A stretch of 64,000 nt of DNA from Membranipora membranacea (Eukaryota > Bryozoa > Gymnolaemata > Cheilostomatida > Membraniporidae). How positions within the stretch are numbered: position 1 is the stretch's first letter; every line of letters begins with the position of its first letter. Below the pieces are notes generated by a model. The model was not told where the DNA came from and searched no databases. It saw only the letters and a program-made list of their open reading frames with translations. Below, piece by piece: positions 1 to 64,000 of the stretch. The translations under genes and the position numbers were made by a program. The stretch lies in contig OU612066.1 of NCBI GenBank assembly GCA_914767715.1, positions 34,074,283 to 34,138,282 of the forward strand, given 5' to 3'.

Positions 1-15
1 TCCAAAATGTTGTGA

Positions 16-65
16 GGGTCATCCATAGACTTAATATACTAGTATATTAAGTCTATGGGGTCATC
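16..65. mobile_element. P-like transposon excision scar
   Basis: The 8-bp word GGGTCATC at 16-23 is repeated exactly at 58-65. Between the two copies lies a perfect 34-bp palindrome (24-57). Its half, CATAGACTTAATATACT, equals the first 17 bases of the terminal inverted repeats of the P-like element at 44723-48477. So 17 bases from each end are joined directly between a target-site duplication. This fits an empty donor site left after P-type excision, because the Drosophila P transposase cuts with a 17-nt stagger and makes 8-bp target duplications. A minimal palindromic insertion is the alternative. Confidence 0.8.
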
Positions 66-3000
66 ACACAAGACAGATCTGTGACAGACTGTTACATATA
101 TGTACAGTAATTCTTAAATCCTCAGAAATGCGTCAAAACTTGCCAACTACTCATGCAAAAAGTGAGTTTATTGATGGTCTAGGGAGTAGGGATGAAACTG
201 AAAAACACATACTTAATTAAAATCAGGAAGTACCCATATATAATCAATTCAATAACTGACAACGGAAATTAGGAATTATCCCCATCGCAGTCTCTACTTT
301 CCTCGTAATTATAACTCTGAAGGCTTCACTAGATTGCTTCTGACTGCATACTGATAACATTCCCAATTTGAGACAAATTCTCAGGTGTTATAAGACTGCT
401 TTGAACTTTTATATCAGTATTATCTTTCTGAAATCCAGTATTATCTCTATTTATTTATAAGATTCACTTGAACATAGTGAACAAAGTGGTATTCTGTAAA
501 CCTTCAAACACTCTCTACATACTCCACAATTGTTTTTCAATACGCAGAACTTGAACCACTTTTAGAGATTTGGGTTAAAAAGAGATTATACATATATTTG
601 TTTTCTCTCTAATTAATTCCCTAAGATAATAATATGTGGTTTTCCTTACGCAAAAACAACTTTTTTTTGTTAGATCCAGTGCGTTTTCAGTATTAACATA
701 ATCCGACACTTACGTAATGTGTGATTCTAATCAGCTGCTCAGAGATCACTAATTAATTACATTGATTTAATATTTTTAATCTGGATCAGTTTTATAAGTA
801 GCTTTGGTGAGGCAAAAAAATGAGATTATACACCCAAATTTTAAGATTATTGATATTTTGCAACTAAGATGTAATCTGTTTTAACTAGCAAGACAATAGA
901 AACTTTCTTGTGCAGGTGTCACCTACCATTTCTGTATCTTCACAATATTAGTTAGCCAATGTGTTGGCTCGACTGGCTTTTCCACCCAACAGCCAAACTG
1001 AATGATACTAAGTCCCCAATACAGACTATTAATTCAAGTGTATCGTGTTCACGTTCACAATGAACAAACATAGTTGTATTGCTTATCGAGTTTATCATTC
1101 AAGGGAGTTAGGGAGAATAGCTTTATGATAAAACAATAGCATATGTATCTTAGGAGTCGCCCTCTTTGTTAACATGGCAAGAAAACCCTTAAAATAAGTT
1201 GTGTCTGTCATGTCAGATAGTTTATATAGAATGGATAACAGTCATATTAAACTCCTAAACTCAATTTGCCACTCAGAGGTACCCTACAGAAATACTTGAA
1301 AGAAGCTTTAAGAAATATCTTAATAGAAATAATCCCATAGAAATACCCTCATTTGTCGAAACAGATACAACAGAAACGACAGGAAAACTAGCGCTCAATA
1401 TAGCTAGAAATGACATTATTTATTTATGTATGATAGATAATCCATATTTAATTATCTAAGCTTGAGGTGGTTAACACAGATAACCTCTATGAGTGTCTGC
1501 TGTAGTTTATTGGGATGGAGGAGATATTTATTTTTGCTCGAAGTTGTTCAGTCGTCGACTTCATCATTCCTAGAAATTTTGGACATCAGTTGAAAATGGT
1601 TTCTTATTGACACTGGTGCACATGTTGACTGAATCAGCAGTCTATAAGGTTTTATAAGTTTAAACAAAGGATCTAACACTGCTCTCTTCGGGAATTCCCA
1701 AAGAATCGTTTGATTTCCACACTATGGGAATAGGTCACTGTAAAACCTTCATCGCCCGAAATAAATACCATGACTATAAAATGACATCTCTGACATCCTA
1801 GCTAGGAATCTCTTTGAAAATAAATATACCTTATTATGCAACATTCATCTAGATTTGATAGAATGATGGAAAGTAGCCAAAACTTGGCATCTACAGATGT
1901 TTTAAAACAGTTCTATGTGCTGACTGACAAACAATTTGTATACATTCTTCAACTGTTTCCCAGATATACATACCTGAATCTTGATATCTTGCATGCAATG
2001 CAATACTATTATTTGTTGAATCATTTCAAAATATTTTAGTTAATTTACTGAAATAGTTGAGTATAGAATTTTCTATAATTAGATATTTATTGATGAATAA
2101 ATTCAAAAAATGAATAAGCTTGTTGCTATAGCTGTTACTACCCCTTCCAATAATAGTTTATGAAAAACTGAAAAGGCAATATATTATCGTGCTAAAGACC
2201 AATGTTTAGCTTTGCATTCATCAACACATATATGCCTGTCCGAATTTAACCCTTTGGTCAATCGATCATAGTATACTTGAATCGAATTACATAAAAGATG
2301 TCTAAGAAATTCAAAATATTATAGGTTACACTCAGAAAAATGTGACATCAGTGAGAGCAAAAAATGCATGGCACAATAAATCTCTACTCAATCTCGACAG
2401 AAACTGTTTATGACAGTGAGAGAGGGTGGCTGCTGCCAAAGAGAAACCGCAAACCATGATTACAGTCAATTACAATGTTGGTTTTTCATCTGAGACCGAA
2501 TCGACAAACAATAAATGATAAACACCAAGACACTCTGACCAGCAGCCAACAAACCACAAACATCATCCTGTAATGAAATACCTCATTTGAGGTCAGTCTA
2601 ACACAAATCATTACATTCTCTAACTTTAATTTTGTTACAACCTAAATGATTTTCAGTAAGAAAAATTCTAACACTCTCTATTTCAAAAATCTAATGACCA
2701 AATGACCCAGAGTCCCAGACAGACAAACCACACTGGTGGAATCATCTGACGACCACTGATATTGTGGTCTTATTAGGTCTGAGCTTAAAATCTCCAGATC
2801 CACTTGACTTTGATTAGGAATCCAATCCACTGAAAGATAATCACTTCTCATCTAGAACCTTTGTTGCGCCTCCCATAAACTCCTTTTAATTCCTGTGGCG
2901 AAAGTTTAACATAAATGCGATACCCCACAGAAATTGATAACTCTGTACATGTTGAGTAATTGACCGTTCAACTATAAAAGAAGTTGGCAGTCCAGTGCTG

Positions 3001-4333
3001 ACTGCCTGAAAATTGTTTGTAGGATTATTAGCTTGACAAACGGGATATGTGCTGCTGGGTTTCAATTTGCCTCAAGAAGTGGAACCATGTGCATGTCTCT
3101 TATAATTAGAAAAGCAAGCAAGAGGATGGACTTTGTCCTAGTTTGGGACGATTTTTGTCTTCTTTGGTATCAAATTACTGGGAAGACATTATTGGTTCAA
3201 AAATTCTGGATAACTGTATTTTTCCAATATCCACAGTAGAAGAATATCAATAAAAAAATGGAAGACAACAACACTAAGAGCCAATTTCCATAATAAGATG
3301 CTGATGGTTCTCAAAACCTGGGGAATTCCAGGTGAAAGTTGCATTGTGGGAATTTTATTAAAATGGATTTTGACATAAAACAGAAGAGCAACCTTCTTCA
3401 TTCAAAAACTCATTTGGCCCAAGTAAGTCTCTGGCATGACTTGTGACATGTTTATCATCATTTTTGACTACCATGTAGCCACAAGATGGATTAGTTGCAG
3501 GGGTATCAGTCAGCATAGCCAAACAGTGTTTCGAGTAATGTATTCATAACAAACAAACCTATTTGCTATTCTGACAAAGCAAAGAACAGGGTTATATCCA
3601 TTATGGATGAACAGACAAGACAAACTGAATCGACAATAAATTTTATATATCATTGTTTCTGCAAGGCCTGTACCGAGCACCAGAACAAAAGTTAATACTG
3701 TCTATATCACAATAAATTTTGATCATCAATCATCAGCATCTTTTATACTGAAACAATAGTAGCTAACATTATAAAGGGATGCTCTAACATAAAAGCATAT
3801 TGTCAGCAATATTATCAACATTATTGAGCTTCTTATGATCATTTCCATTGCCTTGGGTTGATGGTAGCAGCAGTTCATCAACCGCATCTCCTTTTTGCTA
3901 GAAATGTGTTGGTGATAAAAATCATGCAATGCTACAACCATCAACCCAGACAACAATTGTGGAAATCATTCAAATTCTAAACTATAAATAACTAAGTCTT
4001 GAAATATGAAAACTTAGAACGCAAAGTAGCATTTTTGGCTTATAAGTCGCAGCTTAGAGCTACATCCTTTTTTGAGAGAATTATTCTGTTCAAAAAATTT
4101 AAAAACTAAAACTTGTTGTAGTTCGGTCAATGGTATTCTGCCATGCTTATTTACAATTCAAATCGTTAGGGAGGAAAAACGTATCAGGAAAAAATGGTTT
4201 CAAAATCTTGTTACCAAATCGGAGAGCTAAACTAACCTTGTCAGGTCATCATGCATTGACCTACTCGTCATACAAGCTGGAATTTGGCCAAAAAATATAT
4301 ATATAAAAATTGAAAAATATATAATTAGAAAAA
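66..4333. other. Intergenic region, nothing recognised
   Basis: AT-rich sequence downstream of the FOXRED2-like gene. The open frames here are short (the longest near 3726-3956 and 1836-2039). They show no family motif and no supported splice structure. I see no tRNA, no tandem array and no recognisable transposon beyond the scar at its left end. Confidence 0.6.
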
Positions 4334-7300
4334 TCAATGTCGCATGGAAGTCATAGAATCTGCAACTGAGAGTTGTTCAAGTCGCTTCGTTTGAGGGGAG
4401 AGGGGAGGTGTTGGAAGACCCTTGGTATTGTCACTGTAACTGTTTGTAGGAATTGAGGCCAAGATGTCTCCTCTGGTAGGTTTGAGTATTCTTTGTTGTT
4501 CAGGTACAGGGTTACGAGGTAAAAGTTCCTGTGAAGGTTTACACTCTGAGTTCTCCCATAGAGGAGGAAGTCGTTTCATCTCTTCCTCAGTCAAAGGGAC
4601 AAATATCTGTTTGATGACGTGTTCGGGTAGAGGCATCAGGTTGAAGGTCTCACCTGTCCATTTCATCTACATTAGACGATATTATCGATTATAGTCAAAC
4701 TTTAGTTTCAAAGGTGGCAAGAGAGAAACTGAGGTAAATAAAGAGAGGACCTTGATGAAGGGTTTAAAATTTAGCAAAAACCAGAACCTTTGGGTGACGT
4801 ACAGTCATAGAGTTATTATATAACTCTATGCATACAGTAAACAGCAATGCATGGTGGTAAAATAAGAGAACAACTTCTACAGATCGAGGTGAGATATAAC
4901 CACTAACCTTCTCATTGATATAATACTTGATGTAGTTCTCATTTGCATTGAGAGGCCATTGTGGAAACGTGCTGCAAGGGTGGGCATCAAATCTGACAAT
5001 GAGCGATTCCTGAAGTTCCATCTGGTCGACGTATTTACCAAAGCTGTGATACTCTATGTAAGGATGTAGGAATGAGGCACATCTATTACTAGAGAAATCT
5101 GGAGCGTGTACATTGTCTACTGGCTTAGCTGTGGTTCCAAACCTGAAATGATAGAAAAAGTCTTTTGAAACAGATGCCATGCCAGTGTCGGAAGTGCTTA
5201 TACAGATATTCATAATATGACAATCCATTTAGCCTGAGCACCCAAAAGGGGTCATTAGGGGCACAAACTTTGACCAAGATAAATTATATGTATCAGAAGA
5301 CGAGGACCAAAACTTATGTTTGTGACTACCTTGAGTTTTGTTCCTATCCAATTGCAATAGTTTTGTAACTCAAGATGTCCTGTGAACAAGGAACCAAATG
5401 ATGTGAACTTGGCAGCAATGATGAGACAGCTGTCAATCAAATTTTTTTACAAGCCCTTGAGCTCAGTCTGACATTATAATCAAGATAAGAATCTGCTACT
5501 CACTTGTCAAATCCATATGAGAGGTGTAAGATGAATACATGTTTGGCGTTTCTTAACTCTTTTCTCTTCATCACATAGGTTCTGGGTAGATCTGTGTAGT
5601 ATGTAGTTTTGCCTTCATCATCGCAGACCATGACATCACACATAAATCCATTCATCTGATACAAAGAGTCACTGATTGACGAGCGATCTACAAGCCCATA
5701 AAATCCCCGATACAGTCCTGGTAAAATTCACCGAAATCGACCACAAAGCTCCATAGACAAATTACAGAAATTATGCCAATAATTGTGAACATTGCAGTTC
5801 GAAGCAGTCGAACATCGATGCTAAGTTAGTTTGCTGCTTACCAATAACTTTATCGGCTATAGTTTGGAGTTGTCTGTCCGTGATTGTTTGATGCGGTAGA
5901 GAAGTAGAAAAGAACCTATTCTCTAGTATGTTGTGTAGAGTTCTGATGTTGTATCTGAATCCATGAATAAAACCAGATGCTGATTGCCTGTCTTTAGCGG
6001 CCATCGCTGCTCCGATATAGAAGAGGTTCTCTGTGTCTGTCTCCCAGCAGTCACTCAGAGAAGGATATCTATCATTCCTCATAGTCTCTACAAATGTGTC
6101 ATTCAAAGGCTATAAAGATGACATATAGATGGATTTGGTTACAGAACAGGTCTGTAAGTATTTTATCAATACATTCATTCCCATAGTGCTGTCAAATCGG
6201 ATGTCTGCCAAGTTTAACGTAAATGTTGATCCAGAATGGCCAAGGATTAATAGATCACATTCACAACTGATGTCCGGAAGGGTGGTAGTGGTATCAAAAT
6301 ACAAAAAAGTATTTTGATACCACTCACACCCTATTTTAATACATACATCAGGGCATCAAAATGGTGTTAAGGACTTTTTATCATCAATCATACCTGCTTG
6401 AAAGACAAGGCAGGATATGGAAGTGCTTATTTATCGAGCTCTTACCTATTCTGATGGTGTCATCAAAGATTTCAGGTTTCACATATCTCCATCCCATACA
6501 GCTGATGACATGATCATACTCCATATCAAAGTAGAGATAGCCTGGAACATCCCAGTGTGTGTTCAGATCTCTGAAAGTTACCACAAACTTTCCGGCTTCG
6601 TTCTTTATAATTTTCACCACATGACTACCGATAGTAGAGTGTAGAGACTTCAGATGGTACATATCAATGATGTTGTTATTCACCGCTCGCAAATCACCTG
6701 CAATACAAAAAAATGGAATTGGTGATATATATATAATGTTTACAGTATAATATATAATGTCTTGAACTAATACTTTACTGAAATGTCAATCCAACTTCTT
6801 TAGAGCTCATTGAGTGCAGTTACCCTGAGTATGCGTTACATCAAGCAGGAACAGGGACACACAACAATTTGAATTTGCTAATTTAAGCCAAATATTTGTG
6901 TGTGCGTTTTCCCCTGGTTTTGCTCCGATATTAAGTGTTATGATAACTGGTTGAAAAGACCCATCAAATCATGTTTGAACTCTTCTGGAATTCGCATTAC
7001 AATTTATCGTCACTGTTATCTTACTCATTGGTCATTAAAAACAATGTGTAAAAGGTTTCCCTTTAAAACAACGACCACCACATTACAAGTTAAAAATTAA
7101 TTTTTCAGGGTTATGCGAAAATTTTATATTGGCTGTTCAAGAGTCCATGAAGTTAAAATGCTGTGTGTGTAACCATATTTGTGGGTTTTAGTGGTTTTAG
7201 TGGTTTTAGTGGGCATGACAAAGTTAATTGCCTTCGTTGCTGTCCAAGAATAGAACAGGCACATTTTGTGTTGCGGAACCAATAAACATACTTTGAGGAA

Positions 7301-10300
7301 ATATACTCCAGCGGCCTATTAATGTCAACAGTTTAAGGTCCAATCCAATTAACCAGTCTCGAATTGTTTATTCTATGGTTCGTTCTCACCCAATCAAACT
7401 TACCAACATAATGAGTATCCCAGGCAAACTGTATTCTCTTATTGAAGGCAATGTGAACAATGGCAGCTGCTCCTGATAAATGATCTCCGACTTCAAAAGC
7501 AGAGTTACCTCCTCCGACTATAAGCACCATCTTATTCTTATATATCTCCTTATCTAGGCTGTGTTTACTGTATGTGTCCGCCATATCTAAACCTGACCGA
7601 AAAAAACGAATACCTGTATTGATGTGTGACAACTTCAACCCTACCACAAAATTATGCAGCATCTGGACGATTAGGCAATCATCAACTACCTGGCCAAGAA
7701 TAATATGGTGAGATAGATTTCGCAGAGCGAAACAGTTAAATTGGTAAAACTTGTTATGGATAAAATACAAAATAAATACACTAGGGCGAGTTTAATTGTA
7801 CAGTTTAAACTTTAGCCAAAACGGCCATTAGTGCCATTCTCCATTAATTTCTGCACTGCATGGAGGGCTTTGGTCAATGATGGATGTTTCTGACAGTAAC
7901 ATCAATGTTTATTGAATATTAAGCATTTACACAAGGTTTAGATACCCCATTAGCTATAATCATTGGGTATGTTATTGCAATAATGTGTAAAAGAATATCA
8001 TTAGGGAGAAGGTGGTCAGTGTATAAGACTAGCTATTACAAAATATTGCTCAATGATTAATAGCTGCTCCATAATCCCAGGGTTTGACAGCATGTTTCGA
8101 TTTCGAATCCCGTTTTTAAATGCGAAACATCAGGTCTTAGACAGGAAGCAACTGTAACCAGCTATTCAAAGCATGAATTTGACTTTTTTGGCACCTCGAA
8201 ATGATACTTTTATGAAGAAAAGTCTGAATTGCAGTCTTAATGTCTGCAGAATCCCTTCAAATACATTAAAGTTACAAAGACATCACAAAACAGCTTGAAA
8301 TTCTATCTGGTTGAAATGAAAACATTTCATAACTATATATCACATTACTGTCGCCGTTTATAATATGTATTGCCAAACTGAATGGTTCCGATGCTGTTTG
8401 AAATTGTAATTTTAATGTATTTTTACACCTTTTTATGATCTTTATTCCACTTCAGGCTAATGTTTGAAAAAGGCAGGTCATATGTTGTACACATAGGGTC
8501 GATAATCAGTGAAAAGTTCATGAAGGCATTATGTGTCGGTGAATGAACTTTCTAAGATCAAGAAGGCATTAATTGTGTTTTGATAAGACAGATTTCAGTT
8601 AAATCAACATCAATTAAGAAACAGCTAGAGTTTGCATGTGAAAATAGCCTGTGTGAAAGAAGATTCCATACATGGGTATACAATGTGATTTCACAAAAAT
8701 ATACCAAGTGTATCCAGGCAAGCGGAAACCATGGACTTTGATGATTATAACTGGTAACCTTTCAATAGCATAAAGTTTGACTATCCAATAAGTACATGAC
8801 TTCTTTATGATGCTGGAAGAGTTTATGAAACAGGGTCCCCACCTTGTGGGAGTCTTGGGGCATAGTTGTGGCTGCCTTTAATCTCACATTCAATGCCCAA
8901 ATAATCACATGACAGCATACTTGATACTTAAGCTTAAGAACTCATTCCTAGCTCAGAAATTTAATTTAGAAAAAGATTGAGTTATAATATTTGTATGAGA
9001 CAACTTCTCAAAGCGTGACAGCTACACAGCCAATCAGGCAGATAATCAGGCATAACAATCTACCAATCCGAAATTGAATGAAGTCAAGATGTTGGTTTTG
9101 GCGATTGAAAAAATCTCCGGAAACCAAGTTTTGAAAGGGGAAGCACTTCAAGAGGTATGCCAAATAGAGAACTTGAACAAAGAATTGAGATCCGCCCGGT
9201 GCCAAAGTACCTGGATTGGTAGACATGGCAATGGCTACGGAGGTGTGCCAAGCTGTTAACACCACCAAGATCACAGGACGTTAATAGTTAATAGCTCGCT
9301 TCATAAAATGGAATTATATCCCTGAAATTGGCTATTTCTATTCAGCCAACAATTCTATCTTGTGGATCAGCCAATAAAAAAAATCTCTGCACAAAAGGAA
9401 TTTATTGCATTTTTATCACAATTATGGATTATGATAGTAAAGATGTTGGGCGAATTTATGAGGCTTGATGAGCACTAATGATTTATCGTCAAGTAAAATA
9501 TTCAAACATGGAATGCTAATGTAAACTGCAGAAAGACAAACACCCAGCTGCAGGATTACCTGATGGTCAAGGAAGCCACTGCCTACTGATGTGCAGCCAA
9601 GTTTGAAATTCATACAACTGAAACTTCAATTAGGTATAACGCAAATCAAGAATAAATGGTTATAAAACTGGGCTCTGTGACAGAACCATATAGGAGATGG
9701 CACTCGCATTGCAATGAGTAATTTGCTTAGCGGTGCATTTGTTAAAGGTGGGAAATTTTATATTGGTAATAAGTAACATTGAAAATTTTATGCTATGGGC
9801 GTGTTCCAGAAGTCCTTTCTTATGGTTTCAATTTCGAGAAATTTCCCTTTGGGAGTTGTGCAGTTGCCAAATGCACAAAACATCGAATTGGCTCACCTTG
9901 AATGTTTTCAGGGATGTTCTCTCCCACAGCCCCCGTAGCCATAAGAACGCATCGAGTCGTACAGGAAGTGGCAGCTCCACCATTTTGGTCGCCTGATGCA
10001 GTGGTTATGCTGAACGTATCGCTTCTTTTAGTGATTTTGGTAACTCTGGTGTTATATTTGATATTGAGCTCAAATCTGTCCGCATAATCATTGAGGTATT
10101 TGTAGAGGTCTGATGGTTTGGGGTACAAATCATCAGAGTATTCTGTGAATCTCATCTGCTGGTCGTCAGAGAGAAGAGAATTCCAGTCGTGCCTTAGATT
10201 AAACTCATCTTCAGAGTATAAATTATGTTTCTTGTTCAGTGATATTAGTTTGTTATGTCGTGGATGCTGAGAGAAGAATGATGCTGCCTTATCTGCTGCC

Positions 10301-10716
10301 TCGTAGACGACATAGCGTCGGTCGGATTTCTGTAGAAAGTAAGCCATCTGTAGACCTGCAGGCCCAGCGCCAACTATCACATAATCGTAGTCATAAGCGA
10401 TGCCACTTTTGCTGTCATCTAACAAAAGAAACGAAGACAATGACAGTAAAACTCACCCCCACTTACTAATAGATTGCAGTGATTGATCAGTAAGTACAAT
10501 CTGAAGTGTATCAAATGTGGCAAAGATTGAGACACTTACTAACATCCAGCAAGAGACGATACACTAGATAAAAGAGTATTTTATTTGATGTACTCTGCTG
10601 CAACTCCCATAATTTACATGACTCTAGTAACAAATAATCACACAGTAGATAATTATAAACTATCACATTTTCTTGTTACCTGAGACAGCAGTGTTGTTAT
10701 TCATTTGTGGAGCCAT
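4334..10716 (-). CDS. FOXRED2: FOXRED2-like FAD-dependent oxidoreductase, complete
   Basis: Eight exons, from the start: 10680-10716, 9897-10418, 7404-7592, 6446-6697, 5842-6087, 5504-5687, 4908-5142, 4334-4666; all junctions keep phase, giving 665 aa (human FOXRED2 is about 684). Seen: FAD-binding VIVGAGPAG near residues 26-34, the family block RHDWNSLL, a second nucleotide-binding stretch VLIVGGGNSAFE near 209-220, HYVGDLRAVNNN across an exon junction, and GFIHGFRY near 372-379. FOXRED2 in vertebrates is an ER-lumen flavoprotein that acts in ER-associated degradation. Odd here: the N-terminus (MAPQMNNNTAVSDD) has no signal peptide, an in-frame stop lies 24 bases upstream of the ATG, and the C-terminus (TSMRH) is not a KDEL-type signal. 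It may therefore act outside the ER, or an alternative first exon exists. The 5' part lies in the left duplication arm; a second copy is at 62585. Confidence 0.9.
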
Positions 10717-10947
10717 GATAACTCCAGTCGTCTGTAATCACTGATATCTGTGCTGGGCGGCCGAACCTACACATGCAAATGATCTTGATCCAGTGGACTA
10801 TACTTTTATATATGGTGGCTACAACCAATCATGTTGCAGCAATCTGGATTCAGGCTTTGCCATTGGAGAGACAAACAGGTTTCGCCTCAGCTTCTCACAG
10901 TGATGAGTCTGGTACAGACTGTCTGTCATCAATGCAGAGATAGTATT

Positions 10948-10977
10948 CACAGAGTAAGGGTATAGCCTTACTCTGTG
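10948..10977. other. 12-bp stem hairpin upstream of FOXRED2-like ATG
   Basis: CACAGAGTAAGG and its exact reverse complement are separated by six bases, about 230 bases upstream of the start codon. A longer, rearranged version stands at the matching place in the right arm (about 62302-62353). It could be a fold-back repeat or a promoter element; the sequence does not decide. Confidence 0.5.
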
Positions 10978-11241
10978 ATATATTCCAAGTAAAAACACCA
11001 GTTATTATTTAGGTCTGTGATTATTCCCAATTAGTGACCACAATCACACAACTGGAAAACATATCAACTTGTCCGCTAATGAGCTATAAATAATCTACAC
11101 AACATGATGCATTGATGATAGGTTGTCAAAATTTGACATCTGGGCGATCGCTAAAACATGCATACATTCTTTGGCTGAATGGTTGCTACACATTACAGTT
11201 TATATTGACTGGAATTTATTTTTAACTCCCAATATTGTTCC

Positions 11242-11272
11242 ATATATAATATATATATATATATATATATAA
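11242..11272. repeat. AT microsatellite
   Basis: Run of alternating A and T. A matching run stands in the right arm at about 62008-62036. Confidence 0.85.
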
Positions 11273-12084
11273 TGGCTGAATAGGGATGTTTTCAGGAATG
11301 TAAACTTTGAATAAATTAACATACCGTACATCTGTATCCTAAGAAAAATGCTAAGTCGTAGTAATACTTGATGACGGAACAAACTTGCCAATCATTTCTC
11401 AAAAATGATACCTGCTAACAATTTGAGTAATTTCTCTTGTTTTTCACCTCGGTTATCTCAGTGCCAATCATAACTGAATGGCATTCTGTACTTTTGACAA
11501 GAGAGTTATGACATATGACACCCTGTGACAGAACATCTAATAAAATTTGAAGCAAATTTTAACATAACAGTGAGAATCTATAGCTCAGACTGATAGGTAG
11601 AAAAATGAGAGTCAGCTAAAGATATACCAATCACTAAGTACTGCTGATATGAATAGATAAATTGATGTGTTAAAATCAGTCCTAGAATACCTATCATCAG
11701 AGAGTTAGGATTATTATCCTGACTCGGAATTTCCAGAGAATTGCATCATTGGATACTTTTTGACAGCCCTTTTGAAATGTACACAATGAGCGAATAACAG
11801 ATGTATATAGATGGAAAGTAGCCAACAGATGGAAAGTGGACGGACCCCATAACTTTTGTCTTGGAGCAGTTGACACTTGCCTTCCAACATCCAATCATGG
11901 CAAAGAGCTGTTTGTTAAAAGCAAAACGGGAAAGCACTACCCAATCTAGTCTGTCCTGTAAAATTCCTCCTTTTTTCACTCAGCCAGCATTGTTCTTTGA
12001 GTCCTTGGAGAAATTTTGTTCAGCTATCTAGGCTATCATGCGTAAAACAACCAACCAGCAATATGTGTTGTTTCCACCTGCTCT

Positions 12085-12245
12085 TTTCACTTAGTTGGCT
12101 CAGTTGGGTAGAGCACCAGGCCTCTAACACGCTTCAGCCTATACTGACTACTCAAGCAGTTGCATCCACCCTTTTGACCACCTCTTTCGAATAAAGGGTT
12201 GCTGTAAGGTTGGGTGTTCCTGTGGGTGGCAGCAAAAAATAATTA
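12085..12245 (+). repeat. tRNA-like SINE, left arm copy
   Basis: Begins with a tRNA-like A box (TGGCTCAGTTGGGTAGAGC at about 12099-12117), followed by a diverged B-box region. No folding anticodon arm is seen, so it is a SINE rather than a tRNA gene. The inverted counterpart is at about 61025-61190. Confidence 0.5.
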
Positions 12246-12700
12246 ATTGCCTACTTTTGTCAGCTTCTCCTCTCTAGATTAAATAACGAAAGGAGATAGT
12301 CGCACTATGAGCATGCTGCGTACACTTTTGCCAAACTTTCATCTGAAAAATGGAAACAAAAACACAACTGCATTTGGTGACAGGTTCATGCAGTAAAATG
12401 GCTCATGAATCATAAATAAGACATGTTACTTAACTGCGATGAACCTGTAACCAAATGCAATTTAACACTGAAGAGAACTGTTTTCAGCCGGCTTTGGCCG
12501 GTTAAGACAAGAGGGTTTTAGGGTCAAAGATTGCTCCAATCTGAGTGTTATATCAGCCGGCAGATTGACATTCACATCCGACTAGTGGTATCAGATTGTA
12601 CCAGTATTGCCATGCCATAATTATGCTGACTGTGACTCTGAGCTCATAATTACCGGACACTTTGGGTCCACTCTGGGTCCGATTATTTGACAGCTAAGTA

Positions 12701-12752
12701 GTATCAGCAGAGACTATAGTCTATAGTCTATATCTATAGTCTCTGGTATCAG
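12701..12752. mobile_element. 38-bp palindromic insertion with target duplication
   Basis: GTATCAG at 12701-12707 and again at 12746-12752 flank a 38-bp insert (12708-12745) with 12-bp inverted ends CAGAGACTATAG. The right duplication arm has the uninterrupted site, with CTGATAC once at 60573-60579. The insert therefore arrived, or was left behind, after the duplication. It resembles a transposon footprint or a minimal fold-back element. Confidence 0.72.
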
Positions 12753-13430
12753 TATATTGGAGATCCATGTCAATTAAGCGCCATCTGGCCGTAAAATCAC
12801 ATCCATGGTGAGGGTCACAGAATGAGTACACAATCTAAACCTTTGGCATACAAATAAAATGATGTTACAAAAATGTGACACTGCTGTAGCAGTGATCATA
12901 ACCAACATCTTAAAAGATGAAAAGATGTTTGTGTCAGAAAAAAGTAACCACATAATGTCATCAGAGATATTTCCTGTGATTGATTTCTCATCTGAGATGA
13001 GTTGGGCAGCTTTGGTTAGAGACACAGACATTGATGTCCAATTGGGGTTAACAAAACACAGTCAAGTTTCACAATAATACATAAGTCCTTGATTTCAGGT
13101 TCAATGGGCAGTTATCTAAGGTAATTGTTCCACGAAATAATAAATATTGTCAGCTACACCTTTAAAACTAAAGTCTTTTATGAATTATGTGTCTTATCTG
13201 ACTCACCATCAGTTGATAGAGTAAAGTTTTACTATTATTATCATCTCAAAGCTGTATTTAACAGTCTCATTAATTACTTTCATTATATCATTTAGAATGA
13301 ATATTCTCAGTACTGTAGGTCTTTCTACTTTAGAACTGCTTTGTTTACAGAAACACAGCACAATTAGCAACCTATAAATAGATTTCGTAATCTTATTTTC
13401 CCATATTAATCTCACCTACATTATAAAAAG

Positions 13431-13634
13431 TTACAAATGGATATTGAGAGAAGCTGGATTAGGTTTCAGGGATATGTGGACATTAGAATACTTGCCAAGA
13501 ATAAAATCAGGTATGCCAGCTGGGAAGTTCAGCTGCATTCCCTGACAAGATAGCATAATAGAACAGTTAATGTCTTTAATAGGTGCACTAGACAAGTTTC
13601 TGTGTTGACAGATGGTACAACATACAACTATCAC
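13431..13634 (-). pseudogene. Small lectin-like reading frame, left arm
   Basis: A 67-codon frame with a counterpart in the right arm at 59685-59894. The stretch LSCQGMQLNFPAGIPD resembles the start of a SUEL/rhamnose-binding lectin domain, where CEG and CPAG-type cysteines are usual. Compared with the right copy, two cysteines are changed (to F in LNFPAG and to S in GKYSNV). I find no neighbouring exons that would complete the roughly 80-residue domain. Probably a decayed exon; a chance frame is possible. Confidence 0.3.
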
Positions 13635-16237
13635 TGAAATGGCCCAACACTTTTTACAGGCCTGGAGTGGCGCTGATGAAAACCTGGCTGGCTAGACTTC
13701 AGTTATAGCTTCACAGATAATTGAGATTCTTACTCTGTGCTTACACTTAATCTAATTAAACTCGTATAATAACTAACGAGATTTGAGAGACAAATCTGGT
13801 TCAGGATACTTATTTATAACCTTCATTCGACTGACAATAAAGACGAGTAACAGGTTTGTTGTGATCATGACACATTTTTTAGTCTTGATATGTTCACAAC
13901 CTAAGCAGTCCTGTCAGTAGGATTTGCTTTGTGTGGCTCCAAATCGCTCTATTACTCACATTAATGTTTATGTTTGATTTCAATTTTCGAACCAAAGAAT
14001 TCGGAAATCAAAGATAAGAAGCAGTTATGTTTTCTGGCAATAGCTCTGTCAGCAATAAAAGCCATATGCCTTATGCATTAGCAGTCTGATTTCACTTTGA
14101 TAGTGAGGCTTCAAACACAAACAAAGTTTAATTAATATTTGTGTAGAAGATTCTCGCTGCAGTGTTTACAGAATCTATTTTGGAGCAAAGTCTCTCTAAT
14201 ACTCTTATACCAGCAGCGACTGTAGTCACAAATTTTTAATCCCGAGGTTGTGTCAATGTTATTCCCCATTTCACCTTATCTAGCCAACCTGACTAGGCCA
14301 TTGTGCCAGCACATTGGGGCTGCAGGATTTGTGGGTGCGAGACTCTCCAGGAGGTTTTTCTCAGGTGTATCTGTTTCCACAAACGACAGTTTAATTATCT
14401 AAGGAAGCTAATTCTCCTTCTTCAATCAAACAAGTCTCCTGCAACCAAACCAGTCTGCTTGAGCGTTTACGCGTTGTACCCTTTGAGATCATCATGTATG
14501 GTTACTACAACCATAGGACAATAACGAGCATGTAGCTCTTTCCAGACTAACACTAGCCACCTGGGCCAAAAATCTTAGATTTAAATATTTGCACTTGTTT
14601 TCTTTTTTTTTGTAATTCTCTTATACTAAGATATGTCACAGCCAAAGTTATTTACCCATGCTCATAGCAGTGTTGGTCATCATCAGGATATCCAAGGAGA
14701 AAGTTGTTGTTATAACATACAACATGTGCATGTAATATCAGCCTGTGTCGGGCTGTGAGCAACATGAATCCCTGGATCTCAAATAATCAAATCAAGCTAA
14801 AGTCCTAAAATTGTAGGGTGATTTGTTCGCATTATCAGAAACAATAAACAATTTCCTAGAACACACCATGATAACAGAACACCTGGACAGGACTCAAAAC
14901 TAGTTGATTGTTTACATGGCATCTGGGAGTATCCAGGACTCTGCTGGAAAATGACATGGAAGCTGAATCTAAAAACCAGAAACACACGGGTTTTCAATTT
15001 GTATGTCATAAAAGAAATCTATGTTATGACTGGCAGAAAGCCACCTATTTATCGGGATCCACCTGTTTTGTGCAAAAATATATCACAGCTTTAACTTCAA
15101 ATGAAAGATAAAGTACTGTTATGTAATAACACTGCTGTGGATGGTACCGATCAATCCCTGATATCACGTTCGTTCGCAGCTTCTGTTGGAGACAAGTCAG
15201 CTGTTCAAAGTTCATATCATAGAGTCAGGGATCAAGTCATTCAGCATCAGCGTTAAATTAACAAAGATTATTGATATTAATTCCTTGTATTCTTGTTAAA
15301 AATGTGGCAAATTAACATGTTCTCAATCTCAAATAAATAGAACTCCAAACAAATAATTGCTGGGCAACGTTTTTGTCCCACTTCCTGCTATTGATTAATT
15401 GTCCTAACATCGAACATGCAAGACCATGCAGGAAAAACCCTTGTCTGAAATATTTTATGAGGTACATAAACATTGACACCAGGCAAGCTCAGAATAAAAC
15501 ACCGAAATACAACTCACGTCCATGGTGATGGATGGATGGATGGATTTTATTACTATCACTGACAGCATTATTAAAAGAAAAAATGAATCGCGAAATACAG
15601 TGTAATTGCTGGCACTTTGAATGGCACTTTGATGAGCTTACTGTGTTGGTTCTAGCTAAGTGTTCGTTTGTAAGTACAGTAGTTCTATACCATCAAGTAC
15701 CTTGCTCAAGTTTGAGGATTTTACCCTGATATGTTACAAGGCAGTTTGTGTAATATTATACCAATGTTTAGTTCATTGATGATACTACGTTATTTGGAGT
15801 TTGATGACAAACCAAGAGCAGTAACTTCCTGGATCAGGTTTTACACGAGTTTTACATGACATAATGAGAAAGACCAGTAGATCAAGCGGAGAAGATCCAA
15901 ATACAACCATGTGCGAGGGCTGAGGCCAGCTGGCTGTTTAACAATTACAGACTAAGGAGATTACATTGGCCGGAAATGGCCAGATTTAAATGCATTCTTG
16001 GAACTCTTTTCATAGTTCAATCAAACAGGCTAATTTACCATATTGTACTAACAACCTCAAATATAAACGACCATTTGCATGATGAGAGAATCAGATTTGC
16101 CCGCACTGAAGGAAACACGAGGCCCAAGGTTACCCGGGTAACCTTGCCCTTAGGTCACCATGTGTGACACACACTGTTATGTGAATAGACAACTCCTTAC
16201 AAATATGACATCAACACAAGGATCCTCCAGCTCCCCT

Positions 16238-16253
16238 CCCCCCCCCCCCCCCC
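16238..16253. repeat. Poly-C run
   Basis: Sixteen consecutive C near the inner edge of the left duplication arm. The right arm lacks it at the corresponding place. Confidence 0.85.
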
Positions 16254-16299
16254 ATCATCAATTACAATGGGTGTAATATTTGGGTATCTAAACAACGGT

Positions 16300-17777
16300 G
16301 TTGATATACTAGCAATCTTATATTACAGGAAAACTGATACAGTATAATGTTTAGTATATTTTTTACTAACTTTATTCAATTTAAATCCTGCATTTAAGCC
16401 ATCAACAATTTTCTTACATTAGGTTTAAAGCAATATCAATTATAAACGTAAATGTTTGTAACATAAATGCTGCTGTTGGTCACATGACAAACGGCTCAAA
16501 CGATGCATGCCAATAAGCTCACAACTGGGCTTAGAAACAAAAACAGAAACACAAAGCTAACAGTTTATGGCAAAAAACCAAAAAAAGGTATGTAAAGAAT
16601 AATAATAACCACAGAACTAAAAATAAAAGCTCCGATTACCATTGCATCTTAATCGTATTTGTTTTATCAATTTTTGTTTCGGAAATATCATATGAAGATT
16701 TTGTTTTGCTAGTAGTTTCATATATAATAGTTATCTTATCATTTTCTTCAAATTAATTTCTGTTGTTAGGGTAGTATGTTTCGATCCTTTTAGATACTAT
16801 ATTTTTTTGCTAGATATAGTTATATTAATTATCGAGATATTGCCTTTTAATTGAATAATGGAAGGGATAATAATGCTTTTCTCGAATACTTAGTTTGCAC
16901 TGTTAGAAATTCCGCTCTTATGTATTTATTTTCATATAACTTCAGCATATTCATGGATTTTGTGTTAGGATAGGGTTCCTAATCATATTAATTCCCTATA
17001 AAAACTAGGGAGAAATCGTTATTTGTTTAAATGATCAGAAATTATAGCTATTATTTTGGCCATTTTATGACAATTTAACCATTACCATCATTATATTAAG
17101 ACTTATTATAGGGGTAAAGAATGTCTGCATGATTGATTAGAATCATAACAAGATTGAATCCATTTTTAAGTATACATTATAAATATGGGCAATACATCTT
17201 TATTTTTTCTTTGATTAGCAGCCAGATATTTGGGGTATGTGACTAAATAGCCATTTCGCTCCCCAAGCACATTGATAACTGTCCGTAATGCTCCAAAATC
17301 CATAATTTTAGTATATCCTTTATTACCATATAAAATTATGTTTATTGTTATCTATATTTGCTAGCGGATAATATAAGCAATCATTGCTGATGTTTTTCTG
17401 TTTTGCTGTTATGAGTTTGGTTGGGCGGCTTTATTTATCTTTTATAATACTATCTTATTTTGACCCTACTGTCCTTTTTAAGTTGCAGACATTCAAGCTT
17501 CTTTGGTCTTGTGAGACTGTCTTACATTATGGCGATATTGAAATTACTTTTGAAATATTATAACATGATATCAAGTGTTCGACATCATCCATACAATCAT
17601 CCACTAACAGTGAGCTACCATGGATTTAGTTATCAATATATATTCAATTTCCGTGAAATAGGATTCTTTGGGTGCATTATGATCAAGTAAATCTACACCT
17701 ACATGCAAATTTGATAAATAAGATTTGAACAAAATGTACAGTACTTTACAACCTTTCTCTCGGCTTTGCATCGATAA
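16300..17777. other. AT-rich intergenic and 3' flank
   Basis: Unique AT-rich sequence between the left duplication arm and the stop codon of the RRM-MYND-Tudor gene. It must contain that gene's 3' untranslated region. No other gene is visible; the small frame at 17460-17690 has no recognisable motif. Confidence 0.55.
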
Positions 17778-20700
17778 TTACAATACAAACTCATCGCAGT
17801 CTCCACCATTACTAGGTGGAGGAGCTGTAGATTTAAGCTCTTGTATTTCCTTGGCTAGGAGTTGTTTCTCCAGGAGCAGAGTAGAGAACTGAGCCTCTAG
17901 TTGAGCGATTCTAGCTGCCGTGTCGTGCTGCCCGTATCCATTATGTCCGTTGTGAGCTGAGGCATCAGCACCTAAAAATATAGGAATAAAATTGTTCAGA
18001 CACAACTTCTTAAATCAATAATCTTGATGATTTACTCTTAAAAGAGTCAACGGTACCTCCCAAAGAAATAAAGTTGAGACTCGGATTGAATGTGGGCACA
18101 TAATCTAGGGCCTATCGAAAAGAAGCACTGTAGAAATAATTAACATACAAATACTATTTATAAATCTATATATATTAATCATGTGTTTATGGTAGAAACA
18201 GAATACATCAATGATGGGAATCGAAAGTAGCCCTGCCAGTATGGACAGAAGTGTCAAGTAAATAATTACCATTGGTGAGAGCAATCTCTGCACTCCTCTC
18301 CTCAGATAAATCAGAAACACTGGTGGAATCAGCCTGAAATAAATAATAAACAGATATCACAGCTGGGAGTTATCTTTATTACACCTTATAATATAATATT
18401 GATGCAGAAAGTGCCAGATGAATAACTGATATAACAGAAAAGAAACACAATATTGACGGCCTTGAGACTTTTGGTTGGTTTGGTCAGTTTGGTCGGTTCC
18501 GGTATTTGATAGCTCAAAATTTTCGCACTAGGAATAACCTGATAATTACTTCTGGTCCAATACTTTGTTTTATTATTTTGAGGATTAAAATCCTATGTAG
18601 TACTAACTAGTTGGTGACTAGCAGATGCAGGACTAGAAGTTGTTTGAGTAAGAGTAGGCATGCTATCATCAGTGTCCCCGTTAGCTCCGTCTTTAATAGC
18701 ATAACCAAATCTAGTGAGGATATCTGCTATGCTATCACCTTCCTCATTGTACAGATCTACAGAAAGGTCATCTGCAGTAACAGACCTTACAACAGCTCTA
18801 ACTCTATCACCTGCCAACGCCTGTCAAATAAATAGTAGTGATGATGACTTATTACAGGCTCCACTGACTGACTGACTGACTAAACCCAATATATGATACA
18901 TACCCTCCGACTGGGCCGCAGCTTTTAATCCAATATATGGGCATTGGTTGGATTTGAACACTTACACAGTCACAGTGGTCAGGACATATGACTGTGCGAA
19001 TGTGCAATGGATGGATTAATAAAACAACCGCAACCCAATCTACCCTAGAAGAGTAAAGTTTTTGAAGTAGGTACACCATTTCCCATACGCATTAAAAGGC
19101 AAAAAGTTAAACAGCTAACAATTTCAAGTCCTAGCTGACATATCCACACCTTCTTTGTTTTCTTTATAGACTAGACTCACTTTAGTGCTAGCTAACACTA
19201 GGTTGTAGGGAGGAGTATTTCGAGAAATCTCGCATCAAGCACATAATTGACCCCAATTACACCAATTGAAATGCAACAAAGATCTATATTAGAACGCCTC
19301 GTACCTGGATTTGCTCAGCAGCTAGTTGGTTGAACTGTTTGTTCTCAGTAGGAGTGATACCATGAAGTCTACAGAGGGTAGACCAGGCAGGGACGCCACA
19401 GAACTGCTGAGGTATCGGTATCAGCTGCTGATGCATAACTGTATCAACATTACCGTAATCTATGAACGCCACCACAGCCATGCTATCATTACACGCGGTG
19501 ATCTGACCACGGTACCACCAGTTCTCAAAGGGTGCTAAAACAAAGTCCCCTTCTTCGGCTCTGTAAATCGTAAGAAAATATAGGTAAGAACAATATGGAC
19601 TTTGAAAAATACCTGCAAACCCAAATATTCAGCGAAAAGTTTATAGTGATGCTATTCCATCAGATGATGACTGAACGCCATTCACAGCGTTTGAGCTACC
19701 TATACATCATAGAGGATCGGATAAAAACGGAGACTTGCTGCAAATATTCAATGTAACATAAAAGATGATCACTAACATTTAATGTATCACGTGCAAGACA
19801 AGACGACAATCAGAGACAGCATCACCTCCACCAACGAGTAAGGGCTTATAATAATCAATCATGCAAGGTCTGCTGATAATGATATGTTATTACAATTAAG
19901 GATATGGTGTTGCAGGTGTGCATATGACAGTAGTTCTAAAAGCCACTAACTACAAGAATGCCCAAGACCTGCATTATGAATATTGTCTTTAGAGGTAACT
20001 ATGCACATAACACACAGGCCTAGACATAGTTATTGATCGCCTAAATAACTTATAGTGTTTAGCAACGACAAATATTTAAGAGTTTTTCATGGTAAATTTG
20101 TTAACCTTGTACCCCAACTACTGTTATATTTTCTTCTGAAATTTGGTTATGGGTAGGAGGGAATCTAAGTTTACTACACTAGATACAACGATACACCACA
20201 GGATAAAATATTTCGACCTTTTACAAGAGTTGTCCCTTACTACATTAGGAACGGACAACTCCCAATATTTATTGAATGACATGTTTATTTATTTCAAGGG
20301 GGCAACAGCGAATAAACAAGAAAGCAACAATGAAATTTCCTATCCTGTAGAGTAGTTCTACCGCTGATAATTAGGACTCACCGCCAACCTTCCGGCCTAA
20401 AAAGACATTATTTTTAGTAAAAGCCACTCTAAATCCGGGTAACATTCACACACACAAGTAATGTCGACACAAGGGTATTTGTTGATTGGCAACCCTTCCC
20501 TTCACTTATCTTGGTCAGTTGTCGACATTTTCTAGGTTAAAAGACATCAGTCATAGCTACTGATACATACATACTAAGCTCGACATGGAATATACACACA
20601 CAGTTCACATACAGAGAACCCAATGCAAAATAAGGCAAAGGGCTATTGTTGTTGTTTGCACTCAACTTTGAGTCATAACGAATTCCAAATCCACGCAAAA

Positions 20701-23700
20701 TAATATAAGATGCGATTTAAAGGTTTATTTGCAGAAATGTACTGTGGGTTAGGATCCTATTGCCAACCACACAACATGTTTCTGAAGACATCACAAAGCA
20801 CATAGAAATCAATCACTAAATGATGTAATCGTGAGAAACCAATTGAATCATCTGATCACAGGCATACAGAAAATATAGGTGTGAGTCGGCAACTAGTATT
20901 GACAGAAAGAAACCGAAGTATCATTTCTAATGTTCCTAATTACTTGTTGACACACTTTTCACTTTGTACACCCAGTGCCAGTAAAATATGTGAGCTACCA
21001 AAAAAAAATCTATAGTCTGCCTTTTCACAATTTTTGACTAATCCTACGCCGTCTATGGTCCCCAGGCTTGCAACATCCAATAAAATGTTGACTCAATCAT
21101 TTGAATTGATTGTGATAGTAGAAAGTTCAATAAAGAGAAAACATTTCTTACTTGTAATTCGGAGGGGGCTTATTAGCTATGTGACCTGCGTAGCTGCTTA
21201 GCTTTGGATCCATCTCAGCAAACTTTGAGAGATCATCTTTTAAGATTGACCCTCCGACCTATAAACAGAGCAGAGTATGACCACAAGCTTTCCTTAGTGT
21301 TCTAGAGAAACATGAACAGAAACAGTAACTAAACTAATAATTAGATCTAGCCGCAGTCAAAAAGACCTATTTGCCTGCCGCTTGTCGGTTCGTTTATTGG
21401 GGGAGCAATTCCAATTGCAGGCAAACTGGATCAAACTTTTTCTAGTTACCAATGGATGAATCAGGCACTGCTTGAATGGCTTCAACATTTCAGGGCACAG
21501 GTTTGAAAAACCATGTAATTAGCATGGTCCTACATGTCTCGTTAGATGTTCTGTTGATTGTGATCACAATTTTGCACCTATCTTAAAATGCTTGCTGTCA
21601 TTGTTAAAGCTTTGAATGCATAGAGTATTTAGAAGAAGCTGTTGACTCAGATGCCAACATAAGATCACAGACGTCTAACCTGCACATAGAAGTCGCTGAT
21701 GGATTTGACAGATGACTTCTCGATGGTAACATCTATCTCATCTGCAGGCGAGAGTTTAGTGTGTAGGCTTCCATCAACCTGACACCTGGTGTAATATAAA
21801 ACAAGCTTTACAGTGATTATGACAATAATAAACGAGCCACTAATACACATCTGTGCTGAGCTAAATGATCAATATATCAATGGTAATGGGCCATAAAAGT
21901 AGTCTGAGCATTCAAACACAGTCAGGTTGCTGGTAGTGGCATTCCAATATTAACAAATGCCAATGACATAGAAAACCACCACCAGCACCCAAGGTAGATT
22001 TGGAGCCTCACAATTGCTCCATAAACACTTGTAACACATGTAATCAATCTGATCAACAAAGGAGGGGCTAGGCAAAAAAGTTTTGATATATTTATCCAAA
22101 TAGACAAAAGGAGTAATTACAGGGATAGTTGTTTACAACTTGTGTGATTGGTTTTGAAATTGTTTCATAACTTTTTCAACACGGCATGAGCTCTGGATTT
22201 TTTTGGATCTTCTGCTAATTAATCAGAATTGAGATTGATGATAGGTACATTTGACATCATTTGGGGATATAACCTAATAAACAAAATGATGAGTTAACCT
22301 TCGATCCCCAATTCTGTTATGAATACACTGACTGATCATAGAATGACGCTGACAGTATCCCAGAACAAACTATAACCTTTCAATAAACAGCGGACATGAG
22401 AGTGTGTTAATGAGATGGCCTGGTTAGTAATTAATAATACACAGAGATAGAAAAGTAAGCTAGAGGAAGGTGAGGCATCCAGTTGCCCCATAAATACATT
22501 TCCATGCAGACATTTTAGTAAGATGGAAAGTGATAATGGACATGTTGGTGATATTGTCCGTCATCTATCGGCCAACTATGACATAGTGAAGTAAGCTCTT
22601 GCCATTAACTACCATTAAACAGGGCGTTCAATTTGTTTAGTTTGGGGCAACCCTCAGTGATAGGTCAACAGTTGTGCAACCATATTAAAACAACTCGTAC
22701 CAAACACCAATCACCACTTAGCTACCCTCAACCACTGAACAAAACATAAACTCACTTGACATCTTCAATATCTGGCAAGGGTTGTGCATCACTCACATCA
22801 CTTACAAAAAAGACAGTATGCATCACAACACCTACTGAGTATGGTTAATTCATATCCAGGTCTACCTTAACTTTTTTGAGGGGCAGTAGTGCTCGGTATG
22901 AAAGTCACTACAGATTTTCATCAGAAACTGCACAAAGTGTTTAGAATGGAACTTATTGAAATTTGTGTACTGTGGACAGAGATTCGGTCAAAATAAATTG
23001 AAAACTGTTGAAATCAGAGTACGTTGTCAGGCATCGGTTGTTCTTATAAAGTACAACAACCAACAACAACAAAACTTAATTGAACTTAGAAAGGATGTTG
23101 AATGCCATTTACAGACAGACCATACACCCTTGCCAAGTCCTCATCAGCATCAAGTGTACAACAACTGATCTGGATTACTGATACATGATGAGCGATATTA
23201 CAACACAGCAAGAACATTTAAATATTACAATATTGATCTTCAGCTATGACAATAGCAAGCAAGCGTACCTTTTAGCTGGAGATGTTTTGGCAAGTTCAGC
23301 ATTAATAAGGTGGTCAGATAAATCTGTACCATCTACAAAATAAAAATGTCGATATAATTTTCTAGCTACATATTTTATAGGCTAAAGTATGAATTAGGAT
23401 TAGAGTCATGGCCTGACGCAAGTTTTTATACAGTAGGCATGGGGATGTACTTTGTTAACGTTTTATGTTATCTGATTGCGCGTTGCTCAACTGAAATATG
23501 AGTATGAGGAGCAAGGTAAGCATGTACTGATGGATATATGATGGTCAACTTTTTTTATAGTTTATAATTACACAAATGAACTATTGTCTTATGAGTTCTA
23601 CAGGTAAGACATACATAGAAGTTAGTCTATTTTCACATCTGACTTGTCGGCACCATGTAGTGTCAGGCACTGTCTAATGCTGTACCGGTCAGAGCCACAC

Positions 23701-26700
23701 AGCATTATAGCCCTTATCAGTAAGTGTGATTTATATCATTTTTACATTGATATACTTACTTCTGAGTATTAGTTTGACTAGATTAATATCAGCTTTGTTC
23801 TTCTTACACGTGACAGTACACGGCATACCTATAGCCAGACCAGCCCTAGAGCATACAGACATGGTCGACTCAGGCCATATACCATCTGTACTACACGTGA
23901 CACCGTACAGCGCGCATTCATACACCTGTGCAATATATACAAGACACGAGATATATATTATATGGTTTGACTCATGAGAGTGATGAGGTCAATGCCCAGC
24001 TTGACAAACACAAATTGTTCTTTGAGATACCAATGTTGGCTGCTGGAATTTTATTCAATTCCAGTTACTTCAAGCTTTACCCCCACTCTGTGTATTTAGC
24101 CACCATCCTTACCCGAGGTAGTTTATTTGAGGATTGCTCCTGGATTCTTTGAACGAAGAACTGATTTGGAGATATGAAGTCCGTTAGTTTAACCTGAAAC
24201 ATCAGAACATTGATCAGAGGGAACATTTATATATTAGCAACATTTACAGCAAATGAACTGTAACAGTTTCACATATAAGCATAAAGGTGTCATCACATGT
24301 ACTGCATTGGTGTCATTAATGATGACATTTATTTAGTTCATAGACAAAGGCAGCAAGAAGCCAAGTTTGGCAGCCTTTCTTTTACTATTTTCAACAGAAA
24401 TTTCACCTTCCCATACAGTCTGTCTTAAATAAGACATCAACTGTCGGATCTGCTCATGGTGTAGAGGTATTTCAACAGATGCTGTAAACCCTGACCCTAT
24501 TATTTAACACAACCAACATAGCTAAGTCTTGGAGTACACAGACATATGACTCCAAACAGCCATGATATTCAGAACTAAATAGGATGCAAATAATAAAGAT
24601 GATCACATTAAAAATGATAACACGTCAGCAGCTTACCTGTAGAGCGCTATCCAGGGGAAGTTTAAGCTCTTCAGCAGCAGTGATACTACTGGATAGCGAT
24701 TCTGTATCAGAATCAGGCACTGAGGGTATTTTTGTAGCGTTGAGGTCGCTCAGAGCGTTCATGGTGGTCTTATCTGACTTGATAGCCTTGATTATATTTG
24801 TGTTTATATGTACATCAAACTTAGATAGATCTCGATTGTTTAAAGCTGCTTCTTTGCTATAAAAAATAAACATCATCATGTCTTACACAATAACTTGCAT
24901 TAGTAGTAATTATTTTTCAATGTACTAGTCTAACAGATTGCATCTGCTGAATACTATGCAGCAGATGATTACACCTTTGTGAGACTATGTAGCACCAGAG
25001 TAAGGCTCAAACCTGCTAGTCTACTGTTTCATGAACCACTTTCTGTATTTTCCAAACATTAAATATTTATCGTCTTCATCACTTTCTTATATAGACAAAT
25101 TTGAGCCCAGTTTTAGTGTATTTGTGTAGTTCCCCCTGCTGGTGCTCTTCACAGTTTAATTATGCTGAGTTCAGCTTGCATAGAGTCATATAGGCCTCTC
25201 AAGCACAGAAACTCTAGTCTAATCTACAACAAAGGAGGTTTACCACTTTAACTGTACTTACAGCTTACTGCACATATCCTTATGTTTCTGTTTCCAGTCC
25301 TGAGTTTGACATTCTGCAGAGCAGTAGTAGGTAACTCTACAGCCCGAACAGTTCAACTCAGCTGGAGTAGAGCAGTATGAACAATATTTGACCTTTCTCA
25401 GTGGGGGTGGGGCACCAGAACTGGCTCCGTTGTCTATATTTGAGAAAAATTAACTGAAATTAGTCACATTTGCAAATTGCAGCTTCATTCACAGGGTGAG
25501 CAAAATATTTCATAAAAAATTTCAAATTCAGGTTAGTTATAGAGCAATTTACATGAAATGATACATAATATTATCAACATGCACGGCATCTTCACCCAAA
25601 AAACAGAGTCTAAAGCATCTATATTAAACTGCTAATAGAGAAAATCAGCTGTAACCACATATTGTGACACTGACCTCCGGCAGCGTTAGGTGTATGCTGC
25701 TGATGGAGATGCATATTGTTGAACATGTCCACCTCGTCTTGGTGACCTTGATGAGGGTTATGATACCTATAGCCTGGGTTTCTGTACTGTCCCCTACCCC
25801 TTCCAGGACCCCCTCGATAGTATTGGTTATTGTAACCTTGATTGTAACCCCCTCTGCCTCTGTGCGAGAAGCCTCCACCTGGTGTATCGTATCTTGGCAT
25901 GGCGTACCCTTGAGGTGACCCCTGTCGAGGCTGATGATGAAATCCTCGCTGAGATGGATGGTTAGAGAAAGCAGCAGCTTTTAGAAGAGAAGATCCCCGC
26001 CCTGCACTGAGTGCACCTGGTTCACCATTCTCAGTGTTCACACTTAGACTGCTTCCATTCATACTGTGAAACAAAAGATATCTAGTTGTTTGAAGGTGAT
26101 GACAAAATCTATGCAGCTCCAAGTGCAAAAATCTTCCCCTATTCCATGTGGTATCCCTTCTAACATAAGGTGGAGACGTGGGGCCAGCAAATATTGATAA
26201 TGTGTACATCATCAGAAAACTGCTGAGCTGCTCAGTGTTGACAGTTTGACAAAAATTTGTTGCGTCGCATCATCTAATCAAAGAGGCCAAAGCTAATGAA
26301 ATTTGTAGCTCAAACACCTCTGATCTGAAGCATCGCTTACATTTTCACATAATACTATGTACTCAAAAACTAAGCATATGACGTGAAGAGCCACTTTAAT
26401 CGCAACAAACCAAAATTTATGATGAAACAAATATCTAAGAATGACCATCCCCTGCATTTAAACTTCTAACAATCAATTTGCCTCCTCCATCCACTCCCAA
26501 AAACTTTTTGGCCTCGTTTCACTGATAAACTGATGCATCAATCACATCTTTGTCAAGCTATTAACATTCAGTAACTCGGCAGTTTCCCAACATTGTATAG
26601 AAAGACAACATTTTGCTGACCCCCGTGTCTCTACCTTAAACAACAGTGGCTTGGAGTGGATATTTCCATAATTGCAATTCGTACGCTTTTTAAAGTAATT

Positions 26701-28491
26701 AATGAAACAAAACGTTTGTGTTCCATATACAAGGGCATATGGCACACAGGCGGCAGGCGCCTACGTCACTATCCTCTTACAGAAAAAAACGTCATGTCGT
26801 CAGCATGTCACTTTAACAAACCCAGGGTGATTTCTGTGTTGGAAGTTTCTGCCAGGTGGTGTATTTTTAGGCTCCTTCATCATGACATACATTCTGTTAC
26901 CCAGTCCATTATCCCATCCGTTGAGTGCTTCAATCGCGGCGTTACAAGCAGCGGTACTCTTCATACCAATGTATCTAAGACAATAAGAAAACAAGATAGC
27001 TATCTCCGAGTGATTGACAATATGAAAATAAAACAAGGAATAACCATCTTTTAAAATGTTCTCTCTAGTGGATTAAGGAAGTATTTGTTGTTTAGTGTAT
27101 CAGGTACAGCTCGCAGGCTATGCATGATTTATCTCATATTGAAATAGGCCCATCCGAGGTATTACTGCGTGATAATTATTAATCTCGACAACTCCTACAA
27201 TGAGGCCAGGACCTTATTCCTGGCTTGGCGAGTCAATATGATTGCTTTTCTTATGTTTTTGTGAAGATCATGGCCCATCATATTCATACCACACACCATA
27301 ATGCCCCGTATTGAATCCCCCAAGTCACTATTTCAGAGATAATTTGTAACTTATAATTTAATTCAATATTTTTCACCATTATTTAGATAACACATCTTTA
27401 TTCAATGTATGAGATATTCAAGTATTGTACGCCTTGTATAATCAATCTTGTGCATTTCCCATAAAACTGTAAACATGATCCTATGTGCTCTCCTCAGTTT
27501 TGATGAGTAATAAAGTTGATACATAACATAATATAACACCAGCATTTTATTCAACTTTAGTGATCCGACATTTTATCATACATCATTTAATACACACTGT
27601 TTGATACAACAGGCAAGACAGTATCTATATTTATCGGATATATAACGGATTTGGTTTTTTTCAGCTTAAACCATAGATATTGCAAATAGCCTGCCGTTTT
27701 ATATCTATGGCTTTAACTTGCGATTGGACCACTATCCAGATTCTTGAGGTTAAAGGTTGAGGTCTAAATAGATGCAAACAACAGTTACTACTTACGCTCG
27801 ATTGGTAGGAAATTCCCCCATGTTCTCCAGAATCTTCATGCTTATAATCTCGCCGTAGGGTGAGAAGAGATTTCTCACCGCTTCATCATTCATAGATTTA
27901 GGCAGGCACTTCACATACAGAGTATGTATATCTAGTGAGTATCTGGAGAACAAATATACAGTCTTAGATACTCATGTCTTCAGAAATAAACAAGAGTCAA
28001 AACTGAATAATAATTGTCATACAGTTCCCTGTAATGACATCAAACTAGCGTATGAAAATTCATCATCAATATGATGTCCGCCCATCTACATTACCTCACC
28101 CTTGCATACACCTTCAATCTATATCAAATCACCGGTCAATTTCTATGTTACATCAATGTAGATCGGCGTTTCACCTCATGACCAACCCTCAACCTTCACC
28201 GGCATTAACGCCAAATCTCCATCAATTCAATGGCAGTTTTCCCGCTGGGTTCTAGTAGGCTAAAACATCATTTTAAGTTTTCTCAAAATATAAGCCTCAT
28301 TTAACTACAGGCTCTTGGTAAGTGATATTGTAATCTTCATGGGTTGAAAAGAATACAAGCTTTCTTAGCATCTCAGGAAAACATTGGGACATCCAAATGG
28401 GGCGAGTTTAATGAACTTACGAGGGCCTGTTATAGGCGTCCCCTCCAGTGGTTAATGGTGGATGATCTCGCACATCCTTGCTAGCATACAT
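17778..28491 (-). CDS. vret: Vreteno/TDRD1-like RRM-MYND-Tudor protein, complete
   Basis: Sixteen exons from the start: 28421-28491, 27796-27942, 26822-26974, 25675-26063, 25262-25433, 24637-24856, 24113-24193, 23760-23925, 23269-23332, 22756-22800, 21680-21785, 21152-21258, 19305-19560, 18608-18820, 18270-18333, 17778-17971; all phases agree, 815 aa. An in-frame TAG precedes the ATG. Seen: RRM at about 26-105 (LYVKCLP, then YIGMKSTAACNAAIEALNG); an RGG/Gly/Tyr-rich stretch at about 140-235; a MYND zinc finger at about 270-306 (CSYC, CSGC, CSAEC, HKDMC); part of a first Tudor unit at about 385-466; a full Tudor at about 575-650 with the aromatic-cage pattern WWYRGQI and FIDYGN; and a possible coiled coil at about 765-795. 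RRM, MYND and Tudor in this order match insect Vreteno, a germ-granule piRNA factor; Tudor domains bind dimethyl-arginine of PIWI proteins. Vertebrate TDRD1 is the closest alternative name. Confidence 0.88.
27664..27717. mobile_element. 38-bp stem insert with near 8-bp flanking repeat
   Basis: GCTTAAAC (27664-27671) and GCTTTAAC (27710-27717) differ at one base and flank a 38-bp segment starting CATAGATAT and ending with its reverse complement. It lies in intron 2 of the RRM-MYND-Tudor gene. Size, CA/TG ends and 8-bp spacing resemble the scars at 16-65 and 12701-12752, but the inner bases of the two ends do not match each other. Confidence 0.4.
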
Positions 28492-29289
28492 GGTGACCAC
28501 AATCTATGATGAACCTAGAAACAGAAAAAAAGGCTGACGTTACTTCACTACCAAGGATAAGGAGCTCCCAATGTTATTTTCACCATTACATCACAGCACA
28601 TCACACTAATCTGAGCCCCCAGACTTTGCCAAACGCCCCCCCCCCCCCGGCCCCCCTACATCACAGCATTAGTTGGATTGTTGCTGGCATATGAGAGAAC
28701 ATGGCAACTTTCATTCAGCTGTTTGTTTATTTATAACTGATTCTGCATTGTTATGTAATCTGTGGTTCAATTCACATTTCAATAATAGAATCTAGAATTC
28801 ACCAATCAAGATCTCACTGTCTAACTAATACAGTTTTAGTAATGATGATGGTAGCCAGATAATGATGACAGTGTAGGCCCCATATATCAATATATCATAT
28901 ATCAATCAACAATCTCAGACCATAGGCAGGTTTACAAGACCTTGCTAGCGTTCAATGTAGCTTTTAACGAAATAAATGATGATTCCTAAAATTATCCACC
29001 CGCTTCATAATGATAAAAGAGAAATAATAAACCATGGCTAATATAAGTTGCACACTACTGAGTCCCTATGATAATCCTTCTGCCCCCTAAAAAAGTTACA
29101 TGCTTGCTAAATATCAGGCACCTTGATAAAAAATAAAGAGGTCTTAAGAAAAATGCATGCTTCGATTGAGTTTGAAGAGGTGCACTCCAAGTCTTTACAT
29201 AAGCGAAAGACAAGGCAAAAATTATAAATGAACAGTACACAATATTGGTATTCCCAGGCCTTTTAGACTTCGTCCCGTACCATCACCTC
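28492..29289. other. Upstream flank of RRM-MYND-Tudor gene
   Basis: Presumed promoter and 5' untranslated region of the gene starting at 28491. It includes a C-rich low-complexity patch near 28637-28656. No clear TATA box is seen at the expected distance. Confidence 0.4.
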
Positions 29290-29860
29290 ACACTCCTCAC
29301 TAAGATGCCCGGTATCATCATTGACCTCAGGGGCGTACATAAACAGGTGACATTCGAAAGTCAATAAGGCGCCAGGACCAGAAGGTATCAGTCCAAGAGA
29401 TCTCAAAGAAATAACAGACCCGGTTGCACAGCCACTGGCAAAGGTTATGTAACACAACCCAAACCACCAGGACCTGCAGGATGATCTTAGAACCCTTTCA
29501 AACTGGGACAAGAGATTTGACATGGAGTTCTATCCCATAAAAAGTCAAGACATTACTTTCTCCAGGAAACATCAGATACATGCAGAGCCAGTCACTACAC
29601 CACACTGATATACCAAGAGCTTAGCTCAAAATATCTAGAGCTGTTCCTTTGCCGGCAGGTTAACCTGGCAAACTTTTATAAGCAACGTCACTGCCAATGT
29701 TCTAACCACTTCTGAAGCTGTGAAAGAGAATGCATGCCGCCAGCTCGTAAGACCGGTGTCAAGATACGATTTTGCAGCTTTGGGCCATGTGAGTGCTAGT
29801 CTGGCCAACAGGCTTGAGGTCTATGTAAAGAAGGGCTGGACCTCTTAGACCAGACTTCTG
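29290..29860 (+). pseudogene. Non-LTR retrotransposon reverse transcriptase remnant
   Basis: Conceptual translation with stops and shifts still shows the CR1/Jockey-type order: KAPGPEGISPRDLKEI, then DLRTLSNWDKRFDMEFYPIK, then SEAVKENACRQLVRP. These correspond to the palm and thumb region of the reverse transcriptase. Several stop codons make it dead. Confidence 0.72.
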
Positions 29861-30441
29861 ATCGACCATTAATCAGAAGTCCAGTTCAATATACTTTAGG
29901 TGCTTTCACATCACAGCTAGCAGTTTGAAACCTGCTCACATGCAGGTTAACCGGTAGACACAGTAACATGGAACATGAGTTTTGCTTTTCTTAGTGCACT
30001 ACAGTAACAGCGAGTAGACTTTATGGCAGTTTACGATATGCATAGGGCCTACGTATATATATAGGGCCTAACGAAACGGCAGGTCTGTTCATTAGTTGTA
30101 GGGAGCGGGTAAACCAATCAATATAAATAAGAAGAGATGACCCTAGCAGTTGATTTAGATAGGCCTAATTAATAATGACTGTAGGATGCCCAATTTACAC
30201 TTGTTACTTGTCGAGTAATTGCAACTTATTCCAGAAGTTAGATGCAATATGGCTTTTCATCCAGTCTGGGTCATCAATCACCAGGGGCATCCGCCAGTGG
30301 GGAGAGACTGTTCCACCGCTTAGCCGTGCTCAGCATGAAGTTTTTTGTGATGGAACTTGGTGTCGCAGCGAGGTGTCATGTATACTGCTGCCGGTGACAC
30401 CTTCTGGAGAAGCCGATCATTGGCTGGGCACTGATTGATCA

Positions 30442-30475
30442 ATGAACTCCCTCTTCACTCTAAGAGGGAGTTCAT
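30442..30475. other. Perfect hairpin, 14-bp stem
   Basis: ATGAACTCCCTCTT pairs with its exact reverse complement across a six-base loop. It is the first of three hairpins within 300 bases; the others are at 30507-30535 and 30723-30744. Confidence 0.7.
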
Positions 30476-30506
30476 CATCGGATTGATTGACGTAGTCCCA
30501 CCAATA

Positions 30507-30535
30507 AACTACCTCTCCCTCAGGGAGAGGTAGTT
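30507..30535. other. Perfect hairpin, 14-bp stem
   Basis: AACTACCTCTCCCT pairs with its exact reverse complement around a single base, so in single strand a few inner pairs would open. It stands 31 bases after the previous hairpin. Confidence 0.7.
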
Positions 30536-30722
30536 CATTGGTCACATCGTGGCTGATGTTGGTTGCAACCTCATCAATGTACATTGCTCGGAGCTCAAGT
30601 CTGGGATGTACTCATCGTGTTTTCAGATTATTCCATTACAGTTCTCTTATGAATTGGGTCGTGCTAGTAGCGTTTTATTATTATGTTGTGTGCACCAATC
30701 TGGCAGCTCTTCTCTGAACAGC

Positions 30723-30744
30723 AAGGAGTCAAACTTGACTCCTT
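30723..30744. other. Perfect hairpin, 10-bp stem
   Basis: AAGGAGTCAA pairs with TTGACTCCTT across a two-base loop. It lies just before the retrotransposon deletion derivative that starts near 30765. Confidence 0.65.
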
Positions 30745-30764
30745 CCTCTAAAAGACGAACTCTG

Positions 30765-31025
30765 CAGCACTTTACACTACAGATTTTGTTCATGACCAAC
30801 AAGGTTTTGTTCGTAAGAGTTATCTTCCCAAATTGCTATAAAATTCATTACATTGACTGTTAGGATGAATAGAGCTGTACCAATAATTTGAGATAATAGT
30901 AGCAAATGCTAACAATCAACACTCTCATTGTTAATTGTGCAATATTATCCCTTTCAGCCATCTTTCCAAGGTGTCCATGTTGCCTTAATGTTCATGAATT
31001 GGGACCACTCAAGATCGACACAAGA
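30765..31025 (+). mobile_element. Internally deleted copy of non-LTR element
   Basis: The first part (to about 30832) matches the reverse complement of 36752-36820; the rest matches the reverse complement of about 35525-35712. The reverse transcriptase segment present between those points in the copy at 35510-36840 is missing. Both parent breakpoints carry TGCT, and a single TGCT stands at the junction. Confidence 0.7.
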
Positions 31026-31029
31026 TCAA

Positions 31030-33420
31030 TATTAATCTGTTAATATTCCTGTCAATTTATATAAATTATACACTCCTGTAATATTTATTTGGTGACAAAT
31101 CGCAAAACAGCTAGAGGGAAAAGGTTATTTGTCTCTTTGTGGTTCTACACATGGATGGCCTGTATTTATCTATTTTTGCTCTACGAGCAGACTTTTTCTT
31201 TGTATTTATTTTAATACGAGAGTTCAGGTGGTGATGATTGTCTTCGGCTATATTGGTGAAGTTTTCACTGCAAGAGGCGTGCAGGAAAGTTGAGATGAAT
31301 TGCAGTGCTACATTGCCAAGCCTCTGTTCAAGTGTTTGTAAAGGAACAGGTTTCTTGCTTGGTACCATTTTTGAGCTTGAAATCAGATTAAGACAGCTAT
31401 CACACATCCATTTGCATGCATATAAAATTAGTCATCAGGGTTATTTGGTCTGGTAGGTTTGGGGGTTATAAGTTAACAACATTGAGTTGCCTCCTCATGC
31501 ACCGCCCAACTTGTCCAGGCGATTTGTGATGAGCCTGTTATTGGGGAAATACTGTAATATTAGTGACTATTGTGGTTAGATAACAACTTTTGCAAATAAA
31601 TGACAAAGTCACTCACAAGTCTGTCTGATGACATAAAAGTTCAAAAGAAAGTTCTATAATTTGTATACACACTATTTGATGAGTTGAGACCGCTAATCAA
31701 AACAACCTTTATATCTGTTATGAGCCCATGTCGAAGAAAAGATTAGAATAACCACTGTACATTACAATCAATGACAGATGACTTTGACGCACTCCCTGTC
31801 AGCTGTTTTTCAGGCATGAAAATGAGTGATTTTCATTTCAGACCGACGCGCTTGTTTGCTCTGTTAAAATAAGATTATAGTGGAGCAATTGATTCTTCCT
31901 GCCGACAAAGCCTTGCTTATTTCAGATTCACCCAAAAATGGTCCATGCAATGCTTTATAGTTTGTACCAAATCTTGCAATTTACCCAACACTAGCCTCCG
32001 AAATCAGATCCATACTGACAAAATAACTCAAAAACTCGACAAGTTAATTTCCTACGTGACTGCTGTGTGCAGTGGCATGTGCTTTCATAAGACCTGCTGC
32101 ACTCAGTCAGTAATATTGATAGTCTATGTTAAGATGTGCTGAGTATCTGTGATGCACACAGATGGACAAAATCTAATGAAAAAATAGAAAGTTTCTCCAG
32201 GTATCTCACTGCTAACACGATTATCAATACTCCTCTTTAGGAGGCAGTCAAATTCATTTACATTTTACATCACCCTGAAGTCCGAAACAACTAGATGACA
32301 AATTTATTGAGTTGAATTTACTTTGTGACTTGTAATTTCTAGTTTTTAAACAATGTAAACAACACAGTTTACCCAAAAAAACCTTGAGTGTTTAAACATC
32401 AGAATATTTGCAAAAATTATTGAAAAGATTGTCAAAACCTCAAAAAACTCAGTGTTAATCATTACATTCTTTGGATTTCAACATCATCCTAATGCCTGAA
32501 ATGTCGAGATTTACATAGAATTTATTTTAGATATCTGCGCGATTTTGGATATACATATTTTCAAGAAAAACACACAATCTAACTGTGTAAATTTTGTATC
32601 TTCCATTGAAATTCTATTGAATGCCGCTATTCATGAAGCTAATAATTGAAGCATATCACTGGTTTTCATGTGGGCTGAAGACGGAGTTTGATCGGAATGT
32701 CATAGCCACAATCTCATTTATTCATCATATTAATGTAAACAAAACCTTGAAATACTTAGCGATGTATTGATCTGCCTTTATATTGCCAATTTCCATCTCG
32801 AGCAGTAACCATGGTTAACAGAAAATGTTGTATCTGCCAAAGCACTGTGGGTTATTTCCAGTGGCCTAAATCATACAGATTTAAACTTGAGTGGTGTGAC
32901 TACCTCAGAGATATTTTCCCTCTGATTATCACATGGACTCGACGTCAATTTGCTACAAATGCCTCCTAAATGATATTCAATCTCGCTCTCACTAGAGCTG
33001 TTAATCTCCCTGTAATTTTCATTCTCACTGTCGGATGAGCTAGAGCTGTAATTTTTTGCCATGTTTGATTTAGATCGTTAGCTTTGTCATTGAATTATGA
33101 AATGTCATACACTATCCCATTTTACTGTGGGACAGATATATAATGCATTGTATTCACTCATTCATTCAATAGATAAATTCTTTGTGTTTTGATATCACAT
33201 GCAGAATATCAAAACCACTGTGTCATAACAATACGCCTTAGTTACAAAGTACTGTATATTCCCATTATAATCTGAGGTACTAAAAAGGTACTATTTTCAA
33301 CAAGTGATCACAACTCCAAAGGAAAAAAATAGTACCTTTTTAGTACCTTCTCATCCCAACTTTGAGGGCAAATAAGTCTTAACTGGGCCACTGGCTGCTT
33401 TTGAACATAGAATGATGTTC
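31030..33420. other. Gene-poor stretch, one unassigned frame
   Basis: No recognised gene. On the minus strand at 32871-33062 an ATG-initiated frame encodes 63 residues, rich in Ser, Asp and Glu (SSSSSDSENENYRE). At 31111-31407 another minus frame encodes 98 residues with a CDSC start and a basic end. Neither shows a family motif or a supported partner exon. Confidence 0.4.
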
Positions 33421-33429
33421 TAAACTAGA

Positions 33430-33630
33430 CTGAGATCTCTAGAATGATACCAAAAAACCTGATCCTTTACAAACACTTTCATAGTTGTCAGTGAAGGGCA
33501 TCAAAATCTGACTAACAGAGCGCTGGATCCTCTCAAATCTTGTTTTGTCAGTGTCTGATAGCAGACTGTACCAGGCAGGGCGGGCGTAGGCGATTAAAGA
33601 CTTAATATTAGCTACTTAGAAGGCTTTCAG
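33430..33630 (-). pseudogene. Non-LTR reverse transcriptase C-terminal remnant
   Basis: The minus-strand translation contains LLSDTDKTRFERIQRS, the typical end region of CR1/Jockey-type reverse transcriptases, preceded by IAYARPAWYS. It is interrupted by a stop upstream and is short. Confidence 0.65.
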
Positions 33631-33714
33631 GCCACCGCTGGAGGCTTGATATAGGATTTTCCGATTTGGCTAGGAATCTACTCACAAACAAGTTTTTGGA
33701 AGCAGAATTACAAA

Positions 33715-33885
33715 AACATCTTCATTTCGATCAATCCTCAAGATTATTGCCTTTATAATTAGGAATAATGTTGATTGGAATGTGATATTGGCGCCAGTTT
33801 CAACTCAAATGTATCATTCATGTCTTTGGATTATGAGCTAGTCACATTGTTCTGAAAGCAATCCTAGACTAATCTGTTTGTCAAA
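33715..33885. repeat. Inverted repeat, left copy
   Basis: Its reverse complement matches about 35100-35275 with scattered differences; both contain TTGATTGGAATGTGATATTGG or a near copy. The pair encloses about 1.2 kb that includes the SINE at 34861. Confidence 0.65.
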
Positions 33886-34860
33886 TACTAATTTGAGAAG
33901 ACATTGCCAGATTTGCCTTATAATCCATGAAGTGGATGCTATGTGTGCAATCTGCACTGTATATCAGCGTTCCCAATACAGAAAAACCATTAGAACATTA
34001 ATGTCAACAGGGAATCATGATCAAAAAAATCATTTCTGAATACATTTTCTCCTGTAATTGCACCATTTTGCCCAAAACTTCGCCTTGCAAGCATTTAGTT
34101 ACAAAAATCTGTAACTTTGAAACTGAAATTTACTAAAAGAATTTGATCAAACTTATCAATTGCGGGAATATATCACTTTATGGTGTGATAATAGACCAGA
34201 AAATTAAAAAAGCTGTTAAGAACAGTCGGGATCAGGGCAGGATATTTATCTCAACCGGCTTCAACTATTGGGTGTAATTTGATGCCTGTCAGTAGAATTT
34301 TGAATCAAAAGTATTTGCTTTCTTGTACAATATAATGAAGTGGGAGAATAGTGCTGCTATTGCAACCTTTTTCTCTACCATACAACATTGAAAACTGAAA
34401 TCTGAGGGCGGGCAGGGGTAGGGTGGTGTAGCTAATAAGCACACAACTGTTGAAGTTCATGAGTTTTTGTAGGTGTTTTTGGGTGATAAAGAATGGTGTT
34501 TGAAAAGCTGCACTACTCTTGAATTGGTACATTTGCATAAAGCCCTAGCATTATAATTCTTATGCGCCATTTGTTGTCCGTGACCAGCTGCTGTCGCTTC
34601 GTTCACATCGCATATTGTGTCGCGATTCCCTGGTATTGAGGTGACACAGATGCCTGTCATATATGTTCGTGATTATATGAAAGCTGTTTTAAAATTACAG
34701 AAAATCAAAAATATGATGAAATATTTGATTTTATTGTGACTCCCTGTTGTTATTTATATGCTAATGGTGTTTCTGTATGGGAACCCTGATACACAGCGCA
34801 TAATTCAAACATAACAAACATTGCACGGATTTGTAGGCAAGCCTAACTAAGTCTTGATCA

Positions 34861-35088
34861 AAAAAAGATGATTCAAATCATGTCTTATCACTTGCCACAT
34901 CCCGGAGCATGGGCGGCGAAATTTTAGTGCCTTATCGGCGAGGCTCTGTTTCCAGGCAGGTCGAAGCACATCTAGGGGCCAACCAATGCACAAGTAGGTG
35001 ATGGACCGCAGTGGGATTCGCACCCTAGACCTTCAACATGTGCATGCTGGAGTCCGGCGCTCTAATCAACTGAGCCACCTCATACTCT
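34861..35088 (-). repeat. tRNA-derived SINE, full head
   Basis: On the minus strand it starts with an A box (GTGGCTCAGTTGATTAGAGC) and a B box (GGGTGCGAATCCCAC) about 35 bases further on. A body follows that is shared with the copy at 49590-49797 (ATTTCGCCGCCCATG). The long body after the tRNA-like head marks a SINE rather than a tRNA gene. Confidence 0.75.
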
Positions 35089-35099
35089 TCCCAAAAGAG

Positions 35100-35275
35100 A
35101 TGATTCTAGGATTGCTTTCAGAACAATGTAACTAACTCATAATCCAAAAAAATGAATGATACCTTTGAGTTTAAACTGGTGCCAATATCACATTCCAATC
35201 AAGATTATCCCTAATTACATAGGCAATAATCTTGAGGATTGATTGAAATGATGGTGTTTCTCTAATTCTCATAAC
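35100..35275. repeat. Inverted repeat, right copy
   Basis: Partner of 33715-33885 in the opposite orientation. It abuts the SINE at 34861-35088. Confidence 0.65.
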
Positions 35276-35509
35276 AAAAATTAAATCGAAAAGGTAGCTT
35301 GTGGATTCCCATATCAAGCCACAAGCATCGATAAAAATTTTTAGCTCAGACTGAACCTTTGTTAGAGAGTGCTTACTTTTGAGTAACCTCTATCCCCCTC
35401 CCATTTATGTTAGAGTGCAAGGTCATCGCTAAGCTAATATTATTGGATTTGATACCCCTTCAGCCAACTGCTGCCGGGTTTTGTTGGGCAGTCAGCCAGT
35501 CATGTCTGC

Positions 35510-36840
35510 AATGTCGATCTTGAGTAGTCCCAATTCATGGCCATTGAGGCAACATGGACACCTTGTCAAGTTGGGTGACAGAAAAAATATTGCACAATAG
35601 AGCATGTTAACAATGAGAGTGTTGAGTATTTGCAGTAGCTACTGTTACCTTATATTATTTGTTCAGCCCTATTTATCCTAACACACTAACAGTCGATGGA
35701 ATGAATTCTATAGCACTTACATCAACTTACATCAAAGACGACATCACGCTAGACCGCCTAGGGGGCGTAAGGGGCGTGCCTCAGTTTTTGGACATAAATA
35801 CATAAGGTTTGGACATTGTTCCAGAATACCATCCCATGGGTAGGGCATTTGGGTTCAGAGTGGGTACATGTACCCATCCAGTAGGGCATCGGTAGTATTT
35901 TCCTCTGATTGTCCTTAGATTTTCATATCCCGTATTGTCCGGGGCAGAAAACTGTTATGAAAACAGTACTCTGTGGCAGCGATAGAGCGTGGCTCGTTCC
36001 GTGTTTGTGATCTTGTCGAGACTGGGGCTGGTTTATTATTTCATCTTAGGATGTGCAGAGTGCAGGGTGGGCCTCCTCTCTTGACAGTACCTTATGTAGG
36101 AGCTTTACCCTGGAGTTCTTCCGCCGAATAACTAGCTGTTCCAGCTGCAATTTCTCCTTTGCTTCCGTAACACCCCTCCTCCCCTTCAATCCACAGATCA
36201 TTCTCACACCTTGGTTTTGCACAATCTCGAGTGCCTCGATCTCCCTCTCTGTGGAAGGATCCCAGGCTCAGGAAGCATATTCCAGATGAGGAAGGCAGAG
36301 AGACTTGTATGCAATCAGTCTGGCTCTCTCCGGTGCCCAGTAGAGAGCTCGTCTGATCATCTCAATCTGCTTTCTGGCGCTGCAGATTTTGTCGGCTATG
36401 TGGTCAGTGAACTTTAGATCTGACTTCAGTATCACTCCCAAGTATTTGCAGTGATCTGTGTGCTCCAGCACTATATTGTCCATAGTGTACTCTGGGACTG
36501 TTGTTCTCTGGGGATGGAAGGCAGTAATCTTTCTTACACTTCTTAGCATTAAGACTCATCCCCCAGGTTTTAGCCCAGGTGTTCAGTGACTCCAAGTTGG
36601 CTTGAAATCTCTCCTCATCATTTGTGTTGTCTACATTTTGGTACATCAGGGTATCATCAGCAAATAGGCCAGCAGAGCAATCAACATGACTGGGGAGATC
36701 ATTGAATGATATATATACACCAAAAACAACACTGGACCCAGCAATTTGGGAATATAACTCTTACAAACAAAACCTTGTTCGTCACGAACAAAATCTGTAG
36801 TGTCAAAATTGACTACATTGGGCATTGCCAATGAGTACTC
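35510..36840 (-). pseudogene. Non-LTR retrotransposon 3' half, broken
   Basis: On the minus strand the frames encode the end of a CR1/Jockey-type reverse transcriptase: DFVRDEQGFVCKSYIPKLLG, then FQANLESLNTWAKTWGMSLN, then HCKYLGVILKSDLKFTDHI, then LPHLEYAS. A trailing segment EALEIVQNQGVRMICGLKG continues in the same order. Frameshifts near 36646 and 36404-36550 break it. The last 200 bases (35510-35712) are the presumed 3' untranslated end, shared with the deleted copy at 30765-31025. Confidence 0.8.
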
Positions 36841-38130
36841 CTTGTTTAATCCTATCTAAAGTGGAAGAAATAACGCAATGACAGGAGGAGACTAAAAACT
36901 GAAATTATTTTCCTTCTTTTCAAAAATGGAAAAACATTAACTAAAAAAATGTAAAAACTTGATATTTGCAGGTTTCGTTTTCGCATGAGTGGTTCACAAT
37001 CATTGAGGGGGCAACTCTCAATGAGAAGATGATGCGGCCTATTCGGATGGGTGGAGAAACCACCCTCCCTGGATAAACTGAATCAGTTGTGATTCTACGA
37101 TTCGCACAGAGTTAAGATATACTTCCTTACAAGACAGGCTTTGCTATGAAAGGCATTATTCTATTCCCCAATTCACCATTATGGCTGCTCAGCGAGAAAT
37201 AACATAACATACTATTTTATGCTTGTGTTTAAAAAAATTGCAAGTTATAAGCAGGAAATAAGCACGCAAACATCTCTGGGTTTATGGCCTAAGCGCAAGA
37301 CCATTGGAACCTCAAGCATGTTGCTGTTTTGCTTCTTGGGATTAGAACGATTCATGTCGCTACTTCCGTTTATATTTTAATCATCCCATCTAATGGGTTT
37401 GAATGAATCCTCATGCCTGATTGTTTTTTAATGACTATGAGCTGTTACCATTTTAGTATGAGCGAAACAAAAACACAGCCAATATAGACTGTTGCGGGGA
37501 CAGTCAGCACTTGAAAAAAACTGAAGGGAATTTCAGTTACCATTTTCAAATCCAACACATCAATCTTACTCTTATGCATGATACAAGATGTAGTTGACTA
37601 AATTTTGACTAAAAATAATTTATTATGAACAAGAAAGAACTCTAGCGCCATGTTACAGGTATTTCTCAAAAAACCCAATTAATATGTGTCAGGTTCACAA
37701 AAAGCAAGAATAAATAACGCGAACATCAAAAACATCATTTCATGATGCCATGTCATGCAATAGAACAGAAGTGATAAAACCAGAAAACATTAACATGGTA
37801 AGAAAAGTACCTAAACGGATTAGGACCCTGAGTGTAGGTAGTTTATATAGCTGAGACATATCAGAAAGCACCATCAGCGAATCTTCGTTGTTCATTGAAG
37901 AGATAATTCTCCGAGTGACTCGGTCAGCATTATTTTGATATTTAATTGAGCACCATATTTATTTTTTATTATAATGTTTTTATTGAGGTTTTCATATGCA
38001 TAAGTATGTCATAAACAAAGGAAAATAACAACTTTTTGACCTCATAAACAAAACAAAAAAGAAAGAAAAATATTTATAGATATGGACAGAAATGATAATC
38101 AGTTGGGAGAAAAATTTTTACAGTATGTGA
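36841..38130. other. Intergenic, nothing recognised
   Basis: AT-rich sequence between the retrotransposon remnant and the 3' end of the fukutin-related gene. A possible polyadenylation signal for that gene (TTTATT on the plus strand) is near 37957. No other feature is seen. Confidence 0.4.
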
Positions 38131-38235
38131 TTGATTGATATATATTATATTGATTGATATTATATTGATTGATATTGATTGATATTGATATTATATTGAT
38201 TGATATTATATTAGATTGATATATATCATATATTA
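38131..38235. repeat. TGATTGATAT-type tandem repeat
   Basis: Irregular repeats of TTGATTGATAT and TATAT just beyond the stop codon of the gene at 38257. Confidence 0.75.
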
Positions 38236-38256
38236 CCATTTGAGTCCTTGAGATCA

Positions 38257-41200
38257 TTAGAGACCAGTTTGGCGAAATTGAAGATTGCCGTCAGGTACAA
38301 ACTGGTCGAGACAGGCACTATGTCCGGGCTTAGAACATGGCAGAAACATTCCAGCAGTGTAAAATACCCAACCCGAGGTGCCACCAGTATTTCTCCAGTG
38401 TTGGGCATGTTGATATATCTCCTTACCGTACCTGTTAATGGAAATGAAAAAGCAACTAAATAACAAAAGATGGGTGAACGGCAACTATACTAGTGGAAGA
38501 AAACAAAGGTGAACTAATACATTAGTCTACAAGCTGAATATATATATATATATATATAATATATAATATATATATAATATATATCACAAAGGTTGATGAC
38601 TGCAATAAATGGTACAATGGTGATTGATCAGCCTTGTCACACGGCCACTGGTCGCGTGAAAAGGCTAGTGATTGATCACCAGGGCCACCTCAATGTGTTT
38701 TGAGTTGTCAGGGCCAAATATGAGGGGTGGGTGTTGGACGGGTTCTGTAGTCTAGTTAAGCTTTGAAAACTAAGCGGGAAACAGAGACAACCACATTAAA
38801 AGTTCACCTGACATAAATTAGTAGAACACACAAATGTTTACTCCCAACAATTTACCGCAATAGAATGAACTGATATTTAATAAATTGAAAAGTAATAATA
38901 TTTTTAATTACCAAGAAAGGCAATAACTCTCTGGCCAACATCCCTCCCTACTAGTGCAGCCCTTGATGGGTGATATTTTTTCTCTTTTTAGTATTTTAGT
39001 TACTGACATTATTTCCTTAGTAACGTACCGGTTCCTTACGTACAAGCCAGGGCTGATTGGAGTGGCGACATATGTACCGTCATAATATACATGAGTTGGA
39101 GTGATACCCTGCTCAAGGAGCTCAACAGATCCTGAGCGTTGCTGAGTGAAAACCTCCACAAACCAGTCCATCGATCTCACTTCATAATACTTCGGAAAGA
39201 TTTGCTGTAACTCAGTAAATATATATTCAAGTATACTTTCTCATAAAGTTGGGATTTTTTTAAATTCTCTACAATCATTTACGCTAACACGATGTTATTA
39301 TACACATAAAAAGACTTCATTTTGTTGCATTTATCTTTCTCATTAAAACTGTATACAAAACAAAGAAAGGTAAAGTTTGACAGAAAAAAACAAGGCATTG
39401 AGTTTGTAGAATTTCACATTTCAATGAGCAGTAAGATGAGTCACTTTTGGCCTCTCCTATCCTATTGATAACACACACAGATCTGTATTCTGTAATGATT
39501 GGTGAGCGAGAAGGTATCGAGATGGAATAAACAAGGTATGGTGTATTAGTGTTTATCTTCTATCAGGAAGTCATTTTTAAGTTTCATTATTTCAGCCTGT
39601 TCGGAGATTTTTGTTGCAATAGCATGACATCCAACGCTAGTTGGAAAGTTGCGTAGTTTCTAGGAATATTGCCAAATTCATAATATTATCATGGTACTAA
39701 AGTGATATTCATATTTACGAGTTGGCAAAAGCAACGCAATCAATTGATTCCAATCCATAGCAGGGTAATAAGATGGTGTTGTTGGGTGTTTTAGACTACC
39801 AAACCACAATGAAAGTTACGAGTATGAAACAAATTTGCTTACGAAATGATATCCGGCATTTGTCAATATGGGTTTGAGTAATTGGGAGAAGGCAGTGTTG
39901 TTGTCATACTCCAATGTTATATCCGAGTCTATCTCCCAGGGAAGAAGACCATTAAACTTGAGAGCACCCAGTAATGTTCCCTCCTGTAACTCACATATTA
40001 GTCCTGCCTCCTGAAAGTACCAATTCTCATCATGTATAACTAAGACTCGGTAACTAAGACAACAAGTCAGAGTACTTCCTATATTTCATCTAATTAATTC
40101 TATTTTTCTCTTTGAATTACTTTTGGCACTGTACGGACAGCATTTCAGTTGGAAATGACGAAGTTGCCATTAAAACATTTAAACTTATTATAAGTGAAAT
40201 GTATAAAATATAACCACTTCATTCCATCACTAATACTCTCAACACCCTCATATTTCTGTCGCCAGATCCATTCATTTCTCAAATCCTTTTTAAATCAACG
40301 CACAAAAGAGGGACATAGTCCTCTGTATTGATCAATGCTTATCATCGAAAATGATCAGAGGAGAAATGAATTACCTTACAGTGTTTGAGGACCAGCTTTG
40401 TACCTTTCATCAAGCTCCTAAGACAGCAGTGCGAAAGAGCCATACCAACATCCTCTTTGCCCAAATTTACACCGTAACCTTTACCTAGCCGGGACCATAT
40501 ACAACTTGTACCTGCCTCGGAACAGTCAAACTCCAGTACTGGGCCCTTTGATGGATAAATCTTCTCTACCTGCGAAAAGTAATGTAAATAAATGTGATTG
40601 TCTTCACTTTTAGTCAGAATTTGAGCCATAAGTACGTAAATAGACATATCAATATTTCATACTCATGTTTGTAAATACTTGAGCGCAGGGCAACATAGCA
40701 ATAATCTATGGATCATCTTACAGCAAGAGGAAATCGTATCAATTTGAAAGTTTCTAATAAATGGAAAATAGTAAAGTAAATAATTTAGAGGACAAGATTT
40801 TTGTTGGGTGCATGAGAACTATGATAGTTCAACCGCAATCACAGTCATATCCTTATTCAAAAAACACCCCATGTGCTATGAGGTGTGACACAACGGCACC
40901 TAGGTAAAATGTGTCATAATGTGATGTTGAAATATGGCCGCGCTAATCTGCAATCATGTCATAGCCCTGCATAGTGGGAGTGTCAATGTCTAACAAGCCG
41001 GGACGTAGATAGACTGCTGGTACTGAAATCAGAATGAAATAATTATGAAATTATTATGATGACACAGCCATGATGCTCAACAAAATTGCCAATCCAGGAA
41101 ATTTTAAAAATAACTTTCATATACAATTCATGATCCTGTCCTCTTGGTATATATAAAGTGAATCTTTTGATGAGAGATCAGACCATCTCACATTGGGGAG

Positions 41201-44200
41201 TAGATCATACATAGATCCAATATTTGAACAGTAAGTGCAAACCCTATACACTGATGTTGTTCCATTACTAAATTTCACCTGTTAATAGGGATACATTTTA
41301 GAATAGAAATTAAGTGACATTTCTTTGAGAATGACCTTTTATATATTGTGTGTTGTATTTTTGTATCTCAAGCATTGACTCGAAAAGCTTTTAAAATCTT
41401 TAATGAAACTTCTTTAACCTTCACTGCTTTCCATAAATCCTGTGTTGAGATTCTGTTTTATACTTCCTGACTACACTTCATTCACATGTTAAATCTCAAA
41501 CCTAACCTGCCTCTAACTTGCCACTTACTGACATTTTTCCATTTTCCAGCTAAAACTATCCACGCGATACGACACAGAGCTAAGTGGAGAACTTTGACAT
41601 CATAATGGTGAAGATGACGACATTAGCTTTATTCGCAGCGTTGGGTTTCTTGGTGGCCCTTACACCAGGTATGGATTTGAACAACACTAAGTGTCTTGCG
41701 GAGAGCAATCAGATATCATACCTGTTGACACCCTTGAGTTTGATATCAATGGTCTCATCTCCATAATCTAATTAATCTTTGTCAGCATCTGAGTTTTTTT
41801 GTTAGTGATTATTTAGTCAAGATTGTGGTTGAATATAAAGTTCGAGTTGAATTGACTTAATTCATCTTTGGATAATATTTTTATGATTGGTGGATACCAG
41901 CATTGTGGAAGGTAAGCTGCCCTTTTCAATCCTTGAGTCATCTGTATACTAAATAATTTTCTCTTTGTTTCTCAGGAGCTGATGGACAGCGTTTCCGGCG
42001 AGTCTCTAGTGGTTCTAGGTTCCCTTCTAGGTTCCCTTCTAGGATCCCAACTCGTAGACCAAAGCCAACACGAAGACCACCTGTGTTCACACAACCAAGA
42101 CCAAACACCCCACCTCCAATATTTCAGCAGACCAGGCCACAGCCTGCAGGACCCGGTACCGCTGCACCAGGCACAGCTGCACCAGGTACCGCAGCACCAG
42201 GCACCGCAGCACCCGGTACCGCTGCACCAGGCACAGCTGCACCAGGTACCGCTGCGCCAGGCACAGCTGCACCAGGCACAGCTGCACCAGGTACCGCTGT
42301 GCCAGGCTCAGCTGCGCCAGGTACAGGAAGCGCGCCCCTCACTACCCCCAGGGGCTCACAAGTTACACCATCACAACCGAACTCCCCCGAGGAGCAGAAG
42401 AAGATATCATTCTTCCAAAGAGTTAAAGAAGGCTGCAGGAAGAACACAGCAGAATGTGTCTTTCTTGCTTTCGATATTGGATTAACTGTCGTCGACTTTG
42501 TGAGGTTTGGTGTTGAGTTACAGATTCACAGTGACAGAGTGGCGGCCGAGAAACTTGAATTTGAGAGAAGAAGAAATCAGACTATAGAGGATCAGAACGT
42601 TTTCCTCGAGCAACTTGAAAATATCCAGAATGGAGGCAGCCAAGCTGAAGATATTGATCGTAAGATTTTACTGCTTTTCACGTATCCTTTGTATTGGCTG
42701 TAGAACATACCAAACTCCAAATTCTTCTGTAACAATCGGACCTGCAATTGAGTTTTTCTAAACTTGGATCGGCCAATTATAATCAGCCCGACAGATTTGG
42801 AGCTATCTCTAAATGCCCAATGAGAGAACATTTCGCACAACTGGTGCACAAAAAAATGCTCCCCATCAAAATTGGAGACAGAATAGAAAGCCTTTGACAA
42901 CCAGACAGATATGCAGTCAGGTCCCAGAACTGTCTGAAAACAGGATACTGAATTATGCTAGGGTAGTTATAACCAGGCTCATAGGCATGACAGAATGATT
43001 TATTTTACAGCTAACTCTGTTTGCGAGGATGAATTTATAGCAGCAGTTAATGATGGTAGCCCATTCTTCCTGTGTCCCCTTACTGCTAATGCTGAAGATG
43101 AGATACGATGCTGTGGCCGGCCAGGAGAGCAAGTTTGCTGTACCGAGCAGGAACAAGCACTAGACACCAGCATATTTGGTGATGGAGGTACAGTCCCAAA
43201 ATAATTTAATTCCTTTTTTGTCAAATTTGCGAACAACTAAATATAAATTTTTTTTTGCCTGGACAATCAGATCAGTGATGACATAAAAGAGTCGGATTTA
43301 GCCCACTTTTCCTAGAAAGTAGGTCAAACCAAATTAACTCTATCTTCATTGGTCCATACAAGCTAGCTGTTATTGGGTCATGGCACATGTAATGTCTTTG
43401 GGTTCAACAGCTAAATCATGATGGCATCACTTTCTATGTTCCATCTTATTATTTGTATGTGTAACCATCAAATATCAGCCACAGTCTGTCTGATTCTAAA
43501 TGGTTTGGTAATATCTTCCCTGCCAACCAAACGCACATTGAGAGATATCTCAGCTCATATCCTGCCCAATTCATTACTCCAAGTCCCAAAATCAATCGAT
43601 GCTAAACCGCATACTTTGCATTGACCTTTTCAGATCAGCCAATATGCACAAGTTTGGCTATAGCAGACATAAATGATGGATCACCGTTCTTTACTTGCCC
43701 TCTACTCGAGAACGCAGATAATGAGACTGAGTGCTGTGGTGAACCTGGTGAACAAGTATGCTGTGCTCCTCAGGAATAACAACATCCACAAGGGAAAAAT
43801 CTGATCATGCCAGCCTTAGCATGTCCATTTGGTATTTGATGCTCTATTCTTGCAATAAGAATACTTATCTAGCGTAATGATGCAAATAAATGAAAACATC
43901 AACTATAGTACATGTATATTTTTGGAGTTAATTTTTATATGATAATTGTAGTCTTTGAATTAACCTACACCAATGTCCCAACTACCCAAGCAAACTCTTT
44001 CCAACTCACATTGATATATTTGGCTAGATCCTTCCATAAATCCCTGCCCTGTGATAGACTAGATTCAGTGACATAAGACATGGCATCAGGGCACACTACT
44101 GACATCTTCCCACTGTTCTTCAGAGTTAGAAACCAGACAGCGAATCCACTGGTGCCTGTCATATCAGGCTGAAGTGGCAGCTAAAATATCAAATACATTT

Positions 44201-45357
44201 ACAAGTTAACTTTCTGATTCGTTATACTGTCAGTGGGCAGAACCCATCTTACCATGACTTTTCTCCCCTATGAACTAGTAAAGACACAATGAAAACTATT
44301 GTCAAGACAGCCATAGTTATGTGACCTGCAGAGGGCCAGCAGAACAAGCAAGCAAATGAACCAAATCTGGAAGACTTTTTATCCAGCTATATCTGAGCAA
44401 GTTATGCACATGAGTTACAAGTGCAACTTGGGGGTGGGGGAGTGACAGAATATCTGTGGAAAAAGGGAGTGGAGTAATTGAAGTAAGCCGATAATGATAA
44501 AAGAGATTATTCTGATGGCTCTCAATGCACTCTTGAAATTGGGCCTATCGTAGAAAAACAGCAGTAAGTATTTGATCATCTTATTGCTTGCAAAACCTCT
44601 ACTTACTACTTGAATGGGCTCTCATAGAAAACAATCCCAGTGTGGTATAAAAGTTTATTTTCATGGTCCGCAGGATAAAAACAGACTGAAATTCATATTC
44701 TATCAACTTGCTTGGTATTACCCATAGACTTAATATACTACCTAGACAGGACAATGCTTATTGCTTTACTGATCATAATGTGTCCCACTTAAATAGCACG
44801 ACATGACGTAATTAGTTTGTGCTGTGAGCCATAGTTTACTATATACCATTCAATGAAATAATGTGAAAAATCAAGGGACGCCGGGCATGATATCAGCCCT
44901 TATCCGGCCCCTAATTATTCAAACACAGAGAAAATTTGTGAGTTTATGTAAAAGACCTTTCCGCACGAGATGGTTTAAAAAATTGACTCCTTAGGCGAAT
45001 CTAGAGCGAGAACAAACCTGATAAGTAACAATCATTAGCCAATAAATATTGAAACAAATACAGCCATCTACCCTTAACACTTCTGCCACTACTATTCAAA
45101 TGCACAGAATACCCACAACACAGTATCACAAATATTTTGTTGGATGAGCCAGATCAAAGCACCACCACCATCATCATAGATTTTTGCATAAATATTCCTA
45201 GTCATGACTGAGCACAACCTGCTCAGCTTAGATTCCTTGTTACAAGTTTTTACTGCACATTTTTTTGTCGCTTCATGAGGAAGAATAGATCTGTGCTGTA
45301 AATTGAGTATGCCAACTCCAGGTATGTATGTATGTATCATGAAGCTAGGGTAAGTGG

Positions 45358-45393
<36 letters not shown>

Positions 45394-48300
45394 GTCTATG
45401 GTCATCTCTCATCAATGAAGTAATATAGTAAATCAAGGCACGCAGGGTATAATACCAGCCAAATTATATTAGATCTGTTTTAATTTGAGATACAAATTAT
45501 CAAAACAAATACAGCCCTGTATTGAAACAGAAGACGAAAGATACTATGTAAACAAAGTGGTTACTGGTTTTAATATTCATACTTAGTTGAGATTATTTAT
45601 TTATATAACGTGAACCTGCAGCCTGCTGTCTCATCTTCACAAGTAAGCCCAGCTGCAATTCTACTCTTTTTTTTTTTGAGATGACAATTCTGATTTACTC
45701 CCGAAATATCTAACTCAGAACTGGCACAGCAGTCAAAAAGTGTGAGTAGATTTAACCGGTGATCTCGCAAATCTTCCTTGGCCATGCTGACGCTGCTATG
45801 AAATTGATTTTACAATTTCTGTTTATTATATCAAAAGCTGTAGTTTAATGATAATTATTTGTATATGTTATCATTTGTGATGCTTTTAAAAAAAGTCATC
45901 TAGAAACTGGTGTGCTGCCTACGGCTGTGGAAATAACCCGGCAGGAAATCCTAATTTAAGCTTCCACGCCTTCCCCAGAAATAACGAGGAGAGACTAAAG
46001 GTATGGGTTTCGGCCGTTAAACGCAAGAACTGGACTCCATCCAAATATGCTGTTCTATGTAGCGCACATTTGAAACGAGATACATTTAGAAGGCCTCCTG
46101 GTGTGGGTGGGAGAGCTTTGCTAAAAAAGGATGCTATCCCAACAATTTTCCAATCCTTCCCACACTATCTACAAACCCCTAATAGTGAAGAGATATACAC
46201 TGGTCAGAATACACCATGAAACAACCAAACTCACAGCAAACACTGACAATAAGCGCTCCAAACTGAGCAGGCTTATTGTGTTCTGTCATATCTAATTTTC
46301 AGCAATCGCTGATAGTGATAGTGTCTCATTTGGAAATTTTGCAGCAATCACCGATAGTGGTAGTTTTCTAGTCTTTGACCCATCCGCAAAATTCAGTATA
46401 ATCCCACAGTATTTTTTTTTTTGCTAAGTAGTGCGAGAAGTGCGGTAACTGTAAATTGCTGAACAGGCTGAACAGACTGAACAGCTGAACAGAATTTCTC
46501 AGACTAAAATTAGTTTTTGTATTATTTTCTGTGGCTGACTATAACTTCTCAAACACATTCCTCCCAGCCAAATGATTTAATGAGTATAATGAATCAATCC
46601 TAAGTTCCTGCTGGCACCTAAAATATTTGTTTTAGAGCATCACTGATATATATTACACGAACTTTGGGTACATATCTAACCCTTAGGAGGCGTATGGCTA
46701 TTTCATGTGTGGCTGCTGGACCGCATTTCTCATCTTTAAATGGTCCACAAGTTCAGAATCTGTTATAGCTGACACTCGTAAACTTTTGTCAAGTAGCGCT
46801 TGCCTGAGTTTTTGAAGGTTGTTACTGGAACTTCAATCATGCGTAATGTACAAGCTGCAAGATTTATAACTTTAGTTATATCCTCACACAATGCTTTATA
46901 CTGATGGCATATCTTCACAAATAGCAATGCTATGTGTTTTTCCACTGATCCATAAATTCATATATAATATATATATACACATATAAATGAGGGAAAACAA
47001 ATGAAGCAATTAATCTACCAAATCTGAAAATTTTAGGAAACTAGAAACACTATTCAGCACAATGCCATCCTTTCATCTAGGCAGTCTTGACAAGCTTTGT
47101 TGGGGGGGGGGGGGGGGGGGGGGTGGGTTTTGTTGGTTCCTTCCATCCATTCACTAAGTGTAATACCCAAATACTTACTGTGGATAAAATAATAGAAAGA
47201 AACAAAGGCAATTGCAAACTTAATATAAGTATTCAGCAGAATATAAGGAGTTGTCCAGGCTTGTGCATAATTAGTAGTCTGAGAAATTTTGTTCAGCTGT
47301 TCAGCATGTTCGGCCTGTTCAGCAATTTACAGTTACCGCGAGAAGTGGTTAGCTTACATTGCTCTACTAATTTGATTAATTTTAACGTATACTGCAACCA
47401 GTCATATCTAACTTTGCAATGCTCGCTGATAGTGGTAGTGTTTTTAATTTTTGTCGTGCCCACAACAATTAGTATAACTCAACAGTATATATTCATATTG
47501 TTTACAAAGTAGTGATAAGAAGTGGCTAGCTTCATGGCTGTATTTGTGTCGATAAGCTTTAGCTTATGCTGTAATCAGTCACATCGAATATGGCAGCAAT
47601 CGCTGATAGTGGTAGCCGTTAGCCTTGGTCGTGCCCTCAGAAATTAGTATAATCCCGCAGTAACAGCCCTCTTTTTTGTCATGTAGTGATAGAAGTGGTT
47701 AAGTACAGGGCTGTATTTGTTTTGATAATTTTTATCTCATAAATTAAAACAGATCTAATATAATTTGGCTGGTATTATACCCTGCGTGTCTTGATTTACT
47801 ATATTATTTCATTGATGAGAGATTACCAAAGACTTTATATATATATATATATATATATGTCACGTACCCTAGCTTCATCATACATACATATCTGGAGTTG
47901 GCATACTCAATTTACAGCACAAATCTATTCTTCCTCATGAAGCGACAATAAAATTTGCAGTAAAAACTTGTAACAAGGAATCCAAGCTGAGCAGGTTGTG
48001 CTCAGTCATGACTAGGAATATTTATGCAAAAATCTATGATGATGGTGGTGGTGCTTTGATCTGGCTCATCCAACAAAATATTTGTGATACTGTGTTGTGG
48101 GTATTCTGTGCATTTGAATAGTAGTGGCAGAAGTGTTAAGGGTAGATGGCTGTATTTGTTTCAATATTTATTGGCTAATGATTGTAACTTATCAAGTCTG
48201 TTCTCGCTTTGGATTCGCCTAAGGAGTAAATTTTTTATACCATCTCGTGCGGAAAGGTCTTTTACATAAACTCACAAATTTTCTCTGTGTTTAAATAATT

Positions 48301-51300
48301 AGGGGCCGGACAAGGGCTGATATCATGCCCGGCGTCACTTGATTTTTCACATTATTTCATTGAATGGTATATAGTAAACTACGGCTCACAGCACAAACTA
48401 ATTACGTCATGTCGTGCTATTTAAGTGGGACAGTATTGAATGCTTTTGGCCTGTCTAGGTAGTATATTAAGTCTATGGTATTACCCCAATCTAAGATGTC
48501 ATGGTTTGCCACCTGATCGGATAGAGTCCTTACCTTGTTAAACAAATCTGTTTTTGTTACGAAAGCTCCTGCCATGTTATCACATACTAAGCACTCATCC
48601 ATAGATCGGTCATAACCAGATCTATATACCAGGGTGTAGTTCTGTAGACTGGATCGCTCACATCCATGTTCCCACTGTAACACAGTATGTGACAAAGTTA
48701 ATCAGAATTTGTCAAGTTTGTGGAGACAATTATTACATAGATAGATTTTCTAGGCGGATATAACCTATGTAGGCACCACCCCTCACTTCAACATCAGATC
48801 GCCAGTGCTTTAGTTCTATGGAATAACTTGAAAAAAAGTAGTATAGAGGTAGGGTGGAGCGCACAATGTCGTGAAAAATATTCTAGTGGAAATCTCCATA
48901 GGAGTTGGACAGTGGACACTGACTTAATTTGCCCTTGAAGACTGTTTCATACCCACCAGAACGTTCATATTATTAACTTTCCCACGTTGCAAGCTAAACC
49001 TATTATCATGCCACAGACACTGATAAACCACAGCTGATCAGCTATATGAAATGTAGCCAAAATGGATCAAACTTGGCCTAGTATTTATAGGATGTGCCAT
49101 ATCATACAGCCATCTATTATTTTCAAGTCTGACACAGAGCAATAATCACCTTGCCAGAGTCAAATGCCTTGATAGCATTGCCGACTACATAAGCGTTAAG
49201 ATTGTTTATTTCTCTAACAAGGCGCTCCAGTCTCTCATACCAGGTAAAGTGTACCACATTCCTGCCTATATAAGTGTACTTAGTCTTCACTTTGGAGATG
49301 AGGTAGCTCCATACTGACGTTTCAGTCTTACTATAAACAACAAGAGGAACTCAATCAAGTCAAAGTTTTAAAGGTGATCCTACAAGCCGTAAGTAGATCA
49401 TAAATAAAGTCAGAAAACACAATGTAAATACTACGTCGACTGGCCACAACATCTCGAGTTGTGCCCTCATTGAACTGTTTGGTCAAAAAGGGGGCAAATC
49501 CCAATTAGCGCTGAATTGGCATGAAACATGGTATTTTATTTAGTTAGTTATAGAGGTTGGCTAGAAAGTATACAAATAACAAATAATTAAAGGCAACTAG
49601 GTTGTGGGTTCGAATCCCACTGAAGTCAATCTTCTACTGGGGATTGGTTGGCCCCCAGGTGTGCTCAGACCTGCCTGCAAACAGAGAGCATATTGGCACA
49701 GATATTGCGGCCTCCCCAATAAGGCACTAGTATTTCGCCGCCCATGCCTTGGTATGGGCGAGTGATAAGACACCTGATTTTAATCATTTTTAATCAACCT
49801 TTACCTTTTTGAAAAGCTGTAGACTGTGGTCCACTTATAATCAGCAGACTTCAGTGTGTAAGTTGACGGGGCAGCAGCTATAATCTTCACATTGGGATAT
49901 ATTTTGTTCACATTAGCTAGAAGAGCTGGAACTCGAGCTAAATCATCTTGTGAGTAATGAACAAAGCTATAGAGAAGAGTTATCAGTGAGTAGAATTTTG
50001 GAACATCCTCACAGTTCTCCATCTCAAAACCTAGAAACAACACCCAGCAGATATATGAGTAATATTTAGCTGACTGAACATAAAATTACAGTCTTAGCAA
50101 TCCAAGTGCTCCAATACTGGATCAACACAAAGTCATATAGAATCTAAAATCAAAGTCTTACTACATTCCTAATTGCTTTTTACCCATGTCAGTTATTGAC
50201 TGACTTGGTCAAGCTACATACCTAACACTGGAATTTTCCAGTAACTAATTGGATTACAGGATGTATCTGGTAAACATAAACATATAATTTATATGTTTAC
50301 GCTGGTAACTGATCACAATGAGCTGGGTTATAGATACTCAACTTTGAAATTTCTCCAAACCCCACATGAAAATTCTGAGCAAGAGGGTCATACTATGTTC
50401 ATGGGTTTAACTGTGAGCAGAGAACTTGTGCTGGGATATGAAATAGAATTATGTACATTCTTAAAGGAAAAAGGTGGGTATGAGAGGCCCTGTCACAGTC
50501 AACGTAAAGCAACCTCCCGTCCCTGTCAAAACAACATTTCTCCTGCCTTTTGGGGAATAAGAGGAGCAGAATATGACTTTTTTCATATGAAACAAGAATG
50601 TGCCTATTTTCAAGTACTATTGATGCAAAACAAAAAAGCAACATAGTCTAGGCTATTGAAGGCAGAGAAAAGGCGAAGCACTACACATATAAGCCTATGG
50701 TCTTACTTGTCACCAGCAAATACTTATTACGATAAATCCCTGTGCAGACTTAAGACTTGCCAGAAAATAAAAAATAAAATTCATAGTGCCCATGCACAGG
50801 GCCTTGACTCACCATGATGTGGATTCACTTGCTGCATAACATATCAAAATTGATCAAATAATGAATCCGTGACAAAAGGCGCTGGTGTCAAACTATAAGA
50901 CGACAAAATTGTGTTCTAACAACAACTGCAAGATTATGGCACAGCAATAAAATCCGGAGACAGTGCAAGGATACACTAAGAAAGGGCACTTCTCAACCTA
51001 GCTGGCATAATATTGGTTGTTATGATTCCCAATATGTTCAGACATCGGGAATATCATGATAAAACTTCAAGCCCCACCTAGTCTGAGATCCCCAGACTCT
51101 TGCACCCCCTGTCCAACGCCTCCCACCTGTCGTTGGCACTCTGTCTATGAGCAAACACTTACCATTATGTATTCTTGTGTTTCCAGCGTCAGTGGATTTT
51201 GGTGTAAATGACTCTTGGCATACATCAATGTTGTCCTTGCCTTTGTTGTCCTTGCCTTTGTCTGTTGGCTTATCAATCAACTCATTTAGCAGTTCATAAA

Positions 51301-52168
51301 CCTACAATCAAATTATGACAATCCAGTTCAACTACAGACCAATTTGTTTTCGCATATTGGGCAATTAATTTTTATGTATTAAGAGGCCTGGATGTAATAT
51401 GTAGGCCTATCAAACTTTTTTTTACGGGTGGGGCGTTCAGTGTTCATCTAGTCTAGAGCTGATCAAGTTTGCCTGCATTCAAAGCTGCTCCCCGCAGTAA
51501 CATAATTTTTCTTATAATTCACAATGTAAATACGGAACACAGTAACGTCTTAGTAAATGGCTTCTTTTTACATACATTGTCCAAAGTTTTGCGTACAGCA
51601 CCCATTGGAAGTGGATTCTTATTTTCCTTTATTATGGTTCCAACATTATCCTGAATTTTCACCAATTTGTTTATCACAAGAGCTTTCTCCTCGACAGTAA
51701 GTTTGCCTGCTTCAAGGCCCTCATATAGTCTACAACAAAGATATGTACACAGATTTATTGGTTACATGATGTGTGGGTGTGGTGGGTGAGGGTTGAACAC
51801 CGTACAAGTGACCAAGACCAAACATAGGCTCTAGGCTAAGATCTATTGGACTTCCTTGAAAAGATAATGATTATTCCATTTTTTTATTCTTGAAACTTGT
51901 ATGGCCTAATATGCTTTAATTACCAAAGTTTGTGTTGGAAGAATCTTTCCGGGCAATTCATCAAAACCAGAAGTAGTTACCAAAATATCATAATGGTAGA
52001 GGAACACATTAGTTGTGATGCAGATTCAACTCATTTGACATACCTGATTTCAGGGTGGTGCCACTGATCAGTCATTATGGCTCTATAGGAAATCACAACA
52101 CATATCGCTAACATTGTGACAGCAATAGTTATGAGTAAACAGTTCCGTCGAGTGTGTACAGCAACCAT
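38257..52168 (-). CDS. FKRP: Fukutin-related/LicD-family transferase, complete
   Basis: Eleven exons from the start: 52044-52168, 51576-51729, 51163-51301, 49805-50030, 49150-49330, 48534-48674, 44010-44180, 40375-40569, 39843-40010, 39029-39204, 38257-38431; all phases agree, 616 aa (human FKRP is 495). An in-frame TAG precedes the ATG. Seen: a membrane anchor at about 10-28 ([19 protein letters not shown]), as in type II Golgi proteins; a variable linker; a stem region with [19 protein letters not shown], like FKRP; CCLRSL near 425-430; and the LicD core [21 protein letters not shown] at about 454-474, holding the DxD. The C-terminus has [19 protein letters not shown] adds ribitol-phosphate to alpha-dystroglycan glycans in the Golgi; other LicD-type enzymes transfer phosphocholine. 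The usual WDYDVD is WEIDSD here, so the substrate is uncertain. Intron 6 holds the P-like element and intron 7 a whole gene on the other strand. Confidence 0.83.
38538..38584. repeat. TA microsatellite
   Basis: Alternating TA with short interruptions, in intron 10 of the fukutin-related gene. Confidence 0.85.
41148..41157 (+). promoter_or_regulatory. TATA box of nested secreted-protein gene
   Basis: TATATATAAA lies about 30 bases before a plausible start of transcription near 41180. A donor site (ACA then GTAAGT at 41230/41231) and an acceptor at 41549/41550 suggest a non-coding first exon before the coding exon. Confidence 0.5.
41605..43779 (+). CDS. Secreted protein with PGTAA repeats and twin Cys modules
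   Basis: Four coding exons: 41605-41668, 41976-42659, 43011-43187, 43634-43779; phases agree, 356 aa. Seen: signal peptide [19 protein letters not shown]; an Arg/Pro-rich stretch with dibasic sites (about 27-60); twelve five-residue units of PGTAA type (81-140); an alpha-helical acidic region (about 160-245); then two modules with identical spacing, C-x16-C-x11-CC-x7-CC, at 254-293 and 313-352, each on its own exon. Both contain NDGSPFF before the second Cys, CP after it, and CCG with PGEQVCC. The CP...CCG...CC order recalls the Shisa ectodomain, but there is no membrane segment after it, so I do not assign that family. The Pro/Thr repeats suggest O-glycosylation. The gene lies wholly inside intron 7 of the fukutin-related gene on the opposite strand, with its own TATA box and poly(A) signal. 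Confidence 0.8.
42152..42331 (+). repeat. 15-bp coding minisatellite
   Basis: Twelve units of the type CCAGGTACCGCTGCA encode PGTAA in frame: nine exact at protein level, then [10 protein letters not shown] and PGTGS. Unit length is a multiple of three, so copy-number change would keep the frame. Confidence 0.92.
43885..43890 (+). terminator. Poly(A) signal of nested gene
   Basis: AATAAA, 106 bases after the stop codon of the secreted-protein gene. It is the first such signal downstream. Confidence 0.6.
45361..45391. repeat. AT microsatellite in transposon arm
   Basis: AT run in the left inverted arm, mirrored at 47835-47858 in the right arm. It is followed by TTAAGTCTATG, an internal copy of the terminal motif. 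Confidence 0.8.
45904..46219 (+). CDS. THAP-type zinc finger exon of P-like element
   Basis: An open frame of about 105 codons without its own start, preceded by a possible acceptor (ATCTAG at 45898-45903). The THAP C2CH signature is complete: WCAAYGC (C-x4-C), then LCSAHL (C-x2-H) about 43 residues later, with the conserved Trp in LKVWVSAV and KRKNWTP, and the end motif AIPTIF. THAP domains bind DNA; in P transposases the domain recognises sites near the transposon ends. After the domain the frame runs only about 20 residues and stops, so this is a truncated transposase or a small DNA-binding product. The missing 5' exon with an ATG was not found. Confidence 0.85.
46265..46442. repeat. Internal repeat of P-like element, unit 1
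   Basis: Contains GCAATCGCTGATAGTG and later AGTATAATCCCACAGTA and AAGTAGTGCGAGAAGTG. Similar units stand at about 47348-47525 and 47526-47705, so about three diverged tandem copies existed before the insertion at 46443. Confidence 0.6.
46434..47347. mobile_element. Nested element with 9-bp target duplication
   Basis: CGAGAAGTG at 46434-46442 and 47339-47347 flank an 896-bp insert (46443-47338). Its ends are inverted repeats of about 66 bp starting CGGTAACTGTAAATTGC and containing CTGAACAG four times. Removing it restores the internal repeat unit of the host transposon. A 9-bp duplication is typical of Mutator-like elements. A 60-codon minus frame at 46763-46945 inside it shows no known motif. 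Confidence 0.75.
47102..47123. repeat. Poly-G run
   Basis: Twenty-two consecutive G within the nested element. The frame across it (47087-47512) is a low-complexity artefact. Confidence 0.9.
47348..47705. repeat. Internal repeats of P-like element, units 2 and 3
   Basis: Two tandem diverged units of about 178 bp, each with a GCAAT..CGCTGATAGTGGTAG core and an AGTATAA..C..CAGTA core, ending with GTAGTGATA..AGAAGTGG. They continue unit 1 across the nested element. Confidence 0.6.
49590..49797 (+). repeat. tRNA-derived SINE, 5' truncated
   Basis: Shows the B box GGGTTCGAATCCCAC and the same body as the SINE at 34861-35088 (ATTTCGCCGCCCATG, GATAAGACA). The A box is missing. It lies in intron 4 of the fukutin-related gene, just before exon 4 in plus-strand order. 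Confidence 0.75.
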
Positions 52169-52840
52169 TGTTGAAAACTAGGTGCTACTCATCCAGTGGC
52201 TCACTCAAGAATCGAGCTCATATAGCTGCCTCTTCTACAATCGTATTTTGTAAAACGGGATATAAGCAATGTTATGAAAATCTTATTCATTTGGTTCAAC
52301 AAGCAAACTAGGCCTTTATCACTCAAGTTTCAGTGTAAAAGATGAGAACATGATGATGGACACTTTTTTTAACACTTGATGACTAGGTGGTCCATAATTG
52401 AATGCTTGTTCATGATCTGTTGATCGGGTTATTACGGATGAGGGCTAAATACTCTCTACTCTGTTACTACGCCTTTACCGATCAGTGTCTCATCTTTTAT
52501 AATCAGGGTGATGAACAAATATCATCATAGGTTCTTCACATGGACCCACATGCACTCCTTCTGATTGGGGCTTAGCAGTTAGTAGTTATAAACTTCTAGC
52601 CTAAGCTAGATGGTTTTGTTTAGAATGGCTCTTATCAGTGATCAACTATATAATATTGCTTGTTTACACCTTGGTCTAACCAAGTCTAGCAAAACTGTGT
52701 AATAAATGATTGATGACTGATCACAGCCATTGTGTTGAATCTAATTATTGGTTGGAGGAGACCAACAACAAATCATGCCTCACACATTAGCTAGAATTAT
52801 CACTTAACTACATAATTAATCACATGATAGTATACCAACA
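52169..52840. other. Upstream flank of fukutin-related gene
   Basis: Presumed promoter region of the minus-strand gene starting at 52168. I see no clear TATA box and no other feature. Confidence 0.4.
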
Positions 52841-52849
52841 AGTTTCCAC

Positions 52850-53770
52850 TCCTGCTAATGCTACCAGAAGATGCTATAAACAAATGGTCCGTTGAATGGA
52901 AAATGCCATTTAATGACACCAAATGCCCCTTGTTAGACTTTAGAGATAAAGATTATAGGCCCTTGTATAGACTAGGGAACACAGGTATGGAATGGGTTAG
53001 TGATGCAAAGTACCTTGGTGTTATTTTGCAATCTGACTTCACCTTAAGTTTAACCACATATGACGCTTAAGAAGGAGAAGGCTTCCAGGACACTTGGATC
53101 CATCAGACACATCCTACATAATGCTCCCAGGGAGGGGAGCCTACCGCCTTCAAGTCTGTGTCGTCCCAAACTGGAGTACGCTGACACGATCTGGGACCCA
53201 ACCTAAACAAGGACATTGAGTCTCTCGAGATTATACATCATCGGGCAATCAGGTTTATAAGCTGCTTCAAAGGCAGAGAGAGTGCCACTGAGGCTGGCTC
53301 TGAACTTGGCCTACAGTCTCATAATCAGAAGAGAAAAAACAGCAGACTAGCTCTACTTACGAAGACACTACAGGATGAGGAGAGATATAACGCACTGGCT
53401 CAGGCCTATGACAAAATCTCGATGGACCGTAAAAATATGACCATGACAACAAAGGCTGCTGCCAGAGGTGAAATGACCTCTGTCTATGCAGCGTCTCAAG
53501 CTTTCCACGGTAGTTTTCTACCACGAAGCATAAGGGATACCAGAAGAAGCAAGCTGTAAACCACAAAACCCAGTGCACAACTGGAAACAGAGGATGGTAG
53601 TTCAACCCCCTGTGAAGGAGAACTACCAAAAACTCACTGATACAGAAAGAACAACAGGTTGCTATATCCCCTGGGCCTGACCTGGCTGGGCCTGTGGTCA
53701 AAAAACCTTAACACACTGTTAACCAACTGAGGCACTCACATTACTTTGAGTGTTTGCTGTCGTCAAACGC
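52850..53770 (+). pseudogene. Non-LTR retrotransposon 3' fragment
   Basis: Encodes in order KWSVEWKMPFNDTKCPLLDF, SDAKYLGVILQSDF, a frame change, then LEIIHHRAIRFISCFKGR and SRLALLTKTLQDEERYNALA, ending at the stop 53557-53559. This is the C-terminal end of a CR1/Jockey-type reverse transcriptase plus a 3' tail. It is related to, but diverged from, the copy at 35510-36840. The frame changes near 53070 and 53200 show it is dead. Confidence 0.78.
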
Positions 53771-55072
53771 AAAAGAAAATAATAAATATATTTAACATAA
53801 CACATTCATTGCATAGATAGATAGTAAAGTTGGAGTTGTTACTTTCTCACTAAGTTAGGGCTAGGCATTATTATTGTTAATAATGTTATAAGGAATCACC
53901 TTAATATGATAGACATCTTACCCATTACTGTATAACACTTCTAATTAACACGACACTTCTCACTTATAAAGCTCTTTCAGAAGGAGCATACATCTTCATA
54001 CCTCTACAAGCGATTTGATCAGGGCATCGATCAGAGAAGGGAAGTGAAGAAAATGTTCAAAAATCTTTCCAGCCTTTCTTGCCCTTGCAATGACCTTGAA
54101 TTTTTTACTTGCTCCGTTCTGATTGGCCATGGACGGTATTCTGATATGTTCATTGGCTCAAATCCCACCAATCATGTAGCAGGTTTCAAGACTTTTAACT
54201 TGCAAAAGTTTCTGTAACAAGTTACAGCAGGGAGAATTCTCCCTGGTTACAGGAGCTTCCAGTTTTTGGAAAGGACCCAATAGTTGTAACTATATGCAAG
54301 CAATGCAACTCTTTGGTGGTAACGACGACTAGCTAAAAGGTTTAAGGCCGTAGGTGACAGCCTCATTAGGCAGCAAACATTTGTTTGCATGATACCCATA
54401 TAGACAATAAGGGGCAAAATAGTACCATCTGTTTCTAGCTAGTGGAGTCAATGAAAGATTGTTCTGTTGTTATATACATATTTACTATATATTTATATAA
54501 ATTAATACTAAGGACATGTCATAAACTTTATATGTTCAAAATTTGACTACGATTGTTTTCAGGAACCTATATGAATTTGCGGACTGACGGAGCCAAGGCC
54601 ACCAGTCGGAAATCTGGTAGCAATACTACCAAACAGGCTACGTGTACAGGGTGATACTAGAAATAGTTTGTTGCCTCGGTTTCTGTTTGTTGGCAGCCTA
54701 CAATATAGTTGCAACAGTAGGAAAGTGCCTCGACTTAACTCTTGCGAATTCTCCGCCAGACCAGACCAGGGAGGTCCTCCATTCGAGTAAGCTAGGATCT
54801 TTGGTTACCACTTCAGGAAAAACATATCCAGAACGCAGAAACTAGTTTTTTCTAAAAAGTTTTTAATTTTGTGTTTCATGTCAAATATTTGTTATGACAA
54901 CTTTTTATCCAGTAAGATTTGCTCAAGGGCATTGCTTCATTGTCGTTTTCAGGAGGAATATACAATACATACACACACCAACAATGTGACGCAGTGAGAG
55001 AAAGTTTTTGGCTACAAAGGAGATGAAATAAATCCCTTGGGGACAAAGAGACACCTGGACATTATAGATGAT
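53771..55072. other. Intergenic, upstream of KLHDC9-like gene
   Basis: No gene recognised. The frame at 54642-54845 has no family motif. The region must contain the promoter and 5' untranslated region of the kelch gene. Confidence 0.4.
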
Positions 55073-57041
55073 ATGGCAGCTAAGGTAAGACATGCTTTGT
55101 GTTTTCACACTTCGCCTGTTTTATTTTTCGTCTGTGTTTTTGTCACTTTGAAATTGCTTTGTCCCTCGCATCCTCAAACTATATAAGAATCAACCCAGGG
55201 TTAGCCAATGTGTTGGCTCTGGTTGGTGGGTGGGGAGAATCACTTTTCATCAAATCAAATCATATTGTGATGAGAAAATAAACAAATCACACTGGAATGG
55301 ATGGTGAATAATTACATCACAACGATAACATCACTTCAGTGGGTAGTGCAGCTATAAAATAGAACTATCACATTGAGTTACTGCAGCTGTTGACACGGCT
55401 TTATTTATTGCATATTACTTCCATGAAATATTAATTTGGGCGATTGAGAGATGGGATTCCATTTAAAATTATTTTTATTGCAGAGCCAGCACGGACAAGT
55501 CATATGGGACCTCATAAACTCGGATGGCCCTACAGTAGTCTATGCTGCTGGATGCTCTATATCTGGTAGTATATATATACACGGTGGAGTGAGCGAACCA
55601 CGGAGCACCAAACCTTTATCTACTTTATACCGATATGATGTTGGAGGAAACAGCTGGGAGCTTATTGACTTAACTGGTCCATCGCTTAGTCATCATTCAG
55701 CTGCATCAATGGATGAAAAACATATAGCTTTGATTGGTGAGGTTATAATTACACTTTATGTCAATACATATTTGGTATGATGTGGAGTGAGGATAACACA
55801 GGATTGCTTTGGGTTGTTTGAGTAAAGCTGCTCAAGATACAGCAGGCAAGGAGCTAGGAAAACCAATTTATTGATTAAACAAAGGCAGTATGTCAGTTAA
55901 AAAATGAACATGCGATTCATCGTATTAAATGTTTTATTGTTGCTGGGCCTAAGTATATAGCATGAGACAGTGACATCGTTCCAAACTTGGGCATAGTTTA
56001 ACCAGGGAGTAATTTTGAGTCGTAATCAATGAACAATGTTTTTTTGAGTTGTGTTCTTATTTGTATAGAGGAGATAACTATTGAGTGTGCCAAGAAAATA
56101 TAATAGACTTCTCAACCAGGCCCACCTTCCCTGTCTCATGTCATGATTATATATAACATCTAGTTACCAAGAATAAAGATTACCGCCCAATTTTCATGCC
56201 CATTTTTACTTTCCCAGGTGGCTGGACTGGCAAGGAGCGAACATCTAATGTCTTTCTGTTTGATGTATCAGCGAATGTATGGATCAGTGTTGAGACTACA
56301 GGTTTCCCTGCTGGAGCAGGGCTCAGTTCCCACACTGTATCTATGCTAACCAACTCTGAAATGCTTGTGATTGGCCGAGAGGGAAGTCTGAGGACCCAGA
56401 GACGTAGTGGAAATGCTTTCATTCTCGCAGGTAACCTCTTGGAGACAATTTTGGTTTAGTACTGCACTTTGATTTACGTTTACATTGATTGAACACACCT
56501 TATTTGACCATTCGTCATCATGTTTCACTTTCTGACGACAGGTTCGATATCCAAGAAAAAATTCCGGTACAAAGCTTCTGGGATGAGTGTAGCTTCACGC
56601 TCAGGTCACACCACCACAATATACAAATCAACAGCTCTCATTATTGGTGGACGAAACGACAAACTTTTTGAGCTTCATAAGGTTTCACCCACGCCTTCAA
56701 CTACTCTCAACCCATTACCACAAATCAAGCAGCTAGCTTCGGAAGCACAAAACCTGACTAAACTTCCTGGTGGGCGCAAAAACCATAGTGGTGTAGTACT
56801 AGATGACTATGTGTTCATATTTGGTGGTGAAACTTTTGATGGTAGAAGTAAAGAGCCTGTAGCAGAGGCGTACCTGATAGACTGTAATACTAGCTATGCT
56901 TGGAAAAGTATCGGTAAGCTGAATATAGGCAGAGCTGGACATGTCTGTACCGTCACTGGTGAGGGAGTTATTCTTCATGGTGGATCAGGTGAAGGCAGTA
57001 AAACCTGTAACCAAACTTTCAGACTCACATTCAGCACATAA
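55073..57041 (+). CDS. KLHDC9: KLHDC9-like kelch-repeat protein, complete
   Basis: Four exons: 55073-55084, 55484-55736, 56218-56430, 56542-57041; phases agree, 325 aa (human KLHDC9 is about 349). The first coding exon is only four codons (MAAK) and ends with GTAAGA. Seen: kelch-type blades with Gly-Gly followed by Trp or aromatic residues (IYIHGGV, ALIGGWTG, ALIIGGRN, VFIFGGETF, VILHGGSG). Also seen are the family-specific strings AGLSSHT, REGSLRTQRRSGN and SRSGHTTTI, which correspond to AGLSSHT, REGGIHTQRRYG and SRSGHCA of the human protein. A beta-propeller fold is expected; its role is not established, and protein binding is likely. It ends about 200 bases before the right arm of the inverted duplication. 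Confidence 0.87.
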
Positions 57042-57045
57042 TAAA
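57040..57045 (+). terminator. Poly(A) signal overlapping stop codon
   Basis: AATAAA shares two bases with the TAA stop of the KLHDC9-like gene. Further AATAAA words follow within 200 bases (near 57195 and 57225), so the true cleavage site may be later. Confidence 0.4.
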
Positions 57046-59684
57046 TTTTTATTTAGTTTTTTACTATATTATCTTTTTATTTTAAAATTATTCTGATCTT
57101 TTTTATCGTCATCGTAAGCCCTAAAAGTAAATGATATAAACTTATTAATTTAATTTTAAACGTCCGTTCGTCTTCTATATCTACAGTGCAGAAATAAATA
57201 GAAATAACTGAAACTGTGCAAAATAATAAACATTACAATTATTGTTGTTTAGCTACCCAAATATTACTTTCATTGTAATTGATGATGAGGAGCTGGAGGC
57301 TTCTAGCCTATCAGTTTTGTGAGGAGTTGTCTATTCACATAACGGTCTGTGGTACACCAGGGTGACCTAAGAGCAAGGTGACCTGAGCAACCTAGGGCCT
57401 CGGGTGAGGGTGTGTCCTTTAATGCGGGCAAATCTGATTCTCCCATTATGGAAATGGTCATTTTAATTTGGGTTTGTCATCTCATTATGGTTAATTAACC
57501 TGCTTGATTGAGCTATGATAAAAGTTCCAAGAATGCATTCAAATCTGGCCATTTCCTGTGACTTTAATCTTCATAGTCCTAATTTTTAAATAGCCAACTG
57601 CCCTCAGACATGGTTGAATTTGTTCTCGCCACTTGATTTACTGGTCTTTCTACAGTAAAGTACATTATTTCATGGAAAACCTGGTCCTGATTGCAGAAGT
57701 TATGGAACTTTGTTTGTCATCAAACAACAAATCGCTGTAATATTACACAAATATGTGACATATGGTAAAATCCTCAAACTTGATGATATAGAATCACTGT
57801 ACCCACAAACAAACACTTAGCTAGAACCAAACACAGTAAGCTCAACACCAGGAACGTGAGTTGTAATTCAGTGTTTTATTCTGAGCTTGCCTGGTGTCAA
57901 TGTTTATGTACCTAACAAAATATTTTAGACAAAGGTTTGTCTTCCGGGTCCGGTGTACGGACAAACAACTAACAGCAGAAAATGGGACAAAAACTGTTGC
58001 CCAGCAATTATTTGTTTGAAGTTTAATTCATTTTGGTTTGAAAAGCATGTTAATTAATTTTTCACAAAAAATAAAAGAAATTAATATCAATAATCATTGT
58101 TTATTTAACACCAGAGTCTGAATGACTTAACCCCGGACTCTATGATATGAACTTTGAACAGCTGACTTGTCTGCGAACGTGATGTCAGGGATTGATGGAT
58201 ACCATCCACAGCAATGTTATTACATAACATTATTTTATCTTTTGTTTGAAGTTAAAGCTGTGATATATTTTTGGCACAAAACAGGTGGATCCCTCTAAAT
58301 AGTTAAGACAATGGTGGCGTTCTGCCAGTCATAAAATGGATTTATTTTATGAAATATAAATTGAAAACCCGTGTGTTTCTGGATATTCTGAGATGCCAAG
58401 TAAACAGTGGACTAGTTTTGAGTTGTGTCCAGGTGTTCTATTATAATGTTTTACTTGGAAATTGGTTATTGTTTCTGAAAATGTGAACAAATTGCCCTAC
58501 AATTTCAGGATTTCAGGATTTCAGTTGAAATCCACGGATTCAAATGCATGTTGCTCACAGCCTGGCACAGGCTGATATTGCATGCACATGTTGTATGTTA
58601 TATCTAGGAGTTTCTCCTTGGATATACGTCATGATGACCAACACTGCTATGAGCGTTGGCAAACAATTTTGTGTCTGACATCTCATTGCATAAATCAATT
58701 ACAAAAAAAGAAGAAGAAAATTGCAAATATTTAAATCTAAGATTTTTGGCCCAGGTGGCTAGTGTTAGTCTGGAAAGATCTACATCCTCGTTATTGTCCT
58801 GCGGTTGTAGTAACCATGCATGATGATCTCAAAGGGTACAACGTGTAAACGCTCGAGCAGACTTGTTTGGTTGCAGGAGACTTGGCTTCCTTAGAGAATT
58901 AAACTCTCATTTGTGGATACAGATACACCTGAGAAAAACCGAACATGAATCCTAGAGAGTCTCGCACCAACAAATTCTGCAATGCCCTGGCAAGATGGTG
59001 CAATCAGTTTGACTAGATGAGAGGATATGGGGACTAACATTGACACAACCTCGGGATTAAAGATTTGTGACTACAGTCGCTGCTGGTATCAGAGTACTTA
59101 GGCACACTCCCGGGCACTGACATTATTGAGACTTTGCTCTAAAATAGATTCTGTAAACACTGCAGTGAGATCTTCTACACAAGACGTGTTAATTAAACTT
59201 TGTTTGTGTTTGAAGCCTCATTATCAAAATGAAATCAGACCAGCTAATGCATAAGGCATGTGGCTTTTATTGCTGACAGAGCTATTGCCAGAAAACATAA
59301 CTGCATCTTATCTTTGATTTCCGAATTTTTTGGTTCGATAAGTGAAATCAAACATAAACATTAATGTGAGTAATAGAGCGATTTGGAGCCACACAGAGAA
59401 ATTCTTTCTGACAGGACTACTTGGGACACAAACATATCAAGCCTAAAAATGTGTCACGATCACAACAAACCTGTTATTCGTCTTTATTGTCAGTCGAATG
59501 AAGGTTATAAATAAGTATCCTGAACAAGATTTGTCTCTCAGATCTCGTTAGTTATTATACGAGTTTAATTAGATTAACGTGTAGGCACAGAGTAAGAATC
59601 TCAATTATCTGTGAAGCTATAACTGAAGTCTAGCCAGCCAGGTTTTCATCAGCGCCACTCCAGGCCTGTAAAAAGTGTCGGGCC

Positions 59685-59894
59685 ATGTCAGGAATATTTG
59701 TATGTTGTACCTTCTGTCAACGCAGAAACTTGTCTAGTGCACCTATTAAAGACATTAAATGTTCTATTATGCTATCTTGTCAAGGAATGCAGCTGAACTG
59801 CCCAGCTGGCATACCTGATGTTATTCTTGGCAAGTATTGTAATGTCCACATATCCCTGAAATCTGATCCAGCTTCTCAAAATATCCATTTGTAA
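59685..59894 (+). CDS. Small lectin-like reading frame, right arm
   Basis: A 69-codon frame matching 13431-13634 on the other arm. It keeps cysteines at LSCQG, LNCPAG and GKYCN, giving the partial pattern of a SUEL/rhamnose-binding lectin domain (CEG-x-L-x-L-x-CP-x-G). The domain would need about 40 further residues, and no following exon is identified. It may be an exon remnant of an older gene; a chance frame cannot be excluded. Confidence 0.3.
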   Translation: MSGIFVCCTFCQRRNLSSAPIKDIKCSIMLSCQGMQLNCPAGIPDVILGKYCNVHISLKSDPASQNIHL

Positions 59895-61024
59895 CTTTTT
59901 ATAATGAAGGTGAGATTAATATGGGAAAATAAGATTACAAAAGCTATTTATAGGTTGCTAATTGTGCTGTGTTTCTGTAAACAAAGCAGTTCTAAAGTAG
60001 AAAGACCTACAGTATTGAGAATATTCATTCTAAATGATATAATGAAAGTAATTAATGAGACTGTTAAATACAGCTTTGAGATGATAATAATATTAAAACT
60101 TTACTCTATCAACTGATGGTGAGTCAGATAAGACACATAATTCATAAAAGACTTTAGTCTTAAAGGTGTAGCTGACAATATTTATTATTTCGTGGAACAA
60201 TTAATTTAGATAACTGCCCATTGAACCTGAAATCAAGGACTTATGTATTATTGTGAAACTTGACTGTGTTTTGTTAACCCCAACTGGACATCATATCTGT
60301 GTCTCTAACCAAAGCTGCCCAACTCATCTCAGATGAGAAATCAATCACAGGAAATATCTCTGATGACATTTTGTGGTTACTTTTTCCTTATACAAACATC
60401 TTTTTATCTCTCTAGATGTTGGTTGTAATCACTGCTACAGCAGTGTCACATTTTTTGTAACATCATTTTATTTATATGCCAAAGGTTTAGATTGTGTACT
60501 CATTCTGTGTCCCTCACCATGGATGTGATTTTACGGCCAGATGGCGCTTAATTGACATGGATCTCCAATATACTGATACTACTTAGCTGTCAAATAATCG
60601 GACCCAGAGTGGACCCAAAGTGTCCGGTAATTATGAGCTCAGAGTCACAGTCAGCATAATTATGGCAGCAATACTGGTACAATCTGATACCACTAGTTGG
60701 ATGTGAATGTCAATCTGCCGGCTGATATAACACTCAGATTGGAGCAATCTTTGACCCTAAAACCCTCTTGTCTTAACCGGCCAAATCCGCCTGAAAACAG
60801 TTCTCTTCAGTGTTAAATTGCATTTGGTGACAGGTTCATAGCAGTTAAGTAACATGTCTTATTTATGATTCATGAGCCATTTTACTGCATGAACCTGTCA
60901 CCAAATGCAGTTGTGTTTTTGTTTCCATTTTTCAGATGAAATTTTGGCAAAAGTGTACACAGCATGCTCATAGTGCAACTATCTTCTTTCGTTATTTAAT
61001 CTAGAGAGGAGAAGCTGACAAAAG

Positions 61025-61190
61025 TAGGCAATTAATCATTTTTTGCTGCCACCCACAGGAACACCCAACCTTACAGCAACCCTTTATTCGAAAGAGGTGG
61101 TCAAAAGGGTGGATGCAACTGCTTGAGTAGTCAGTATAGGCTGAAGCGTGTTAGAGGCCTGGTGCTCTACCCAACTGAGCCAACTAAGTG
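61025..61190 (-). repeat. tRNA-like SINE, right arm copy
   Basis: Reverse-complement counterpart of 12085-12245, with the A-box word on the minus strand near 61160-61190. It was present before the duplication. Confidence 0.5.
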
Positions 61191-62301
61191 ATAAGAGCAG
61201 GTGGAAACAACACATATTGTTGGTTGGTTGTTTTACGCATGATAGCATAGACAGCTGAACAAAATTTCTCCAAGGACTCAAAGAACAATGCTGGCTGAGT
61301 GAAGAAAGGAGGAATTTTACAGGACAGACTAGATTGGGTTGTGTTTTCCCGTTTTGTTTTTAACAAACAGCTCTTTGCCATGATTGGATGTTGGAAGGCA
61401 AGTGTCAACTGCTCCAAGACAAAAGTTATGGGGTCCGTCCACTTTCCATCTGTTGGCTACTTTCCATCTATATACATCTGTTATTCGCTCATTGTGTACA
61501 TTTCAAAAGGGCTGTCAAAAAGTATCCCATGATGCAATTCTCTGGAAATTCCGAGTCAGGATAATAATCCTAACTCTCTCATGATATGGCATTCTAGGAC
61601 TGATTTTAACACATCAATTTATCTATTCATATCAGCAGTACTTAGTGATTGGTATATCTTTAGCTGACTCTCATTTTTCTACCTATCAGTCTGAGCTATA
61701 GATTCTCACTGTTATGTTAAAATTTGCTTCAAATTTTATTAAATGTTCTGTCACAGGGTGTCATATGTCATAACTCTCTTGTCAAAAGTACAGAACGCCA
61801 TTCAGTTATGATTGGCACTGAGATAACCGAGGTGAAAAACAAGAGAAATTACTCAAATTGTTAGCAGGTATCATTTTTGAGAAATGATTGGCAAGTTTGT
61901 TCCGTCATCAAGTATTACTACGACTTAGCATTTTTCTTAGGATACAGATGTACGGTATGTTAATTTTTTCAAAGTTTACATTCCTGAAAACATCCCTATT
62001 CAGCCATTATATATATATATATATATATTATATATGGAACAATATTGGGAGTTAAAAATAAATTCCAGTCAATATAAACTGTAATGTGTAGCAACCATTC
62101 AGCCAAAGAATGTATGCATGTTTCAGCGATTGCCCAAATGTCAAATTTTTGACAACCTATCATCGATGTATCATGTTGTGTAGATTATTTATAGCTCATT
62201 AGCGGGACAAGTTGATATGTTTTCCAGTTGTGTGATTGTGGTCACTAATCGGGAATAATCACAGACCTAAGTAATAACTGGTGTTTTTACTTGGAATATA
62301 T

Positions 62302-62353
62302 CACGGAGTAAGGATATATCCTCACTCTGTGATATATCCTTACTTACTCTGTG
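62302..62353. other. Rearranged hairpin upstream of second FOXRED2-like copy
   Basis: Contains two copies of an ACTCTGTGA-type arm and a GGAGTAAGG arm around TATATCC repeats. It corresponds to the simple hairpin at 10948-10977 but is longer by an internal duplication. Confidence 0.5.
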
Positions 62354-62584
62354 AATACTATCTCTGCATAGATGACAGACAGTCTGTACCAGACTCATCA
62401 CTGTGAGATGCTGAAGCAGATCAAGTTCATCTCTCCAATGGCAAAGCCTGAATCAAGATTGCTGCAACATGATTGGTTGTAGCCACCATATATAGCAGTA
62501 TAGTCCACTGGGTCAAGATCATTTGCATGTGTAGGTTCTGCCGCCCAGCACAGATCTATGTGATTACAGACGACTGGAGTTATC

Positions 62585-63405
62585 ATGGCTCCACAAATGA
62601 ACAACAACACTGCTGTTTCAGGTAAAAACATTAAGTGATATTTTATATTATCTAGCGTGTGATTATATGTGCTATAGTCATGTACATCGTGAGAGTTGCA
62701 ACAGAGTAAGTACAATATAATTCTCTTTTACCTTGAGTGTCGTCTCTTGCTGGATCTGACCAAGTGTCTCGAACTTTGCTACATTAGATACACTTCAGAT
62801 TGTACTTACTGATCAATCACTGCTATTTATTAGTAAGTGGGAATGACTGTTACTGAAATTGTCTTTGTTTGTTTTGTTAGATGACGGCAAAAGTGGCATC
62901 GACACTTATGACTACGACTATGTGATAGTGGGGGCTGGACCTGCAGGTCTGCAGATGGCTTACTTCCTTCAAAAATCCTCCCGACGCTATGTCGTCTATG
63001 AGGCAGCAGATAAGGCAGCATCATTCTTCTCTAAGCATCCACGACATAACAAACTGATATCACTAAACAAGAAACACAATTTATACACTGAAGATGAGTT
63101 TAATCTGAGGCACGACTGGAATTCTCTACTCTCCGACGACCAGCAGATGAGATTCACAGATTACTCTGATGATTTGTATCCAAAACCATCAGACCTCTAC
63201 AAATACCTCAATGACTTTGCTGAGAGGTTTCAACTCAATATCAAATACAACACCAGAGTTACCAAAATCACTAAAACAAGCAATACGTTCAGCATAACCA
63301 CTGCATCAGGAAACCAAAATGGTGGAGCTGCCACTTCCTGTACGGCTCGATGCGTTCTTATGGCTACGGGGGCTGTGGAAGAGAACATCCCAGAAAACAT
63401 TCAAG
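62585..63405 (+). CDS. FOXRED2: Second FOXRED2-like gene, exons 1-2, runs off window
   Basis: Exon 1 is 62585-62621 (MAPQMNNNTAVS) and exon 2 is 62881-63405, ending in GTGAGC. The frame is open across the splice junction, and it keeps VIVGAGPAG, RHDWNSLL and MATGAVEENIPENIQG. Against the copy at 4334-10716 there are 14 substitutions and one extra residue in exon 2, many of them conservative (S/T, E/D, Y/F, D/E). That suggests the protein is or was under selection. As in the first copy, no signal peptide is present. Exon 3 would be expected about 2.3 kb downstream, outside the window, so whether the gene is complete cannot be told. Confidence 0.87.
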
Positions 63406-64000
63406 GTGAGCAGCGGCAGGATATTTCTGGAAACTAAAACCATGGAACCCAACCCATATCATGTGAGAATACGATCAATGTAAATTATTATACCTACAAA
63501 GAAATTCCCATCTATAACGCATACACCGCTAAGCAAATTACTCACTGCAATGCAAGTGTCATCTCCTGTATGGTTCTGTTCCAGAGTCCCGTTTCTCAAC
63601 CATATTCTTGTGCTGCGTTATAGGCTACAAAATGCAATTTCAGTTCTATGAAATATCTGTAAATTTCAAACTTGGCAGCACATCAGTAGTCAGTGGCTTT
63701 CTTTGCCATCAGGTAATCCTGCAGCTGGGTGTTTGTCTTTCTGCAGTTTACATTAGCATTCCTTGTTTGAATATTTTACTTGACAATAAATCATTATTGC
63801 TCATCAAGGGTCATAAATTCACCCAACATCTCTACTATCATAATCCATAATTGTGATAAAAATGCAATAAATTCCCTTTCTACAGGTTTTATTTTTATTG
63901 GCTGATCCACAAGATAGAATTGTTTGCTGAATAGAATGAGCCAATGTCAGGGATATAATCCTATTCTATGAAGTGAGCTATTTAACATCCTGTGATGTTA

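Follow-up and report, generated by a model that had tools for sequence, protein, structure and literature searches.

The window analysed here is a stretch of 64,000 nucleotides from the bryozoan Membranipora membranacea. Close to its start, positions 16-65 hold a 34-bp perfect palindrome between two identical octamers. The left copy of the octamer, GGGTCATC, occupies positions 16-23 and the right copy positions 58-65, both on the forward strand, as is typical of an 8-bp target-site duplication. The insert between them (24-57), which has no orientation of its own, consists of CATAGACTTAATATACT (24-40) joined to its exact reverse complement (41-57). The centre of this 34-mer reads ACT|AGT and can thus be parsed in two ways, either as 17+17 nt placed end to end or as 18+18 nt sharing a 2-nt TA.

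Palindromic inserts of this kind are scarce in the window. A scan for inserts of 16-80 bp between exact 8-bp repeats, with an arm match of at least 70%, returned three: the one at 16-65, with an arm match of 100%, and two others at 72-73% that lie inside a tandem repeat. Thirty sequences simulated from a first-order Markov model of the window contained no palindromic insert of at least 24 bp with an arm match of at least 80%. The 17-mer CATAGACTTAATATACT itself is present in the window as four exact matches and one with two mismatches, where 0.33 would be expected at up to three mismatches. Rfam, at gathering thresholds, yielded no match, and neither did a scan of viral contigs with an 18-mer.

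The pre-insertion state of the locus is preserved in paralogues. At least four longer matches to bases 1-600 of the window lie elsewhere on contig C2, two starting at base 58, with which the right-hand GGGTCATC opens, and one each at 60 and 176; the number is a lower bound, as at most 40 candidates were scored. For instance, C2:33957465-33958014 is 91% identical to window 58-599, and C2:34183246-34183760 is 79% identical to window 58-537. Two of the aligned paralogues (L169 and L170) carry a single GGGTCATC with continuous flanks and no palindrome, and a third (L171) carries one diverged octamer, again without the palindrome. The window locus has therefore gained 42 bp, namely the 34-bp insert plus one 8-bp duplication, and it was the insertion event that duplicated GGGTCATC. 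An earlier sequence-only reading of the window had suggested that an empty site be sought in strains; it was found in paralogues instead.

Elsewhere in the window, two FOXRED2-like exons lie in opposite orientation ~52 kb apart, at 9820-10452 on the reverse strand and 62847-63437 on the forward strand, and their best protein matches (82-87% identity) are to unnamed proteins. A tandem repeat with a period of 15/30/45 occupies 42146-42326, within a 248-aa open frame rich in APGTA-like repeats.

The resident element and a possible source of transposase

The longer element that shares the ends of the palindrome is located at 44723-48477 on the forward strand. It is a 3,755-bp element of the P superfamily, flanked by an 8-bp target-site duplication, GTATTACC, at 44715-44722 and 48478-48485 (both forward). 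The family to which it belongs is referred to here as family A. Its inverted arms are long, ~0.8 kb each, with the left arm (44723-45521, forward) 93% identical to the right arm (47704-48477, reverse). The element starts with CATAGACTTAATATACT and ends with its reverse complement, and 28 nt are identical at both ends in a comparison of 60 nt. The sequence-only reading had described the palindrome as 17+17 nt of this element's end with an 8-bp duplication, and as a description of the bases at 16-65 this is exact.

Between the arms, an open frame of 108 aa at 45893-46216 (forward) encodes a THAP domain (Pfam PF05485, E 2.4e-16). A six-frame Pfam search of the element found no transposase domain other than THAP, so the element looks non-autonomous. 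A run of 22 G is present within it at 47102-47123. The left arm also contains a further end-like stretch at 45384-45400, beginning CATAGACTTAATATATA and lying beside GAGATGAC or a variant of it. Such a stretch is also found in the left arm of the family-A elements L039, L045, L054, L068, L165 and L166; an earlier P-like insertion absorbed into the family may have left it there.

The genome was searched for two parts of a P transposase, its RNase H domain (PF21787) and the THAP exon. PF21787 has at least 134 matches, from 150 of 211 candidates scored, with a best E of 6.5e-42 and open frames of up to 762 aa, and the THAP exon of the window has at least 150. At two loci these parts are paired: a PF21787 match at C2:35477519-35477896 with a THAP exon at C2:35478346-35478648, and one at C11:3773429-3773806 with a THAP exon at C11:3774231-3774533. 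Both THAP exons are 93% identical to that of the window and lie ~450 bp upstream of the RNase H matches. The DNA adjoining them is family-A arm, ~90-94% identical to the window element and to L068, and the outer end, one of which was read per copy, reads CATAGACTTAATATACTACCTAGACAGG, the family-A end. Family A thus includes copies with P-type transposase exons. On contig C1, none of the PF21787 matches scored falls inside the family-A elements listed for that contig.

Related scars across the genome

The genome as scanned comprises 18 contigs and 339,339,785 bp (339 Mb). The 17-mer CATAGACTTAATATACT has 360 + 362 matches, and its reversed control has none. Similarly, pairs of facing ends (11 nt each, no more than 30 nt apart) occur at 370 sites, and the reversed control again gave zero. 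The exact 34-mer is found at 22 sites whose left octamers are all different; the 8-bp duplication is exact at 16 of these 22 and has at most one mismatch at 20. Another 36 sites carry two full 17-mers spaced 1-14 nt apart, with an exact duplication at 28 and at most one mismatch at 33. Of all loci fetched, 78 distinct ones have exact duplications, 70 being short scars and 8 elements, in a search that specified 8 bp.

The scars examined range in length from 22 to 63 bp, with one of 109 bp. In short scars the two ends are joined with loss of bases; in long scars there are AT-rich insertions in which segments of the end (AGTATACT and similar) recur. Longer elements sharing the same ends measure 2.7-4.2 kb; the set of 28 loci that gives this range includes L021, a tandem duplication rather than a clean scar. 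At L021 (C1:8931842-8931904) the scar seems to have undergone tandem duplication, giving a direct repeat of 37 bp. Three further loci, L058, L060 and L061 (C1:27.02-27.07 Mb), have the octamer GTATGACC in common and scars of 60, 60 and 42 bp, respectively. Either the length changed after duplication or the scar had more than one origin.

The duplicated octamers show a target preference. G or C occupies the outermost position (G first, C last) in 111 of 156 half-sites, and GT or AC is present in 67 of 156, where the frequency of GT in the window is 0.054.

Taken as a whole, these observations make it very probable (about 0.92) that a cut-and-paste transposon of the P superfamily, a member of family A, left window 16-65 as its excision scar. 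The remnant at 24-57 consists of the outermost 17-18 bases of each transposon end. In the proposed mechanism, the insertion that duplicated the 8-bp target GGGTCATC was that of a family-A element. A P-type transposase, of which exons are present in other family-A copies, would then have cut the inner strand ~17-18 nt inside each end, so that the donor chromosome retained transposon DNA as 3′ single-stranded tails. Finally, host end joining would have fused the two tails, often via short microhomologies and sometimes with the addition of AT-rich copied bases. The proposal of the sequence-only reading that a P-like transposase has been active in this lineage, and with it the origin of the palindrome by excision, is supported by the empty site, the private duplications of sibling scars, the ends shared with longer elements and the P-type transposase exons within the family.

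Position of the cut

Estimates of tail length depend on how far scars match intact ends. Family-A ends read CATAGACTTAATATACT-ACCTAGACAGG; the exceptions among eight elements are L057, one end of which differs after base 18, and L056, with one changed base. Of 233 matches that retain 17 nt and are followed within 30 nt by a second end (8 nt), 2 retain 20 nt or more. Agreement with the native sequence at the 36 sites carrying two full 17-mers stops at base 17, 18, 19, 20 and 22 on 8, 48, 14, 1 and 1 of 72 ends, respectively. The edge is therefore imperfectly sharp, since 8 of the 72 ends stop at 17 and 16 match the native bases to 19-22. Of 66 informative ends, 58 retain base 18, whatever follows it; this count covers 33 independent sites, after removal of a single member (L019, L100 and L114) from three duplicated pairs.

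The lengths of the joints are informative as well. If the tail is 18 nt long (...ACTA-3′), 4 of the 18 possible joins without added bases share 2 nt, giving inserts of 26, 29, 31 and 34 bp. Among 69 sites listed of the 233, these four lengths account for 22 of 29 joints without added bases. With a 17-nt tail, the 31-, 29- and 26-bp classes have only 1 nt of microhomology and the 34-bp class has none. In the 36-site set, inserts of 36 bp number eight, six of them with a central AT as in a complete 18+18 join (two of the six being one duplicated locus), versus three of 35 bp, and the same set contains no 19+19 or 20+20 join of family A. The numbers of 34-, 35- and 36-bp scars, 20/3/5, depart from what independent ends of 17 or 18 nt would give (exact test, p 7e-4). 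That count leaves out L021 and L147 (5 and 3 octamer mismatches) as well as L019, and retains the 36-mers L094 and L097 (2 and 3 mismatches). With too few 35-mers, most 34-mers would not be simple 17+17 joins. Tails of 17, 18, 19 and 20 nt explain 22, 29, 33 and 34 of the 69 listed joints, respectively, a comparison in which 19 and 20 do slightly better than 18.

Given that base 18 is kept so often, that so few ends reach 20 nt and that the commonest joints without additions match a TA microhomology, a tail of 18 nt is favoured in family A. On the bases of the scars, the tail is thus probably 18 nt rather than 17, and the 34-mer an 18+18 join minus a shared TA. A range of 17-18 nt may be regarded as the safe one, and within it a long stagger is supported. 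Of the geometry put forward in the sequence-only reading, a 17-nt cut with lossless joining, the long stagger stands. A value of exactly 17 is less well supported in family A, given the retention of base 18, the 36-bp joins and the TA microhomology.

A possible but less probable alternative, given roughly one chance in four, is that the scar is of the same kind with the exact tail of Drosophila, i.e., that the 34-mer is a lossless 17+17 join and the A at position 18 was added by a polymerase. The 34-mer does equal 17+17, and it is the commonest single sequence among the family-A scars examined. It also makes up half of the sites of a sister family described below, and the Drosophila P transposase cuts 17 nt inside the end in the account given by the review PMC7776569. 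Against this, an A follows 58 of the 66 informative ends regardless of the next bases, 36-mers (mostly with a central AT) exceed 35-mers, and the 26-, 29-, 31- and 34-bp classes have 2 nt of microhomology at 18 and 0-1 nt at 17. Table 1 of PMC2895639, as far as its entries go, contains no lossless 17+17 join, though the tail length there is known. Addition of a single A could produce the same appearance at base 18. In a subfamily whose base 18 is C, scars keep CC or CCC in four cases (L032, L034, L035 and L148), which speaks against such addition, yet points past 18; two of the four have a poor duplication or none, and L148 reads as 20+20. The exact C-type scar pattern had no match in a genome-wide search.

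The sister family, family B, has an end that reads CATAGACTTAATAATAA-ACCTAGACAGG, with A at base 18 and AA at bases 17-18. The comparison covers mainly the scar sequence of its sites. Of the 24 sites, 12 are exact 34-mers, and 7 of these lie together within 0.6 Mb (C3:21.79-22.41 Mb), in what is probably a segmental array. Other joints of family B keep A, AC, ACC or ACCT past base 17, or add TAA-like repeats. With AA at bases 17-18, no terminal TA microhomology is available, and the 34-mers of this family fit a 17+17 join; family B would accordingly appear to fit 17 better than 18. The ends of the two families have bases 1-13 and 18-28 in common and differ at bases 14-17, which would form the inner portion of the single-stranded tail. 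It is somewhat more plausible than the contrary that a P-superfamily transposase here places its cut 18 nt, not 17, inside the ends of the element; in that case the stagger is variable within the superfamily, perhaps even between families A and B.

Alternatives to excision fare far less well. One is a minimal MITE, i.e., a tiny transposable or amplified unit of 34 bp that spreads alone with 8-bp duplications. The 22 exact copies, mostly with such duplications, are what it would produce. P elements, however, require internal transposase-binding sites, for which 34 bp is too short. The left octamers all differ, the ends are common to longer copies, and the exact 34-mer forms a single class within a continuum of inserts, the joints of which vary from locus to locus, unlike the product of a fixed amplified unit. 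This makes the MITE very improbable. The sequence-only reading had named such a unit as the finding that would speak against it, and had suggested a genome search for 34-bp palindromes flanked by 8-bp repeats; the search returned the private octamers and longer copies described above, and no fixed unit was seen.

Slightly less probable still is internal deletion of an inserted copy, by slippage between the inverted arms or by gap repair left incomplete between them. The arms are indeed long inverted repeats, and PMC2895639 describes, for P, gap repair that stops short and is followed by end joining. The end points of such deletions would be expected at varied positions within the terminal bases that the two ends share, whereas 231 of 233 stop before base 20 (ends no more than 30 nt apart), and both ends stop at the same place in the commonest class. 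An origin in the hAT superfamily does not fit, as hAT donor flanks close as hairpins and leave scars without transposon end, while the scars here hold 17-18 nt of each end.

Known P-superfamily systems and the value of natural scars

The features assembled above, namely an 8-bp duplication, a THAP domain, RNase H transposase exons within the family and a palindromic GT....AC target, place family A in the P superfamily. A further character of the superfamily, the dependence of cleavage on GTP, is biochemical. The closest comparison is with excision of P in Drosophila (PMC2895639), where in most isolates an 8-bp duplication likewise flanks two partial terminal tails, and TA and AT joins are recurrent. 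Repair junctions of P{wa} in Table 1 of that paper include microhomology joins and AT-rich templated inserts, with the 8-bp copies mostly retained. In contrast to the natural, genome-wide scars described here, in which 18 nt is favoured for family A, those junctions come from spn-A mutant flies and the 17-nt tails are established. The 17-nt stagger of P, termed unusual in the passages of PMC7776569 drawn on here, rests on Drosophila work.

Other members of the superfamily share some of these characters. For example, zebrafish Pdre2, with THAP9 as the transposase (PMC10983969), has CATA... ends and 8-bp duplications as here, but is described with terminal repeats of 13 bp; the passages drawn on give neither a cut position for its THAP9 nor any natural scars. 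Galileo (PMC4168063) resembles family A in its long inverted repeats and a GTATTAC-like target preference, and differs in duplications that are mostly of 7 bp, compared with 8 bp here. The Galileo subgroup, characterized by a 7-bp duplication, was considered and rejected: eight identical bases are found at 16-23/58-65, at 44715-44722/48478-48485 and at the 78 loci, the search having specified 8. PMC4168063 gives ANAGT...ACTNT as the target motif of P and 1360, and the G...C preference of the octamers resembles the GT...AC of the superfamily. Anopheles P elements and P-MITEs (PMC1562414) have 8-bp duplications and THAP in common with family A, with terminal repeats of 27-31 bp. Unlike the scars, the P-MITEs retain ~100 bp of the P ends plus a central region. 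The word footprint does not occur in the main text of PMC1562414. A paper on coral MITEs (PMC2872659) concerns, in the part considered, piggyBac-like elements and is not relevant.

The event itself is of a known kind, a P-superfamily excision scar; an empty site together with the many sibling scars supports it with unusual clarity. Among the open-licence literature listed, there is no genome-wide catalogue of natural P-type scars, though one may exist. At this scale, natural scars bear witness to the past activity of elements and to the germline repair spectrum. An archive of this sort records both the position of the cut and the end-joining habits of the host, such as the use of terminal microhomology and of AT-rich inserts. 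Because scars register both cut and repair, the geometry of a transposase that has never been studied can be estimated from the DNA it leaves behind.
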